Source of the DNA: Doris montereyensis
Lineage: Eukaryota > Mollusca > Gastropoda > Nudibranchia > Dorididae
DNA: 64,000 bases
Assembly (NCBI GenBank): GCA_037039925.1
Contig: JAXRKP010001089.1
Span: 65,001-129,000, forward strand
Reading direction: 5' to 3'
Numbering within the stretch: the first letter of the stretch is position 1; the number at the start of each line of letters is the position of its first letter. The position numbers and the translations under genes were made by a program. Under the pieces are notes generated by a model. That model was given only the letters and a program-made list of their open reading frames with translations. It did not search any database and was not told the DNA's origin. Of this stretch, positions 1 through 64,000 are shown piece after piece.

Positions 1-1067
1 TCTGACAAGAACAAACTTTTCCCGACTGTTTCTATACCATACAATACGCCACATAGAATTTAGATCTATATCTAATTATTTAAATTATTATGATAATACG
101 GCAAGATTTAGATCTAGATCTAGATTAGATCTCCATAGGTTTGGATCTAGATCTAGATCTGGATCTAGTACGCATTGATTGCCTCATCTTTAAAAAAAAA
201 AAAAAATCTTATTTACATTATTTTTCTGTGTTTTAGCTATTGCTAAGTGTGAAGATTCTCTAGATACAGCTGTAAGGGTCTAAGAACTTGCCGCTTTTTC
301 ACCATGGTCTGCCTACCAGCACGTTGTCTCAGGACCCTTGTTTATTTAGAGAATATCAAGATCTAGATCTATATAATTTGGCCCCTTAACTGCTTAACAA
401 CATGCCTGGACTGGCTAAAATGATTTTTTTTTACACATACCATATATGTTAAGGTTGTCAAGACAGACAGACATGTCTTTTTTCATTGATTTTAATTTTA
501 AACCAGATGTGTAAATGATGAAGCCATGCCTCATAACCTTAATTGATAGGTGCTGATGGCGAATGCTCTCTACGTGCCAGATGCTAAAGTACCAATTTCA
601 TCCACTTGGCCCAAGCAAACAATGGCCACCATCTAGTACATATTGTATGATTGATTTTCTCCTATGGCCAGCTTGTTGGTCTTTCAAACTCAAATGTACA
701 TCGACTGCATCTTGGATTCTGTCAAGTGGTGTGCAGCTAAATACTTTGCTGGATTTGCATGCAGAGCAGTTTTTTTGTCTGTAATTGTTGTAATTTCCCA
801 AATCTCCTTCTTTGGTAGTTAAGCTATGTCTCCTTCTTTCCAATCTTTGGGGTATTATTCCTCTTCCCAAACCTTGATAAAAAACAAATAAAAAACAAAA
901 AAATCTTAACCAAACAAACAAAAAACTCAACAAACTGTAGTGCATCTGCTGTTTTGAAAGCATCCACTTTCAGAGCCACTGCTGGAATACTATTACTACT
1001 ATCAGGCCCTGCTACTGCTTTGCCAGAGTTGTTTCATAGCCTTGACCACTCCCTCGTATTCTGTGTA
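1..1067. other. Upstream region of SelL, no gene seen
   Basis: AT-rich with AGATCTAGATCT clusters at 60-175 and 355-372. The 5' non-coding exon of SelL must lie here, at 1206-1946, or outside the window, but I could not place it. Open frames at 563-963 have no recognisable domain. Confidence 0.5.
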
Positions 1068-1205
1068 TTTGTGCGGGTGGTTGGCGGGCACTGCTGGTAG
1101 GTCCTATTTCTTTCCTTTCCTTCTTTCACCTTGCTGTTTCCTCTTAATTCACCCTGAGATTATATCAATGGTGGACTGGCTAAATTTCAACGAAACTGTG
1201 GATTT
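1068..1205 (+). repeat. SINE family C copy
   Basis: About 135 bp: starts GCGGGTGGTTGGCGGG, has pyrimidine-rich ttctttcctttccttctttcacc, then ttcaccctgagat and ends tggtggactgg..aaatttcaacgaaa. The same unit recurs more than ten times in the window. Confidence 0.8.
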
Positions 1206-1946
1206 GCTTGCGCATGTTTAGTATAAAATGTATAAATGTAATCGTGATTTTATATATCTTTCAAAGTACATTCAACTTTCAATTTTCAATGTCTGTATGA
1301 ATATCCCATGTTTTCAATTTCCCAAATACTATGTCAAACGCAAAATTGCCTTGAATGGCAAATAAAAATTTATTACTATTAACAATATTATTTGTTCTAA
1401 CAGCCGGATAGCGATGGATGAAGTTTTAAGTAAATGAAACGAACAATGGTCTAAATTCATTATTCCTTAACATACGTTATGAATACATTTGAGATTAATC
1501 GTTGTCAATCAAATCAAAGATTTCTGACCATTCAAAATATTTTCCGACCTCGTTATCCAACCTCCGACCAAAATCAAACTTCTCTGACCGCATTATAGGT
1601 AGCTTAGTTGGTAGTGCATTTTCTTTTCCATGGCAGGGCGATAGACGCTGACGCTGAGATAGGGGGTTTAATTCTATTAATACCCTAAGATTTCTTTTCT
1701 GTCTATTCCTTTGTATTTGTCTCGTCTTTGTTCCTATGAGGTTTCAATACTATTTCATGTCATTATTCATCATTGGAAAAAAATTAATAGATTATCTCTG
1801 TCATTTCTCTCTTTTTGCTTCGTTTTGTCCTCTGTCATTGTCATCATGTACTTTTTGTTTCCTTCTTCCTCCTCCTTAAATGTGTACTACTAAGCATTCT
1901 GGCAATATATTATTAACCTGTTGTGTCATTGACTTATTTTGTTTAG
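1206..1946. other. AT-rich spacer or intron upstream of SelL exon 1
   Basis: No conserved frame seen. The stretch gcttagttggtagtgcattttc near 1600 resembles a tRNA-like SINE head but is too degraded to call. Confidence 0.35.
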
Positions 1947-2086
1947 GACAAATTAACTCCTAATCACCATGGAGTCAAGTTTAGATGAAGAGCCAGAAGA
2001 TGAAAAGATTGTCCTTGTCAAGACTTTGCAAAACATTGCCAACAACTTGAGTAGTATACTTCAACAAGCCAAAACTGATGTCAATG
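1947..2086 (+). CDS. SELENOL: SelL exon 1 (5'UTR end plus start codon)
   Basis: Acceptor ttgtttag at 1946, ATG at 1969-1971, donor gtaagg after 2086 (phase 1). It encodes an acidic N-terminus (MESSLDEEPEDEKIVLVK) followed by a probable helix rich in Asn and Gln. No signal peptide is seen. Confidence 0.8.
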
Positions 2087-5000
2087 GTAAGGAATTGACA
2101 TACATGTATGTGCAATGTATATATATATAGGCTTTATAAATAAATTCTAATATCCAGGTATCTATTTTAATAAAGGGATGCAAGAGTCGTATGAGTAGTT
2201 TATGTGAAATTTGAAGAAATTGAATAATTGACCTATAAAAATTTGTTAAACATTTTTCTTAAGAACCATAATACATTACATATGAGGTGCATGAAAATTC
2301 ATCATCTTTATCCTCCTGTCTAAAGTAATATTTTATCTAGTGTAAATCAACCAATCAAAAAAAAAAAATTGCTTTTCTTAAAGAGAGGTGAGTCTGATAC
2401 ATATCAGTTTTTATTGGTATTTCTATTTCTGGTATTTATAATTATTGATTATTTCCTTAGAAGCATTGAAACATCTCTTATCACAATAATTGGTCTTACC
2501 TGATGTTCTTACGAACAGAGTTAAAAGTAATTGACTTTTTTGTAAGGTGATGCAAATTATTACTTTCCTTTTTCAATCAATCAGATGACATCAATAACTT
2601 TGTGACACATAAAATTGGCAAACTGTTTCCTCTGGTTGGCATTTATGCGGCTGCTTTTAAAGAGTGAGATTCAATTTTTTCTGTTATGATGTTTTTAAAC
2701 ATCTGTTTTCCAATCAGACATATCATGTGTACATATTCGACATAGCTGACATAATACTAACAAGGTTTGATTTCTAGTATGACAGTATGATTATATAGCC
2801 ATAGAAGCATTCTGTTTTTATAAAACACAAATCAATCCTTATGTATTATCCATAAAATAGTGGTCTGCATTTTGGAAAGGCATAATTTATTGGTTAAGAT
2901 AATCAAAAGTCAAATGTGGATATTTCTGATTTTTTTGTGCTGTTTAATTAAGGAAGACCATAAAGAAAAAGAATTAATACTGGCACTTTATAAAATATTG
3001 TGATTGATATTTTAAGCTGTACTTTGTTTAAAGAGTTTAAAGAGAAGAGAAGAATCATTTCCCTTAGCATTTCTGATGTAGACAATCTTGGATCATTTCT
3101 GACTTGATACTTTTGTTCGTTCTACCCGTTATTAGACTGAATGTTGGTACTAAACAAGACTTGGAGCGCAAAGTTGGCGCTTACTTCAGGTATTGTCACA
3201 TTAGCCGTTGAATATGCCTATTAAGCTTGTTCTTATCTATTCTTTTGTTAAAAGGTTTTTTGTTCGTTTTGTTTGGTCTTTTGGTGATGTAAAAAAAATT
3301 GGGGTTTTTATTTTACGAAGGGGATTGGAGGAGGGAGGGGGGGGTATTTTGTTTTTGCTTACTTTTTTTGTTAAAAAATTCACCTCAAGTACGGCCTAAA
3401 TTAGACACCTGTTGATTCACAATGAAAGGAGAAAAAATAGTGTGTCATTTACAGAACAAAAAAAAAGAAGGCACATTTCTTTGGCATTAAATTTTTCATT
3501 TCTCTTACTTTTTCATCTCTATCTCTATTCTTGAGGACATTTCAATCCATGAAGCAAAAGGACAGAAAAGCAGAAGAAAAACATTTCCATCACATAACAC
3601 ATGATACATGCAACTTTTGTGTAGAATCAAGTCATAAGGAAGATGATGGCAACAGCTTTTTTTTATGTCTTTTTGTCTGTGCTACACTTCTTTAAAATGG
3701 GTTTTCTAGAATTGTTTGATATTTTAATCTGGGAAGCTAAGAGATGATGGTGTATTAGCCCTCCAAAACTTGGGGTTTTCACAGACATGCAGAAGAAGAA
3801 GAGAGGATTGTCGTCAGATTATATACATATATCAAGGACTACTTAAAGTAGTCCTTGACATATATATATATATATATACATTGTTTGTTAGTCCATGGCC
3901 AGGATTTAAAAAACAACAACTTCTAACTGCTTGCAAGTCGCCATGTCTAATTGGAATGTAAAACAGGAAGGAGGTTTAGACAATTAATTTTTAGTGCGTA
4001 ATTACATGATACAAACGTTACACACATAGATAGAAAGTCTGAATTGTGACATAGTGTTTTTGGAAGCTGTGGCCTCTCACTGCATGATTATGTCAAAGGC
4101 TTTGATTGTTCTTATTGGGAAAGACACGTAACACGCATTTCTGTCCTGGCCTGGGTACAGATGGGTACTAGCATCAACTGGGCAGCAAAGGTTACGACAG
4201 ACTGGGGTCCTGTCCTGGAGATGATGTTTACTAACACCTGTTCCACTTCATGCCGAAGAAATCAGGATAAACTCTGGCTTTATCAACAGTAACAGTCTTG
4301 AAGGAATTTTTATATTGTAAAATGTAGGTAAAACTTTCCCAACTCTTCATTCAAGCCTTCCTTTTCGTGAAACAGTTAGTTTATTTAAAGTGATGCCTTG
4401 CATGCAATGACTTTGTGACATAAGTGTAAACATTTAACAAATTATCTAAATCGCTCTAATCACACAGGTACCAAGCCGTTCAAGATGCCTTTGATGAAGT
4501 CCTGCAAGGAGAGGTGAGTCCTCTGATACATATCAGTTTATTGTTTGGGTTCCTTCTTTTTTCCTCCAGTTATAAATCAAAGGGCAAATTTACAAAGACG
4601 TTGTGGTATAGACGAAGGTTATGCAGTGTTTATGTTTGTCATCATCCGACACCGGTTTAAAGTCCTTACTGGACCAGATTTGTTTTCATAACATTGTATA
4701 TTATAAGTAAAATTAATTAATCAATTCACTTCACTCTCCCTTACTTGACACAGGTGTGAATGAGAACCCAATTATAGGCAGGGACTGTTCTTGTCATAAT
4801 TCTTCTTCTTCTTTATTTCAATGTTAGTATGATGTGTTTAATAGGCAACTATACTGTATGCTCCCCAGGGAGTAAAAAAAAAACTTAAAAATTATAATGG
4901 CTTGCAGGGGGAATGAATGTAAGATAAAGTCATTGAGCCTTTACTTTTACCAAGAGATGGATTATAAATCCATCATTATCTTGTAAATAATGAGACATTA

Positions 5001-8000
5001 CTGTCATAGATAGGAAGTCCGATGTATAGTGTTAATAATGAAGAATTTGATTAGCATAGGTAAAAAGACAAATTATATGAAAAAATAATAATAATGAGGT
5101 ACTGCCATCAGACATAGTCAAAGATAGAAATTAAGATCAAAAATAGTAACAGGTGTGGTAATTTGTTCAATTTGTTTTTTTAAAATTTGACAGAAAGACA
5201 TCAACGACCTGTTATGCCATGTTGACGACAGGTTGTCATCATCGGAAATCACCCTGAAGGAGGGTGACCTTGGACCCGTGGATATGCCCATCATCAACGC
5301 CAGATCGGGACAACAGGAACTCCTCAAAGATTACGTATCTGAGCCGCAGTCACTGATTTTGGTTTTGCTGCGACACTTTGCCTGACTTCCGTGACGAGAT
5401 CATGTGCAGGACATTTCTACACGTGAAGTGAGAAGGCCGTCGTTTATCATTATTGTTTTTCTTCTTATTTTCACAATTTATTTAAAAGGCAGATATGTCA
5501 GAATATCAATAATTTTCGAGCTTCTAAGGGTTCAAATATTTTGGGATTTGTGAAAAAACTGGGGGAAGAAAATGTACGGGGTAAAATTTTTGTATGGCCT
5601 TAAAATAACTCTTGTACATCTTTTTAATCATTATTTAGTGCAGAATAGTATTGTGGATCTAAAACAAATAATAAAATTGACATTTTTTATAAAAAATATG
5701 ACGAGTGTCAATGCAGCAGTGGGCTTTGCTTTACCACAATTAAGCACTGCTGTCTTTTTGTCATAGTGGCTAAAAGGATATTGGTCTTGCATTGACACAT
5801 TGCAGTTTTCCATTGCACATGTTTTTAGCCCGGCATAAGGGAATGCTGAGAACTGTATCTTTTTCGGTTTTTGATACAAATGTCTTTGCATCATTATACG
5901 TATGTTTTAGAGGTTTTTTTTTGTGTGTGTGTGTGATTTGTTGATTTAGGAAACCTTAGCTATAAACCTTTCAACCTCTTTGTTCATCTTTTCAAGTACA
6001 ACCTCAAGGAAAGATGTTCAAATTCTTGTTTCCTGCCTGCGCTTTCCAATTTTTGGTTTCCACATTTTGAACTCTCTTTTCTCTGGAAACAAGAACTAGT
6101 CCCAGTCTTTCGGCCTTCAAAAGCAAATTGAAAACTGAACTTTTTAGTTTAGCCTTCCAGTGAAATTTTCATCTTCTCATTGTGTTTAAGATTATATTAT
6201 TATATATACATATGTGTGTTGTGTGTGTGTATATGTGTGTCTATTTTATAAGTTGTAACATTACATGATGTTTCATTGTATACTTTGTTGAAATGTAAAG
6301 TGCCATTGAGCACTTTTATGTGGATATTGGTGCTATATAAATAATTCCTTTTCTTTCTTTCTTCTTTCTTAGTAGCATAAATTTCAGAAATACAGTACAT
6401 AGCTTAAAACAAAGTATTCAATATTTGTATTTTTTCAGTCTGAACTGAAGGAAGCAGGTGGGAAGATTTTACTTGTTTCCTTTGGAGAGCGAGAAGGTGC
6501 CTTGCGGTGGATTGAAGACAACAAGAGCTCATATGATATGGTCTTGGATTTGGACAGAAAAAGTAAGATTTTTTTTGTCTCTTCATACAAGAATTTGGGG
6601 ACTTGGTGGTCTAGTGGGAAGGTGTCGGCCTCTCAACCAAAATGTTGTGGGTTCGTACCCTGGCTGTTTGAAAAGTTTTGTATAGTTTTCTTGTTTTGTT
6701 TTAGTAAAACTCACCCCGCATGGTCGAAGTAGGTGGATCAACATCTAGTACTATTGGAGACGGACGATAAAAAGGAGGTCCTATGTGCAGATCATAACAC
6801 TCTGTTCTCGTTAAAGATCCCTTCTTGTTTACAGGGCAGTCCATATAACATGTTTTTAAAATCCTACCAAAACCCAAAGATCACATTTGGTGTGCTTGTG
6901 GGTGAAATTAATTCAAAGCAAATCAAGTCATACAGTAATTAGTAGAAGAAGAGATTTACTGTCAATTTAAGCTGATTGTTAGACATTCACATCATAGGAT
7001 TATGGGACAGTCTGGAGTCTTAAGCACCAAATATTGACTTCCATGAGGATCTGCACTCATTATATTTAACTTATTGATGATAGTTGCATTTTTGTTGTTG
7101 TTGTTGTCTTTGTTGTCATAAGATAAAATAGTAAAAGCATTGAGATGGACTGTGAAGCAAGCTACCCGGTATTTTCTAACAGATCTCTATTTTGATTGTA
7201 ACCAACAGATTTATAAGGCATTTGGACTGTTCAGGTCAGTTTCTAAGGTGAGTTCCTAATTACCAGTCTCATGAAATTCTAAACATAGGACGGAAATTAA
7301 GATTAAAAACCAAATCCCCCCCCCCCCCCCCCCCCCCCAAGTTACTTTAAGGCATAATTAAGATTTTTCTTGATATTATTAAATACATAAAACACAAGCA
7401 TGATTGCCCATTCGTGGCACAGGGAAACACACGAACAGCACAGTATGAATGAGATAATGCAGGTAGGGTTTGATGTGTAATAGTAGTTGATTCAATTTCC
7501 GAGCAGATCATGTTGCTGGCACAGAAGTGTTGGGGTTAGATCTAAATCTATAGTCGCTGTTGTGTTATTGGTGGTGTATCAGAGAAATGGGGGGTGTTGT
7601 GGGGTCAAAGGTTGACTTTATAGGGATATTAGACATATAGATTTAGTAACAGTGGGCACCCTTAGGCTGATCTCAATCATGGTCTGACTTAGATCTGGAA
7701 AGAATTCATAAAAAGGAAACTACGAAAGGAAGTAATAATGAAAACATTTAGATTAGATCTATCATCATTCCTTATCTAACTTTTTTTTTTTTTTTTTTTT
7801 TTTCAAAGCAAAGGATATAGCCAAGAGAATAAGTATGATTTTGTTTCTTACTTTACACACGCTTTTTTTTTTTTTAACTTCCTTGAAGGTGTGGGAATTC
7901 CCAGCCTCCTTTACTATGCTGAGCAGATGCGGGCTGGCAGGCAATTACCAAAGCCGTACGAGAACGTCCACGATGACCCCATCCAAGTAAGTTAAGCTTG

Positions 8001-9395
8001 TCCCCCTTGTCTGTTTCGATGTTCCAGGCGGTGCACTAACGTTTAGGCTGTGGAGATAACTTTCCCCCCGATACAATTGTAGTATAATGTTGAAAGGACA
8101 GGCAGTTGTTTTTTTTTCTCCATTTTTATGAAGAGTAATTTGGGGATGAAATCAAGGTCTTCAATGGCCCATAGAGCTCAAACATATTCAGGTTTCTATA
8201 GCACGAAGCAGAACAGGTGATAATACATCACCCCTGGGATATGATGCTATTGCTATTCTGTCACAGATTTTTAATCACATAATCCTTCTACTTCCTACTT
8301 CTTTCTTTTTACTCTTTCACTTGTCTTTTATCTTGTTGTTTTATCCTGAGATCGCCACAATGGTGGACGGGATAAATTTCAATTAAATAAACAAACGGTG
8401 GACGGGGTAAATTTCAATTAAATAAACAATCACCAGCTGGTGCTGGCACCCATTTGCACTTGGGTTGAATGGGGACATGGGTGTTAATATTGTCTTTCCC
8501 AAAAAAACACTATGTTTGACCTAGCATTGCCAGGATTCAGACCCAGGTCTTTACCATCCTAAATCCATCAGCCAAACCACTAGGCCACTGCTGCCACATT
8601 ATTGATGAAGAGATTATTTGTTATTGAGAATGTCCCACTAAAGATGTATACACAAAGAGATTATTTGTTATTGAGAATGTCCCACTAAAGATATATACAC
8701 AAAGAGATTATGTGTTGTTGAGAATGTCCCACTAAAGATATATGCACAGAGAGATTATTTGGTATTTAGATATTGAGAATGTCCCACTAAAGATATATAC
8801 ACAAAGAGATGATTTGTTATTGAGAATGTCCCACTAAAGATATATGCACAAAGAGATTATTTATTATTGAGAATGTCCCACTAAAGATATATGGACAAAG
8901 AGATTATTTGTTATTGAGAATGTCCCACTAAAGATATATACACAAAGAGATTATTTGTTATTGAGAATGTCCCACTAAAGATATATACACAAATATATCT
9001 CACATAATATGTCTAGTAGAACTGTCAAATGCATTAATTTTAACGGTATGGCCAGGTCAAAGTGTCCATGTCAAGACAGACAATGTCGGATTATTTAAAT
9101 TTCATTACATTAATCAGAAATCAAATTTCTTTCTTTATTTTAAAATATTAGTTTTGGTCCTTTGGTTTCTTTTCTTTTCTTTTTTTTTTGTGCTTTGCTT
9201 TTCGTTGTTTTGTTTTGATTTTGTATGTATCTGTATTTATTGATGATGCTCTTTTTTTATTTTTGATCTTCCCAGATGGGCGGTGATTTTGTTCTTGACA
9301 GCAAGGGCATTGTCAAGATGTTCTACCCCAGCAAGATTTCCATAGACCGCCCATCTGTTGATCACATTTTGTCCGCTCTCCGATCTCAAGATTAG
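1969..9395 (+). CDS. SELENOL: Selenoprotein L (SelL) gene, coding exons 1-9, double selenocysteine
   Basis: Thioredoxin-fold, AhpC/TSA (PRXL2-like) redox protein. Coding exons: 1969-2086, 2585-2663, 3136-3189, 4468-4513, 5194-5427, 6439-6562, 7209-7247, 7889-7986, 9276-9395; all but one junction use clean GT-AG sites and exons 1-6 join in perfect phase. The start ATG sits in a caccATGg context just after an acceptor at 1946, so an upstream non-coding exon is expected. Exon 5 has in-frame TGA at 5383-5385 and 5392-5394 (codons 163 and 166), giving U-L-P-U where CxxC would stand in relatives. Family knowledge: SelL is the selenoprotein family defined by UxxU, able to form a diselenide. C-terminal landmarks seen are IPSLLYYAEQMRAGR and DFVLDSKGIVKMFYPSK. 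About 300 residues in total. Two one-base frame problems lie around exons 7 and 8. A SECIS candidate lies in the 3'UTR exon. The family is clear; exact exon 7 boundaries are not. Confidence 0.88.
2585..2663 (+). CDS. SELENOL: SelL exon 2
   Basis: Acceptor caatcag, donor GTGAGA; phase 1 in, phase 2 out. Encodes DDINNFVTHKIGKLFPLVG and then IYAAAFKE. Joins exons 1 and 3 without a frame break. Confidence 0.8.
3136..3189 (+). CDS. SELENOL: SelL exon 3
   Basis: Acceptor gttattag, donor GTATTG; phase 2 in and out. Encodes ELNVGTKQDLERKVGAYFR using the split codons. Confidence 0.78.
4061..4320 (+). repeat. SINE family B copy, diverged
   Basis: Matches family B in ttgggaaagacacgtaacac, gggtactagc, tcctgtcctgga..tgat, acctgttccacttca and the tail cttgaaggaattttta. 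Lies in SelL intron 3. Confidence 0.7.
4468..4513 (+). CDS. SELENOL: SelL exon 4
   Basis: Acceptor cacacag, donor GTGAGT; phase 2 in, phase 0 out. Encodes YQAVQDAFDEVLQGE, a short helical segment before the thioredoxin-like fold. Confidence 0.78.
5194..5427 (+). CDS. SELENOL: SelL exon 5: redox exon with two in-frame TGA (Sec-x-x-Sec)
   Basis: Starts after acceptor atttgacag and ends before donor GTGAGA, exactly 78 codons in phase 0. The peptide runs through GDLGPVDMPIINARSGQQ to SLILVLLRHFA, then TGA-Leu-Pro-TGA, then RDHVQDISTRE. The strand LILVLLRHF followed by the redox motif is the expected core of AhpC/TSA-like proteins, placing the two TGA at the active-site positions. Reading continues for 11 codons after the second TGA and into exon 6 in frame, which a true stop would not require. 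Confidence 0.88.
6000..6360 (+). mobile_element. 3' end of a CR1/L2/RTE-type LINE
   Basis: Remnant of an RT C-terminus (frame-shifted WNSL..SFKSKLKTELF-like residues near 6070-6150), then a 3'UTR with aaagtgccattgagcac and ggtgctatataaataa, common at 3' ends of invertebrate LINEs and their SINEs. In SelL intron 5. Confidence 0.5.
6439..6562 (+). CDS. SELENOL: SelL exon 6
   Basis: Acceptor tttttcag, donor gtaagatt. Encodes SELKEAGGKILLVSFGERE followed by GALRWIEDNKSSYDMVLDLDRK, typical of the post-active-site strand and helix of PRXL2-like folds. It ends in phase 1 after a run of five A, one base off what exon 7 needs. Confidence 0.85.
6597..6930 (+). repeat. SINE family A copy
   Basis: tRNA-like head (tggtctagtgggaagg A-box like; gggttcgtaccc B-box like), conserved body (aggtggatcaacatctagta, gagacggacgataaaa, cacgttaaagatccc-like, gggcagtcc) and tail tcaaagcaaatcaagtca. 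In SelL intron 6. Confidence 0.85.
7209..7247 (+). CDS. SELENOL: SelL exon 7 (boundary uncertain)
   Basis: Acceptor accaacag, donor GTGAGT, 39 bases. Phase-0 reading gives IYKAFGLFRSVSK, a typical family segment (LYKAFGL-like). Exon 6 delivers phase 1, which would give an immediate stop. An alternative acceptor at 7182 (ttttctaacag) restores this frame but adds nine residues that the family does not need. Skipping the exon entirely joins exons 6 and 8 in frame. Confidence 0.65.
7317..7338. repeat. C homopolymer
   Basis: About 22 consecutive C in SelL intron 7. Confidence 0.9.
7889..7986 (+). CDS. SELENOL: SelL exon 8
   Basis: Acceptor ccttgaag, donor gtaagtt. Correct frame begins at 7891 and encodes VGIPSLLYYAEQMRAGRQLP then KPYENVHDDPIQ, phase 0 out. 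Joined to exon 7 it needs one extra G in the GGG run at 7893-7895 (giving KVWGIPS). Confidence 0.82.
8148..8597 (-). repeat. SINE B interrupted by SINE C
   Basis: Minus-strand family B from 8148 (aatggcccatagagctc) to ctaggccactgctgcc at 8597. Family C is inserted at about 8286-8440 with its 3' end (ggtggacgg..taaatttcaattaaataaac) duplicated. The order gives relative age: B is older than C. Confidence 0.75.
8606..8998. repeat. 47-bp minisatellite, about 8 copies
   Basis: Unit agagattatttgttattg + agaatgtcccactaaagata + tatacacaa, spacing 47 bp. In SelL intron 8, directly beside the SINE B/C nest. Confidence 0.9.
9276..9395 (+). CDS. SELENOL: SelL exon 9, C-terminus and stop
   Basis: Acceptor gatcttcccag. 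Encodes MGGDFVLDSKGIVKMFYPSK and then ISIDRPSVDHILSALRSQD before TAG at 9393-9395. This is the last beta strand and helix of the AhpC/TSA-like fold. A strong donor (ttttGTAAGT) lies only seven bases after the stop, so the 3'UTR is probably spliced. Confidence 0.85.
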   Translation: MGGDFVLDSKGIVKMFYPSKISIDRPSVDHILSALRSQD

Positions 9396-9555
9396 AAATT
9401 TTGTAAGTTGTTGGCTCTACAGCTCTCTCTTTACCTTGACCCCTGACCGTGCCCTTTTTTACTTGCCTTTGTTGGCTGCAATTCACTTGAATTGTGATTG
9501 AGTGAGGCAGCAGTAGTTTGTCTTAAGTTGTCAGTAATGGGTTGTTGTTTCTTTC

Positions 9556-10065
9556 TCCGTGCGGGTGGTTGGCTGGCGCTCCTGGTAGGTCTTACTTCCT
9601 TCCTCTCCTTCTTTTTTCACTTATCTTTCATATATGCTGTTTCCTCTTTATTCACCCTGAGATCACTGCAATGGTGAACGGGGGCAATTTCAATGAAACA
9701 AATAAAGCTTTCTCCTTTGAGTGTGGTGTGGCAGGTTGGAGAATACTGCTTATAGGTCCTATTTCTTTCCTTTCACTAGCATGGTTGCATGGTATTTTTG
9801 GTAGGTCCTATTTCTTTCCTTTCACTAGCATGGTTGCATGGTATTTTGGCAGTCCTATTTCTTTCCTTTCACTAGCATTGGTTGCATGGTATTTTTGGTA
9901 GGTCCTATTTTCTTTCCTTTCACTAGCATGGTTGCATGGTATTTTTGGTAGGTCCTATTTCTTCCTTTCACTCTTTCACCCGTTCTTCAACTTGCTATTT
10001 CCTCTTAATACACCTGAGACCACCGCATGTGGGTGGACTGTATAAATTTCTTGACGGAAAAAAAT
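9556..10065 (+). repeat. Cluster of SINE C with partial tandem copies
   Basis: A full copy at 9556-9705, then ctagcatggttgcatggtatttttggtaggtcctatttctttcctttca-type segments (about 60 bp) repeated four times, ending with a family C 3' end at about 10065. Confidence 0.75.
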
Positions 10066-10292
10066 ATACTGTGAGATCATAGCATACAGTGAAAAGGTCA
10101 AGTTTCAAAGGAACTGTTCTGGATGGTTTTGATTTTTGATGTTTTAAAAGACAGTCATTTGTTTCTTTGGAGAGAAGGTTAAAGTTGTTTCCTTTTTCTC
10201 ATGAAGTCTATAATCCTGTTTTTTATGATAGTTGACTTTAATTATTGTTACATTAGTTTGTTTGGTTTTATTTTTAATGGTTATAATCTTTT

Positions 10293-10425
10293 CATGTGGG
10301 CGGTTGAGGGGTGCGGCCAGTACATCCGATTTCTTTTTCTTTCATTTTTCGAAAGTCTTTCATTTGTTTTTTCGTCTTCCATCACAATGAGATCATGGTG
10401 GAGAGGGTAGATTTGTAGGAAACAA
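10293..10425 (+). repeat. SINE family C copy, diverged
   Basis: gtgggcggttgaggggtgcggccagtac..ttctttttctttca..atcacaatgagatcatggtggagagggtagattt. Confidence 0.6.
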
Positions 10426-10952
10426 ATTTTTAAAAATATTTTACAGGAAAAATAAATTTAACAATTAACACTTTCTCTGAAATGTTTGTTATCTTCATTT
10501 TAAGGTGGCTGAAACCTTTTCTTTTATGAAATTTCATTGCTAGATGTTGTCATTTGGGCTGATTTGTAATGGCAAGATGTTTTCAGTAGAGGAAGGGAAA
10601 TACTTGGAGATGCTTTTCATCATCTTTTTGCCTTGGGTTTTGAAAGAGAGAAAAAAAGGGGGATGCAGGGTTGATTTTAGATATATTTTTAGGATGGGTT
10701 TGAGAAGTAGAAATGTTTCAGTTTGGGTTGAGTTTTTTTTGTGTGTGTGTATAATCAATTAAATAAAAGGTTGATTTGAATTTTAGTTCTTTCTTGTATT
10801 TAACTCACTCTCTACCATTACTGGCATATGTCAGGCTCCATCAATAGGCTGTTCACGACCGAACCTGTGACACCTGTTGACATTGACTTTCTGACATTCT
10901 TGTTTCCTTTTATTTTCCATGAACATTAAACCTATAGGCTTCATAATATTGT

Positions 10953-11252
10953 GGTGTTGGTGGCCGAGTAGTTAAGACTGTCGGACTGGGGATCATGAGG
11001 TCCTGAGTTCGGAATCCTGGCAAAATCAGGCCCGACATTGCGTTCCTTGGGAAAAGACACATAACACACATTTTCCCCACTCGACCCAGGTGCAAAATTG
11101 GTGCAAGCAATGGCGTGTAAGTAAAAATCTGCATCAGATTAACGTCCTGTCCAGGAGGTGATTATTATCGCCTGTTCTACTTCACGCTATAGAAACCGGG
11201 ATAAGCTCGGGCTCTATAGGCTGTAATGGCCTTGAAGGAACTTTTTACTGCC
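10953..11252 (+). repeat. SINE family B copy, near full length
   Basis: Head tggtggccgagtagttaagac and B-box-like gagttcggaatcc look tRNA-Ser/Leu derived. Body ttccttgggaaaagacac, actcgacccaggtgcaaa, tcctgtccaggaggtgatta; tail ggccttgaaggaactttt. Confidence 0.85.
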
Positions 11253-11265
11253 TACTATCACAGTG

Positions 11266-11395
11266 GGGCGTTGGCGAGTGAGCTGCTAGTAGGTCTGGCT
11301 CCTATTCTTTGCACTCTTTCACTTACCTTTCACCTTGCTGTTTCCTCTTAATTTATCCTGAGATCATCACATGATATGGTGGATGAGGTAGAAAA
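11266..11395 (+). repeat. SINE family C copy
   Basis: ggggcgttggcgagtgag..tgctagtaggtctgg..cacttacctttcaccttgctgtttcctcttaatt..gagatcatcac..tggtggatgagg. Confidence 0.75.
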
Positions 11396-11680
11396 AAAGA
11401 TAAAAAGATAAAAGATAGATTCATAGTCTGTACCCCCGCACAAGTGCAGGCTCACCGACTGTACATCAATCATTTATTCCCCAACAGGCCATTTCATTCA
11501 GAGCCTTTCTCAACTCCTGGGGAGCATACAGTACACAAGCCCGTAAGGCTCTTCGTATTAAAACTCTAGCAAGATCTTTTTCTACCTATAGGTAAATTCC
11601 AATAAAACAAATACATTCTAAGTAATGGCTGTGACTGCCAATTTAGTTATAAATTCTTATAATTCACAGTTTTTCCACAG

Positions 11681-11945
11681 ATTTGTCTTACAACTACAAC
11701 TACAGCAACCACAAGTCGGTGTGTCAGTCGTGGTCCCGTGTGTGTATGAAGGAAACGGAATCAAGCAGACCAACTGACTTCTGTCTCTGGATGAAACCAT
11801 TGCGTCAGGGGACCGTGACTGACGAAGCAGACTTACGACTACGGTAGCGTTAATTTTGTTACCGTCTAAAATTCTTTTTTTTTATTGTGGTCGTATATTT
11901 ACTTATTGTATGGTGATAAGCTTTGTGACAGTGACAATAAGGTGC
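11681..11945 (+). other. SELENOL: Putative spliced 3'UTR exon of SelL
   Basis: Begins after a good acceptor (gtttttccacag), matching the donor at 9403 just after the SelL stop. It has no conserved reading frame and carries the SECIS candidate. AATAAG at about 11934 could be a weak poly(A) signal; the end is a guess. Confidence 0.5.
11723..11823 (+). promoter_or_regulatory. Candidate SECIS element
   Basis: Folded by hand. Outer stem: 11723-11737 pairs with 11809-11823 over 15 bp (two G-U). Core: ATGA at 11746-11749 opposite GGAT at 11789-11792. Inner helix: 11750-11763 against 11775-11788, about 10-11 pairs with small bulges. Apical loop begins AAG at 11763-11765, 13 bases after ATGA. These are the SECIS hallmarks (AUGA/NGAN quartet, apical AA). 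The internal loop on the 3' side is larger than usual. It lies downstream of two in-frame TGA codons, where a SECIS is required. Confidence 0.6.
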
Positions 11946-12008
11946 CATATTATATAAGTGTGTCAAGTTACTCTTGACAGAGGGTTTGTTTTCAAATGTT
12001 TGCTCTTG

Positions 12009-12848
12009 TTCAACCCATTCACTATTAGTACTGAGCGGGTGGTTGGCGGGTGCTGCTGGTAGGTCTTTCTTTCTTTTCTTCTTTCACTTATCTTTCATCT
12101 TACTGTTTCCTCTTAATTCACCCTGAGATCGCCGCAATGGTGGACCGGGTAAATTTCAAAGAAATGAACTAGTACTGAACCCCAAGGGGTGAAATCCATA
12201 AGGGCTTTAACAGGTGAAGTTAAAGTCATTTTATTATAATATATCATAAATAATATCAACACAACCCCATTGTATTAAAACCCAGTAGGGATTCTACAGC
12301 TACAAACACAGATACAGATACAGAATATATAATTTTAAAAAAGATGGAGAGAAAACTTCTTAAACAGACAAAATAAAACCTAATGATTTACTAAGAAATT
12401 ATTTTAATGAAAGCTTCAGTAATATTCCTTGTTAAAAGATTTACTTGAATTTCAAAACTTATAAAAACAAAATTTCATCCAGATTTATGTCCAACTATTT
12501 ATGAGCGGATTGATCTGCATGGAGATTTTCTGTCCTCAAAATGATTCAATTCTAGCTTGAATAGGATCTTCAACAAAGCCAGTTTTAGCACCAAGTCTCT
12601 GTGCTCTAAGAAAAGCCTTCAAGGGGAGTTGTTTCTTCGCAAAGTTTTGGTAAAATTAGGTCGAGGGTCTTCGTATGTCAATCTTAAAATCATCAAACCA
12701 GGACAGATTACAGAGAAAGAGAGTAGCCAGGACTGCTTTATTTTGTCACAGTCGCCTCCCTTGATGAACCAGGCCAAAGGAAACTCGCTTACATTAAATC
12801 TTATAACATGTTGGCAATTGTAAGCACCACAGTAGTGAATGGGTTGAA
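12009..12848. mobile_element. Inverted-repeat DNA element with nested SINE C
   Basis: Ends are TTCAACCCATTCACTA at 12009-12024 and its complement TAGTGAATGGGTTGAA at 12833-12848. SINE C sits just inside the left end. An open frame at 12557-12823 (88 codons) has no recognisable domain. Superfamily not determined. Confidence 0.65.
12035..12169 (+). repeat. SINE C with target-site duplication
   Basis: Flanked by TAGTACTGA at 12026-12034 and 12170-12178, a perfect 9-bp duplication. This fixes the family C length at about 135 bp and shows retroposition. Confidence 0.88.
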
Positions 12849-13157
12849 ATGTTATTTCATCTTGAATGTTAAGAAAAGCCGTTAATTTTTATATTTCTTT
12901 ATGTATTTACTTGATTTAATGCTATCAAAGGTGTATGTGACTGATTTTTTAAAATCATTTCTTCAAATTTATTAATCTTAACAATTTTAGATAGAGACTA
13001 ACTCTAACTTTAACAACTTTATATAGATCTAGTACAATGCAATTGCTAACAGTTGTATTTTTCCAATCATTATATGCGTTTGTTTGATCATTTGATCATT
13101 TTCAATAACTAAACATATGTTTTGAATTTCAAAGACAACAAAAAGTAAACTTGCTTT

Positions 13158-13645
13158 AACTCATTGCAGTCGTAGGGTAGTGGATCCGGTCGTACCCGTG
13201 TTGCATGATTTTGACCCATTTTCAATCAAGTATAACACTTTTTTGTTTATGATGATAATAAGGAATGGTATTTTGCTTATGATAGAGGAAATATTCAACC
13301 TTACTATTATGTGAGCATTTTTATTTTTTGTTAATGAAATAAATTTATGGTTTCCTCCTAAAAATGTAACATTTTTTGAAAAAAACACTTTTTTTTTACA
13401 ACTGAATAAGGCATTTAAAAATTGAAATGGAAACTAGCATAAAAAGACTCATTTCACGAAACTAAGAGTTATAATCAGGAAACAAAGTGTTTAATTGTTC
13501 CTAATATCAGTATTTCCACAATGTCCTACCCATTCTACATAAATGAACATATCAAAAAACATTGTCGGCCATATGTGTCTGATGTGACCTCACCGGACAG
13601 GTAGCCTGCGGGACGTATACATCTGACGCGACAGCAATGAGTTAA
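13158..13645. mobile_element. MITE with TTAA-type ends
   Basis: Left end TTAACTCATTGCAGTCG, right end CGACAGCAATGAGTTAA: inverted repeats starting with TTAA, as in piggyBac-type non-autonomous elements. No transposase frame. Confidence 0.6.
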
Positions 13646-14580
13646 TAGCAATTGTGGGAAGTTCACAAAAACCTGCTATGACAACTCTTTGTTTGTTTGT
13701 GTTTTCTTCATGTAACAGGTTTTGGTTCTGTTTTGTTTTATTTAATGTACATGTATTTAGAATGAAGATGTTATTGCTATTATTTATATTTTCTAAGTTT
13801 GTCACTCAAGTTTGTCAGTTGTGTGGATTCCACATTACGGGTTATGCTGAAATCAGATTTCACTTTCTATACCAAAGAGTTGAACCTCTACAGTATGTCT
13901 ATTTATGAAGTAATTAATATTAATAATTACTGTTAAAAACATTTTTCTGTCAATGTAAATTGAAGCCACTCAAAACAAAAAAGAAAAAAAAAAAAGAATT
14001 AAGATTCAGTTTTTCATTTTCGATCCTTTTTCAGGTGAAAAGCACAATGCTTAAAATTAAGTACAATTGAAAATAGTCATAAAACAATAAGAAAATACAA
14101 ATTTAAGCTCAGCGTAAATTGAGGATCACAGCCTTTAAGAAAAACCTTTTTGATGTTTTAAACTCTAATCTCTTCATCTTTAGCAGTTTCAAGTCTACTG
14201 CTTAATTTACAATTGTTTTCTTTCTCCCACTCAGACAACAAAACGATCAAATCTGAATGAAAATAAGTCTAAAGGGTCCATACCATTTTATATCCATGAT
14301 GAAAATATTTCAAGTATATCTTACAAGTTTGAAGCCTAAACAGTAGATGACACTGTGGCTAATACGAAGATGAAAATGATCTCAATTTTCAAAGTACTTG
14401 GCTGTATATTTGTGGTGAAGACGTTATTTAACGCTAAAGATTGTTGAAGTATCTAGCAGGAAGTGAAACCTGTCACGTGATTTTGAATTTGTGGATGATG
14501 CAACTCATGGAGTGAATCTACATGATAGGATTGTCCAAGTTGTTGATGTTCTTTGTGTCACTAGTTGCCTGGCGCATATG
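13646..14580. other. AT-rich spacer, nothing recognised
   Basis: No conserved frame or repeat seen; open frame at 13654-13908 is composition driven. Confidence 0.4.
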
Positions 14581-14589
14581 TGATTGTTA

Positions 14590-14758
14590 TGCACGTGTGT
14601 ATGTATGTGTGTAGATGTATATGTGTATGTATGTATATGTATGTATGTACATGTATGTGTGTGTATATGTAATTATATGTGTATGTTTGTATGTATTTAT
14701 GTATGTATGTATGTTTATGTATGTTGAGACTTTGGTATTAGGCGCTATATAAATAAAC

Positions 14759-14800
<42 letters not shown>
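14590..14800. repeat. (TATG)n and (ATT)n microsatellites at a LINE/SINE 3' end
   Basis: Imperfect tatg/tgta repeats 14590-14725, then ggcgctatataaataaac followed by (att)n 14758-14802. The gctatataaataa box is a common retroposon 3' end. Confidence 0.8.
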
Positions 14801-14802
<2 letters not shown>

Positions 14803-14803
14803 G

Positions 14804-15668
14804 TACAGTCCAACCCGTCCATAACGACCACCAATGATAATAGAACAAAGAGATCGTTATGGATAGGGGGTCGTTCTGGGCAGGTTACAATATGGATGGA
14901 GATAGATTTTGTCTCATTCAAAAATATGAAAGCTTCAAGCACAATAAGCCGCTCTAGTCAGCTTGTTTGTTTGTTTCTTTGAAATTTACCTCTTCTATCA
15001 TTGCGGTGATCTCAGGGTGAATTAAGAGGAAACAGCAAGATAAAAGATAAGTGAAAAAGGAAGGAAAGGAAAGAAGTAGGACCTACCTGCCTCTAGTCAT
15101 CAGTCTGGAAAGACGACTAAGTATGTTAGGAAAGATTTCGGGAACAAAATCAGAGGAAGATAAGGACAAACATACGTATAAAGTCTTAACAACTGGGCCA
15201 CAACATCAGCAACAATAACTTCATCAGATCAGATCCTCCGAATGACAGAGATCCATTCGTCAGGTATATCTTTGCATTGAAGTGTCTGGATGGCTAGACA
15301 CGGTGACGAGGTGTGAAGTCGAGAACATGCATCTGGTAGTCTCACTTTCGATACTGACTAATAATCGTAGTGATTGGTCGTGACCAAACAGCATGATCGT
15401 TGATCAAGCAGTGAAGAGGGTGGAGCCAACAACCGTAAGGCTGTCCCTTATGGTCGTTATGTACAGGTTATGATGGCGATTGGTCGGACAAATTAGGTGG
15501 TCATGGTCATGTCGGACAAGTGCTCGCTATGGAGAAAGACAAATTATAGAAAAAATGCAAGGAAGTCCATTGTTGGTGGTTGTTAAGGCAGATGGTAGTT
15601 CTGTGCAGGTGGTCGTTAAGGCAGATGGTAGTTCTGTGCAGGTGGTCGTAAAGGCAAGTTGGACTGTA
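14804..15668. mobile_element. Tc1/pogo-like inverted-repeat element with nested SINE C
   Basis: Left TACAGTCCAAC..ataacgaccacc, right ggtggtcgtaaaggcaaGTTGGACTGTA, with TA at both ends as for Tc1/mariner insertion. Internal cgttatg/gtcgtta motifs recur. A minus-strand SINE C lies at about 14982-15092. No transposase. Confidence 0.72.
15585..15656. repeat. 33-bp duplication inside the inverted-repeat element
   Basis: gcagatggtagttctgtgca + ggtggtcgttaag occurs twice, next to the right terminal repeat. Confidence 0.85.
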
Positions 15669-15810
15669 TGTGTATGTATGAAGTATGTATGTATGTATGT
15701 ATAATTATGTGTATGCATGCATATATGTATGTATGTATATGTAGGTATTCATGTGTATCTGTATGTATGTATACTTTGTCTATCTGTCTATATGGATTTG
15801 TATATATGTA
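15660..15810. repeat. (TATG)n microsatellite
   Basis: Imperfect tgtatgtatgtat tract next to the right end of the inverted-repeat element. Confidence 0.85.
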
Positions 15811-15814
15811 TAGT

Positions 15815-16200
15815 TTGGAGTTGATTTAAATGGAGTTCAATGATTTAGAGTTGACTGATATACGAGTTTATTGGCTTGGAGTTTGACACAGAGTTCAATG
15901 GTTTAGAGTTGACTGACAAGGAGTTTAATGATTTAGAGTTGACTGAAAAGGAGTTTAATGGTTTAGAGTTGATTGACAGGGAAATTAATGGTTTAGAGTT
16001 GACTGACAGGAAATTTAAAGGTTTAAAGTTGACTGACAGGGAATTTAATGGTTTAGAGTTGACTGACAGGAAATTTAATGGTTTAGAGTTGACTGCTACT
16101 GAGTTTAAATGATTTTGAGTTTGACACAGAGTTCAATTGGCTGGAGTTAACTGACATAGAGTTTAATGGTTTGGAGTTGACTGCCATGGAGTTGAATGGT
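15815..16200. repeat. 30-bp minisatellite
   Basis: About 12 copies of gagtttaatggtttagagtt + gactgacagg. Because 30 is a multiple of 3 it leaves an open frame (15876-16112) of a repeated decapeptide EFNGLELTDR. No start context, introns or neighbours support a gene. Confidence 0.85.
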
Positions 16201-16737
16201 ATTGCATGTAATAAAGTGGGGGCCATAAAGCTTATTGGCTTGTTTAGATGTGAATGGCCGGTGACAGTATTGTGATGCATCAATTAAGTGTAGCTGTGAT
16301 GTGACAGATGAAAAGATAATTTAATAAAGAACTATTTGATGTAATTGTAATCAAATGAAATAATACAAAAATTCAAATGTTTTATTCCATTTCAACTTTA
16401 TTGTGCACTTAGACATTCCCTCATATCATTGTCTGATATAAATTAGTTGTTTTAAAAATTACTTATTCAGATAAAGACATTTTATACCCTCAAAATGAAC
16501 TACCGGTAGTTTAATTTTCAAATATTTTTGATAAATAAAAGACAAATATCATGTCACAAATAAAATGTGCTCAATTTTTTTCTTTTTTTTTTTTCTTCAT
16601 CTTTATTTGCCAAGCACATGTTATTGTACATATATACATTATGTTTTGATTTTATTGCAGCGGATAAAAACATGTTATGTTTTTATTTTATTCCAGAGGA
16701 ATTTCACTAAATATTTTCAATTGTACATTGTGAGAGT

Positions 16738-17068
16738 TAGGGGGGACATTGTAGCTCAGAGGTAAGATGCTGGATTCCCAACCATCATGGGTTGAAGCCA
16801 ATTGAAAAAACTTATCTTGAGTTTTTTTGGGAGTAAAAACTACCCTCCAGGTCCAGGTAGGTGGATCGATCATCTAGTCTCATTGGAGACGGATGATAAA
16901 CACAGGAGGTCCTGTGTGCAGATCACAACACTCTGCGCACGTTAAAGATCCGTGGCTGTTTACAGGGCAGACCTAGCAAGATTAAGAATCCCGCAAAAAA
17001 AACCCAACCCAATCCGAGATCACCTATTAGTAGTCGAGATGGGTAAACTCAAATCAAATCAAATCAAG
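16738..17068 (+). repeat. SINE family A copy
   Basis: ggacattgtagctcagagg head, gggttgaagcc B-box-like, ccaggtaggtggatcgatca, ggagacggatgataaa, cacgttaaagatccgtgg, tail (tcaaa)n. Confidence 0.85.
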
Positions 17069-17464
17069 CAATAGTTCTTTTGTGTGAGACGAAAACTCAA
17101 AACCCCAGTCAGAATCGAAAGGTCTTTGAAATCTCAATTGACTACGTCAAACCTAAACCCCCAAATCAACCTCCTTTACACTCATTCTCATTAATACTAC
17201 GCTTTTGGAATGAATTTCTAAATGAGGCAAAGGGGGACCAGCATTCTACGGCAACAACAAAAACATCAATAATGATGAATAATAAATTTACCACACACAG
17301 CAAGCATAATTTGCATTCATGATTCCATGCAAGATTTCATATAAAAGATGAGATTCAAGTTCTAAAGCTCATAGCAAAATAGCAAGAAGTCAAGGCATTT
17401 TTTTAAATTATAGATATGACAAGAATTCATTGAATAATAAACATTACACTGCCAACAAATTTGT

Positions 17465-17747
17465 AAGGGGGACTCAGTAATCTAGAGACAGGGTGTCAGC
17501 CTCTCAACCAAAAGGTAGTGGGTTAAAGCCCCGCTGACAGTGGAAAGATTTTCTAAATTTTCTTATGGCAAAATCAACCCCCTGGTCCAGGTAGGTGGAT
17601 CGACATCTAGTTCCATCGGAGACGGACAATAAAATTAAAGATCCCTTGACTGTTCACAGGGCAGTCCGGGCAAAATTAAAAATCCTACCAAAAACCCAGA
17701 GATCACCTTAGTTGTGGATGTGGGTAAACCAAATCAAATGAAATCAA
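17465..17747 (+). repeat. SINE family A copy
   Basis: Head gggggactcagtaatctagag, body ccaggtaggtggatcgacat, ggagacggacaataaa, gttcacagggcagtccgg, tail aaatcaaatgaaatcaa. Lacks the middle gtgtgcagatcacaacac part. Confidence 0.85.
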
Positions 17748-17994
17748 CTCTATTTTCAATCTCAGAGGTTGCAGTAATTTGTAAGGTGCTGGAAGAAGGT
17801 GGTGAGTTCAAATGTTTACTTTTCTCAGCCAAATGACATGACACAATAATATTGTGATAATATTGACAAAAAGGGGTGGGAGTGAAACGGAAACAGTATA
17901 ATATATTACGTACTAATTAGCGGTAATAATATCAGAGTATGAATCACATGCTTCATGGAGTAAGAATTAAACAGGAAAAGAAAAAGGAGTATAG

Positions 17995-18268
17995 TTCCTT
18001 CAAGGCTGTTGTTATAGCCCATGCTTATCCAGATTTCTATAGCATGAAGCAGAATGGGTGAGAGTCCCAGTTTTTAGTTCCCAACTAACGCTGGCACCCA
18101 TTTACACCTGGCTTGAGTGAGTGAGAACATGCATGTTAAGCGTCTCCCCCCCCCCCCCACCACCTCATGGAACACAAAGTCGAATCTGTCACTTGCACTG
18201 TCAGGATTAGAACCCAAGACTTCCGCATCCCAAGTCCGTCAGCCAAACCATTAGGCCACTGACCTGCA
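17995..18268 (-). repeat. SINE family B copy
   Basis: Minus strand: gttccttcaaggctg tail end at left, cacccatttacacctggctt, aggattagaacccaagactt and accattaggccactga head at right. Carries a C tract at about 18146. Confidence 0.85.
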
Positions 18269-18269
18269 A

Positions 18270-19260
18270 TGGAATGATGTGCTTGTGGGAATATTCCTCC
18301 TATATACAGTCTAAAGGCCCCGAACTAGTCACGGTCTTTTGGAATACCAATGGCCCAACTTGCTGTACTATTATTAGTCATGTCATGTGGCCAGTGTGGG
18401 TTCAATGACTTCTTTGAACTGCTCATGTACAATAGCGTACAATAGCTTGCTTGCAGTGTTGATAACAATTTTAAAGCTTAAATTGAGGAAGATTTCAAAC
18501 AATGTGAAAGGCCTAAAACAATTATCGTCTGTGAAACTTTCTAAACGTATAAATCTGCCTGATGCAAATTTTCAAGGAGAAGCAAAAATAATTTCACAAA
18601 CCATCGAACACTATGGGTATGGCACTTTTTGGAACAGGAACGGAACTATTTGTTTAGATCATGTGCGTAAATGTGCTTTACTATTGGTTCAAAACTTCCA
18701 GTATTTGTAAAGACACAATAGAAGCATGCATTTTGATCATTTTAAGGACAAATCTCATATCCCATTAGATAGTGGACTTGTGCGTTTAGACAATTCCACA
18801 GACGTTCTACTATTTAATCAATTCTAGTCCGTGATGTATCCTCATATCACTAATATCAGTTGTTCACATAAAAAGTGTCAACACTCATTTCAATACAGGA
18901 AGTTGTAATATTTATTTCATGTTCTAGGACAAAAAGTCCCTTGCAATGATATGTGTGTAAAAACTGGACGTAAACATTTCAAATTATTATTATACTGTTG
19001 TAATACTGACAATTACAATAATAATAATAATAATAATAATAATAAGAAGAACACAAATAATTTGTAATATTTAATTGTTAACCTTAAGTCATATTATATC
19101 CACAAATACATCTGTAATTCAATATATCATATATACACAAATATATTATGACAACTTGTTATCACCACTGTATTTAAAAGGTTGTTGTTATCATTACATG
19201 TATTATAAATACAAGTTTTTAAGACAAAAATTTCTAGTATGTTATGAATGTCCACACTTG
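18270..19260. other. Spacer, no gene recognised
   Basis: An open frame at 18387-18710 (107 codons) has no domain I recognise and no splice or neighbour support. (aat)n at 19016-19045. Confidence 0.4.
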
Positions 19261-19263
19261 TCA

Positions 19264-20196
19264 AGTGTCTAGGCAAGCACACGACACCGTTTGTAGAGCA
19301 AGCTCTAGGCAAGCACACGACACCGTTTCAGTAGCCAAGCTCTAGGCAAGCACACGACACTGTTTCGTAGCCAAGCTCTAGGCAAGCACACGACACCGTT
19401 TCGTAGCCAAGCTCTAGGCAAGCACACGACACCGTTTCGTAGCCAAGCTCTAGGCAAGCACACTACACCGTTTCGTAGCCAAGCTCTAGGTAAGCACACT
19501 ACACACTACACCGTTTTGTAGCCAAGCTCTAAGCAAGCACACTACATATTACACCGTTTTGTAGTCAAGCTCTAGGCAAGCACACTACACCGTTTCGTAG
19601 CCAAGCTCTAGGCAAGCACACTACACACTACACCATTTTGTAGCCAAGCTCTAGGCAAGCACACGACACCGTTTCGTAGCCAAGCTCTAGGCAAGCACAC
19701 GACACCGTTTCGTAGCCAAGCTCTAGGCAAGCACACTACACCGTTTCATAGCCAAGCTCTAGGCAAGCACACGACACCGTTTCGTAGCCAAGCTCTAGGC
19801 AAGCACACGACACCGTTTCGTAGCCAAGCTCTAGGCAAGCACACTACACCGTTTCGTAGCCAAGCTCTAGGCAAGCACACTACACCGTTTCGTAGCCACG
19901 CTCTAGGCAAGCACACTACACACTACACCGTTTTGTAGCCAAGCTCTAGGCAAGCACACTACACACTACACCGTTTTGTAGCCAAGCTCTAAGCAAGCAC
20001 ACTACATATTACACCGTTTTGTAGTCAAGCTCTAGGCAAGCACACTACACCGTTTCGTAGCCAAGCTCTAGGCAAGCACACTACACACTACACTTTTTTG
20101 TAGCCAAGCTCTAGGCAAGCATACGACACCGTTTCGTAGCCAAGCTCTAGGCAAGCACACGACACCGTTTCGTAGCCAAGCTCTAGGCAAGCCGCT
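19264..20196. repeat. 36-bp minisatellite with about 460-bp higher-order duplication
   Basis: Unit aagctctaggcaagcacacg + acaccgtttcgtagcc. Variants carry an extra actacacactac or actacatattac. The rare block aagcaagcacactacatatt..gtagtc occurs at 19531 and again at 19991, so a block of about 460 bp was copied within the array. Confidence 0.92.
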
Positions 20197-20557
20197 TTCA
20201 AGCCAAAACAAGCACATCGCCCCAGACTGTCTTACTTGCCAAAAAACAAAACGGCAGCGCTTTTACGGCTCAAGACATTCAATGGACAATTGAAATAAAC
20301 TGTCTTTATGGGACTAGGTATGTAAAATCCAAAAGAAAATAAACCCATGCATTAATTTAATTGTTTTTATTTATAAGCATTAATATCATAATTAACGGGT
20401 GCCAACATCTCAACTTTAACTTAATTTTTTTTTTAGAAAGTTTCCTTTCTTGTCAGAAAAGGTAGGCAAGCTGCTTGGCAAGTGGTTCGACAAATTGCTT
20501 ACCTACGGAACGCACTCTAGATGTGCTATCGAAGGCAATCTATTGTTCTCGAACATT

Positions 20558-20601
20558 CTGATTGGTGGAAAATCTGAGTTTTGGAAATTTCCACCAATCA
20601 G
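20558..20601. other. Perfect 14-bp hairpin
   Basis: CTGATTGGTGGAAA and its exact complement TTTCCACCAATCAG separated by 16 bp; each arm has an ATTGG/CCAAT motif. Function unknown; could be a remnant of a fold-back element. Confidence 0.8.
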
Positions 20602-20812
20602 ATTACATTTATTTTGCTAGGCTGCCTTGCATGACATGCTCCTGGGTTGGGATGACTAAAGGCTACCCTGATCCGGATGTGAAATAGACAACCAGTTATA
20701 ATAGATTGGATGAACAATTTACATAACATAGAGTATTATTTGGATGGACAATTTTAAAATTTCATTTCATTTTGTACAGGAATTGATTAATTGAATCTGC
20801 ATTCCATTCAAT

Positions 20813-21122
<310 letters not shown>

Positions 21123-21489
21123 CGGGGTTAAAAATGATATTAGAAATATGTTAACGCCAAGTCATCACTTTATGCCTACAAAAACGCTTGTCTCACTCAG
21201 TGATGATAGTTCCCTAAACTTGACATCCACTCCCTGACCGCCAAAACTTTGCATATTGCGTATCAGACTTAACAAAATGCAATAGTATGACAATTTTCTG
21301 TCATTACACCTAGTGTCAAAGTGATTTGTTGTTGTTAGTAAAAATTTGTACCAGTATGGCAGTGAGTGAGGGCCTGGGGTGGGGGTAGGGTAGGGGCATT
21401 TATTAGGTAAAGGCGTTCGTTAGAAAGAATATGGTATCTAAATTTGAAACAAATCACGCTATTTATGTTTACACAATGCAGTAGTGGAT

Positions 21490-21895
21490 AGAGTAGAGTA
21501 CAAGCAGCTGAAATGAACTATCTCAGAAGAGTAGTAAGGAAAAGTAGAAAAGACAAAATCAGAAACACAACAATAAGAGATCAAATCAAAGCAGATGACA
21601 TTAAAACTAAGATAGAAATAAATCAACTGAGATGGTTTGGGCACGTAAACAGAATGAATAAAAAGAGAAAAACTAGATCAGATCACTATACCATGCTAAA
21701 ACCAAAGGTAACAAACCAAACGGTAGACCTCGGAAAAGTGGGAAGAAGATATAAAAGTGGCAGTAAAGCAAAGAAATTTAATTTTCACAGAAGGAAATAG
21801 AAAATGTCAGGACAGAGTAGCCTGGAGAAAGATCGTTTCAGATAACTGAACCCATACACTGAAAAATAGAATGGGAACTGATAAAGAAAGAAATG
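21490..21895 (+). mobile_element. 5'-truncated LINE fragment (RT C-terminus)
   Basis: Encodes [18 protein letters not shown] and later [11 protein letters not shown], then a short 3' end. Closely matches the end of the LINE at 32-34 kb, so both are copies of one family. Confidence 0.8.
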
Positions 21896-21924
21896 TTTAA
21901 ACAAATTACAGTGATATTGATCAA

Positions 21925-22272
21925 GACAGATTGCCAAATTAGCACCATAGCACCAAATCAGATTGCCAAATTAGTACCATAGCACCAAATCAGATTGCCA
22001 AATTAGCACCATAGCACCAAATCAGATTGCCAAATTAGCACCATAGCACCAAATCAGATTGCCAAATTAGCACCATAGCACCAAATCAGATTGCCAAATT
22101 AGCACCATAGCACCAAATCAGATTGCCAAATTAGCACCATAGCACCAAATCAGATTGCCAAATTAGCACCATAGCACCAAATCAGATTGCCAAATTAGCA
22201 CCATAGCACCAAATCAGATTGCCAAATTAGCACCATAGCACCAAAAATTGATTAGCACCATAGCACCAAATG
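21925..22272. repeat. 32-bp minisatellite
   Basis: Ten nearly identical copies of gattgccaaattagcaccat + agcaccaaatca, starting about 30 bp after the LINE 3' end. Confidence 0.95.
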
Positions 22273-22324
22273 ATAGAAAACACAGGTGTATTCTTTGTTC
22301 TTTGGCCATTCATTGAATAAATAC

Positions 22325-22582
22325 AGTTCAAAGTTCCTACTTCAGAACGCCATTATGGCCCAGAGTCAGACCTAATCCTGGTTTCTGTAGTGTGACGCCG
22401 AACAGATGATAAAAGATGTTGGGTCTGCCATAGGATTTCCTCTCCAGCTGTTGCTGGGACCCATTTTCACTTGGGTGGTGTGGGGAAAAAATCTTTCCCA
22501 ACGAACACAACGTCAAACATAGCATTGCCAGGATTTGAACCCAGGACCTTAAGTCCGTCAGCAAAATCACAGGCCATCAAAA
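22325..22582 (-). repeat. SINE family B copy
   Basis: Minus strand: cattatggcccagagtcaga..gacccattttcacttgggtg..ttgccaggatttgaacccagg..caaaatcacaggcc. Confidence 0.82.
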
Positions 22583-23009
22583 CACCACTCTCATTAAATA
22601 ACACAAACAGCAACCAAAAATATTATTTTTTTAAATTGAATGTAAAAAAACAAAAAAACCAACAAACCAATCCCAGAAAGTATTCACTTTTTGTACATTA
22701 ATACATAGAATTAAAACCATATATTTATAGTGAATTATATTTTGCGTGTTTGAAGAATAACTGCATAATTCCCCAATACAGAGCAAAAATGTTTTATCTC
22801 AAAATTTGTATGAAAATAGTATGATAACCTGTGTGATGACGAAAGCAGAATCAATTGTTTGTATCAAATTGTTGCATGTCCCCAACAAATCATGTTGTAA
22901 CTCCAACAAAATGGAGAGCTTGAGAAAATTATAAAGGCATTTTTCTCAAAAGACCCCCAACAAAACACTTCAAAGATCTGACTGATATAATGTGTATGGA
23001 CATGCCATA

Positions 23010-23272
23010 AGCAGGAATTAATCTCAATGCAAAAATCAATCTCAATGTAAAATAAAATAAAAAAACAAACACACACATGCACCATAATCAAGAATCAATG
23101 TCGAAGTTAAAATAAAACAAACAAACAAAGAAACACACACATGCACCATAATCAAGAATCAATGTCGAAGTTAAAACAAAACAAACAAACAAAGAAACAC
23201 ACACATGCACCATAATCAAGAATCAATGTCAAAGTTAAAACAAAACAAACAAACAAAGAAACACACATGCCA
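23010..23272. repeat. 64-bp tandem repeat, 3-4 copies
   Basis: accataatcaagaatcaatg + tcgaagttaaaataaaacaa + acaaacaaagaaacacacac + atgc, phased at 23081, 23145 and 23209. Confidence 0.9.
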
Positions 23273-23304
23273 TTTGGTACCAAGATGATGGAATGAGTGA
23301 GATG

Positions 23305-23712
23305 CTATCTATCTTACTATCTATCTATCTTACTATCTATCTTTCTTACTATCTATCTATCTTACTATCTATCTTACTATCCATCTATCTATCTTACCAT
23401 CTATCTATCTTACTATATATCTATCTATCTTACTATCTATCTATCTATGTTACTATCTATGTTACTATCTATCTGTCTATCTATCTTACTATCTATCTAT
23501 CTATCTTACTATCTATCTATCTTACTATCTATCTATCTTACTATCTATCTATCTATCTATATATCTATCTTACTATCTATCTATCTATCTATATATCTAT
23601 CTATCTAACTATCTTACTATCTATCTATATATCTATATAGATATTTATCTATCTTACTATCAATCTATCTATCTATATACATATCTATCTATCTATTAGC
23701 CCATCTATCTTT
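23305..23712. repeat. (TATC)n/(TTAC) microsatellite
   Basis: About 400 bp of tatc with regular ttac interruptions, just downstream of the GLT8D1-like stop. Confidence 0.97.
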
Positions 23713-23800
23713 TCGATATTTTTCCTATTCAAGAAAGTTGCAAGGCAATGCATGGTAAGACAAAGGACATAAATCCATACTCTTCTTTCTTCTAAAATTT

Positions 23801-23972
23801 CTACACGTTGCGTCTGATTGGTTTAAACTCATTCAAAGGATCAGAGATGAAGTAGCTGGACCAGACGTCAAGGTGCTGTCCTGTCGACCCCAGGGTTTGA
23901 ACTTGCCATTCCAGTGGAGAAGCTTTGCACCATGAACAAAAGATTTGCTGTAACTGGTACCAGCTGTCATAC
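23801..23972 (-). CDS. GLT8D1: GLT8D1-like exon 10, C-terminus and stop
   Basis: Acceptor ggtgtctcag. Encodes MTAGTSYSKSFVHGAKLL, HWNGKFKPWGR, then after a one-base gap in CCTT, DVWSSYFISDPLNEFKPIRR and TAG at 23803-23801. KLLHWNG and the KPWG block are the C-terminal signature of family 8. Confidence 0.87.
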
Positions 23973-24182
23973 CTGAGACACCAAGAGAAAATACTTGAGT
24001 TGATACATGAACATTTACAGCAGGACCAGCAGTAGTGGCAGCAGCTGTGGCATTAGTAGTAGTAGTAGCCGTAGTAGCAGTAGCCGTAGTAGCAGCAGCC
24101 ATAGTAGCAGCAGCCGTGGCATTAGCAGTAGTGGTGGTAGTGGTGGAGGTGGTAGTAGTAGCAGTAGTAGTAGTGATAGTGA

Positions 24183-24241
<59 letters not shown>

Positions 24242-24358
24242 ATAGTAGTAGCAGTAGCAGTAATGATGGCCGAGGTGGTGGTAGTAGGATTAATAGTAGT
24301 AGTAGTAGTAGTAGCAGCAGGAGCAGCAGTAGTAGTAGTAGTAGTATTAGTAGTAGTC

Positions 24359-24403
<45 letters not shown>

Positions 24404-25830
24404 ATAGTAGTAGTAGTAGAAGTAGTAATAGTTTCATAGTAGTAGCAGTAGCAATAGTAGCAGCAGAAACAGCAATGGTAGTAGCAGTAGCAGTGGTGGT
24501 AGTAGTACAGTAGTTACCGCTTTAATGTCCGGTGCTTCAAAGCAGAGAAAACGGGCATTTAAGCAAAACGGGCATTTATGGGGAAATTGGTCAGAGAAAA
24601 AAAATGAGAGTGATCAATGAACAGATAAGGATAAAGATTCATGGCATGGCTACGTTGTTTATTTTGGAAGAGTCCTTAATGCGAGAAATAGGGACACCTT
24701 TGAAATCAATAATTTCTTTAACATTTAGGTGATGAACACACAGGCAGGTTGACCATTGCTGCGCCATGAAGACCTGAAGGCACAATGGATACGGCCAATG
24801 CGAGACAGAGGAGCAATAAAACTATTCACACGCGATGTGTGTCCAGTCAATCAAAAACACCAGGAATAGTCATGGAAGACTGTTCAATTCTAATTGCCTA
24901 GTTTGACAAACCAGTGATCCAATGAGACAAAGGTTGTACGGTACAGTGGGTGGAGTTAAGAAGAGGAGACTGGTCATCTTTTTTCACATTACATTGGATA
25001 GGTATATGTAGGGTGTGTACAATGCATGGCAGATTGTTGGGGGGCATAAGTTAGCCATATTAGGGATGGGGTTACAGATATGATAGAAAAGACAACTGTT
25101 TTGATCAATAACGGATGTACTTTATGATAATCTGGAGAAGGCCATACCTGCAGTTGCCGTTGAGACCGGGCATTTAGGGAAAAACCTTGGTTTTGAAATG
25201 GGCATTTAGAGGGGCAATTGATATAGAAAAAAATCAATTTCAATAAGGTTGCGGGCATTTAGAAGAAAACGGGCATTATGGCGGCGGGCATTTAGTCGGT
25301 AATTACCGTAGTAGCAGTGGTGGTACAAGTAACAAAGAGTGCTACAACAACTATTATTAACTTCTACAACTAATACTGCTATTACTTCTCCTGCTTTATA
25401 ACTTCTACAACTGCTTATTACTTCTACAACTAATATTGCTATTACTTCTATAACTAATACTGCTATTACTTCTACAACTAATACTGCTATTACTTCTACA
25501 ACTAATATAACTTCTACAACTAATACTGCTATTACTTCTACAACTAATACTGCTATTACTTCTACAACTAATATTATAACTTCTACAACTAATACTGCTA
25601 TTACTTCTACAACTAATACTGCTATTACTTCTACAACTAATACTGCTACTTTACAACTTCTATTACTTCAATATTAGCAACAACTAATACTGAATATTAA
25701 ATTGATTCAGTATTCAATAATATTACTTCAAAATACAACTAATACTGCTATTACTTCTACAACTAATACTGCCTTTGGCGAACAAAGAATGACCAACTCA
25801 GAATTATATGCATATATGAAAAAAAGTAGA

Positions 25831-25861
<31 letters not shown>

Positions 25862-26583
25862 AATTAATAATAATAATAAAATAAAAAAATAATGATAATA
25901 ATTCTACAACTAATACTGCTATTACTTCTACAACTAATACAAAAACTGCTATTACTTCTACTAAACTGTTATAACCTCTTCTAATACTGCTATTACTTCA
26001 ACTAATACTGCTATAACTTCTTTTGGACTGTAAAGAAAACATCCAAATAACTAACTAATACTGCTATAAACTTCTACAACTAATACTGTTATTACCTTCT
26101 TGTACTAGCAGATCACCAATACTGTTATAACTTCGATTTTTACAACTAATACTGCTATTACTTCTACAACTAATACTGCTATTACTTCTACAACTAATAC
26201 TGCTATTACTTCCACTAATATTAGCAACAAGCATGTTACACTACAGGGAGCAACATATACCAAGTACGAATATTAAATTGATTCAGTATTCAATAATGAG
26301 GTTACAGAGACATCATTCCCATTTTTTAATTACAAAATTTGTTCAAAATGGCGGCTCCGAGAATTGTATGAAAATTCCACTAAGCAGGCAGGGGAAACAA
26401 TGACATTTTCAATACTTAAAGTACAAAGCTTTCCTAACATTAAAACGATCTTGGGATCATTTAGAACCTACATGCAAAATATGGTTCCTCTTAGAGACCA
26501 GGCAACAGAGCCTTTGGCTTTGAAACAAAGAATGACCAACTCAGAATTATATGCATATATGTAATAAAAAATAATAAAAATGC

Positions 26584-26641
<58 letters not shown>

Positions 26642-28459
26642 AAAATAAATAATGATAATAATAATAATAATTATGATAATCAGCGTCATCCTCATTATCT
26701 TTTGCTTCTTGCTTTTGGTGATGTTACATAGTCTACTTTGAATAAAACCGTAACTCCTACAAAAACCAAAAAGATCAGAAAGAACAGACAAAAGCAAGGT
26801 CTGAGCATGTGTGAGAGAGATCTTATTCCACGATTGAAGTACACCGTCAAAACCAACTCAAACAGTTCAAAAGCAGATTGCGTACATGCCATAGTGGATC
26901 AATGGGCGAATACCGATTGTAGAAAACAATCATCATGGGCGGCTGGGATCCTCCGCCTCCTCTCTCATTCCCGTAAACCTCTTCCCTGAAATAGGAAAAA
27001 AATTTGTTCAATTCTATTTCATCATAGTCGACTAGAGAAAAATAAATATCATTGGACTGCTAATCAGTCAACATTGTAGTTAGAATTCTAATCTTTTTGA
27101 GCGTTGCAAAAAGAAAACATCCAAATCCTCCATGACCTGAACTTCCTCCACTTTTCTTCCGATTTCACAACTATTACTAGCAGCATGGGTGAAAAGTGAC
27201 AGGGAAAATAACAAATTAAAACCGGAAACTCTGCAAGTGAAAATAATGCATTGTTATCTGAACCAGAAGTGATCTTGTAAACATAACAGATCACCAATAA
27301 AATCTATAGCTTCGATTGGTATTGCATATCATCACAATTATTACCGCATATTAGTAATTACCCCGATTTTTACAGCACTTTACTCCGATTTTGTAACACA
27401 AATCATCCTGAGATGTACTGTACATACCCATTTGGTATTTACTGCATATTACCTCAGGAATTACAGCAAATTACTCTGAGAAACCCTGCATATTATTACA
27501 CAGGGATTTGCCCCATATCACCCCACAACATCATACTCTGAGAAATGTACTGCATATTATTACACAGGGATTTACCCCCATATTGCCCCAGGAATTACAG
27601 CAATTACTCTGAGAAATCCTGCATATTATTACACAGGGATTTATCCGCATATTGCCCCAGGAATTACAGCACATTACTCTGAGAAATCCTGCATGTTATT
27701 ACAGCACATTACTCTGAGAAATCCTGCATGTTTTACACAGGGATTTGCCACACGTTACCACAAAATCTCTACATATTATCCTGAGATTTGCAACATATTA
27801 CCCCAAGATTTACTGCATATATTACTCTGAGATTTAGCGTATACTTCCCCAAGAGTAATTGCATATTACTCAGAGACATCACATATTATTACCCTGAGAT
27901 TTACAGCATATTACCCAGAGATATACTGAAGAAGAGAGAGATAATTAGACAGAAGACCGACTGACAGAGAATTAGAGAGAGACAGAGACAGAGACAGAAA
28001 GAGAAACACAGAGACAGACAGACAGACAAGCAGGCAGGCAGGCAGAGACAGAAATGGTGAGATACAAATTGAGTTCAATACTTTGTGTTTAACTCCATCC
28101 AATATTGGAGCGTGTCTGTGATGTTGTTCTTGGGCCACTGCGCCAAGTCGGTGACAAACACGCCTGTGTTGAACGAGCAGCTGCCAGGCTTTATGTTCAT
28201 TTTCTGGATGTGCGGGTTTTTGAAGTCAAGAAATTCTGCATACATGTTCTGTGGTGAAAGAGAAAAGGATCGTTTCCGTTTATGAGATTATGAGATACAG
28301 ATCAATTGAGTTCAATGGTCACTTTGATAGAGAGCATACAGCCATGACACGGCTCTTCTTTGAAATAAATGACTCGGTGTCAAGTGTCATTCTACGGAAA
28401 GTTAATGTATAGAAAATAACAACAATTTAGAAAAAGTTTTTTTAAATAGTAATAATAAC

Positions 28460-28513
<54 letters not shown>

Positions 28514-28728
28514 GAAATTAGTCATAATAACAATAAAAAGAGTAATAGTAATAAAACAATAACAAGAGTAATAGTAATAAAACTGATAAGAAGAATAAAG
28601 AGAAAAAGAAGAAGAAGAAGAAGTAGGAGGAGGAAGAGGAGAAAGAGAGAGAGAAGAGGAGAAGAAGAAGAAGAAAGAGAAGTTCAAGAAGAAGAAGAAA
28701 AAGAAGAAAAGAAGAAAAGGAGAGAAGA

Positions 28729-28781
<53 letters not shown>

Positions 28782-30602
28782 TATTATTATTCTTATCATC
28801 ATCATCATCATAAAATGGACAGACTGATTGACAGTCATATCAATGTGCATCATGACCTGAAAACTGGCAACTATTTTCATATTTGAGATGAAAGTACAAA
28901 GATGAAAAACACGTCAGAAATTGAACATGTATTTCACTCAAATTTGCAAGTTTAGCTATTTGTTTGATAATATGTACACAATGAGGATTTCATTCTAACC
29001 AGACATCAAAGACACACTCAATTATCAGCAGGCTGAAATTAAAAAGTTCCCTTTTTTTTCCGAGAACCCACCAAAACTGTTCGGAGGCAATTGGACTGAT
29101 ATTTAATCCCATTGAGACGGAAGATAAAAAGGGGAGGTCCAATCAGTCAAAACCAATCTCAAAACAGTTCAAAGATCCCTTGGCTGTTTACAGAGCAGCA
29201 CCGAAATTAAAAATCCTACTAAAACCACTAGTTATCTATCTTTCCTGGCCAGGAGGTGATTATTGTCACCTGTTCCGCTTCACACTATAGAAACCGGGAT
29301 AAATGGGCCTCAAGGGCCTTGAAGGAACTTTTACTTTTACTTTACCACAAACTCTGATGATTTAATATAAACACACTGACACTTTTAATGACATTTGGAG
29401 CATTCAAGAGAGATTACGGTAAATTGAAAGACATATCGGCAGTGTTGCTAGGATCAAACAAACAGAAATCTCATGTAAAGACAATCATGACAGACTGAGA
29501 GAGTCTTTAAGCCGTTTTTCTCGATATCACATTTTCTACATTACCTTACAGAAAATCTACAATGTTTTCAAAAGTATTCAAGATATCTGAAAGAATACCC
29601 CCCCCCCCCCCCTCCAGAAAAAGAGAAAAAAAAAAAAAAAAAAAAAGAAAAAGAAAAAGAAAACTCAACTGAATCAAAACATGAAAAGAAACCACCTTTT
29701 ATTTTAATTTTGACAAAATTGCTGATAAAAACACACACACACATAAACAGTATCAGACAAAAACATGGAAAGACTGAGTTCCCCAGGGGACCCTTGGAAG
29801 AGGAAAGTTTCTGTCACAGATATTGGAGTTTACTGTCTCACCCCAGAAGTTGGCAGAAAGACATTTTTACAAGATGAATGTATCAACAACAGGAGAAAAA
29901 AATGGATATTAAATTGAACATGTAGTTCTATTGAAATTTATCCTGTCTGCCATATGTAGTGATAATCAGGGTTAATTAAGGGGTGGGGGAGGGGGCACAG
30001 TGGTCCAGGGGGGAAGCAAACTGAAAAACGTATGAAAGAGTAAAAAGAATGAAGTGGTCGACCCACCACCCACTGGCAGTAGGTGGACTGATACCTAATC
30101 CCATTAGATATTAGATAAAAGGGCCCTTTCCATGATACGCGTGTTAAAATCCCTTGGCTGTTTACATGCATCCGTTTTTAATTCTGAAAACGTCAGTTAT
30201 TTTATTTTCATTTCCATGGGTCCGCTCTGGCTTTGAGACCCATCATGTGCATGCTTTCCTCTTTACCACAAACTCCAGGTGTTCACCATAGGCCTTGCCC
30301 AAACAAACAAAACAACTGACTGCATTTTAGGATCAAACAAACGATCTCATGTAAACTCAAGATGCCACTGTTTTATCACATTTTCTACATTGACTGATGA
30401 TAATACAATGTTGTGTTATTAGATAACTAATGTGTATGGGTCAAAAAAAAAAGTAAGAAATCCCAACTGAATCTGTCTGTCTGTCTCTGTGGTTCTTTTG
30501 TGTCTCTCTAATTTCTGAAAAATTGCTAACACTGTCTGTCTGCCTCACCATCTTTGTTTCTGTCTGTCTTTGTTTCTGTCTGTCTGTCTGTGTTTTCTCT
30601 CT

Positions 30603-30649
<47 letters not shown>

Positions 30650-33600
30650 TGGCTGCCTGCCTCTCTCTGTGTCTCTTTGTGTGTGTGTGTCTGTCTCTCT
30701 GCTCTTTGTTTGTGTGTGTGTGTGTCTCTCTCTCTCTTTTGTGTGTGTGTGTGTGTGTGTCTCTCTCTCTGTGTGTCTCTTTGTATCTCTCTGTCTCTTT
30801 CCTCTGTCCGTCACTCAGGCGGTTGGCAGATGCTACTGGTATGTCCTACTTTTTGCCTTTCACTTGTGCTTACTCTTCATATTTATCCTGCCGTTTCCTC
30901 TAATTCATCAAACCATATTCAATATTTCATTGGCAGATTAAGATTATATCAACTTATGTAATCCTATCTCAACTTACCTTGAACAATGCAATCGTCATCA
31001 ATGAAGACCACCCTCTTTCAAATCAGGAAATAGTTTAGGAAGGTAATAGCGGGCATAATTAAGCTGAAAATAAACAACACCCATCACACATAAGCCATTT
31101 GAGCAAAATCAAAGTCAGCTGCAAGACTAGGTGCAAAAACGTTAAAAACAAAAAGTAAAAAACAAACAAAATGACCTCATTATGAATATACCGTATGGTA
31201 TCTAAAATCTTGATAGATATGACTATTTCATGATGTAAAGCTAAATACTTTATGAGTTGAATTCTATCAAAGATGATGTTGAACAAAGTGTGATTGTAAA
31301 CCTCCGAAATTTCATTCAAAGTGGATTTTCACATTAACCCTGCAGCAAAAACCACAAAAAATATTAGTTTTCATTGACCACACGTCCTAATTGAGTTGGT
31401 TAAAAAGGTTTTCTTGGCTTTATAGTTGATTATTCTTGTCATTTTAAGAATTAATTCAAAGAATAAACATTCCTGTGCATGTTTTCAATCAAACTTTCCT
31501 AGACAATTTCCATTTCATGTTAGACTTGACAGAAAGGTACCCACCCATGCGATGTGACAAATTTAAGAAAAAGAAGTGACAAATTTTGTTTGAGATTTTG
31601 ATCTTGTTATCTACAGATACGGTTTACGAGAATTAAATTGTCTTTTGAATTAATTTGCTTCATATTAATACATGTTTGGATCATAAGCAGTACTTTCAGA
31701 CATAGATCAAGAAATTTGTTTGTGGCACTTCTTGTCATATATTGTAGCATTGGTGGTCGAGTGGCTGCCAGATTTGGGATCATGAGTTCCCAGGTTTGAA
31801 TCCTAGCAAAGCTTAGTCTGACGTTGTGTTCCTTGGGAAAGACACTAAACCCATTTTCCCAATCGACCCAGGTGCAAATGGGTACAAGCACTAGCTTGGG
31901 AGTAAAACCTGCATCAGAAAAGTGTCCTGTCCAAGATGTAATTATTATAAAAGGAGATTACTGACTGAAGAAAACAAACAGAAAAGGAAAGAGAAGAAAG
32001 CTACCAAATTTAAAAAAAAAGAGGAACTAAATAAACCAATAGTAAAACAGATATACCAATCTAGGATAAAAGATTTATCAGTGAAAGACAGATGGATCTG
32101 AATGACAGCACAATAGAAGAAAAGTGGCAAATGTATAGTGAAACACTCCTCAGTTGTACTGAAGAGGTCTGTGCTACGAAACAAATTAAAGGAGATAGGA
32201 AAAGAACAGCATGGTGGAATGAGATTGTCAAGACTAAGATCAAAGAAAAGAAGGATGCCTGGAAGAAACACTTGCAAACAAAGAGGCCAGAGGATAAGAT
32301 AGATTACGTGAGTAAAAGAACTATTGCCAAAAAGGAGTTAGAAAGCAAAACAGGAACAGTGGGAAGAGTTTGGACAAAGACTTCAAGAAAGCTATCAAGG
32401 AAATCAAAAGCTCTTCTGGGGAGCAATGAAGAGCTTGAGAAAGAGCAAAGCATGCCCAATACGACAAATTAAGAATGCCAAAGGAGAAATAATGAAAGAA
32501 GACAGCGAAATCATGGAAACGTGGAGAAGTATTTTCAACAATTACATAATCCCTCCAGAACATATGAAACAAGGAGTACAGATCAATTAGGAAGAGTAAC
32601 AAGCACTTCAGATGACACAGCTGAAAATGTAGATGTCAATAGTCAATGGCAGAACTTCAAACAGTTATAAGAAAAGTGAAATTAGAAAGGCCCCAGGAGC
32701 AGATCAAATTTATTCAGAAATGATTAAAAACCAAGGGATAGAGGAAGATAAACTACTGTATGCAATATATCAACAAGCATAGAAGTACAAACAGGTGCCA
32801 GACGACTGGAAAAGGGGAATGGTAGTACTAATACATAAGAAAGGATCAACTATGGAATGCTCAAACTATAGAGGGATGTCACTACAGCGTGTTTTCTTGA
32901 CTTAGAAAAGGCATTTGACACTGTGAGGAAGGATGAACTATGGCATTCTTATAAGAACACAATGTAGATCAAAATTTAATAGAAGCCATTAAAAGTTTTT
33001 ACAATTAACCAACATGTGCAGCGAGAGTAGCTGAAATGTATCTGAAGAATTTTATGTAGACATAGGAGTAAGACAGGGTTGTATCCTAAGTCCTCTTTTT
33101 TGTTTATCATTTGTGGATTTGTGGATTCAAAGAAAGTGAATGTAGGTGTGTGGAAGCTCAAACCAGTAAATGTATCAATGCTTTCATTTGCCGATGATTT
33201 AGTTCTGTTTAGAAAATCAGAAAGTACCCTTCAGTTGCATATCAACATGATGAACAATGAACTAAATAAAAGAGGAAAGAGTAAATGCAAAGAGAACCAA
33301 AAACAATGCTAGTAACTAGGGAAGCTAAAACACAAAATCTTAAATTGGCAAAGGAGAATTTAGAAGAAATTCAAAGCTACAATTACCTAAGAGTAATGAT
33401 TAGTTCAGAGGGAAAACTAAGAGAAGAAATCAGCCAGAGAATCCAAAAGGCAATGACAATATATAACCATCTAGGAAAGGCATTTATAGGAAAAAATACT
33501 TGTCAACAAAACCAAAATGGCAGTATACAACACAGTTTATATTCCTACTCTCCTATATGACAGCGAAACCTGGACCTTAGACGGTAGAAAATACAGTTGA

Positions 33601-36600
33601 GAACAAGCAGCTGAAATGAAATATCTAAGAATTGTAGTAGGGAAAACTAAAAGAGACAAATCAGAAACACAACAATAAGGATCAAACCAAAGCAGATGGC
33701 ATAAAAACTAAGATAGAAACAAATCAATTGAGATGGTTTGGGCATGTAAACAGAATGAATAACAATAGAATAGCTAATCAGTATACAGTGCTAAAGCCCA
33801 AGGTAAAAGACCAAAAGGCAGACCGAGAAAGTGGGAAGAAGATATAAAAGAGGCATTAACGCAAAGAAATTTAACTTTTTTTTGGAAGGAAACAGAAAAT
33901 GCCAGTACAGGCATCCTGGAGAAAGATCCTCTGAGCATCTGAACTCATACACCGAAAGGTAAAATGGGAACTGACAAAAAAGAAAGACTTATTATTATCA
34001 GTTTCATTATTATCACACGCATTATATACCCGGGTGATATCAAGTATGATTATTAAATTGAGTCAGTATTCAATCTGAGGTCATGGTAGACTTGAACGAT
34101 GCCATTCCAACTCTTTAATTATAAAATCAATGTATAACGGCAGGCTCAGATGAATGAAAATTCTACTCAAAGACGGGGAAATACTGACATCTTCCTAAAT
34201 AAAAGTTACACTTTTGAAAGAAAAATTCTCAAATGAAAATAATCTTGTGATCACTTAGGGCTTACATGCAAAATACGGTTACTTTTAGCCTAGTAGCCTG
34301 GCAACAGAGCCTTTGACGCACAAAGTGCAACCAACTCAGAATTATATTATAGTATAGAATAATATAGATTATAATCAAAAAGCGAGAAAAAGCGAAGAAA
34401 CTTACAGGCGATCCCAACTCTTTGTCGTCACTCCAAGTTTGATCTTTCCCTCAACCCATTCGGACGGAAACTCTTCACCTCATAGTTGATGTCTTTAGTT
34501 TAGACTTGTGAATCCATATACTGTGAAGATGGCATGACACAAAAACGTGATCACAGGTCAATGTACGTTTGTTTAAGGTCATAGGTGTGTAAATGGCTGA
34601 AGGCCGTGAACAAACCAAAGAAAGTGAGTCGGGAATATGAACGTGAGTATTTTTATAGTGAGAAACAAAAACACACCTTGTCATAGAAATTGACTAAAAC
34701 AAATTTCTAAAGGTATAAAACATGAATAAAGAGGATAAAGTATGGTTGAAATTTCTGCCCAAATGGAGGCTCACCTAATTTTACATCATTTAGCTCTTTC
34801 ATTCACAACTTTTCAACTCCATCTACCTGTAAGGCACTTTATACCAACACTCTGACAATATCATTCTTTGCTGGTTACTAATTCCACACCTAAGTCAAGT
34901 GTGGAATACAGAGTGAAATATCTTTCCAAAGAGTTAAATGTCGTGGAAATAAAACCCTCAATAAACCTTGGCAGATCAGAGTTATAAACCAGTGTCATCA
35001 TGGTTACGAAGTCACAACACTGCTGATTGTACCACAATTCCTTGAGAGACAGAGGCAGACAGAGAGACAGACAGACAGACATATGTCACAAAGTGTAACG
35101 AACAATGATAAATTAACTGACTTATAAGATGAACAACATGAACAGTGAAAAGACTTACTGGAAGTGGTTGACACTTGCTTCATCAAGTACGATATGGAAT
35201 TTGACGAGCGATTTTGTGTTGGAGATAATGCTGTTTATCAGGGCAATGGTTCCACCTGATTAATTTACCCAGCAACAAAGAAGAAAAAGAAAGTAAATGA
35301 GAACATATTTAGATTGAAAAAAAACTAAGATAGAAACAAATCACTTGAGATGGTTTGGGCATGTAAACAGAATGATAACAATAGAATAGCTAATCAGTAT
35401 ACAAAACTGGTGGTTCACACCCTTTGTTAGCTCATGCATACCTTCACCATAGGTCAGAATATTGTTATACCCCCCCCCCCCCCATTCCAAAATTGTCTGA
35501 GTTTTGTGTGGTCCTGGAGCCAGTTTGAGACTGCTGATCTGTGGGCGTAACTCCCCACCTGGAACTACTGACGACCCCACGACCCTCTCCCCAGGTGGAA
35601 TTTCCCCCTGGTTGCAAACAACTGCATAAAGTATTTTTAACTTAAAAGAAAAAAGATTGATTGAATCAATGAAGAATGAAAAAATAAAATGAAAGTAACA
35701 CTCCTTACATCCTATTCAAAAAACATTTTTTCTTTCCGAAAACATCCTCTTGAAAAAAAGCGAAACTTTTCATAAACTCTTATCATGCCAAGAAAAAATC
35801 TTAAGGGATGTAAGATTTATTGCCTATAAATTTTGACATAAATTAAAAAATGAACTGAAGTCTCTAAAGTCGTACTCCAGGGTTTTCTTGTCCGAAGTGA
35901 TGCAAACATGAATTGCCTTGGCGTCTTGGGCTGGATGCACCTTTTGTATGGAAGAATTGTTCCTGAGAGGTGGCTGGAGATTAAGGCCTTGGACGGGTTT
36001 GTCAACAGCCATCAGTTTGAGTCTGTCTGCGGTTTGTAAGGACAGGCAAACATTTTTTATGAATTGTAACGAAATGAAATAATCTCAAAGCTACAGCTGG
36101 CATGAGTGAAGAATCTTTTCCAATCTTTTATTAAAATCTAAGTGGCACATCATTTGATATCTTTTTATTACAAATTTAAAATTCAGATGGTTACAATCAG
36201 TTCTGTCTTATTTTTATTAAAAAAAACGCTTTGCACAAAATGAACACTCTAGTCTAGAACAACAATCGGATGATCATTACACAATTACCAAAATTAAGAT
36301 ATGAAGACCGATTGACAGAAGAAAAATTTCTTTGTAATCAACTTGGCCATAAAATATTCAACTGCCCTCCAAGTCTTCTGTTATTTTGTTTTACCATTTA
36401 TGAACTATGAATTGTGTTAATGAATTAGTATTATCCCTAAATTTACCTATTACCATTTATGAACTATGCATTGTATTAATGAATTAATATTATCACTAAA
36501 TTTATCTACTACCATTTATGAACTATGCATTGTGTTAATGAATTAATATTATCACTAAATTTATCTATTACCATTTATGAACCATGCATTGTGTTAATAA

Positions 36601-37171
36601 ATTAATATTATCATTAAATTTATCTATTACCATTTATGGACTGCATTGTATTAATTAATTAACATTATCACTAAATTTATCTATTACCATCTATGAACTA
36701 TGTATTGTGTTAATGAATTAATATTATCACTAAATTTATCCATTACTTTACTTTGGCAAGCTGATCGCATGGTCAAGTTGGTCGTGTGACCTGTGACTGA
36801 ATAAAGACTGACATAAATGAACCCCACCCCCCCCCAACTGTAGGCATCTCTTGTTGACAAAAATTAAATTCTTTCATTTCTACTCAGCCTTATTATTTCA
36901 GGCATTGACTTCAAGCATAATAAAACAGTTACATGTGAAGAGCATTTTAGGATCAATAGGACTCCTGCCTCTTATGTATTAATATTCTAACATACATCAC
37001 AACGATAAGCCTTAATTCTTCAGTTACCTTTGTCGACCGTTGATTTTGATCGCAAGTTCAAAAGTCGGGAATATGGCCTGGGAGCCAAATGTAACACAGC
37101 ATTCCAAGCCAGAACAAGGCAAGGAGAAATCCAACTGGAGTAAAGGGGAAATATTAGATATAAAAACAGTT

Positions 37172-37209
<38 letters not shown>

Positions 37210-38304
37210 TCTATATATATATATTTTTTTTTTTTTTTATTTTTTTGGCAAAGAATTCTCTGAACAAAGTTAAAGAAAAGTGTTGTGGGAATTCTATAAA
37301 ATAATATGCTTAAGATCATACCGCTACCATCTCAAAGATATCTAAAAATAGAAAAGTTCCATTAAGGCCAAAAGAGCCAGAGTTTTTCCTGCTTGCTTCC
37401 TACAGCGTGAAGCAGAACAGTTCATTAAATACATTACCTCCCTGACGGGACACTAGTCTGTCTTCCTTTTTCTTTTTAAATGGGCCTGGGTCGTTTGAGC
37501 TCCGAGAGAGCCTTTGACACAGTGACTATTGTCGCTTACACACCTCAGTTGGCATAATTCTTTGGCGACCGGGGATCCCATAATTACATACAATAGGGTA
37601 AAGACGTCTGACACCAAAACCGTAAATTGGTCGGGATGGCTTTAGATACTAAACAACAAGCAATCTGTCGTGGACAATCACACAAGTAATGCGAATCAAC
37701 GTCGATATTGGCCATTATCAACTATGTGGACATGCACACCAGGTATATGCAGTGGTATTGGTGATAGTAATGGCTGTAAGAGTTTTGTAAGAGTGGCATT
37801 AGTGGCCAAGTGATTAGGCTGCCGGACTTGGGATCATGAGGTCCCGGGTTGGAATCTTGGCAAAGCTAGAACCCGACATTGTGTTCCTTGGGAAAGACAC
37901 GTAATACTCATAAATTGCCCATGACCCATGTGCACAAGCACAAGCTTGGGAATAAAAACCTGCATCAGACTAGCATCCTGTCCAGGAGGTGATTACTGTA
38001 ATCTGTTCCGCTTCACGCTATAGAAACTGGGATAAGCTCTGGCTTTATAGATGTATTGGTTGTAATGGCCTTGAAGGAACAACATTTCAGTGACATAATG
38101 ATAATGTACCTCATATACAATTTCTCTTCTTTGGTCCTTGAGAATATAATTAATTACTGAATAATAATAAGAGATAGTTCTATATTACAGTACAAATTAA
38201 CAAGTACAAATTAACAAGGTTATTTTGAAATTAAAAAGTTAAGTGCCAATCAGTAGACTTAATCTGCAATCATACTCACCTCTCCTTGCCGACAAAATTC
38301 CCAT
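23801..38304 (-). CDS. GLT8D1: GLT8D1-like family 8 glycosyltransferase
   Basis: Type II membrane, GT-A fold glycosyltransferase of family 8; the family acts in the Golgi/secretory lumen and the acceptor is not established here. Exons on the minus strand: 38280-38304 (start), 37028-37134, 35876-36022, 35159-35255, 34406-34520, 30978-31063, one missing, 28082-28248, 26864-26985, 23801-23972 (stop). Landmarks seen: membrane segment VGFLLALFWLGMLCYIWLPG, then IHVCITSD, GTIALINSIISNTKS, WIHKSKLK, EWVEGKIKL, the metal-binding VVFIDDDCIVQG, CSFNTGVFV, IVFYNRYSPIDPLWHVRN and KLLHWNGKFKPWGR. The order and spacing match GLT8D1/2. Several one-base indels break the raw frame. The exon for the GDI...GHAAAF...EDC region was not found between 28249 and 30977. 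Orthology to D1 rather than D2 is a guess. Confidence 0.82.
24010..24510. repeat. (AGT)n trinucleotide tract
   Basis: About 500 bp of agt/agc/ggt triplets in the last GLT8D1-like intron. Open frames of poly-Ser, poly-Val and poly-Leu arise from it and are not genes. Confidence 0.95.
25340..26225. repeat. 24-bp minisatellite with internal interruptions
   Basis: Unit acttctacaactaatactgc + tatt, broken by an (aat)n tract at 25838-25900 and by a piece shared with 26520-26560 (gaatgaccaactcagaatta). Confidence 0.85.
26226..26570. repeat. Dispersed duplicate also present at 34.0-34.35 kb
   Basis: Shares attgattcagtattcaata, tgaaaattccact, atcttgggatcatttaga/ctacatgcaaaata, caggcaacagagcctttg and accaactcagaattata in the same order with 34030-34350. 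Unknown repeat family; no coding frame. Confidence 0.7.
26585..26672. repeat. (AAT)n microsatellite
   Basis: ataataataat tract in a GLT8D1-like intron. Confidence 0.95.
26864..26985 (-). CDS. GLT8D1: GLT8D1-like exon 9
   Basis: Acceptor tatttcag joins exon 8 in frame. Encodes EEVYGNERGGGGSQPPMM then IVFYNRYSPIDPLWHVRN. The donor is unclear: GTTTGA at 26863 keeps phase with exon 10 but adds LLLN compared with relatives. Confidence 0.82.
27330..27930. repeat. Degenerate tandem repeats
   Basis: Recurring attactctgagaaatcctgc, atattattacacagggattt and gccccaggaattacagca segments, unit about 70 bp and irregular. In a GLT8D1-like intron. Confidence 0.7.
28082..28248 (-). CDS. GLT8D1: GLT8D1-like exon 8
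   Basis: Acceptor caccacag, donor GTATTG, intact frame of 55 codons plus two bases. Encodes NMYAEFLDFKNPHIQKMNIK, then PGSCSFNTGVFVTDLAQW and ITDTLQYWMELNTK. CSFNxGVFVxxLxxW is a hallmark of GLT8D1/2. Confidence 0.88.
28445..28810. repeat. (AAT)n, (GAA/GGA)n and (ATT)n tracts
   Basis: 28450-28512 aat, 28590-28730 purine-only gaa/gag, 28730-28810 att/atc. Adjacent inverted AAT and ATT runs could fold back. Confidence 0.92.
29055..29340 (+). repeat. Chimera of SINE A and SINE B tail
   Basis: 29055-29235 has the family A body (ggactgatatttaatcccat, gagacggaagataaaa, gatcccttggctgtttacag). It runs directly into the family B tail (tggccaggaggtgattattg, cgcttcacactatagaaacc, ccttgaaggaac). Confidence 0.75.
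29936..30178. repeat. Partial SINE C (minus) and SINE A (plus) fragments
   Basis: 29936-29985 matches the family C 3' end on the minus strand. 30060-30178 has ggcagtaggtggactgatac, cccattagatattagataaa and cccttggctgtttaca of family A. Confidence 0.6.
30475..30800. repeat. Pyrimidine (TC)n/(TG)n microsatellite
   Basis: ctgt, tctc and tgtg repeats; the several overlapping open frames here are artefacts. Confidence 0.95.
30818..30918 (+). repeat. SINE family C copy, truncated
   Basis: ggcggttggcagatgctactggtatgtcctac..tttcacttgtgctt..tgccgtttcctctaattca. Confidence 0.65.
30978..31063 (-). CDS. GLT8D1: GLT8D1-like exon 6, DXD motif
   Basis: Acceptor tattttcag, donor GTAAGT. Encodes LNYARYYLPKLFPDLKR and VVFIDDDCIVQG once one surplus A is removed from AAAG. 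The DDD is the Mn-binding DXD of GT-A enzymes, expected after the (N/F)xRFYLPxL block exactly as found. Confidence 0.85.
31738..31950 (+). repeat. SINE family B copy, 3' truncated
   Basis: attggtggtcgagtggctgc, ggtttgaatcctagcaaagc, ttccttgggaaagacact, cgacccaggtgcaaatgggt; replaced by LINE sequence after about 31950. Confidence 0.85.
31955..33990 (+). mobile_element. Degenerate non-LTR retrotransposon (LINE), RT domain
   Basis: Pieces in order: RTAWWNEIVKTKIKEKKDAW (32200), APGADQIYSEMIKN (32695), MVVLIHKKGSTMECSNYRG (32820), LDLEKAFDTV (32900), VRQGCILSPLF (33070), LSFADDLVLF (catalytic FADD, 33180), YNYLRVMISSEGKLREEI (33380), LLYDSETWTL (33555), [12 protein letters not shown] (33728). 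Stops and frameshifts throughout, endonuclease part missing: inactive. The exact clade is not resolved. Confidence 0.85.
34000..34350. repeat. Dispersed duplicate of 26.2-26.57 kb
   Basis: Collinear with 26226-26570 over several blocks, about 80 percent alike by eye. It follows the LINE 3' end here, as the other copy follows a 24-bp minisatellite. Confidence 0.7.
34406..34520 (-). CDS. GLT8D1: GLT8D1-like exon 5
   Basis: Acceptor cttcacag, donor GTAAGT. With one base restored in AAAG and one in TTTCC it reads IWIHKSKLKDINYEVKSFPS then EWVEGKIKLGVTTKSWDRL, matching the W-x-x-x-S-L...EGK region of the family. Two deletions in 115 bases is the densest damage seen. Confidence 0.78.
35159..35255 (-). 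CDS. GLT8D1: GLT8D1-like exon 4
   Basis: Acceptor ttaatcag, donor GTAAGT. Encodes GTIALINSIISNTKSLVKFH then IVLDEASVNHFQ, the conserved helix and strand that follow the nucleotide-sugar binding start of family 8. The junction with exon 3 is off by one base. Confidence 0.82.
35316..35404 (+). mobile_element. Short LINE fragment
   Basis: aaaactaagatagaaacaaa..gagatggtttgggcatgtaa.. matches 33708-33785 of the large LINE copy. Both ends truncated. Confidence 0.85.
35876..36022 (-). CDS. GLT8D1: GLT8D1-like exon 3, stem and first strand
   Basis: Acceptor gcagacag, donor GTACGA. The open frame includes RLKLMAVDKPVQGLNLQPP and later AKAIHVCITSDKKTLE, the stem region leading to the first beta strand of the GT-A fold. 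Confidence 0.72.
36390..36750. repeat. 59-bp minisatellite, six copies
   Basis: accatttatgaactatgcat + tgtgttaatgaattaatatt + atcactaaatttatctatt, phased at 36393, 36452 and so on. Confidence 0.93.
37028..37134 (-). CDS. GLT8D1: GLT8D1-like exon 2, membrane anchor
   Basis: Acceptor tactccag, donor GTAACT. Encodes about 18 hydrophobic residues (GFLLALFWLGMLCYIWLP) then GHIPDFELAIKINGRQ, the signal anchor and stem start. One T too many in the TTTT run after PDF breaks the raw frame. Confidence 0.68.
37796..38082 (+). repeat. SINE family B copy, near full length
   Basis: gcattagtggccaagtgatt head, gggttggaatcttggc, ttccttgggaaagacacg, tcctgtccaggaggtgatta, tail tggccttgaaggaac. Lies opposite in orientation to the GLT8D1-like gene. 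Confidence 0.87.
38280..38304 (-). CDS. GLT8D1: GLT8D1-like exon 1 (start codon)
   Basis: ATG at 38304-38302 in a gaaATGG context encodes MGILSARR, a basic cytoplasmic tail. Donor GTGAGT, phase 1. It joins exon 2 in frame to give the membrane anchor, which is why this start was chosen. A possible acceptor (ctttatttag) lies about 30 bases upstream, so a further 5'UTR exon is likely. Confidence 0.65.
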
Positions 38305-38649
38305 TTCAAAAATCATCAACTTGTCTGTTCTTCCACAAACTAAATAAAGTCTAATGGATCCGGTTCCTAGATCAATTGGTGTAATTCAGGTAATTCAGAA
38401 ATCTGTTTCTAAAGACATGAGATGCACTGTGATAATGATGAAAAATCAACTTCTCAGACGTGGATACTTGATTTTACTTGCAAAAGTTGTATGCAGAATT
38501 TCTTCCACAGTGTTTTGTTTTCAACTTCAGGCTACAATCAAATTGAGAAGAGAAAAAAGAGTTAGGAACCTCAAGGGGCAAAGGATCAAACCCCCCCCCC
38601 TGAATAAAAATCATCGTAAGATTTAAATACATTATAATACTCAATAAAA

Positions 38650-40862
38650 TACAGTGGAACGTCTATAATCAGGAATCCTGGGAATCAGGAAACCCTGCCG
38701 ATCACGAAGAAATCCCAGGCAACAGAATCTTTTTATATATATATATATATTATAATATATTTTACCTCTCTAAAGAGAAAATTGCCTGGGTAATTGGGAC
38801 AATTTTTCACAGGTTTGCGTTGATTATCCCCATATTCACCTTATTCCAACACTCACTTGTTATCCAATTTTGATTTCTGTGTATAAGTGTAACATAATAA
38901 TACAATATAATTACACCTGCATTAGTAGGTTAAATACATTACATGATATATGTAACACGATGTTGCAAGTGCAAATGCACGGCGACTATATATTTATGAA
39001 GACACACCAGGCATCAATTACGTTTAAGGTGTGAAATCAGGCATCGAGTCAGGCCTTGCTCGTCCACCTAACAATACAGTACGGTGTTGACAGGAGGCGG
39101 CACTTAGAAAGCAGATTTGTGCACTGTCGTAGTCTTTTATTGTCGCTACTTAACGTGTTAATCACAAGGATGGACAAGTGAGGGATTTAACGATCCACCA
39201 TGCATTCTTGATTATGTGTCTTATCTATCTAGAGTCAGGTCGCCGGTACTCAGCACACGCCCACCTCTCGCACACTTCGTGCTTTCGTCGTCGATTGTTA
39301 TCGAAATTACGCTATTTTCCCGCCACCACGTATCGCACATACGCAGTTATCTTTCCCTTCGTTTCCTACCTATTTTTGAGACGACACGTCCCTTATCTGC
39401 TATATTTTTACAAGAAAATCTTCGCGAATCGAGAAGTAAGTAAGAACATCCGTCATTTTTATTTTTCGCTAGTGGGCTCTGTAACTTTACTTAGTGATAT
39501 GGAATTATGGGAATAATTCTATATTTTAGTTTTTGTTGTTGAGAATGACTGGAAAATCCCTTCTATATTTAACTATGCCTTGGAATGCTGCGTGTTTGTT
39601 GCTATTATGCTGTTTATGGGACTGTGCGAAAGGGGGGATCAGTTTTCTATAGGAGTGCCACTAGTCGCACAGCGCCCAACTCTCACTCATATTTGAGTAA
39701 ATTGAGTAGTAAAGCATAATACGATGCTGACTTCGGCTATTTTTTGTGGGTTTTTTAAACTACGTTTTGCTGGAGAGAGAGAAAGAGAGTTCATATTTTA
39801 ATTTTTGAGTAACAAAACTGATCAACAAATCTTTCACTTTCAGAAATGACTTCAACTATAAAATCTCGCCTAAACAATATAAAATATTCTGAGTTGGTGA
39901 GAAAGACAGTGAATTTTGTGAATGGATTGGCTGTGATTGTGGGAGGTGGTTTCACATAGGTTGTCTGAAGGATGCAAGTTTGCAAGGGATGAGCATGAAT
40001 GAGATTGAGAAAATAGCATGTTTGTGAAAGTTGTAAAGCATTATCATAAATAAAATCATGACTTTTATATCCAACATTTGTTTCTCAGCTCTTCTGTTTT
40101 ACACTACAGTGTGTGACTGCTGGTGCTGTCTGTGCGACATTATATGTTTTAATTAAGGTGTCAGAGAGTGAGTGGGTAACTGCTGGGGCTAGCTGTGTGA
40201 CATGAGTAAATTAATTGTGAGCAAATTAATTGTGCGAGGGTTACGGAACTGTTTTGGGGTGAGTTAGCCATTGTTAGCAATGAAACAACTCTCAAAGCTT
40301 TTAACTGAGCTAAATTGTATCAAAACTTTGGATTCGATCATAAACCAGAGTCATTTACAGTGCACTTTGAGACTGTGCGAGTGCCAGAGCACAGGCTGTG
40401 CGACTTCAGGCAACTCTCAAGTTCGCTCAAGAGACGGGGAACCATGTGTCGTGGAAGAGGGTCGTGTGCGAAAGTCAATCACACAATGGGCTCGACACGC
40501 CACCTCTCGCTCAGGAAAAGATAACTCTTAAACATGGTAGCATCAAATTCAGGATCAAGCACAAAGAGCGTAAGTTACAGGAGTGACATGCCCCTTACGA
40601 CGGTTAGTGTGCGAGTTCGGCGACTTCACTCTACTGTCCAATGAAGCTCAGCTGTGACTGTGAGTAACACCACTCATGAATACCGTGATCTTTGTTTTGA
40701 TCAACTGATCCTGTGGCTACTTTAAGTTCGTTTAATTCTGTATCTTACCACTCACGGGAGGGCTTATTGTACCTCACACTGTTGAGGGAAAACAAAAATT
40801 GTCCGAATTGAGATAATTTTACAATCCACCGAGATTTGCAATTTAGAGAGGTTCCACTGTAC
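38650..40862. mobile_element. Pogo/Tc1-like DNA transposon, non-autonomous
   Basis: Left end TACAGTGGAACgtctataatcagg, right end attTAGAGAGGTTCCACTGTA, with TA at both termini. CAGTGGAACCTCT-type ends are usual for pogo/Tigger relatives. About 2.2 kb; open frames at 39178-39516 and 40271-40531 have no transposase motifs I can recognise. Just upstream of the GLT8D1-like start. Confidence 0.65.
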
Positions 40863-40912
40863 TTATAAATACTTGATAATTAACATTTGATAATAAATTA
40901 AAAACCACCAAG

Positions 40913-41628
40913 CCATTTTTTTTTGGTGTTTATTTTTTCTTGAAATCCCTAGGAATTCCTAGGAATCACTAGGAAGCCCTAGGAATCCCTCGAAAGCCTT
41001 TTTGTAGACCTCGAAAGACACTTACCAAATCATCAATTTTAGTCTCAGGAGGCAAAATAGCACCAGCCTAAGTCTAAGTGGTTCTTTACCTCGTATGTCC
41101 TGGTATTTTAGCCGGGGTATAGGTCTATAGTATGCATACGAAATTACCATTAGATGCCGAGTATTTTATAGAGAATATATAGAGCTCGCCACTGAATGAC
41201 TAGATTTGGACGTAATAACTGACAGGAAAATACTGATATGGGTCTGATAAGTTATTAAAATGTTGGAGGAATATATTATGACTTGCGTCTGGGGTGTCAG
41301 GGGTCTTTTAAATGTTTTATGTGTTTTTGGTGGGCCGAGGGTAACGGGGATTTCTATAGTTAGCGCTGTTTTGGTTTTTTGTTTGGAACCAAAAACTGGG
41401 TTGTCCGGGAGGTGACGTCACACTTTTCAACTCTATTGTTGGTAAAGAACCACTTAGGCTGGTGTTATTTTGCCTTCTGAGACTAAAATTGATGATTTGG
41501 TAAGTGTCTTTCGAGGTCTACCAAAGAGCTTTGAGGGATTCCTGGGGATTTCGAGGGCTTCCTAGTGATTCCTAGGAATTCCTAGAGATTCCTAGGGATT
41601 TCGAGAAAAATAAACACCGTTTTTTTTA
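40913..41628. mobile_element. Fold-back element with about 180-bp inverted repeats
   Basis: 40913-41090 and 41440-41625 are inverted copies: ggtgtttatttttt..gaaatccctaggaattccta..tcatcaattttagtctcagg..taagtggttctttacc and its complement. Arms contain short cctaggaat repeats. The loop of about 350 bp has no gene. Confidence 0.85.
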
Positions 41629-42990
41629 GTTACATTCACTTTTGAATCAAACGGGACATTCGAACAATGGGAAGCGGGTTAAACCTTAATGAATTAAGGA
41701 TGCCCGATCCTCAGGCATTTATAGTAACTCAACCTTTACAGATTGTCTTATTGAGGGTGGCATTCGTTTTTTGTGATGAATCTCTTTAAATCTCTTATCT
41801 TTGTCTTTAATCTCCACTCATTGGATGTGCACGGCTATTGGAATTCTTCAAGATTTAGATCCAGATCTATTTCTACCTAGCTCTAGAAACTATATATTCG
41901 AGAATATATTTTATTTACTATAGACTAGCATAATAATCATATAATGTAACTCAATTTAAGTGAAGTAAAGTGTTTAGTAAGTAAAAGTAAGGCCTGGAAC
42001 AAAGGCAAAACATAAGGGAGGGGGGGGATTAAGGGATGAGATTATTGAAAGGCAAAAAAGGAGATGGCTAGTATACTATTAAAATTCAACGTAAATCTCA
42101 TCAACCTCTAGTTGATTCCAGAACTTAAAAAAAATACGATAACTAAATCCTTAAAGACTGTGAACACTGTGGTCGCCACGTATCCAACAAACCAAAACAA
42201 TTACATGGAGGCAGCCATTTGTAAATAGCAGAGGCTATAGATCAGGTAAGATCCACACAAAATCCCACATTTCAATTACTCATTGTCCGACTATCGCATA
42301 GATGCAAAAAACTTGATCCTATTTTGCTCTAGATTTATTATGCTTATTTACAATTTCGTCATAAAACTGTAAACGATAGCTGTTTTCATGGCGATATAGA
42401 AACTTTAAGAATATGAATTATATAATAATTATTCTTCATTTTAGCATTAATAACAAAAGGTGTATAACTGTTAAATTAATTGATTTATTGATTTATTTAT
42501 CGACTGACTGTTTGACTGATTGGTTGGCTTTGATTATGTCCACCACATACAGTGACCTCGGATGTATTTAAATAACCGAGTATAAATTCAAAATTAAAAG
42601 ATATCCGTCCACAGTGTGATAATGACATAGATCTAGTAGAAGTTAGTTGGTCTTTAAAAAAGAAGAAGAAGAAATAGATGATTATCTATTATAATTCCTG
42701 CAAACTAAAAACACCCTTAAAATAAGCCTAACAAACACCAACATTCTAAAATAGGAAATTTTGTTGCCGCAATCAGGTCTCCACATTAGCAATAATATAA
42801 CCTGAGATTGTCAAACACTTTGTTTTCACGTTTGTAGAGAACGCAGTCTACACACATACCCGTTTTCATTGTGTGAAGGTAAGGAATGCACTGACGATGT
42901 GGAATATTTGCAGAAAGGCGTATGACTAACAGTCCAGACAAAACATGTCATAAATTCCATAGGCATCTCTCTTCAGTGGTGTAAAGCAAA
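41629..42990. other. AT-rich spacer, no gene recognised
   Basis: AGATC-type clusters near 41860; a potential donor gatcagGTAAGA at about 42244 on the plus strand has no matching coding frame. Confidence 0.4.
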
Positions 42991-43000
42991 AGGACGTAGA

Positions 43001-43562
<562 letters not shown>

Positions 43563-43860
43563 AGACACTAGTGAAAGAGAGATGGAGAGAGGTATTTCGT
43601 AGATAATATGCAGATTGGATTCGTAGTTGAGTGATTTAAAGATATGATTATATGAAGAGATAGATGGACGAAGGGAGAGATTTGAAGACCATGCCGTTAA
43701 AAGCTTGTTAAAAGTAGATTTGGTAAAACCTGTCCATATGTGCTCCGTCATATATATCCAGGCAGATGGGGTGGGTGAGATATCAATACGTGTATAGATG
43801 TATTGTATAACTGATTTGTAAAAAACAACCCATTGAAAAGGATGTGTGGGAAACCCAAAC

Positions 43861-44072
43861 CAGAAGAAGAAGAAGAAGAAGAAGAAGAAGAAGAAGAAGA
43901 AGAAGAAGAAGAAGAAGAAGAAGAAGAAGAAGAAGAAGAAGAAGAAGAAGAAGAAGAAGAAGAAGAAGAAGAAGAAGAAGAAGAAGAAGAAGAAGAAGAA
44001 GAAGAAGAAGAAGAAGAAGAAGAAGAAGAAGAAGAAGAAGAAGAAGAAGAAGAAGAAGAAGAAGAAGAAGAA
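43861..44072. repeat. (GAA)n tract, about 70 uninterrupted repeats
   Basis: About 210 bp of perfect gaa on the plus strand (ttc on the minus). Long GAA/TTC tracts are known to form triplex structures. Confidence 0.98.
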
Positions 44073-44427
44073 AACCGAAACGGAGGATAAAGCACTGATG
44101 GAATTAGAAATTATAGTTGTGCGTTCAGTCGACAGACATCGTTCCAGGGCAGCATTGTAACATGACTTACTATGGTCCAAATACTCAACATTTCTTTTGG
44201 ACACGGGAAGCGTCTCTTTAATGTCATTTTGTGGCTTTCACAGAGAGTATTGCTTGTTGTCTTTACCTCCTTTATAACAATTACTATAGGAGCATGGAAT
44301 GTAAACGGAACCAGAGGTAAAGGTTAAACGTATTTGATATTATGTAAAAAAAAAGAAAAAAGAACTGACTACTAGTCTTGTATACAAAAGCAGTGATGAT
44401 AAACCAGACAGTGAGATACAGACTTAC

Positions 44428-44500
44428 AGCTTCAAACACAACAATGCAGACTCCAATGACGTCACTTGCGGTCGTCATCATGTTGGAGGATACATCGTCT
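44428..44500 (-). other. Possible unassigned exon, MMTTASDVIGVCIVVFEA
   Basis: Minus strand: acceptor cgacacag at about 44501, hydrophobic open frame DVSSNMMTTASDVIGVCIVV and FEA, then a consensus donor GTAAGT. It contains the palindrome TGACGTCA (CRE-like) at about 44456. It could be a 5'UTR exon of the GLT8D1-like gene (start 6 kb away) or a false signal. No family recognised. Confidence 0.25.
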
Positions 44501-44820
44501 GTGTCGGTGTCCGGGTAAGATCACGCGTAGTTGTCAAAGGGTCAAAACAGTCTTATGGTTCTCTGTGTAAATTAAATAGACACATGGTTAGACTATGTAT
44601 ATATAGAGATATGTGTGTGTGTGTGTGTGCGTGTTTATCTCTGTGTCTGTGTGTGTGTGTGAGTGAGAGTGAGAGTGTGTGTGTGTTTTGCGCGTGCCTA
44701 TGAGTAAATATTTGACTTCCTCCCCCTAATTTGTTTGATGTTTTTAACACAACTGTTTAAGATATCTGGAACATTTCTAAACTGAATACAATTTTTTTTA
44801 AGATTCTACGTCACACATCA

Positions 44821-47107
44821 CTATAAATGACATCAATCTAAATCAAAATAAATGACTCTCATCAACACCTCTAAATCAAACATCAATGTGAATGACTCAT
44901 CAACGCGCCCTCTAAATCAAACATCAATGAGAATGACTCTCATCAACGCCCTCTAAATCAAACATCAATGCGGAATGACTCATCAATCAAATCAAACATC
45001 AATGTGAATGACTCTCATCAACGCCCTCTAAATCAAACATCAATGTGAATGACTATCATCAACGTCCTCTAAATCAAACATCAATGTAAATGACACTCAT
45101 TAACGCCCTCTAAATCAAACATCAATGTGAATCTCTCATTAACACCATCTAAATCAAACATCACTGTGAATACTCTCATAACACCCTCTAAATCAAACAT
45201 TAATGTGAATGACTCTCATTAACACCCTTTATATCAAACATCACTGTGAATGACTGTCCTTAACGCCCTCTAAATCAAACATCAATGTGAATGACTGTCC
45301 TTAACACCCTTTATATCAAACATCAATGTGAATGACTGTCCTTAACACTTCTAAATCAAACATCAATGTGAATGACTGTCCTTAACACCATCTAAATCAA
45401 ACATGACTGTGAATGACTGTCCTTAACACCCTTTAAATCAAACATCAATGTGAATGACTGTCCTTAACACCATCTATATCAAACATAAATGTGAATGACT
45501 GTCATTAACACCCTCTAAATCAAACATCACGTGAATGACTGTCTTTAACACCTTTACATCAAACATCACTGTGAATGACTGTCTTTAACCACCTTTACAT
45601 CAAACATCACTGTGAATGACTGTCTTTAACCACCTTTACATCAAACATCACTGTAAATGACTATCCTTAACACCTTCTACATCAAACATCAATGTGAATG
45701 ACTGTCCTTAACAACCTTTGCATCAAACATCAATGGGAATGACTATCCTTAACACCATCTATATCAAACATGACTGTGAATAACTGTCCTTAAAACTCTA
45801 CACCAAACATCAATGTGAATGACTGTTCTTAACATCCTCTACATTAAACGTCAATGTGAATGCCTGTCTTAACACTCTCTACATCAAACATCAATGTGAA
45901 TGACTACTATTACAACCCTCTAATCAAACATCAATGTGAATGACTACCATTAGAGCCTTCTAAATCAATCATCAATATGAATCACTACCATTAGAGCCAT
46001 TTAAATCAAACATCAATGTGAATGACTATCCTTAACACCCTCTACATCAAACACCACTGTGAATGACTACCATTAAGGCCCTCTACATCAAACATCAAAT
46101 GAATGACTATCCATAACACTCCCTAAATCAAACATCAATGTGAATGACTGTCATCAACGCCATCTGGATCAAACATAAACATGAATGACTACCATTAGAG
46201 CTCTGTTCTTAAATCATCAAACATCAATATGAATGACTACCATTAGAGCACTCTCTAAATCAAACATCAATGTGAGTGAATGACTCTACCACTAGAGACT
46301 GTCCAAACAACATCAAACATCAATGTGAATGACTACCATTAGAGCCCTCTAATCAAACATCAGTGTGAATGACTGCCATTAGAGCCCCTCTAAATCAAAC
46401 ATCAATGTGAGTGACTACCATTGGAGACCTCTAAATCAAACATCAATGTGAATGACTACCATTATAGCCCTCTAAATCAAACATCAATGTGAATGACTAC
46501 CATTAAGCTCTCTAAATCAAACATCAATGTGAATGACTACCATTAGAGCCTCTAAATCGAACATAAATGTGAATGACTACCATTATAGCCCTCTAAATCA
46601 AACATCAATGTGAATTACTACCATTATAGCCCTCTAAATCAAACATCAATGTGAATGACTACCATTAGAGCCCTCTAAATCGAACATAAATGTGAATGAC
46701 TACCATTAGATCCCTCTAAATCAAACATCAGTGTGAATACTGGGCCCTCTAAATCAAAACTGAATGCATTAGAGCCCTCTAAATCAAACACCAATGTGAA
46801 TGACTACCATTAGAGCCCTCTAAATCAAACATCAATGTAAATGACTACCATTGGAGCTACCATTAGAGCCCTCTAAATCAAACATCACTGTTAATGACTG
46901 AGCATTAGAGCCCTCTAAATCAAACATCACTGTGATTGACTACCATTAGAGCCCTCTAAATCAAACATCACTGTTAATGACTACCATTAGAGCCCTCTAA
47001 ATCAAACATCACTGTGAATGACTACCATTAGAGCCCTCTAAATCAAACATCACTGTTAAATGACTCTCGTCAACGCCCTCTACATCAAGCATCATTGTGA
47101 ATGACTC
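44821..47107. repeat. 41-42-bp minisatellite, about 55 copies
   Basis: Unit ctctaaatcaaacatcaatg + tgaatgactaccattagagc + c. The second half changes along the array: ctcatcaacgcc at left, tgtccttaacacc in the middle, taccattagagcc at right. Confidence 0.95.
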
Positions 47108-47109
47108 AC

Positions 47110-47395
47110 ACTAATATCAATGCCTCATCATTATTGCCTGTCACCATCGTTAGTCTATAGGTCTTTTACGAACAGTCTCCATTCTTTATTGTCTTTCGTC
47201 CACTTCTTCAGATCTCTCCAGGACCTGCCATTTATGTCAATGTCCCTCTTGTTTTGTCTCCATATTGCTTGTGACCGTTCCTCCCTTCCTGCTAAGTCTG
47301 TGGCTTCCACTGCAGTGCTCTCTTTGTCTTTTTACCCCTGCTGGAGTCTGGTTTTACCGACGATGTGCCCTAACTATCTCCATCTTATTTATTGA
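47110..47395 (-). mobile_element. LINE C-terminal fragment (different family)
   Basis: Minus strand: RSQAIWRQNKRDIDINGRSW then RDLKKWTKDNKEWR, resembling the last residues of LINE polyproteins (W-x-D...R..W). Stops present. Tentative. Confidence 0.4.
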
Positions 47396-47554
47396 CAATA
47401 AAACACACACTCCACTATTAATAAAGCGTTGATCTCAAAGCTCATTATCATTTTCTATTTTATCACAGAAACCATGGAACCAAATGATCACCTTTAGACA
47501 CCATGTACAAAGAAAATGTCAATCTATTCAGTACATCTAGTAGTAAAATGAGTA

Positions 47555-47823
47555 AAATTCCTTCAAGGCTGATAGTCCATAGAGCCGGAACTTATGTCGG
47601 TTTTTATAACGTGAAGCAGCACAGGTTATAATAATCACCTCTGGCCAGGAGGAGATGCTATTTTCTGATGTTTGTACCCATTTGCACCTGGGTAGAGTGG
47701 GGGAAATGCGTGTTAAGTGTCTCCCCCAAGGAACACAACGTCGGAACTAGCTTTGCTGGGATTCAAACTCAGGACCTCATGATCCCCAATCCAGATTCCT
47801 AACGGCTCGACCACTGACGCCAC
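47555..47823 (-). repeat. SINE family B copy
   Basis: Minus strand: ccttcaaggctgatagtcca..taacgtgaagcagcacaggt..cacctctggccaggagg..acctgggtagagtggggg..ctcatgatccccaatccag. Confidence 0.87.
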
Positions 47824-48169
47824 AGTACATCTAGTGGTGCTTCTAAATTCTGTGTTTCATTACAGCTTACCCCGTCCACTACATGTGGTGATCTCATATG
47901 CAAAAGTCAAAGGAAAGAAGCAGGGACTACGAGCAGACCCGTCAATTGCTCCCTGAGCAGTGGTGTAGCGGAAGGACAGTAACCCCCGGAAGACAAGATA
48001 GTTTTGTTGTTATTGTTTTTGTTGTTGCTGCTGTTATTAGTGTTATGTTTTGGTTGGTTGACTGGCCTCTTTTTCTGGTGTTTTTCTTCTCTTTGTTTTT
48101 TTTTTGCATTTTGAGGCATCCATGTCCCATTACACTTTCTTTTTGTTTGCTTCATTTGTGGACAATTAG

Positions 48170-48240
48170 TTAGAGGGTGTTGCTGGTAGGTGTCACTTCT
48201 TTCCATTCAATCACTTTTTGACTCATTTGGATCTTTCATA
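48170..48240 (+). repeat. SINE family C fragment
   Basis: gttagagggtgttgctggtaggtgtcacttctttcca..caatcactttt. Confidence 0.55.
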
Positions 48241-48459
48241 GATAGCTGTGACCTGCACTTGGGACCTCCTATTTATCATCCATTCTTGATGCAACCGGGG
48301 CAAAAGGTTTTTTTATCCTAACAGCTTGTGAAAATATTTCAACCTGCTACGGTTGTAACCCACAACCGATCGTTTGAGGAGCAAACACCTTACCTCTGCA
48401 TCACATTGTCCTCCGCCCCCCCTGTTTGCTGTATGATGAAGAACTGCTCTCCAATTGTG

Positions 48460-48640
48460 ATGCGTTTATTTTATTTTGTTTGGATGGAATTCTCACTTTT
48501 TATCGTTTATAATTTTTGTTGACTTAATTCCATTGACGTTTATTTTATTTTGTTTGGATGTAATTCTCACTTTTTATCGTTTATAATTTTTGTTGACTTC
48601 ATTCCATTGACGTTTATTTTATTTGATGGAGTTCTCACTT
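48460..48640. repeat. 74-bp tandem repeat, 2.5 copies
   Basis: cgtttattttattttgtttg + gatggaattctcacttttta + tcgtttataatttttgttga + cttaattccattga. Confidence 0.92.
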
Positions 48641-48689
48641 CGTTTCATTTTCATTGTACTGTAATTCCCTTTATGTTTTAATTTTACCC

Positions 48690-48866
48690 TGTCTTCCATA
48701 TGCGGTGATCACTGGGTGAATTAAGAAGAAAAGGTAAAATGGAAGATGAAAAGAGTGCAAGGAAAAGAAGTAGAAGCTATTAGGGCTTTTTGTTGCTTCA
48801 TTGGAATTTATCTGCCTCTTAAGGACGGTGATCTCAGAGTGAATCAGAAAGAAACAGCAAGATGAA
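48690..48866 (-). repeat. Two SINE C copies, head to tail
   Basis: tatgcggtgatcactgggtg..aattaagaagaaaagg and ggacggtgatctcagagtga..gaaagaaacagcaagatg, both minus strand and truncated. Confidence 0.7.
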
Positions 48867-48877
48867 AATCCTGTGTA

Positions 48878-48986
48878 AAGGGAAACTTGATAGTCCAGAG
48901 GCAAGGTGTCGGCCTTTCAACAAAAGGTAGTGGGTTCAAGCCCAGCCAACGGTTGAAAAATTTTCTCAACTTTTTTTATAGGAAAA

Positions 48987-49018
<32 letters not shown>

Positions 49019-49290
49019 TCCGTGGTCCAGGCAGGTGGATCGATACCTAGTCCCATTGAAGATGGACAATAAAAAGGAAGTCCTGTGTGCAGATCACAAC
49101 ACTCTGAGCACGTTAAAGATCCTTTGGCACAGTCCAGGCAAACTTAAAAATCCCACCAAAACCCCAGAGTTGTGGATGTGAGTACATCAGATCAAATTAA
49201 ATCAGATCAAATTAAATCAAATCAAATTAAATCAGATCAAATTAAATCAAATCAAATTAAATCAAATCAAATTAAATCAGATCAAATGTA
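48878..49290 (+). repeat. SINE family A copy with poly-C and expanded tail
   Basis: Standard family A body, but the short C run before gtccaggcaggtggatcg has grown to about 30 C (48988-49017), and the tail has become an (atcaaattaa)n array of about 90 bp. Confidence 0.87.
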
Positions 49291-49500
49291 AAAATGAAAG
49301 GAAAGTAGTAGGACCTACCAAAAGCTCACTCCAACTGCTTGCATGAATGGTTGGAAGAAAGGAGAGATGTGTATATTGACTTCTATAGTGCATTAAATAT
49401 GAAGCAACATTACAGAAATAAATAAATAATAAAGAAACAACAACAACAAAAAACAAATCATGAAAACAATGGTGTTTATGTATAATTTTTTTATTTATGT

Positions 49501-49737
49501 TTACATCATATAGCAAAGAAATATGTCTTTTATAATAAAGCTACTTTTTTCTCCACCGTCAACTGGATCATCCAATGTCTTTGCCAGGTTCTCCAAATCG
49601 TTGTGCAGCTTTTCCTTAGTCGTTGAATCGAGTGGCTGTTTGTCCTTTTGCATTTTCTCCATTTGCTTGGTGAGTTCATCCAATCTTCCGATGTCTTTTA
49701 TGGACACTGTGGCCGACCCTCTTGCGGCAGCTTTGGG
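49501..49737 (-). CDS. NDUFAF5: NDUFAF5 last exon
   Basis: Acceptor atttcaag, stop TAA at 49503-49501. It begins [20 protein letters not shown], as at the vertebrate C-terminus, but continues about 60 residues more with a charged, helix-prone stretch ([34 protein letters not shown]). AATAAA on the minus strand at about 49491-49497 may be the poly(A) signal. Confidence 0.85.
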   Translation of the reverse strand, partial: PKAAARGSATVSIKDIGRLDELTKQMEKMQKDKQPLDSTTKEKLHNDLENLAKTLDDPVDGGEKSSFIIKDIFLCYMM

Positions 49738-52700
49738 CTTGAAATAAAAGAAATCGTTATTTAAAAATGTGGTCATCAAGTGATTCATTGAACATAACTG
49801 TGTTATATTTTATTAATATAACTATAACATGGTATAACATGAAGAGAGGCAAATCAATCTTTGATCTGATTTTACCCACATCCACAACTGAGGTGATTTT
49901 TAAGGAGTTTTTGGTAGGATTTCCTTTTACATTCATTTTGTCCAGACTACTTTGTACAAACAGCCATGTGGATTCTTAATGTGCACTACCTTGTAAAAAA
50001 AGCCATGTGGATTCTTAATGTGCACTACCTTGTAAAAACAGCCATATGGATTCTTAATGTGCACTGCTTTGTAAAAACAGCCATGTGGATTCTTAATGTT
50101 AACTGCTTGTAAAACAGCCATATGAATTCTTAATGTGACTGCTTTGTAAGAACAGCCATGTGGATTCTTAATGTGCACTGTAATGTGCACTGCTTTGTAA
50201 AAACAGCCATGTGGGACTTAATGTGCACTGTTTTGTAAAAACAGTCAGGTGGATTCTTAATGTGCACTGTTTTGTAAAACAGCCATGTGGATTCTTAATG
50301 TGCACTGTTTTGTAAAAACAGCCATGTGGACTTAATGTGCACTGTTTTGTAAAAACAGCCATGTGGATTTTAATGTGCACTGTTTTGTAAAAACAGCCAT
50401 GTGGATTCTTAATGTGCACTGCTTTGTAAAAACAGTCATGTGGATTCTTAATGTGCACTGTTTTGTAAAAACAGCCATGTGGATTCTTAACAGCTATGTA
50501 AAAACAGCCATGTGGATTCTTAATTGTAAAAACAGCCATGTAACTGCTTTGTAAAAACAGCCATGTGGATTCTTAATGTGCACTGCTTTGTAAAAACAAA
50601 AACTTAATGTGCACTGCTTTGTAAAACAGCCATGTGAATTCTTAATGTGCACTGCTTTGTAAAAACATGTGGATTCTTAATGTGCATGTAAAAACAACCG
50701 GATTCTTAATGTGCACTGCTTTTGTAAAAGAGCCATGTGGATTCTTAATGTGCACTGCTTTGTAAAAACAGCCATATGGATTCTTAATGCACTGCTTTGT
50801 AAAAACAGCATGAGGATTCTTAATATGCACTGCTTTGTAAAAACAGCCATGTGGATTTTAATGTGCACTGCTACTGCTTTGTAAAACAGCCATGTGGATT
50901 CTTAATGTGCACTGCTTTGTGAAAACAAAAACAGCTTGTAAAGACAGCCATGTGGATTTTAATGTGCACTGCTTTGTAAAAACAGCCATGTGGATTCTTA
51001 ATGTGCACTGCCTTGTAAAGACGACCATGTTGATACTTAATGTGCGTTTCAATGTTTATTTAATGTCGTTTTGTCACCATGAATGGGGAGGTAATAATAG
51101 AGATGGTGAGATTTTGATTTGATTTGATTTACCCACATCCACAACTAAGGTGATCTCATAGTTTTTGGTACGATATTTTAATTTTGACCGACTGCCCTGT
51201 AAACAGTCAAAGGATCTTAAAGTGCACAGAGTGTCGTGATCTATACACGGGACCTCCGTTTTTTAACACTAGGTAACCTGAACCAGGGGGGTTGATTTTG
51301 TTTGAAAAAAGCTTGAGAAAATTTTAACTGGTGGGACTCAAATAACATTTGGTTGAGAGGGCAACACCTTCCCTAGTGTCAATAACGAAACTAAAATGTT
51401 AGGACAATCAACTGTTTCTTTTGATGCTGTATTAAAAAAAGTATATAACTCAAAATTACTTAAAATCATAAAGGATAAATATGTCCTCAACTCCCCTAAT
51501 CCAGACAAGAAATAGTGCTATTACATAAAAAAAGCCATCTTGGTGTCGTTATTTTGATTCATTTCTCCTTTCGTCAACACAAAATATTCCATCTATATAA
51601 AAAATTAACATTCTACTTTCTTTTATCCATGTATTATGATGTCTGTAACAGGCCTATGAGTGAATGAGTGAGAATATGAATAACGGTACATTATATTATG
51701 TTAATTAGTGCGATTATTTATTGTAATTATGTCAATAAACACAATAACATGTTTAATGATCAATAAAGGATATCTGTATCTTATCTTATATATTGTATTT
51801 CCCTTCATATAACACTATAACTTTAAAGTGTATAACACTATAACTCTAAAGTGTATAACACTATAACTCTAAAGTGTATAACACTATAACTCTATAGTGT
51901 ATACAACAACTCTATAATTAATATAGTGTATAACACTATAACTTTATAGTATAACACTATAACTATATAGTGTATAAACTATAACTATATAATGTATAAC
52001 ACTATAACTTTATAGTGTATAACACTATAACTATATAGTGTATAACACTATAACTTTATAGTGTATAACACTATAACTCTATAGTGTATAGCACTATAAC
52101 TTTATAATGTATAACACTAGAAATAGTGTATATAACTCTATAGTGTATAACACTGTAACTCTATAGTGTATAACACTATAACTTTATAGTGTATAACACT
52201 ATAACTCTATTGTATAACACTATAACTTTATAGTGTATAACACTATAACTCTATAGTGTATAACACTATAACTTTATAGTGCATAACACTATAACTATAT
52301 AGTGTATAACACTATGACTATATAATGTATAACACTATAACTTTATAGTGTATAACACTATAACTCTATAGTGTATAACACTATAACTCTATAGTGTATA
52401 ACACTATAACTCTATAGTGTATAACACTATAACTCTATAGTGTATAACACTATAATTATATAGTGTATAACACTATAACTCTATAATGTATAACACTATA
52501 ACTCTATAGTGTATAACACTATAACTCTATAGTGTATAACACTATAACACTATAGTGTATAATACTATAACTCCAAAGTGTATACCACTATAACTCTAAA
52601 GCACATACAGGAAATCACATTGTTAACAAAGGAGACTTTAGCAGATCTGTTGTCGTTAAGAAGTATTCCAAACACGATCTATCATTATCATGGCAACCTT

Positions 52701-55700
52701 TTTAAACAGGAGGACCACGTTTTCATAAATCATTTGCTTGAAGCAACCAAGGATTAAGAAGAAAAAATGTCAAGGAACTCAAACTCACCTGGCTTGGGTC
52801 AGGTTTCCAACCAATGAAATTGATGACTTGAAACGTGGCAGGAACTCCCTGGTCATTTCCATACATCTCTATAGGGTATGACACAACACCGGAATTAGTT
52901 TGGACATTTTTTGTAAGTTTCTTATATTCTCTCATTCTACTATTAGAAATTAGTTTGGATTTTTTGAGTAAGTTATTAATACTCTCTTATTCTACTATTA
53001 GAAATTAGTTTGGATTTCTTCGAGTAAGTTATTAATACTCTTTATTCTACAATTAGAAATTAGTTTGGATTTCTTTTGAGTAAGTTATTAATACTCTATT
53101 ATTCTACTATTAGAAATTAGTTTGGATTTCTTTGAGTAAGTTATCAATACTCTATTATTCTACAATTAGAAATTAGTTTGGATTTCTTTGAGTAAGTTAT
53201 TAATATTCTCTTATTCTACTATTAAAAATTTGCAATAAAGAATCAAATGGCACAAAGAAAGATAAATATATATGTTTATAAATAAGTAAATAAATAAATA
53301 GGAAAGTAAATAAATCAAAAAAAGATAAACAAATAAATGAATAAATTTACCAATAAATAAACAAACAGGTAAATAAATGTACAAACAGATAAATAGCCAA
53401 ATAGATATACAAAATAAAAATATATAAATAAATTTGTTTCACATCATTAATTAGCACTGTCTTTACCTTAATTATTAAGAGGAAACAAAGCTACAAGTTG
53501 ACAATTAATCTACTGAAAGGTTAAATTGAGCCTGGCAAACAAATAAGGTGAGGGTCTGAAAGCTAAGGTGGTAAAGCACTGAAGACTGCACTATGTGGCT
53601 AGCTGAAGGTTGATCCCCAGTCCAGGTACGGTTTATTTTTTATGGCACTCCCGTCGTATAATGCAGCAAAATGGGCAGCTAGGTCTATTTTCAGATATCA
53701 GCCAAAGTAAAGGTGGTGTGGAAACCAATGTGTTAAACTACCTCATAATGCTGAATGCTTAGAAAATCAGTAGACTCTACAACCCGGTCAAGCATGAACC
53801 AGATGTTCCTGAACTCTTGTTCCTGTTCTTATTATTGCAATTGAAGGGGTCATTGCAATAGTGTGCCTAAGTCACAATTAGGTCATTTAGAGAAAAACGC
53901 CACAAACAACGGACTTAGGTACAGATGACTTTGAGAATTTCAGTTTCAATCGGCTGTAAATGTGATGTGTTTTCATCATATCACCGTCATACTTTTCTGG
54001 ATGCATGATTTCCTTTTATTCCCTAGGATTATCTCTGTCTCATTTTTCACAAAAGAGGACATAGGCACACTATTGAAATGACCCCTTTTATTAGTGTCAT
54101 GTTTGTAAGATGCTTAAAATTGTAGCCACCAGGATCATCACTGAGCATGGGATCTCTTTACAGTTAAAAAAGTTTTCAGAAATAGGTGAAGATGCCGTGT
54201 ACACACCTTTGTAGATGGACGCAGCTGCAATGAGAGAGTCTCTGTGGAGTTGAGGTTTTTTGTCCAGGAGCAGTTGTTCTCAGCCATTCCTGAATGATAA
54301 TACAGAAATCATGCATCCATTATAATATTGTTTTCAGAGGCTTAAATCAATCAGAATTGGCTCTCCATTTCTGAACCCCCCCCCCCCCCCACGCAGATTA
54401 GGTGTGCTAGTGTTCACTAACGGCTTTTAAATCAGGACTAAAATTCCAAATTGTTTACGCTGTAAGGCATTTGATTATGACTATGTTTTATCATATCATT
54501 TACATGTATTATATATTATTATTTTTATTATGTTGTTCTGCTGCTATTGTAAAGTGCTTAGAGCCTGTTTTCTACGAGGTAAAGCGCTACATAAGTGCCA
54601 TTTACCATTATTATCATTATATGTAGACAACAAAAATACAGAAGAAATGAGTAGTAGATGTCAAAGACATTTAAGTAGAAACCCAAAGGAAACGATTCAG
54701 AGCTTTTATAGTTTTTAAAAATATCTTTATCATAATAAGATTTTAGATTTTTTTTACTTGCTGATGAGATGAAATTTTTACCTCAGAGACGAGTTGTTGG
54801 TAAGCTCAATGTGACCTTAACGCGTATGTTTGTGAAAGTTACGAGACATGGTCATGCTTTTAATGAGCATTTATCAATCTGATTATAATGACAAAATTTT
54901 AAATGAATGGCAAAGTAGAAATGACTCCTACTCATTTACTTCATCTCTGAGATGAATCAATGCCAAGTTGGGCTATTACAGTGTAATGTTATTAGAATAC
55001 GTTGAGCATTAATTGACGTTACCACATCGGTTGATATTGGAGATGTAAACAAATAAATCGGATATAAGAATAATTGTGTTCTTCATCACTGGCGTTTTAT
55101 ATAAGCAGTAACCTTGGTAACAGAAACACCATCAAACTTGTTATCTGACTTTTAGTTTAAAATGACTCACCCTTCAGATCGTACATCAACTCAAAAATGG
55201 ACGGATAGTTGATGGTCATGTCATCAATGTCCTGTAAGCAAAGCAAAAATTGAATTGAGATTGGATATTACAGTAGGCCTTTTATTCCTGGTCACAGTAA
55301 CATTAAGACTGCTGTTGTTGTTGTCATCTTTATTATTATTACCATTGCTAGACTCATCATTATTACTATTGCTAATATATTGCTTAATATATCTAGTAGT
55401 AAGTGGACCCATTCTCCAAACTGTTTGGTGACATAGAGACTGATAAAAATTTACTCATCACCTGAAACAGAGGATTAGTCACAAAAATAGCAGAGCGAAG
55501 ATTTAACTGCATGGCGGTATGCATAAAGACTGATACTAAAATTACTCATCACCTGATAGGGAGATCTTTTGGTTGATGATGTGTTTTTCAGATCTAACTG
55601 AATCAATGTGATCTCATGTTACCATAATGCAGAGATAGAATCTAAACCTACTCGGTATTGGTAGAAATGGTTTTAGATTTATCTAAATGGATGCTGAAAG

Positions 55701-58700
55701 GGATCCAGTTTTGAATTGTTTCATTTCTAAAATTTTGAAAACAAATTACTCACAACTGGACTTGAAAATTTGAAAAAGGTTGATTGAGAACACTGCATCA
55801 ATACAGTTTGCAGCTATAAAATATATACCGGGGTAAAGAGAATTTTAATCGCTTACAAAGATCTGCCTATAAGCATCAGTAAACGAACAAGCATTGGATT
55901 ATAACATAAGTACAATATAGGCTCGCCAAAGTACTTAAAAAAAAATAATACGATTACTATGATCATTATCATCATTGTAAACAAATCCAGACAAGAAGTA
56001 GGAGTGGGAGACATTTACATAAAAAAACATCTTGACGTTGTTATTTTAATTAATTTTTCCTTTTGCCATACGAAATTATGATTTCATCTATGTACAAAAT
56101 TAATATTCCACTTTATTGTATTCATGTTTTATGACGTCTTTAACATTATGACAGTGAGGGGCTTATGAGTAAATAAGAGAAAGTACAAATTATATTACAT
56201 TAATTTAATTAATTTTTATGTCATCATTATTTATTGTGAGCATTTTGTCAACAAACACAATGTAATTTCCTGTTTAAGAATCAATAAATGATATCTCATC
56301 TCATCTTATCATTGTAGCTACTGTTGTGTATGAAAGATGTTTGAATTGTAGCTAATTGTGGAAAATGTTGAAACCTCACAATGGTTAGCATGGTGTAGCC
56401 GGCCCTCGTTAGAAGATTTCCAAGGTCATTGACAGTTGTGTAAGGGGAGATAAAGGAGCAAAACCCTGGAAGTGGCAAAACAAATAAATAATAAAAATGA
56501 GTAGATGGGTGTATAATTAAAAATAAACAGGAGAAAATTTTAACAAAAAGGATATAGAAATAAGCGATACAAGCCTAAAAGGTGCTAGTGGAAAAAAACA
56601 ACACTGATGTATTACAATGGATACCTTTTAAAGACACAGGGTTAAGAACAAAATAAAAGTACTTTATCTAAAGCCATAAACCGTCAAATATTTAAATACC
56701 ATTAGATCAGCATAAACGTTATTCAAGAACCAGATCAGGTTATCAAACACACATGATCCCCTCTTCAAACATTGATTGTCACTCACACTGATTTCACTCT
56801 TGTAAAGCAAAGTTCCTTCAAGGCCATTACGGCCCATAGAGCCAGAGCTTATCCTGGTTTCCATAGTGAAGCAGAACATGTAACAATAATCACCTCCTGG
56901 CCAGGACGTTAGTCTGACGCAGGTTTTTACTCCCAAGCTAGTGCTTGTACCTATTTGCACCTAGGTAGAGTGGGGGAAAATGGGTCTGAAGTGTCTTTCC
57001 TGAGGAACACAACATCGGATCTAGCTTTGCTAGGATTCGAACTCAGGACCTCATGATCCTCAGTCCAGCAGCCTAACTGCTCGGCAATTAACGCCATAGT
57101 TTACCCGTGTATAGTAAGACTATGGAACAAACTGCCAACAGAAATCAAAGTAAGCCTTGATTCCATTGGAATTTACCGTATCCACTATAAGAGGAGATCT
57201 TAGGGTGAATTAAGAAGACATAGCAAGAAGAAAGACACAAAGAAAATAAATAGAAACTACCAGTAGCACTTGCCAACTGCTCACTTAAGTAAGCAGAAAA
57301 AATGTGATTAATTGTACGTAAATTAAATAATAAAATAATAATAATAATAATAATAATAATTATAATAATAACAATAAATAAAAATAGTGCTTATATAACG
57401 CCCCACCCCGATACATGTCAAGCTTAGAGCGTTCAAACATGGATAAATATTATAAGTCAAGACATATGCATACATATACAGCTTACACACACCAACGCAA
57501 TAATCACGTTATGCATGACAAACGTATTTCAAGCATAGGATGATGATACAAAAGACAGTTGACACTATTGAACTACATTTATGACAGCAGTGAGAAATAT
57601 GAATCTGTGTAGGTTTTAGGGCTGTGTGGAAAACAGGTGGGTTTTTACGTTTTTCCCTAAATGTCTCAAGTGATTTTATTTCTCTTAAGTGTTTGGGGAG
57701 AGAATTCGAGATTTATGGTGCGCAAAACGAAACGGATTTTTCACCAACTGTTTTAAGACGTCTACGAGGAACTATTAACTATTAATGAAGATCTAAGGTG
57801 CCAATTTGAAACGTATGGGATGATCATGTCAGATAGGTAGATTAGGGCATTCTGGTGTATGTATTTGTGACAGAGAATCATCAGTTTATAAAGAAATCAT
57901 GAACGATGACAGTAAAACCCAAGAATTAAATTCATCAGTTATTATGAAAAAGAATTAACTTTCCTTTGAAATTTAAGGGGAACGGTACTCCAGAGGCAAA
58001 AAGTCATGGGTTTGTGCCCTTACAGGTTGAAAACACTTTCTCAAGTTTTTCGGCTAAAATCCACCCCCGGGTCCAGGCAGATGGATTGACAACTCGTCTC
58101 GTCAGAGATGAACGATAAAAAGTAGCCCCGGGTGCAGATCACAACACTCTGTACATGTTCAAATTCCTTGGCTGGTTTACAATTGGTCTAGGCCTAATTA
58201 AAAATTCTACCAAAAAAATTAATTATAGATGCGGGTAAAATCAAAATCACTTAAATCAATACTGCTACGACTTACAAATTCTTTTCTTTTCTTTTTTTTG
58301 TATAAGGGGTTAGGGGTGGGCCTAAATAAAATTCAAAAGCAATGTTATCCCTTTTAACCTTCTTCAGAATACTTGAATTAAAACTATACTCAATCTAAAA
58401 GCGATGTAGGATTTCCTGGTATAACTCGATTTTGGAAACCGTTTCTCCCTAATTGAGACCTGAAAGTAACTAAAACAGATAGCAGACGAAAAAAAAACGT
58501 ACTCCTTCTCTTTCCTGTTCAGCCAGCTGAAGGGAAACCCTCAGCTCATACAAGGTGTCTCCTCCAAACATACTGCCAACGAGAACACCATCGTTTTTCA
58601 TGGTTTGTAGAATCTGTATAAAAATACAGGAAATAAATAAGATTAAGATTTATAAACGGAATCACAGCAGTCTTTCTAAAAAAAGAAAAAGTTTCAGCAT

Positions 58701-61700
58701 ATTGCAATGTTGTGTTCCTAATGAATATAATGATAACATGTCATGTGAATAAAGAGACATTAATACAAAAAAATGATAGCAAATAATCAAATAAAATTTA
58801 AACTTTGTGAAAAATCGACTTGTTTGCCGTTAACTAGTGACTGAAATAAACAGCATGGGAGGGCCAAATATTTTTCCACATTGGCTCCCAGGTAGATTTG
58901 ATTCAGTGGCTTTACTGCATTCTCCCCCTGGAGCCAAACTTAACAAACATCACAGGAATGACAATCTCATAAATGCAATATTATATAAAAACATGACATA
59001 CTGCCATAATTTCAAGCTAGAATCAAATGTGTAATGTGTTTGGAAGATTGTAACCATTTCTGGCATTTAAAACAATACACAACTGATGGAAAAATCTGCC
59101 AACTGCCCACTCATGTAATGATCATTTATCACATTTTACTGCAGTTAAAAGTAAAATATTCATGAAGAAAAGAGACAAGCAAAAAATTTTGAAATATGAC
59201 AATCAAAGATGATCAAGACAAAGCAAATTTTGCAAGCAGGTTGTAAGCTAATCTAGCCGATAGGACTAACACGTCTGGCACAGTCAAAACACTCAGACTT
59301 GTCACACACTGACCTGTTAGCAAATTTAGCACACAGGTAGAAAGCAAACCTAACTGATAGGACTAACACACCTTGCACAGTCAGACTACTCAGACCTGTC
59401 ACACACTGACCTGTTTCAAACATCTTGGGAGGTCGTTCACCCAGTGAAGGCTGAAATGGGAATAAACATTTGTCAAGTCAATCAGTTTTTATATAACGAG
59501 TTTAAATTACAAAATCTATGAAATAATACCATAAAAGACAAAGGACCAGCAAAATCGTATATACAATATTTAAAAGATCATAGTTTGTATAAGAATCAAA
59601 TAATCTCACGATCACCTTATCTCACAATTCTAAAAATAAAAATTGGCAAGTGTTGTATCTGTTCCATCAGAGGCTGCAACAACTTGTAAACAATGTTCCC
59701 TCTAATTTTTTGTAGTTTGTGTGCGCAACTTTTTGGTGTTGTGCAAAGTATGACGAAAAATCCCAATTGTGTGAAAATGTATATATCATTATATAGATGT
59801 TTTCTTATTTTGTGCCTGCTGTTGTTTATTATCGGTGTGTGCAGACATACCTCAACAGTGATCGCTTTTCTCCTTGTGTGCGCACGGTTACATGCAAACA
59901 GCTCAAAGGAAACATTGCTTATAAATATCAATTGTTCTGAAGCATCTTGGTGTACATTCAAAATCACAATAACAACGTAAATGTTTACTTCCTCAAAGGG
60001 TCAGAGAGACAAACAGGCTGATGGGAAAGCAGGTGTCTGAAACAATTCATGCAATGTAAACTGTTATAATGAAAGGAACAGTCTATGTGATGTGGTTTCT
60101 GTAGATACAAAACGTATTCACATAATATTACGTGCATGTACCTACCTTAAATTGCTGATTACCATGTCCAGGAGTTGTCTTTGAAAGGCAGAAATTCTTC
60201 ATCCACAGTCACCTTGTGAGTTGGAACTTCAGGTGATACTTCAGCACTTTTCTGGAAATGAAAAATCGAGATTTCACTCCATTCTTTTTTTTTTTTTCTA
60301 TTTTCAATGCTTGTTTCAGTTAAGCCAATGATCTCTGTCCATAACCAGAACAATTGAATCATGCTAACATCAAAGTGATATGTGACAAGAAGTGATGAGT
60401 CCAATAAAGAAGATAGAACAAATATGTGATGCTTTCTAGGTATAACTGTGTGATTCTTGTATAAATGTGTTTTGTTGTCGGATGAAGGTTTGTTTTTTAA
60501 CCAGGAACGTCATGTTCAGTTTTATTTTCTGTGTTGGAGTTGTCCCTTGTAAACGTTTATCACGTTTGGCTTCATTCCATCATGGCTCCTTTTTTTATTA
60601 AGTGTTTAAACATTAGATTGGTGTCGGTGGCCAGTGGTCAGGCTGCCGCACTGGGGATCATCATGCCCAACGTTGTGCTCCTTGGGAAAGACACTAACAC
60701 ACATTTTCCCCACTCGACCCAGCTGCAAATGGGTACAAGCACTAGCTTGGGAGTAAAATCCTGCATCAGACTAGCATCCTTTCCAGGAGGTGATTGTTGT
60801 CACTTGTTCCGCTTCATAATGGCCTTGAAGGAACTTTATATATCTATATTTTTTTATTACATTAGAGAAATCAATAATATCAAAAACCCCATAAAAACTG
60901 TAAAATTGCCTGTCAAACACTTGAACCATGTGATTGAAAAGGAGACATTTAGGCTCAAAACATATAATGCGATATCATACAGAGCTGCCAACCCCATGAA
61001 CAGTAAAAAAAAAAAAAAAAGGTAGGAGATTGCTTGACAAAATGAAAAAGATTTGAAAAAAAAGTACAATTTCAAAAATGCTAAGCAAACTTAAAAGCGG
61101 ACAGGAGAACTCAAAACAAAAGTTTAAAAAGGTGGCCAATCTCAAAAGAAGCTTACACATCCATTTTCATAGAGGTAGGTCGACAGTACTGTATCCTATA
61201 TTATGCAACAAAGGGATTATAATATATCTAGCCATAATTGTACGTCTTATTTTGTAGAAACTAAGATAAACAACACACTACCACATAGTGCACAGAGGTA
61301 CTGGTACATCAAGTTTGCTGGTGACTTCAACTCATCAGTTTTGAATTATATTGCTCTCCTCGTTGTATACCAAGTTCTTACCAACATCTTTGTGGACAGT
61401 TCACACTGATATAAGGATTCTTACCAACATCTCTGTGGACAGTTCACACTGATATAAGGATTCTTACCAACATCTCTGTGGACAGTTCACACTGATATAA
61501 GGATTCTTACCAACATCTCTGTGGACAGTTACCAACAGCTCACACTGATATAAGGATTCTTACCAACATCTCTGTGAGACAGTTCACATTGATATAAGGA
61601 TTCCACCATGTCACTGTAGATATTCTTGCTTAAATGTCCTCTGCCACATCCCAAGTCCACAGCGGTTTTAAATACCCTGATGATAATAGTTAGATCAGCT

Positions 61701-64000
61701 TACTTTTGTTTTGTTATTCGATTTTGGAGAAATTAAATTCAACAGGTAGAAAAGCACTATTCCAAAACAAAACAAAAACTCCTAAAACTTCATACTTTCA
61801 TGCGACAGTTTGTCAACACATCATGGTGTCAAATATAAGTGGTCATGTCATTCTTTGTGAGTTATCATTAAGGAAAGTGTGACTGAGCAAAATTGCCCAT
61901 TTTAATAGTAAAAAAGAGATTTAAAAAAACATTTAAAAAAACAACAAAAGTCTTTCTTCGGCCTAAATGGGGATTAAAGTATCAAACAATGCAAAAGTGA
62001 GACACTTTGAGAGGTTGTATATTATATAATATATGCTTGACAATGTACAGATTTATGTGAATGCAAACCTCTTGATATCACAAATCCTGTCAGAGAGGCG
62101 ATAACCAAACTGAAAAGAAATGGTAAAAAATACTTTTGCAACACACAAAATAATCATCAAGTTGTTTTATTGATCTTTATCAACCTATCTTGGAAAAACA
62201 GACCTGATATCAATCTGTATCAATTCTAAGCAGCAATTCACGGTGTTATGATATAGTAGTCTCCGCCAAAACGCACGGTCAACGGGTGACAAATGAATTG
62301 TGTATTTTGGCGAAGGTGCATGTTGACGGAGTCAAGGGCCATAACCCATTAAGTGTTATTTACATTGCCATTCTTGTTTGGATATAAGCTCTTTGTTTTG
62401 TTAGTTAGTTGTTTGTTATTGTTTCGGTTTTGTTTGTTGTTACTTGGAATGAGCATAGGACCCATTTATAGGCCTAACCTCTTCTCATAGATTGTTCATT
62501 CTTCTCTAACTCAGGGAATACTTTTCTTATTTGTTGACAAGCATGTCATACGGAGTATGACCTCCATGGTCTAAGAGAGAGCCGATCAGTTATCTTTCTG
62601 GCAGACCACCACCGAGTTGGGGAGGGAACGGCAGAAAACGGTGACAAGAGCGGAGACATCCCAGATTGTCATGTGTATGTGTGCACATAGTAAATGATAG
62701 TTCACACAGATCTAGATGCATTGGGATGAGGCAAAAAGACGTTATCGAGTTTATTTTTCACATGAATTGACTCTGTAAATGCAACAAATTGAAGACATAC
62801 TTACAAAAACCTGTTGCATTTTAGCGAAGTCAAGCCAGTCGTTATTGCATTTTGAGGGAGTAAATAGTGTTGTAAACTTTCGGTTACATGAAAAAATCAT
62901 GCATTTTGATGAATCGTGCATTTTGGCGGAGACTACTATTTATAAAAATTATGTAAGTGGTCAAAAAGATTATTTTTGTGTAAAACTTGACGATTGGGTC
63001 TTTTTCATTACACACAATATCTACATATACTTTTAAATGCTGTCTTGAATGTTTCATTGCAAAGTTAAAAGACACAATGAAATTAGAACAAAATGTAAAA
63101 AGGCGTAAAGGGCAGCCAGTTTATATTTTTGTGTGTTCTTTTCCTATTAACTTTACAAGTAAAGAATGATTGTCAAATGAGTATAATGTGGATAAACTTG
63201 TATTACATTAAATTGTGTAACACTTTAACTTAAAGTTGTCACACAGGCTAGATTATTAAAATATGTAGTATTGAAATCATGAACTGGATGTAGTCTTCTT
63301 TTTTTCAAGTAGATGCTTGTTGTACATAGATTAATGGTTGTGTAATACCCACATCTTTCAAATGACATGCAGTTTTTGTATTTATAACTAAAGCAAAGCA
63401 AACAAGCATTTCTAAAGACTTTTCGTTGATTCACAGATGAGCCAGAGATTATTTCAAACCATTCAGTTTATGTGTTAGATTTAAATGTGAAACTATTCTA
63501 TTTACTTATCATTGAAAGGCATTTGACATTTGTTTTCATCTACAGGTAAAGAAGTAAAGCATTGTTTACAAAAAAAATGATTGTGTGTGAAATTCATTTC
63601 TTAGGTGTTTAGCGTTATTATTCCATCAACCAACCCTGTGTATTACATTTAAACATCAAATCTAAATGTTTTCTTCAATATGCCTTCATTTTCTAAATAT
63701 ACACCATAATATTATAAAAATATAATGATATGTAGGTCTGAACCAGTGATTCTTAAGCTGGGTTCTATCGAACCCCAGGGATTTTGGTGTCAGTCTCAGG
63801 ATTTGGCGGAGGTCAAGACACACACACTGTGTGTCACGCTGGTCTAAATCAAATTTACCACTCATGCTTCAATTTCAATCATCTCGTCTAGATCTACAAA
63901 AATATAATCATTTTACATGTAACTGAGGGCACATAGACGTAGAGCTACCAACCTCATCCTTAAGATAATCATAGACAGAAACATCCTCCCCGACATAAGA
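49501..64000 (-). CDS. NDUFAF5: NDUFAF5, complex I assembly arginine hydroxylase (5' end outside window)
   Basis: Mitochondrial SAM-binding-fold protein; family knowledge says NDUFAF5 hydroxylates an arginine of NDUFS7 during early complex I assembly. Minus-strand exons: 63953-64000, 62069-62109, 61564-61676, 60146-60251, 59411-59450, 58503-58613, 56380-56465, 55171-55231, 54207-54289, 52789-52868, 49501-49737. Landmarks in order: [38 protein letters not shown] (motif I), [82 protein letters not shown] and ARGSATVS. Four exons need one-base fixes. The mitochondrial presequence is beyond the right edge. The last exon is longer than in vertebrates. Confidence 0.92.
49865..49965 (-). repeat. SINE A 3' portion leading into the minisatellite
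   Basis: gattttacccacatccacaa, ctgaggtgatttttaaggag and tttttggtaggattt match the minus strand of family A. The sequence then passes without a break into the 38-39-bp array. Confidence 0.8.
49960..51055. repeat. 38-39-bp minisatellite derived from SINE A
   Basis: About 28 copies of tgtgcactgctttgtaaaaa + cagccatgtggattcttaa. Family A on the minus strand reads actgccctgtaaacagtcaa + aggatcttaaagtgcac at 51191-51226, clearly the same segment. Frames such as [13 protein letters not shown] are artefacts. Confidence 0.9.
51108..51378 (-). repeat. SINE family A copy
   Basis: gatttgatttgatttaccca..catccacaactaaggtgatc..gactgccctgtaaacagtca..ggttgagagggcaacacctt. Confidence 0.85.
51800..52612. repeat. 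23-bp palindromic minisatellite, about 35 copies
   Basis: Unit tataacactataactctata + gtg. CACTATA and TATAGTG inside each unit are mutual complements, so every unit can form a small hairpin. In the last NDUFAF5 intron. Confidence 0.95.
52789..52868 (-). CDS. NDUFAF5: NDUFAF5 exon, [17 protein letters not shown]
   Basis: Acceptor ccctatag, donor GTGAGT, intact. Encodes [20 protein letters not shown] then WKPDPSQ with correct phases on both sides. Confidence 0.92.
52885..53228. repeat. 55-57-bp tandem repeat, five to six copies
   Basis: ttctactattagaaattagt + ttggatttctttgagtaagt + tattaatactctatta. The first, diverged unit begins about 15 bp from the NDUFAF5 exon at 52789-52868, so it spreads from the intron's own acceptor side. 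Confidence 0.92.
53560..53700 (+). repeat. Possible fourth tRNA-like SINE
   Basis: aagctaaggtggtaaagcac and gctgaaggttgatccccagt look like A and B boxes. A single copy in this window, so family status is unproven. Confidence 0.35.
54207..54289 (-). CDS. NDUFAF5: NDUFAF5 exon, MAENNCSW...[14 protein letters not shown]
   Basis: Acceptor tcattcag, donor GTGTGT. Reads [10 protein letters not shown], then needs one more A in the A6 run to give [17 protein letters not shown], as in MGESNCAW...LHRDTMLAAAAIYK of relatives. Confidence 0.86.
54378..54391. repeat. C homopolymer
   Basis: About 14 C in an NDUFAF5 intron; similar runs occur at 29600, 35470, 36827 and 38590. Confidence 0.9.
54540..54625 (+). 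repeat. LINE/SINE 3' end
   Basis: gtaaagtgcttagagcctgt and taaagcgctacataagtgcc followed by att/atc repeats, the same type of 3' end as at 6290-6350 and 14740. Confidence 0.5.
55171..55231 (-). CDS. NDUFAF5: NDUFAF5 exon, [10 protein letters not shown]
   Basis: Acceptor gcttacag, donor GTGAGT, intact. Encodes [20 protein letters not shown] plus a split Gly. Confidence 0.88.
56380..56465 (-). CDS. NDUFAF5: NDUFAF5 exon, [14 protein letters not shown]
   Basis: Acceptor cttccag, donor GTGAGG. With one T restored in the TTTT run it reads [19 protein letters not shown] then [10 protein letters not shown]. Confidence 0.87.
56805..57100 (-). repeat. SINE family B copy, near full length
   Basis: Minus strand: gttccttcaaggccattacg..atcacctcctggccaggacg..tttgcacctaggtagagtgg..aggattcgaactcaggacct..gcctaactgctcggcaatta. 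Confidence 0.88.
57160..57290 (-). repeat. SINE family C copy
   Basis: ggaatttaccgtatccacta..ttagggtgaattaagaagac..agcaagaagaaag..actaccagtagcacttgcca. Confidence 0.75.
57325..57960. other. (AAT)n tract and unclassified repeat-like sequence
   Basis: (ataata)n 57335-57380, then gtgcttatataacgcccc and gcttagagcgttcaaacatg, reminiscent of retroposon 3' regions on the opposite strand. No gene. Confidence 0.45.
57977..58258 (+). repeat. SINE family A copy
   Basis: gaacggtactccagaggc head, gtccaggcagatggattgac, cagatcacaacactctgtac, tail gggtaaaatcaaaatcactt. Confidence 0.82.
58503..58613 (-). CDS. NDUFAF5: NDUFAF5 exon, [11 protein letters not shown]
   Basis: Acceptor tatacag, donor GTACGT, 37 intact codons. 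Encodes [20 protein letters not shown] then [17 protein letters not shown], nearly diagnostic for NDUFAF5. Confidence 0.92.
59411..59450 (-). CDS. NDUFAF5: NDUFAF5 exon, SLHWVNDLP
   Basis: Acceptor catttcag, donor GTCAGT. Encodes [14 protein letters not shown], the highly conserved motif of this family, with phases fitting both neighbours. Confidence 0.9.
59691..59917. mobile_element. hAT-like MITE with 8-bp target duplication
   Basis: CAATGTTCCCtctaa at left, caaaGGAAACATTG at right (imperfect inverted ends). Flanks CTTGTAAA (59683-59690) and CTTATAAA (59918-59925) are an 8-bp duplication with one mismatch, as expected for hAT. In an NDUFAF5 intron. Confidence 0.65.
60146..60251 (-). CDS. 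NDUFAF5: NDUFAF5 exon, VDEEFLPF
   Basis: Acceptor atttccag, donor GTAGGT. Encodes [20 protein letters not shown] then LPFKDNS and, with one C restored in TCC(C)[11 protein letters not shown]. Matches the [20 protein letters not shown] block. Confidence 0.86.
60623..60842 (+). repeat. SINE family B copy, internally deleted
   Basis: tggtgtcggtggccagtggtcag head, ccttgggaaagacactaaca, actcgacccagctgcaaatg, tcctttccaggaggtgattg; lacks the ctatagaaacc part; tail ggccttgaaggaacttt. Confidence 0.85.
61380..61604. repeat. 43-bp tandem repeat of an NDUFAF5 exon end plus splice donor
   Basis: Five copies starting at 61380, 61423, 61466, 61509 and 61562, the last spacing lengthened to 53 by a small insertion. 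On the minus strand each copy reads TTATATCAGTGTGAACTG...GAGATGTTG followed by GTAAGAATCC, so each carries a coding end and a GTAAG donor. Confidence 0.88.
61564..61676 (-). CDS. NDUFAF5: NDUFAF5 exon with SAM-fold motif I
   Basis: Acceptor atcatcag, donor GTAAGA. Encodes [17 protein letters not shown] and, after removing one extra base, [11 protein letters not shown]. The 3' end of this exon and its donor are repeated four more times downstream in tandem (61380-61600). Confidence 0.88.
62069..62109 (-). CDS. NDUFAF5: NDUFAF5 exon, [13 protein letters not shown]
   Basis: Acceptor cttttcag, donor GTTTGC (non-ideal), 41 bases. Matches the RVADRVYDI region just before the SAM-binding motif. Confidence 0.8.
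62253..62939. mobile_element. Inverted-repeat DNA element
   Basis: ATAGTAGTCTCCGCCAAAACGCAC at left and GTGCATTTTGGCGGAGACTACTAT at right, about 24 bp with one or two mismatches. The motif gcattttggcga/gcattttagcga recurs inside (62307, 62816). No transposase. In an NDUFAF5 intron. Confidence 0.78.
63740..63850. mobile_element. Possible hAT-Charlie-like fragment
   Basis: CCAGTGATTCTTAAGCTGGGTTC then tcgaaccccagggattttgg resembles the ends of Charlie-type hAT MITEs. The second end was not found. Confidence 0.35.
63953..64000 (-). CDS. NDUFAF5: NDUFAF5 exon cut by window edge
   Basis: Encodes [16 protein letters not shown], then donor GTTGGT, which joins the next exon in phase 0. The exon start and upstream exons lie beyond 64000. 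Confidence 0.8.

Follow-up and report, generated by a model that had tools for sequence, protein, structure and literature searches.

A single-copy SelL-family gene with twin in-frame UGA codons and a candidate SECIS element in the nudibranch Doris montereyensis

Background

Selenoprotein L (SelL, SELENOL) is a rare redox protein that occurs in fish and invertebrates. It is recognized by two selenocysteine (Sec) residues spaced x-x at its redox motif, a hallmark given in passages of PMC3316567 and PMC12822975, and is among the very few animal proteins reported with a diselenide bond. The part of the survey by Jiang et al. 2012 available here (PMC3473315) lists one SelL each in a sponge, Trichoplax, Nematostella, Capitella and amphioxus, and none in Lottia. 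Excerpts of PMC2397514 place SelL in marine bacteria as well, and raise the question of what reduces a SelL-type diselenide in aquatic animals. In vertebrates, according to sections of PMC3316567, a single SECIS element serves both UGA codons of SelL, the conserved SECIS features are the GA/GA quartet and the apical AA, and several selenoprotein genes carry the SECIS element in the last exon, with the 3' UTR split. SelL is a kind of gene missed by standard annotation; an extract of PMC12822975 puts the well-annotated genes in Ensembl at <1% for vertebrate SELENOE, SELENOL and SELENOJ. An open-licence literature search for titles on molluscan SelL found none.

The gene described here lies in a 64,000-nucleotide stretch of the Doris montereyensis assembly, the whole of which is referred to as the window.

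Gene model and the twin TGA codons

The gene is made up of nine coding exons on the + strand, between 1969 and 9395, with a predicted product of ~303 residues (Table 1). The exon joins are predicted, and all eight introns between coding exons are GT-AG. Across exons 1-5 (177 codons) the frame meets stops at codons 163 and 166 only, both of them TGA, with Leu-Pro between them, giving the motif U-L-P-U. The sequence-only reading had placed the peptide LVLLRHFA-TGA-L-P-TGA-RDHVQ at 5350-5427, and it is indeed encoded there, within exon 5. By simple arithmetic, the chance that two random stops among 303 codons hit exactly the two Cys positions that are conserved is about 1 in 46,000. Among the 79 distinct homologous proteins on which the CxxC count in Table 1 is based, U occurs at the TGA columns in none (0/79), and the one homologue that lacks the motif column, P0077, is an unspliced fragment stopping short of it. 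The start context, the TAG stop and both UGA codons of the gene are intact.

Table 1. Features of the SelL-family gene in window coordinates; E values refer to matches of the predicted protein to the animal's own assembly
Feature	Position	Strand	Remarks
Coding exon 1	1969..2086	+	ATG in CACCATGG; TAA in frame upstream; own-genome match to residues 1-40
Coding exon 2	2585..2663	+	own-genome match, E 2.8e-9
Coding exon 3	3136..3189	+	own-genome match, E 6.2e-4
Coding exon 4	4468..4513	+	weak own-genome match, E 0.54
Coding exon 5, with UxxU motif	5194..5427	+	own-genome match, E 4e-42; two TGA within
First TGA, codon 163, predicted selenocysteine	5383..5385	+	aligns with Cys in 78/79 retrieved homologues
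Second TGA, codon 166, predicted selenocysteine	5392..5394	+	aligns with Cys in 78/79 retrieved homologues
Coding exon 6	6439..6562	+	terminal AAAAA; off by one base from the phase that suits exon 7
Coding exon 7 (IYKAFGLFRSVSK)	7209..7247	+	aligns with Biomphalaria IYLSFGLHRSVSK; weak own-genome match, E 0.006
Coding exon 8	7889..7986	+	GTGTGGGAATTCC short of the homologues' frame by one G
Exon 9	9276..9402	+	stop TAG 9393-9395; splice donor GTAAGT at 9403
Predicted 3'-UTR exon 10	11681..11822	+	after acceptor CCACAG; given up to the end of the SECIS candidate; prediction alone
Candidate SECIS	11724..11822	+	helix I 11724-11737/11809-11822; helix II 11751-11760/11779-11788
Candidate SECIS core	11746-11750/11789-11792; 11763-11764	+	quartet ATGAA/GGAT; apical AA; 3-bp mini-stem

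When the predicted protein was searched against the animal's own assembly (513 Mb, 3500 contigs), all nine matches with E up to 1 lay in this locus (contig C101), and the stretch of exons 6-8 gave one full-length match. The gene is single-copy, with no second locus found in the assembly. A search of the same genome with the PF13911 profile returned no matches, because the coding sequence is divided among short exons.

Homology and predicted fold

The spliced product, with Sec written as Cys and one X, was used as the query. The protein search returned six proteins, from Biomphalaria glabrata, the starfish Patiria and four fish. The nearest annotated homologue is that of B. glabrata, a freshwater snail (A0A2C9LHP9, P0001), with 49% identity across the whole query. 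A profile search, with scoring confined to the 7996 candidates that had most words in common, yielded 77 proteins. Three of these records bear the name selenoprotein L; they come from two fish species, Mugil cephalus and Symphorus nematophorus. The identification as SelL is borne out by NCBIfam NF040769.1 'SelL-related redox protein' (SelL_rel_redox; 126.5 bits, curated cut-off 120), by the full-length homology and by CxxC at the TGA positions. The AhpC/TSA-like domain proposed earlier was likewise recovered with Pfam AhpC-TSA (PF00578; 43.6, cut-off 26) and AhpC-TSA_2 (PF13911; 42.7, cut-off 27). Among solved structures the best sequence match is prostamide/PGF synthase (PRXL2), a weak one at 28.7 bits to the PDB sequence; this figure and the 126.5 bits of the SelL profile come from unlike searches and are not directly comparable. 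A structure predicted on the Cys homologue has the peroxiredoxin fold, with human PGF synthase C44S/C47S as first structural match, and a helical N-terminal part (model residues 10-111).

Relatives cut off at the first TGA were sought with the N-terminal 162 residues, and none was found among the 40 candidates scored. Bacterial genome contigs contained 79 pattern stretches and viral contigs 25, none of which was confirmed by tblastn; because PMC2397514, in the portion available, has marine-bacterial SelL and an NCBIfam SelL-related model exists, this marks a limit of the query and does not show that such relatives are lacking.

Frame downstream of the motif

In line with the earlier claim that the frame continues through a correct splice into the next exon, the join of exon 5 to exon 6 at 6439 is in phase 0. 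One correction applies: in this assembly the frame downstream of the motif is not clean. At its 3' end exon 6 carries one extra A and so runs one base past the frame (GACAGAAAAA/GTAAG), and the opening of exon 8 needs one more G to follow the frame of the homologues. A literal transcript of the assembled sequence would run into a TAA in exon 7. The extra A and the missing G are most likely assembly errors, since both changes sit in homopolymers and offset each other.

Three of the retrieved sequences (P0077-P0079) are unspliced fragments of SelL genes with fish-like sequence, whose translations reveal where introns start and end. They break at points matching the exon 5/6, 6/7 and 8/9 junctions, these positions being taken from the translations and not from DNA, and they imply a phase 0 intron following "RK", in agreement with exon 7, which places the oddity on exon 6.

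Two other routes through this region were judged by eye and rejected. An extended exon 7 with its acceptor further upstream (+9 residues) is open, but it disrupts the RKIY junction seen in the homologues and leaves exon 8 unfixed. An alternative donor, GTTCCT, restores the frame into exon 8; it is weak beside AAG/GTGAGT and lengthens the protein by one residue.

Candidate SECIS element

A donor GTAAGT stands 7 nt past the stop codon and an acceptor ends at 11680. With the last exon taken from 11681, the core ATGA would lie ~71-72 nt after the stop codon, and the SECIS candidate probably sits in a separate 3'-UTR exon. The arrangement proposed has a precedent, because PMC3316567 in its relevant passages describes both split 3' UTRs and a SelL with one SECIS element. 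The candidate hairpin consists of a 14-bp helix I and a short inner helix; the ATGAA/GGAT pair adjoins helix II and the AA lies 13 nt past ATGA. In the unconstrained minimum-energy fold the ATG, which belongs to the 5' half of the quartet, is base-paired, and keeping the quartet and the AA unpaired costs 1.3 kcal/mol.

A first SECIS pattern gave 16 matches on the + strand, among which 11746 was absent; those between 9 and 20 kb were 9674, 10089, 12383 and 13279. The candidate at 10089, with GTGA, was set aside as its helix I was not visible by eye. A second pattern, which allows a one-base offset and was written with the element in view, so that its choice is partly after the fact, gave 34 matches on both strands of the whole window (20 +, 14 -), with the SECIS candidate at the top (score -39.8; next -31.1). 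When the 4 kb that follow the stop codon were shuffled by dinucleotides, none of 1000 sequences reached this score (best -32.2); when the 200 nt exon itself was shuffled, the pattern appeared in 60 of 2000 sequences, with a best score of -29.8. The fold is moderately better than those of shuffled sequences (z -2.37), 6 of 200 being equally good. The Rfam SECIS models gave no match to it at gathering scores, nor at E up to 10.

Sec-decoding capacity of the genome

One predicted tRNA-Sec gene was found at C370:136775-136861 (L003:1501-1587, - strand), with 49.6 bits against the Rfam cut-off of 47, the anticodon UCA and the loop CUUCAAA. It is the sole match over the Rfam cut-off in the genome; four weaker matches to the tRNA-Sec model are tRNA-Ser. 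In control genomes the same search gave a signal for this family in 14 of 14 and a score over the cut-off in 5 of 14. ARAGORN made no call on the candidate. Of its consensus pairs 26/30 are standard, and three of the four broken pairs fall in the anticodon stem, where they affect three of six pairs. For a 23-base piece spanning the D and anticodon arms, the genome has a single site when up to two mismatches are allowed. The candidate may have decayed or been misassembled, and the assembly may lack a better copy. Two Biomphalaria genome papers, in the portions available, report a tRNA-Sec in B. sudanica and B. pfeifferi, and not in B. glabrata.

Other features of the window

The intron after exon 6 contains a dispersed repeat (6597-6930) that is present in at least 39 other places at 74-77% identity, together with at least 5 shorter pieces, these counts coming from the 40 of 4878 candidates that were scored. 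It includes GGTTCGTACCC, which we take to be a tRNA-like B-box, and the repeat is presumably a SINE. Long minisatellite arrays with units of ~23 to 82 bases occupy 44851-47108, 49946-50927, 51808-52598, 19268-20192 and 8608-8993, the last of these within the intron that separates exons 8 and 9 of the SelL gene. On the + strand at 32065-33930 there are open stretches that resemble a decayed LINE reverse-transcriptase region; three pieces of it gave no Pfam match over the cut-off. On the - strand, 49549-49737 holds a 63-residue open stretch of protein-like composition, possibly an exon of another gene and also with no Pfam match over the cut-off. For neighbouring genes, Pfam searches of two of the six frames of 12-27 kb and of ten picked fragments gave no match at the cut-off.

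Alternative explanations

We regard it as very probable that the window carries a single-copy SelL-family gene whose UGA codons 163 and 166 likely specify selenocysteine, with a predicted SECIS element in a separately spliced last exon. The frame breaks that the assembly shows in exons 6 and 8 could also mean that a formerly real Sec gene is decaying into a pseudogene, broken by two one-base indels, and the broken pairs in the tRNA-Sec candidate of the same genome would be in keeping with this. We consider such decay quite improbable: each indel sits in a homopolymer and one compensates for the other, all eight coding introns are GT-AG, the start context, the stop and both UGA codons have been preserved, a SECIS candidate lies downstream, and the locus is the only copy found. 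The frame as assembled has a further reading, compatible with SelL as such, in which exon 7 is skipped on purpose to give a shorter in-frame protein. Exon 6 does join exon 8 in frame as assembled, and without exon 7 the AhpC-TSA domain still scores above its cut-off (33.2 vs 26); yet AhpC-TSA_2 then falls below its own (22.3 vs 27) and the exon 7 segment was found in all six aligned homologues, so that purposeful skipping appears very improbable.

The TGA codons themselves admit two other interpretations. If they were ordinary stops, translation would, without Sec insertion, end at 5383 and give a truncated protein of 162 residues, the downstream exons being a relic or part of another transcript. 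The preservation of the CxxC columns in nearly all homologues, the conservation of the downstream exons and the existence of SECIS and tRNA-Sec candidates make this extremely improbable. That both TGA codons are assembly errors for Cys codons seems scarcely credible. The nearest homologue does have Cys at both sites, and two homopolymer errors are suspected in the same gene, but two substitutions in 12 bases would be required, each putting an A in the last position of a Cys codon, whereas the other suspected errors are homopolymer indels; a SECIS candidate also lies downstream.

With the twin UGA codons read as Sec, the SECIS hairpin in the separately spliced last exon would recruit the Sec machinery, and ribosomes would insert Sec at both codons. 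The product would be a protein of the peroxiredoxin/thioredoxin fold with a helical N-terminal domain, and its U-L-P-U motif would open the first active-site helix. We infer a redox function in which this motif would cycle between diselenol and diselenide, passing electrons to some substrate.

Comparison with known systems

The gene is a SelL-family member with a twin UGA and not a new kind of system. What is added here to the SelL gene is the SECIS candidate, the flawed tRNA-Sec candidate and the single-locus check; it is of interest for the lineage of its host and for the Sec/Cys pair that it forms with Biomphalaria. With SelL of fish and invertebrates it shares a predicted Sec-x-x-Sec at the CxxC site of a peroxiredoxin-like domain, the match to the NCBIfam SelL-related profile, and a length of ~300 residues with a long N-terminal part. 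It differs in having U-L-P-U where most of the retrieved fish homologues have C-L-L-C, and in an intron between exons 7 and 8 at a point where the fish-like fragment P0077 continues reading. The host too is different, being a mollusc, and the limpet Lottia, the sole mollusc in the survey PMC3473315, has no SelL listed in the part of that source available.

Prostamide/PGF synthase (PDB 9us9, 9usa) has the same peroxiredoxin/thioredoxin fold, and its C44/C47 pair has the same spacing as the motif. Its chain, in contrast, has 198 residues, is devoid of the N-terminal extension and contains Cys only.

The homologue of Biomphalaria glabrata is similar over its full length and shares the RHFA-x-LP-x-RDH motif, but has Cys at both Sec positions. 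A predicted twin-Sec member stands beside a twin-Cys snail homologue, a pair for testing what selenium adds. Molluscs may hold both forms, SelL with a diselenide in this animal and its homologue with a disulfide in Biomphalaria, after a joint change of both residues between Sec and Cys inside the phylum, and with the SECIS element on a separately spliced last exon splicing could toggle Sec insertion; we offer this tentatively and lean slightly against it. If true, the Sec/Cys pair within molluscs would be a natural test of the role of the diselenide in an animal enzyme.
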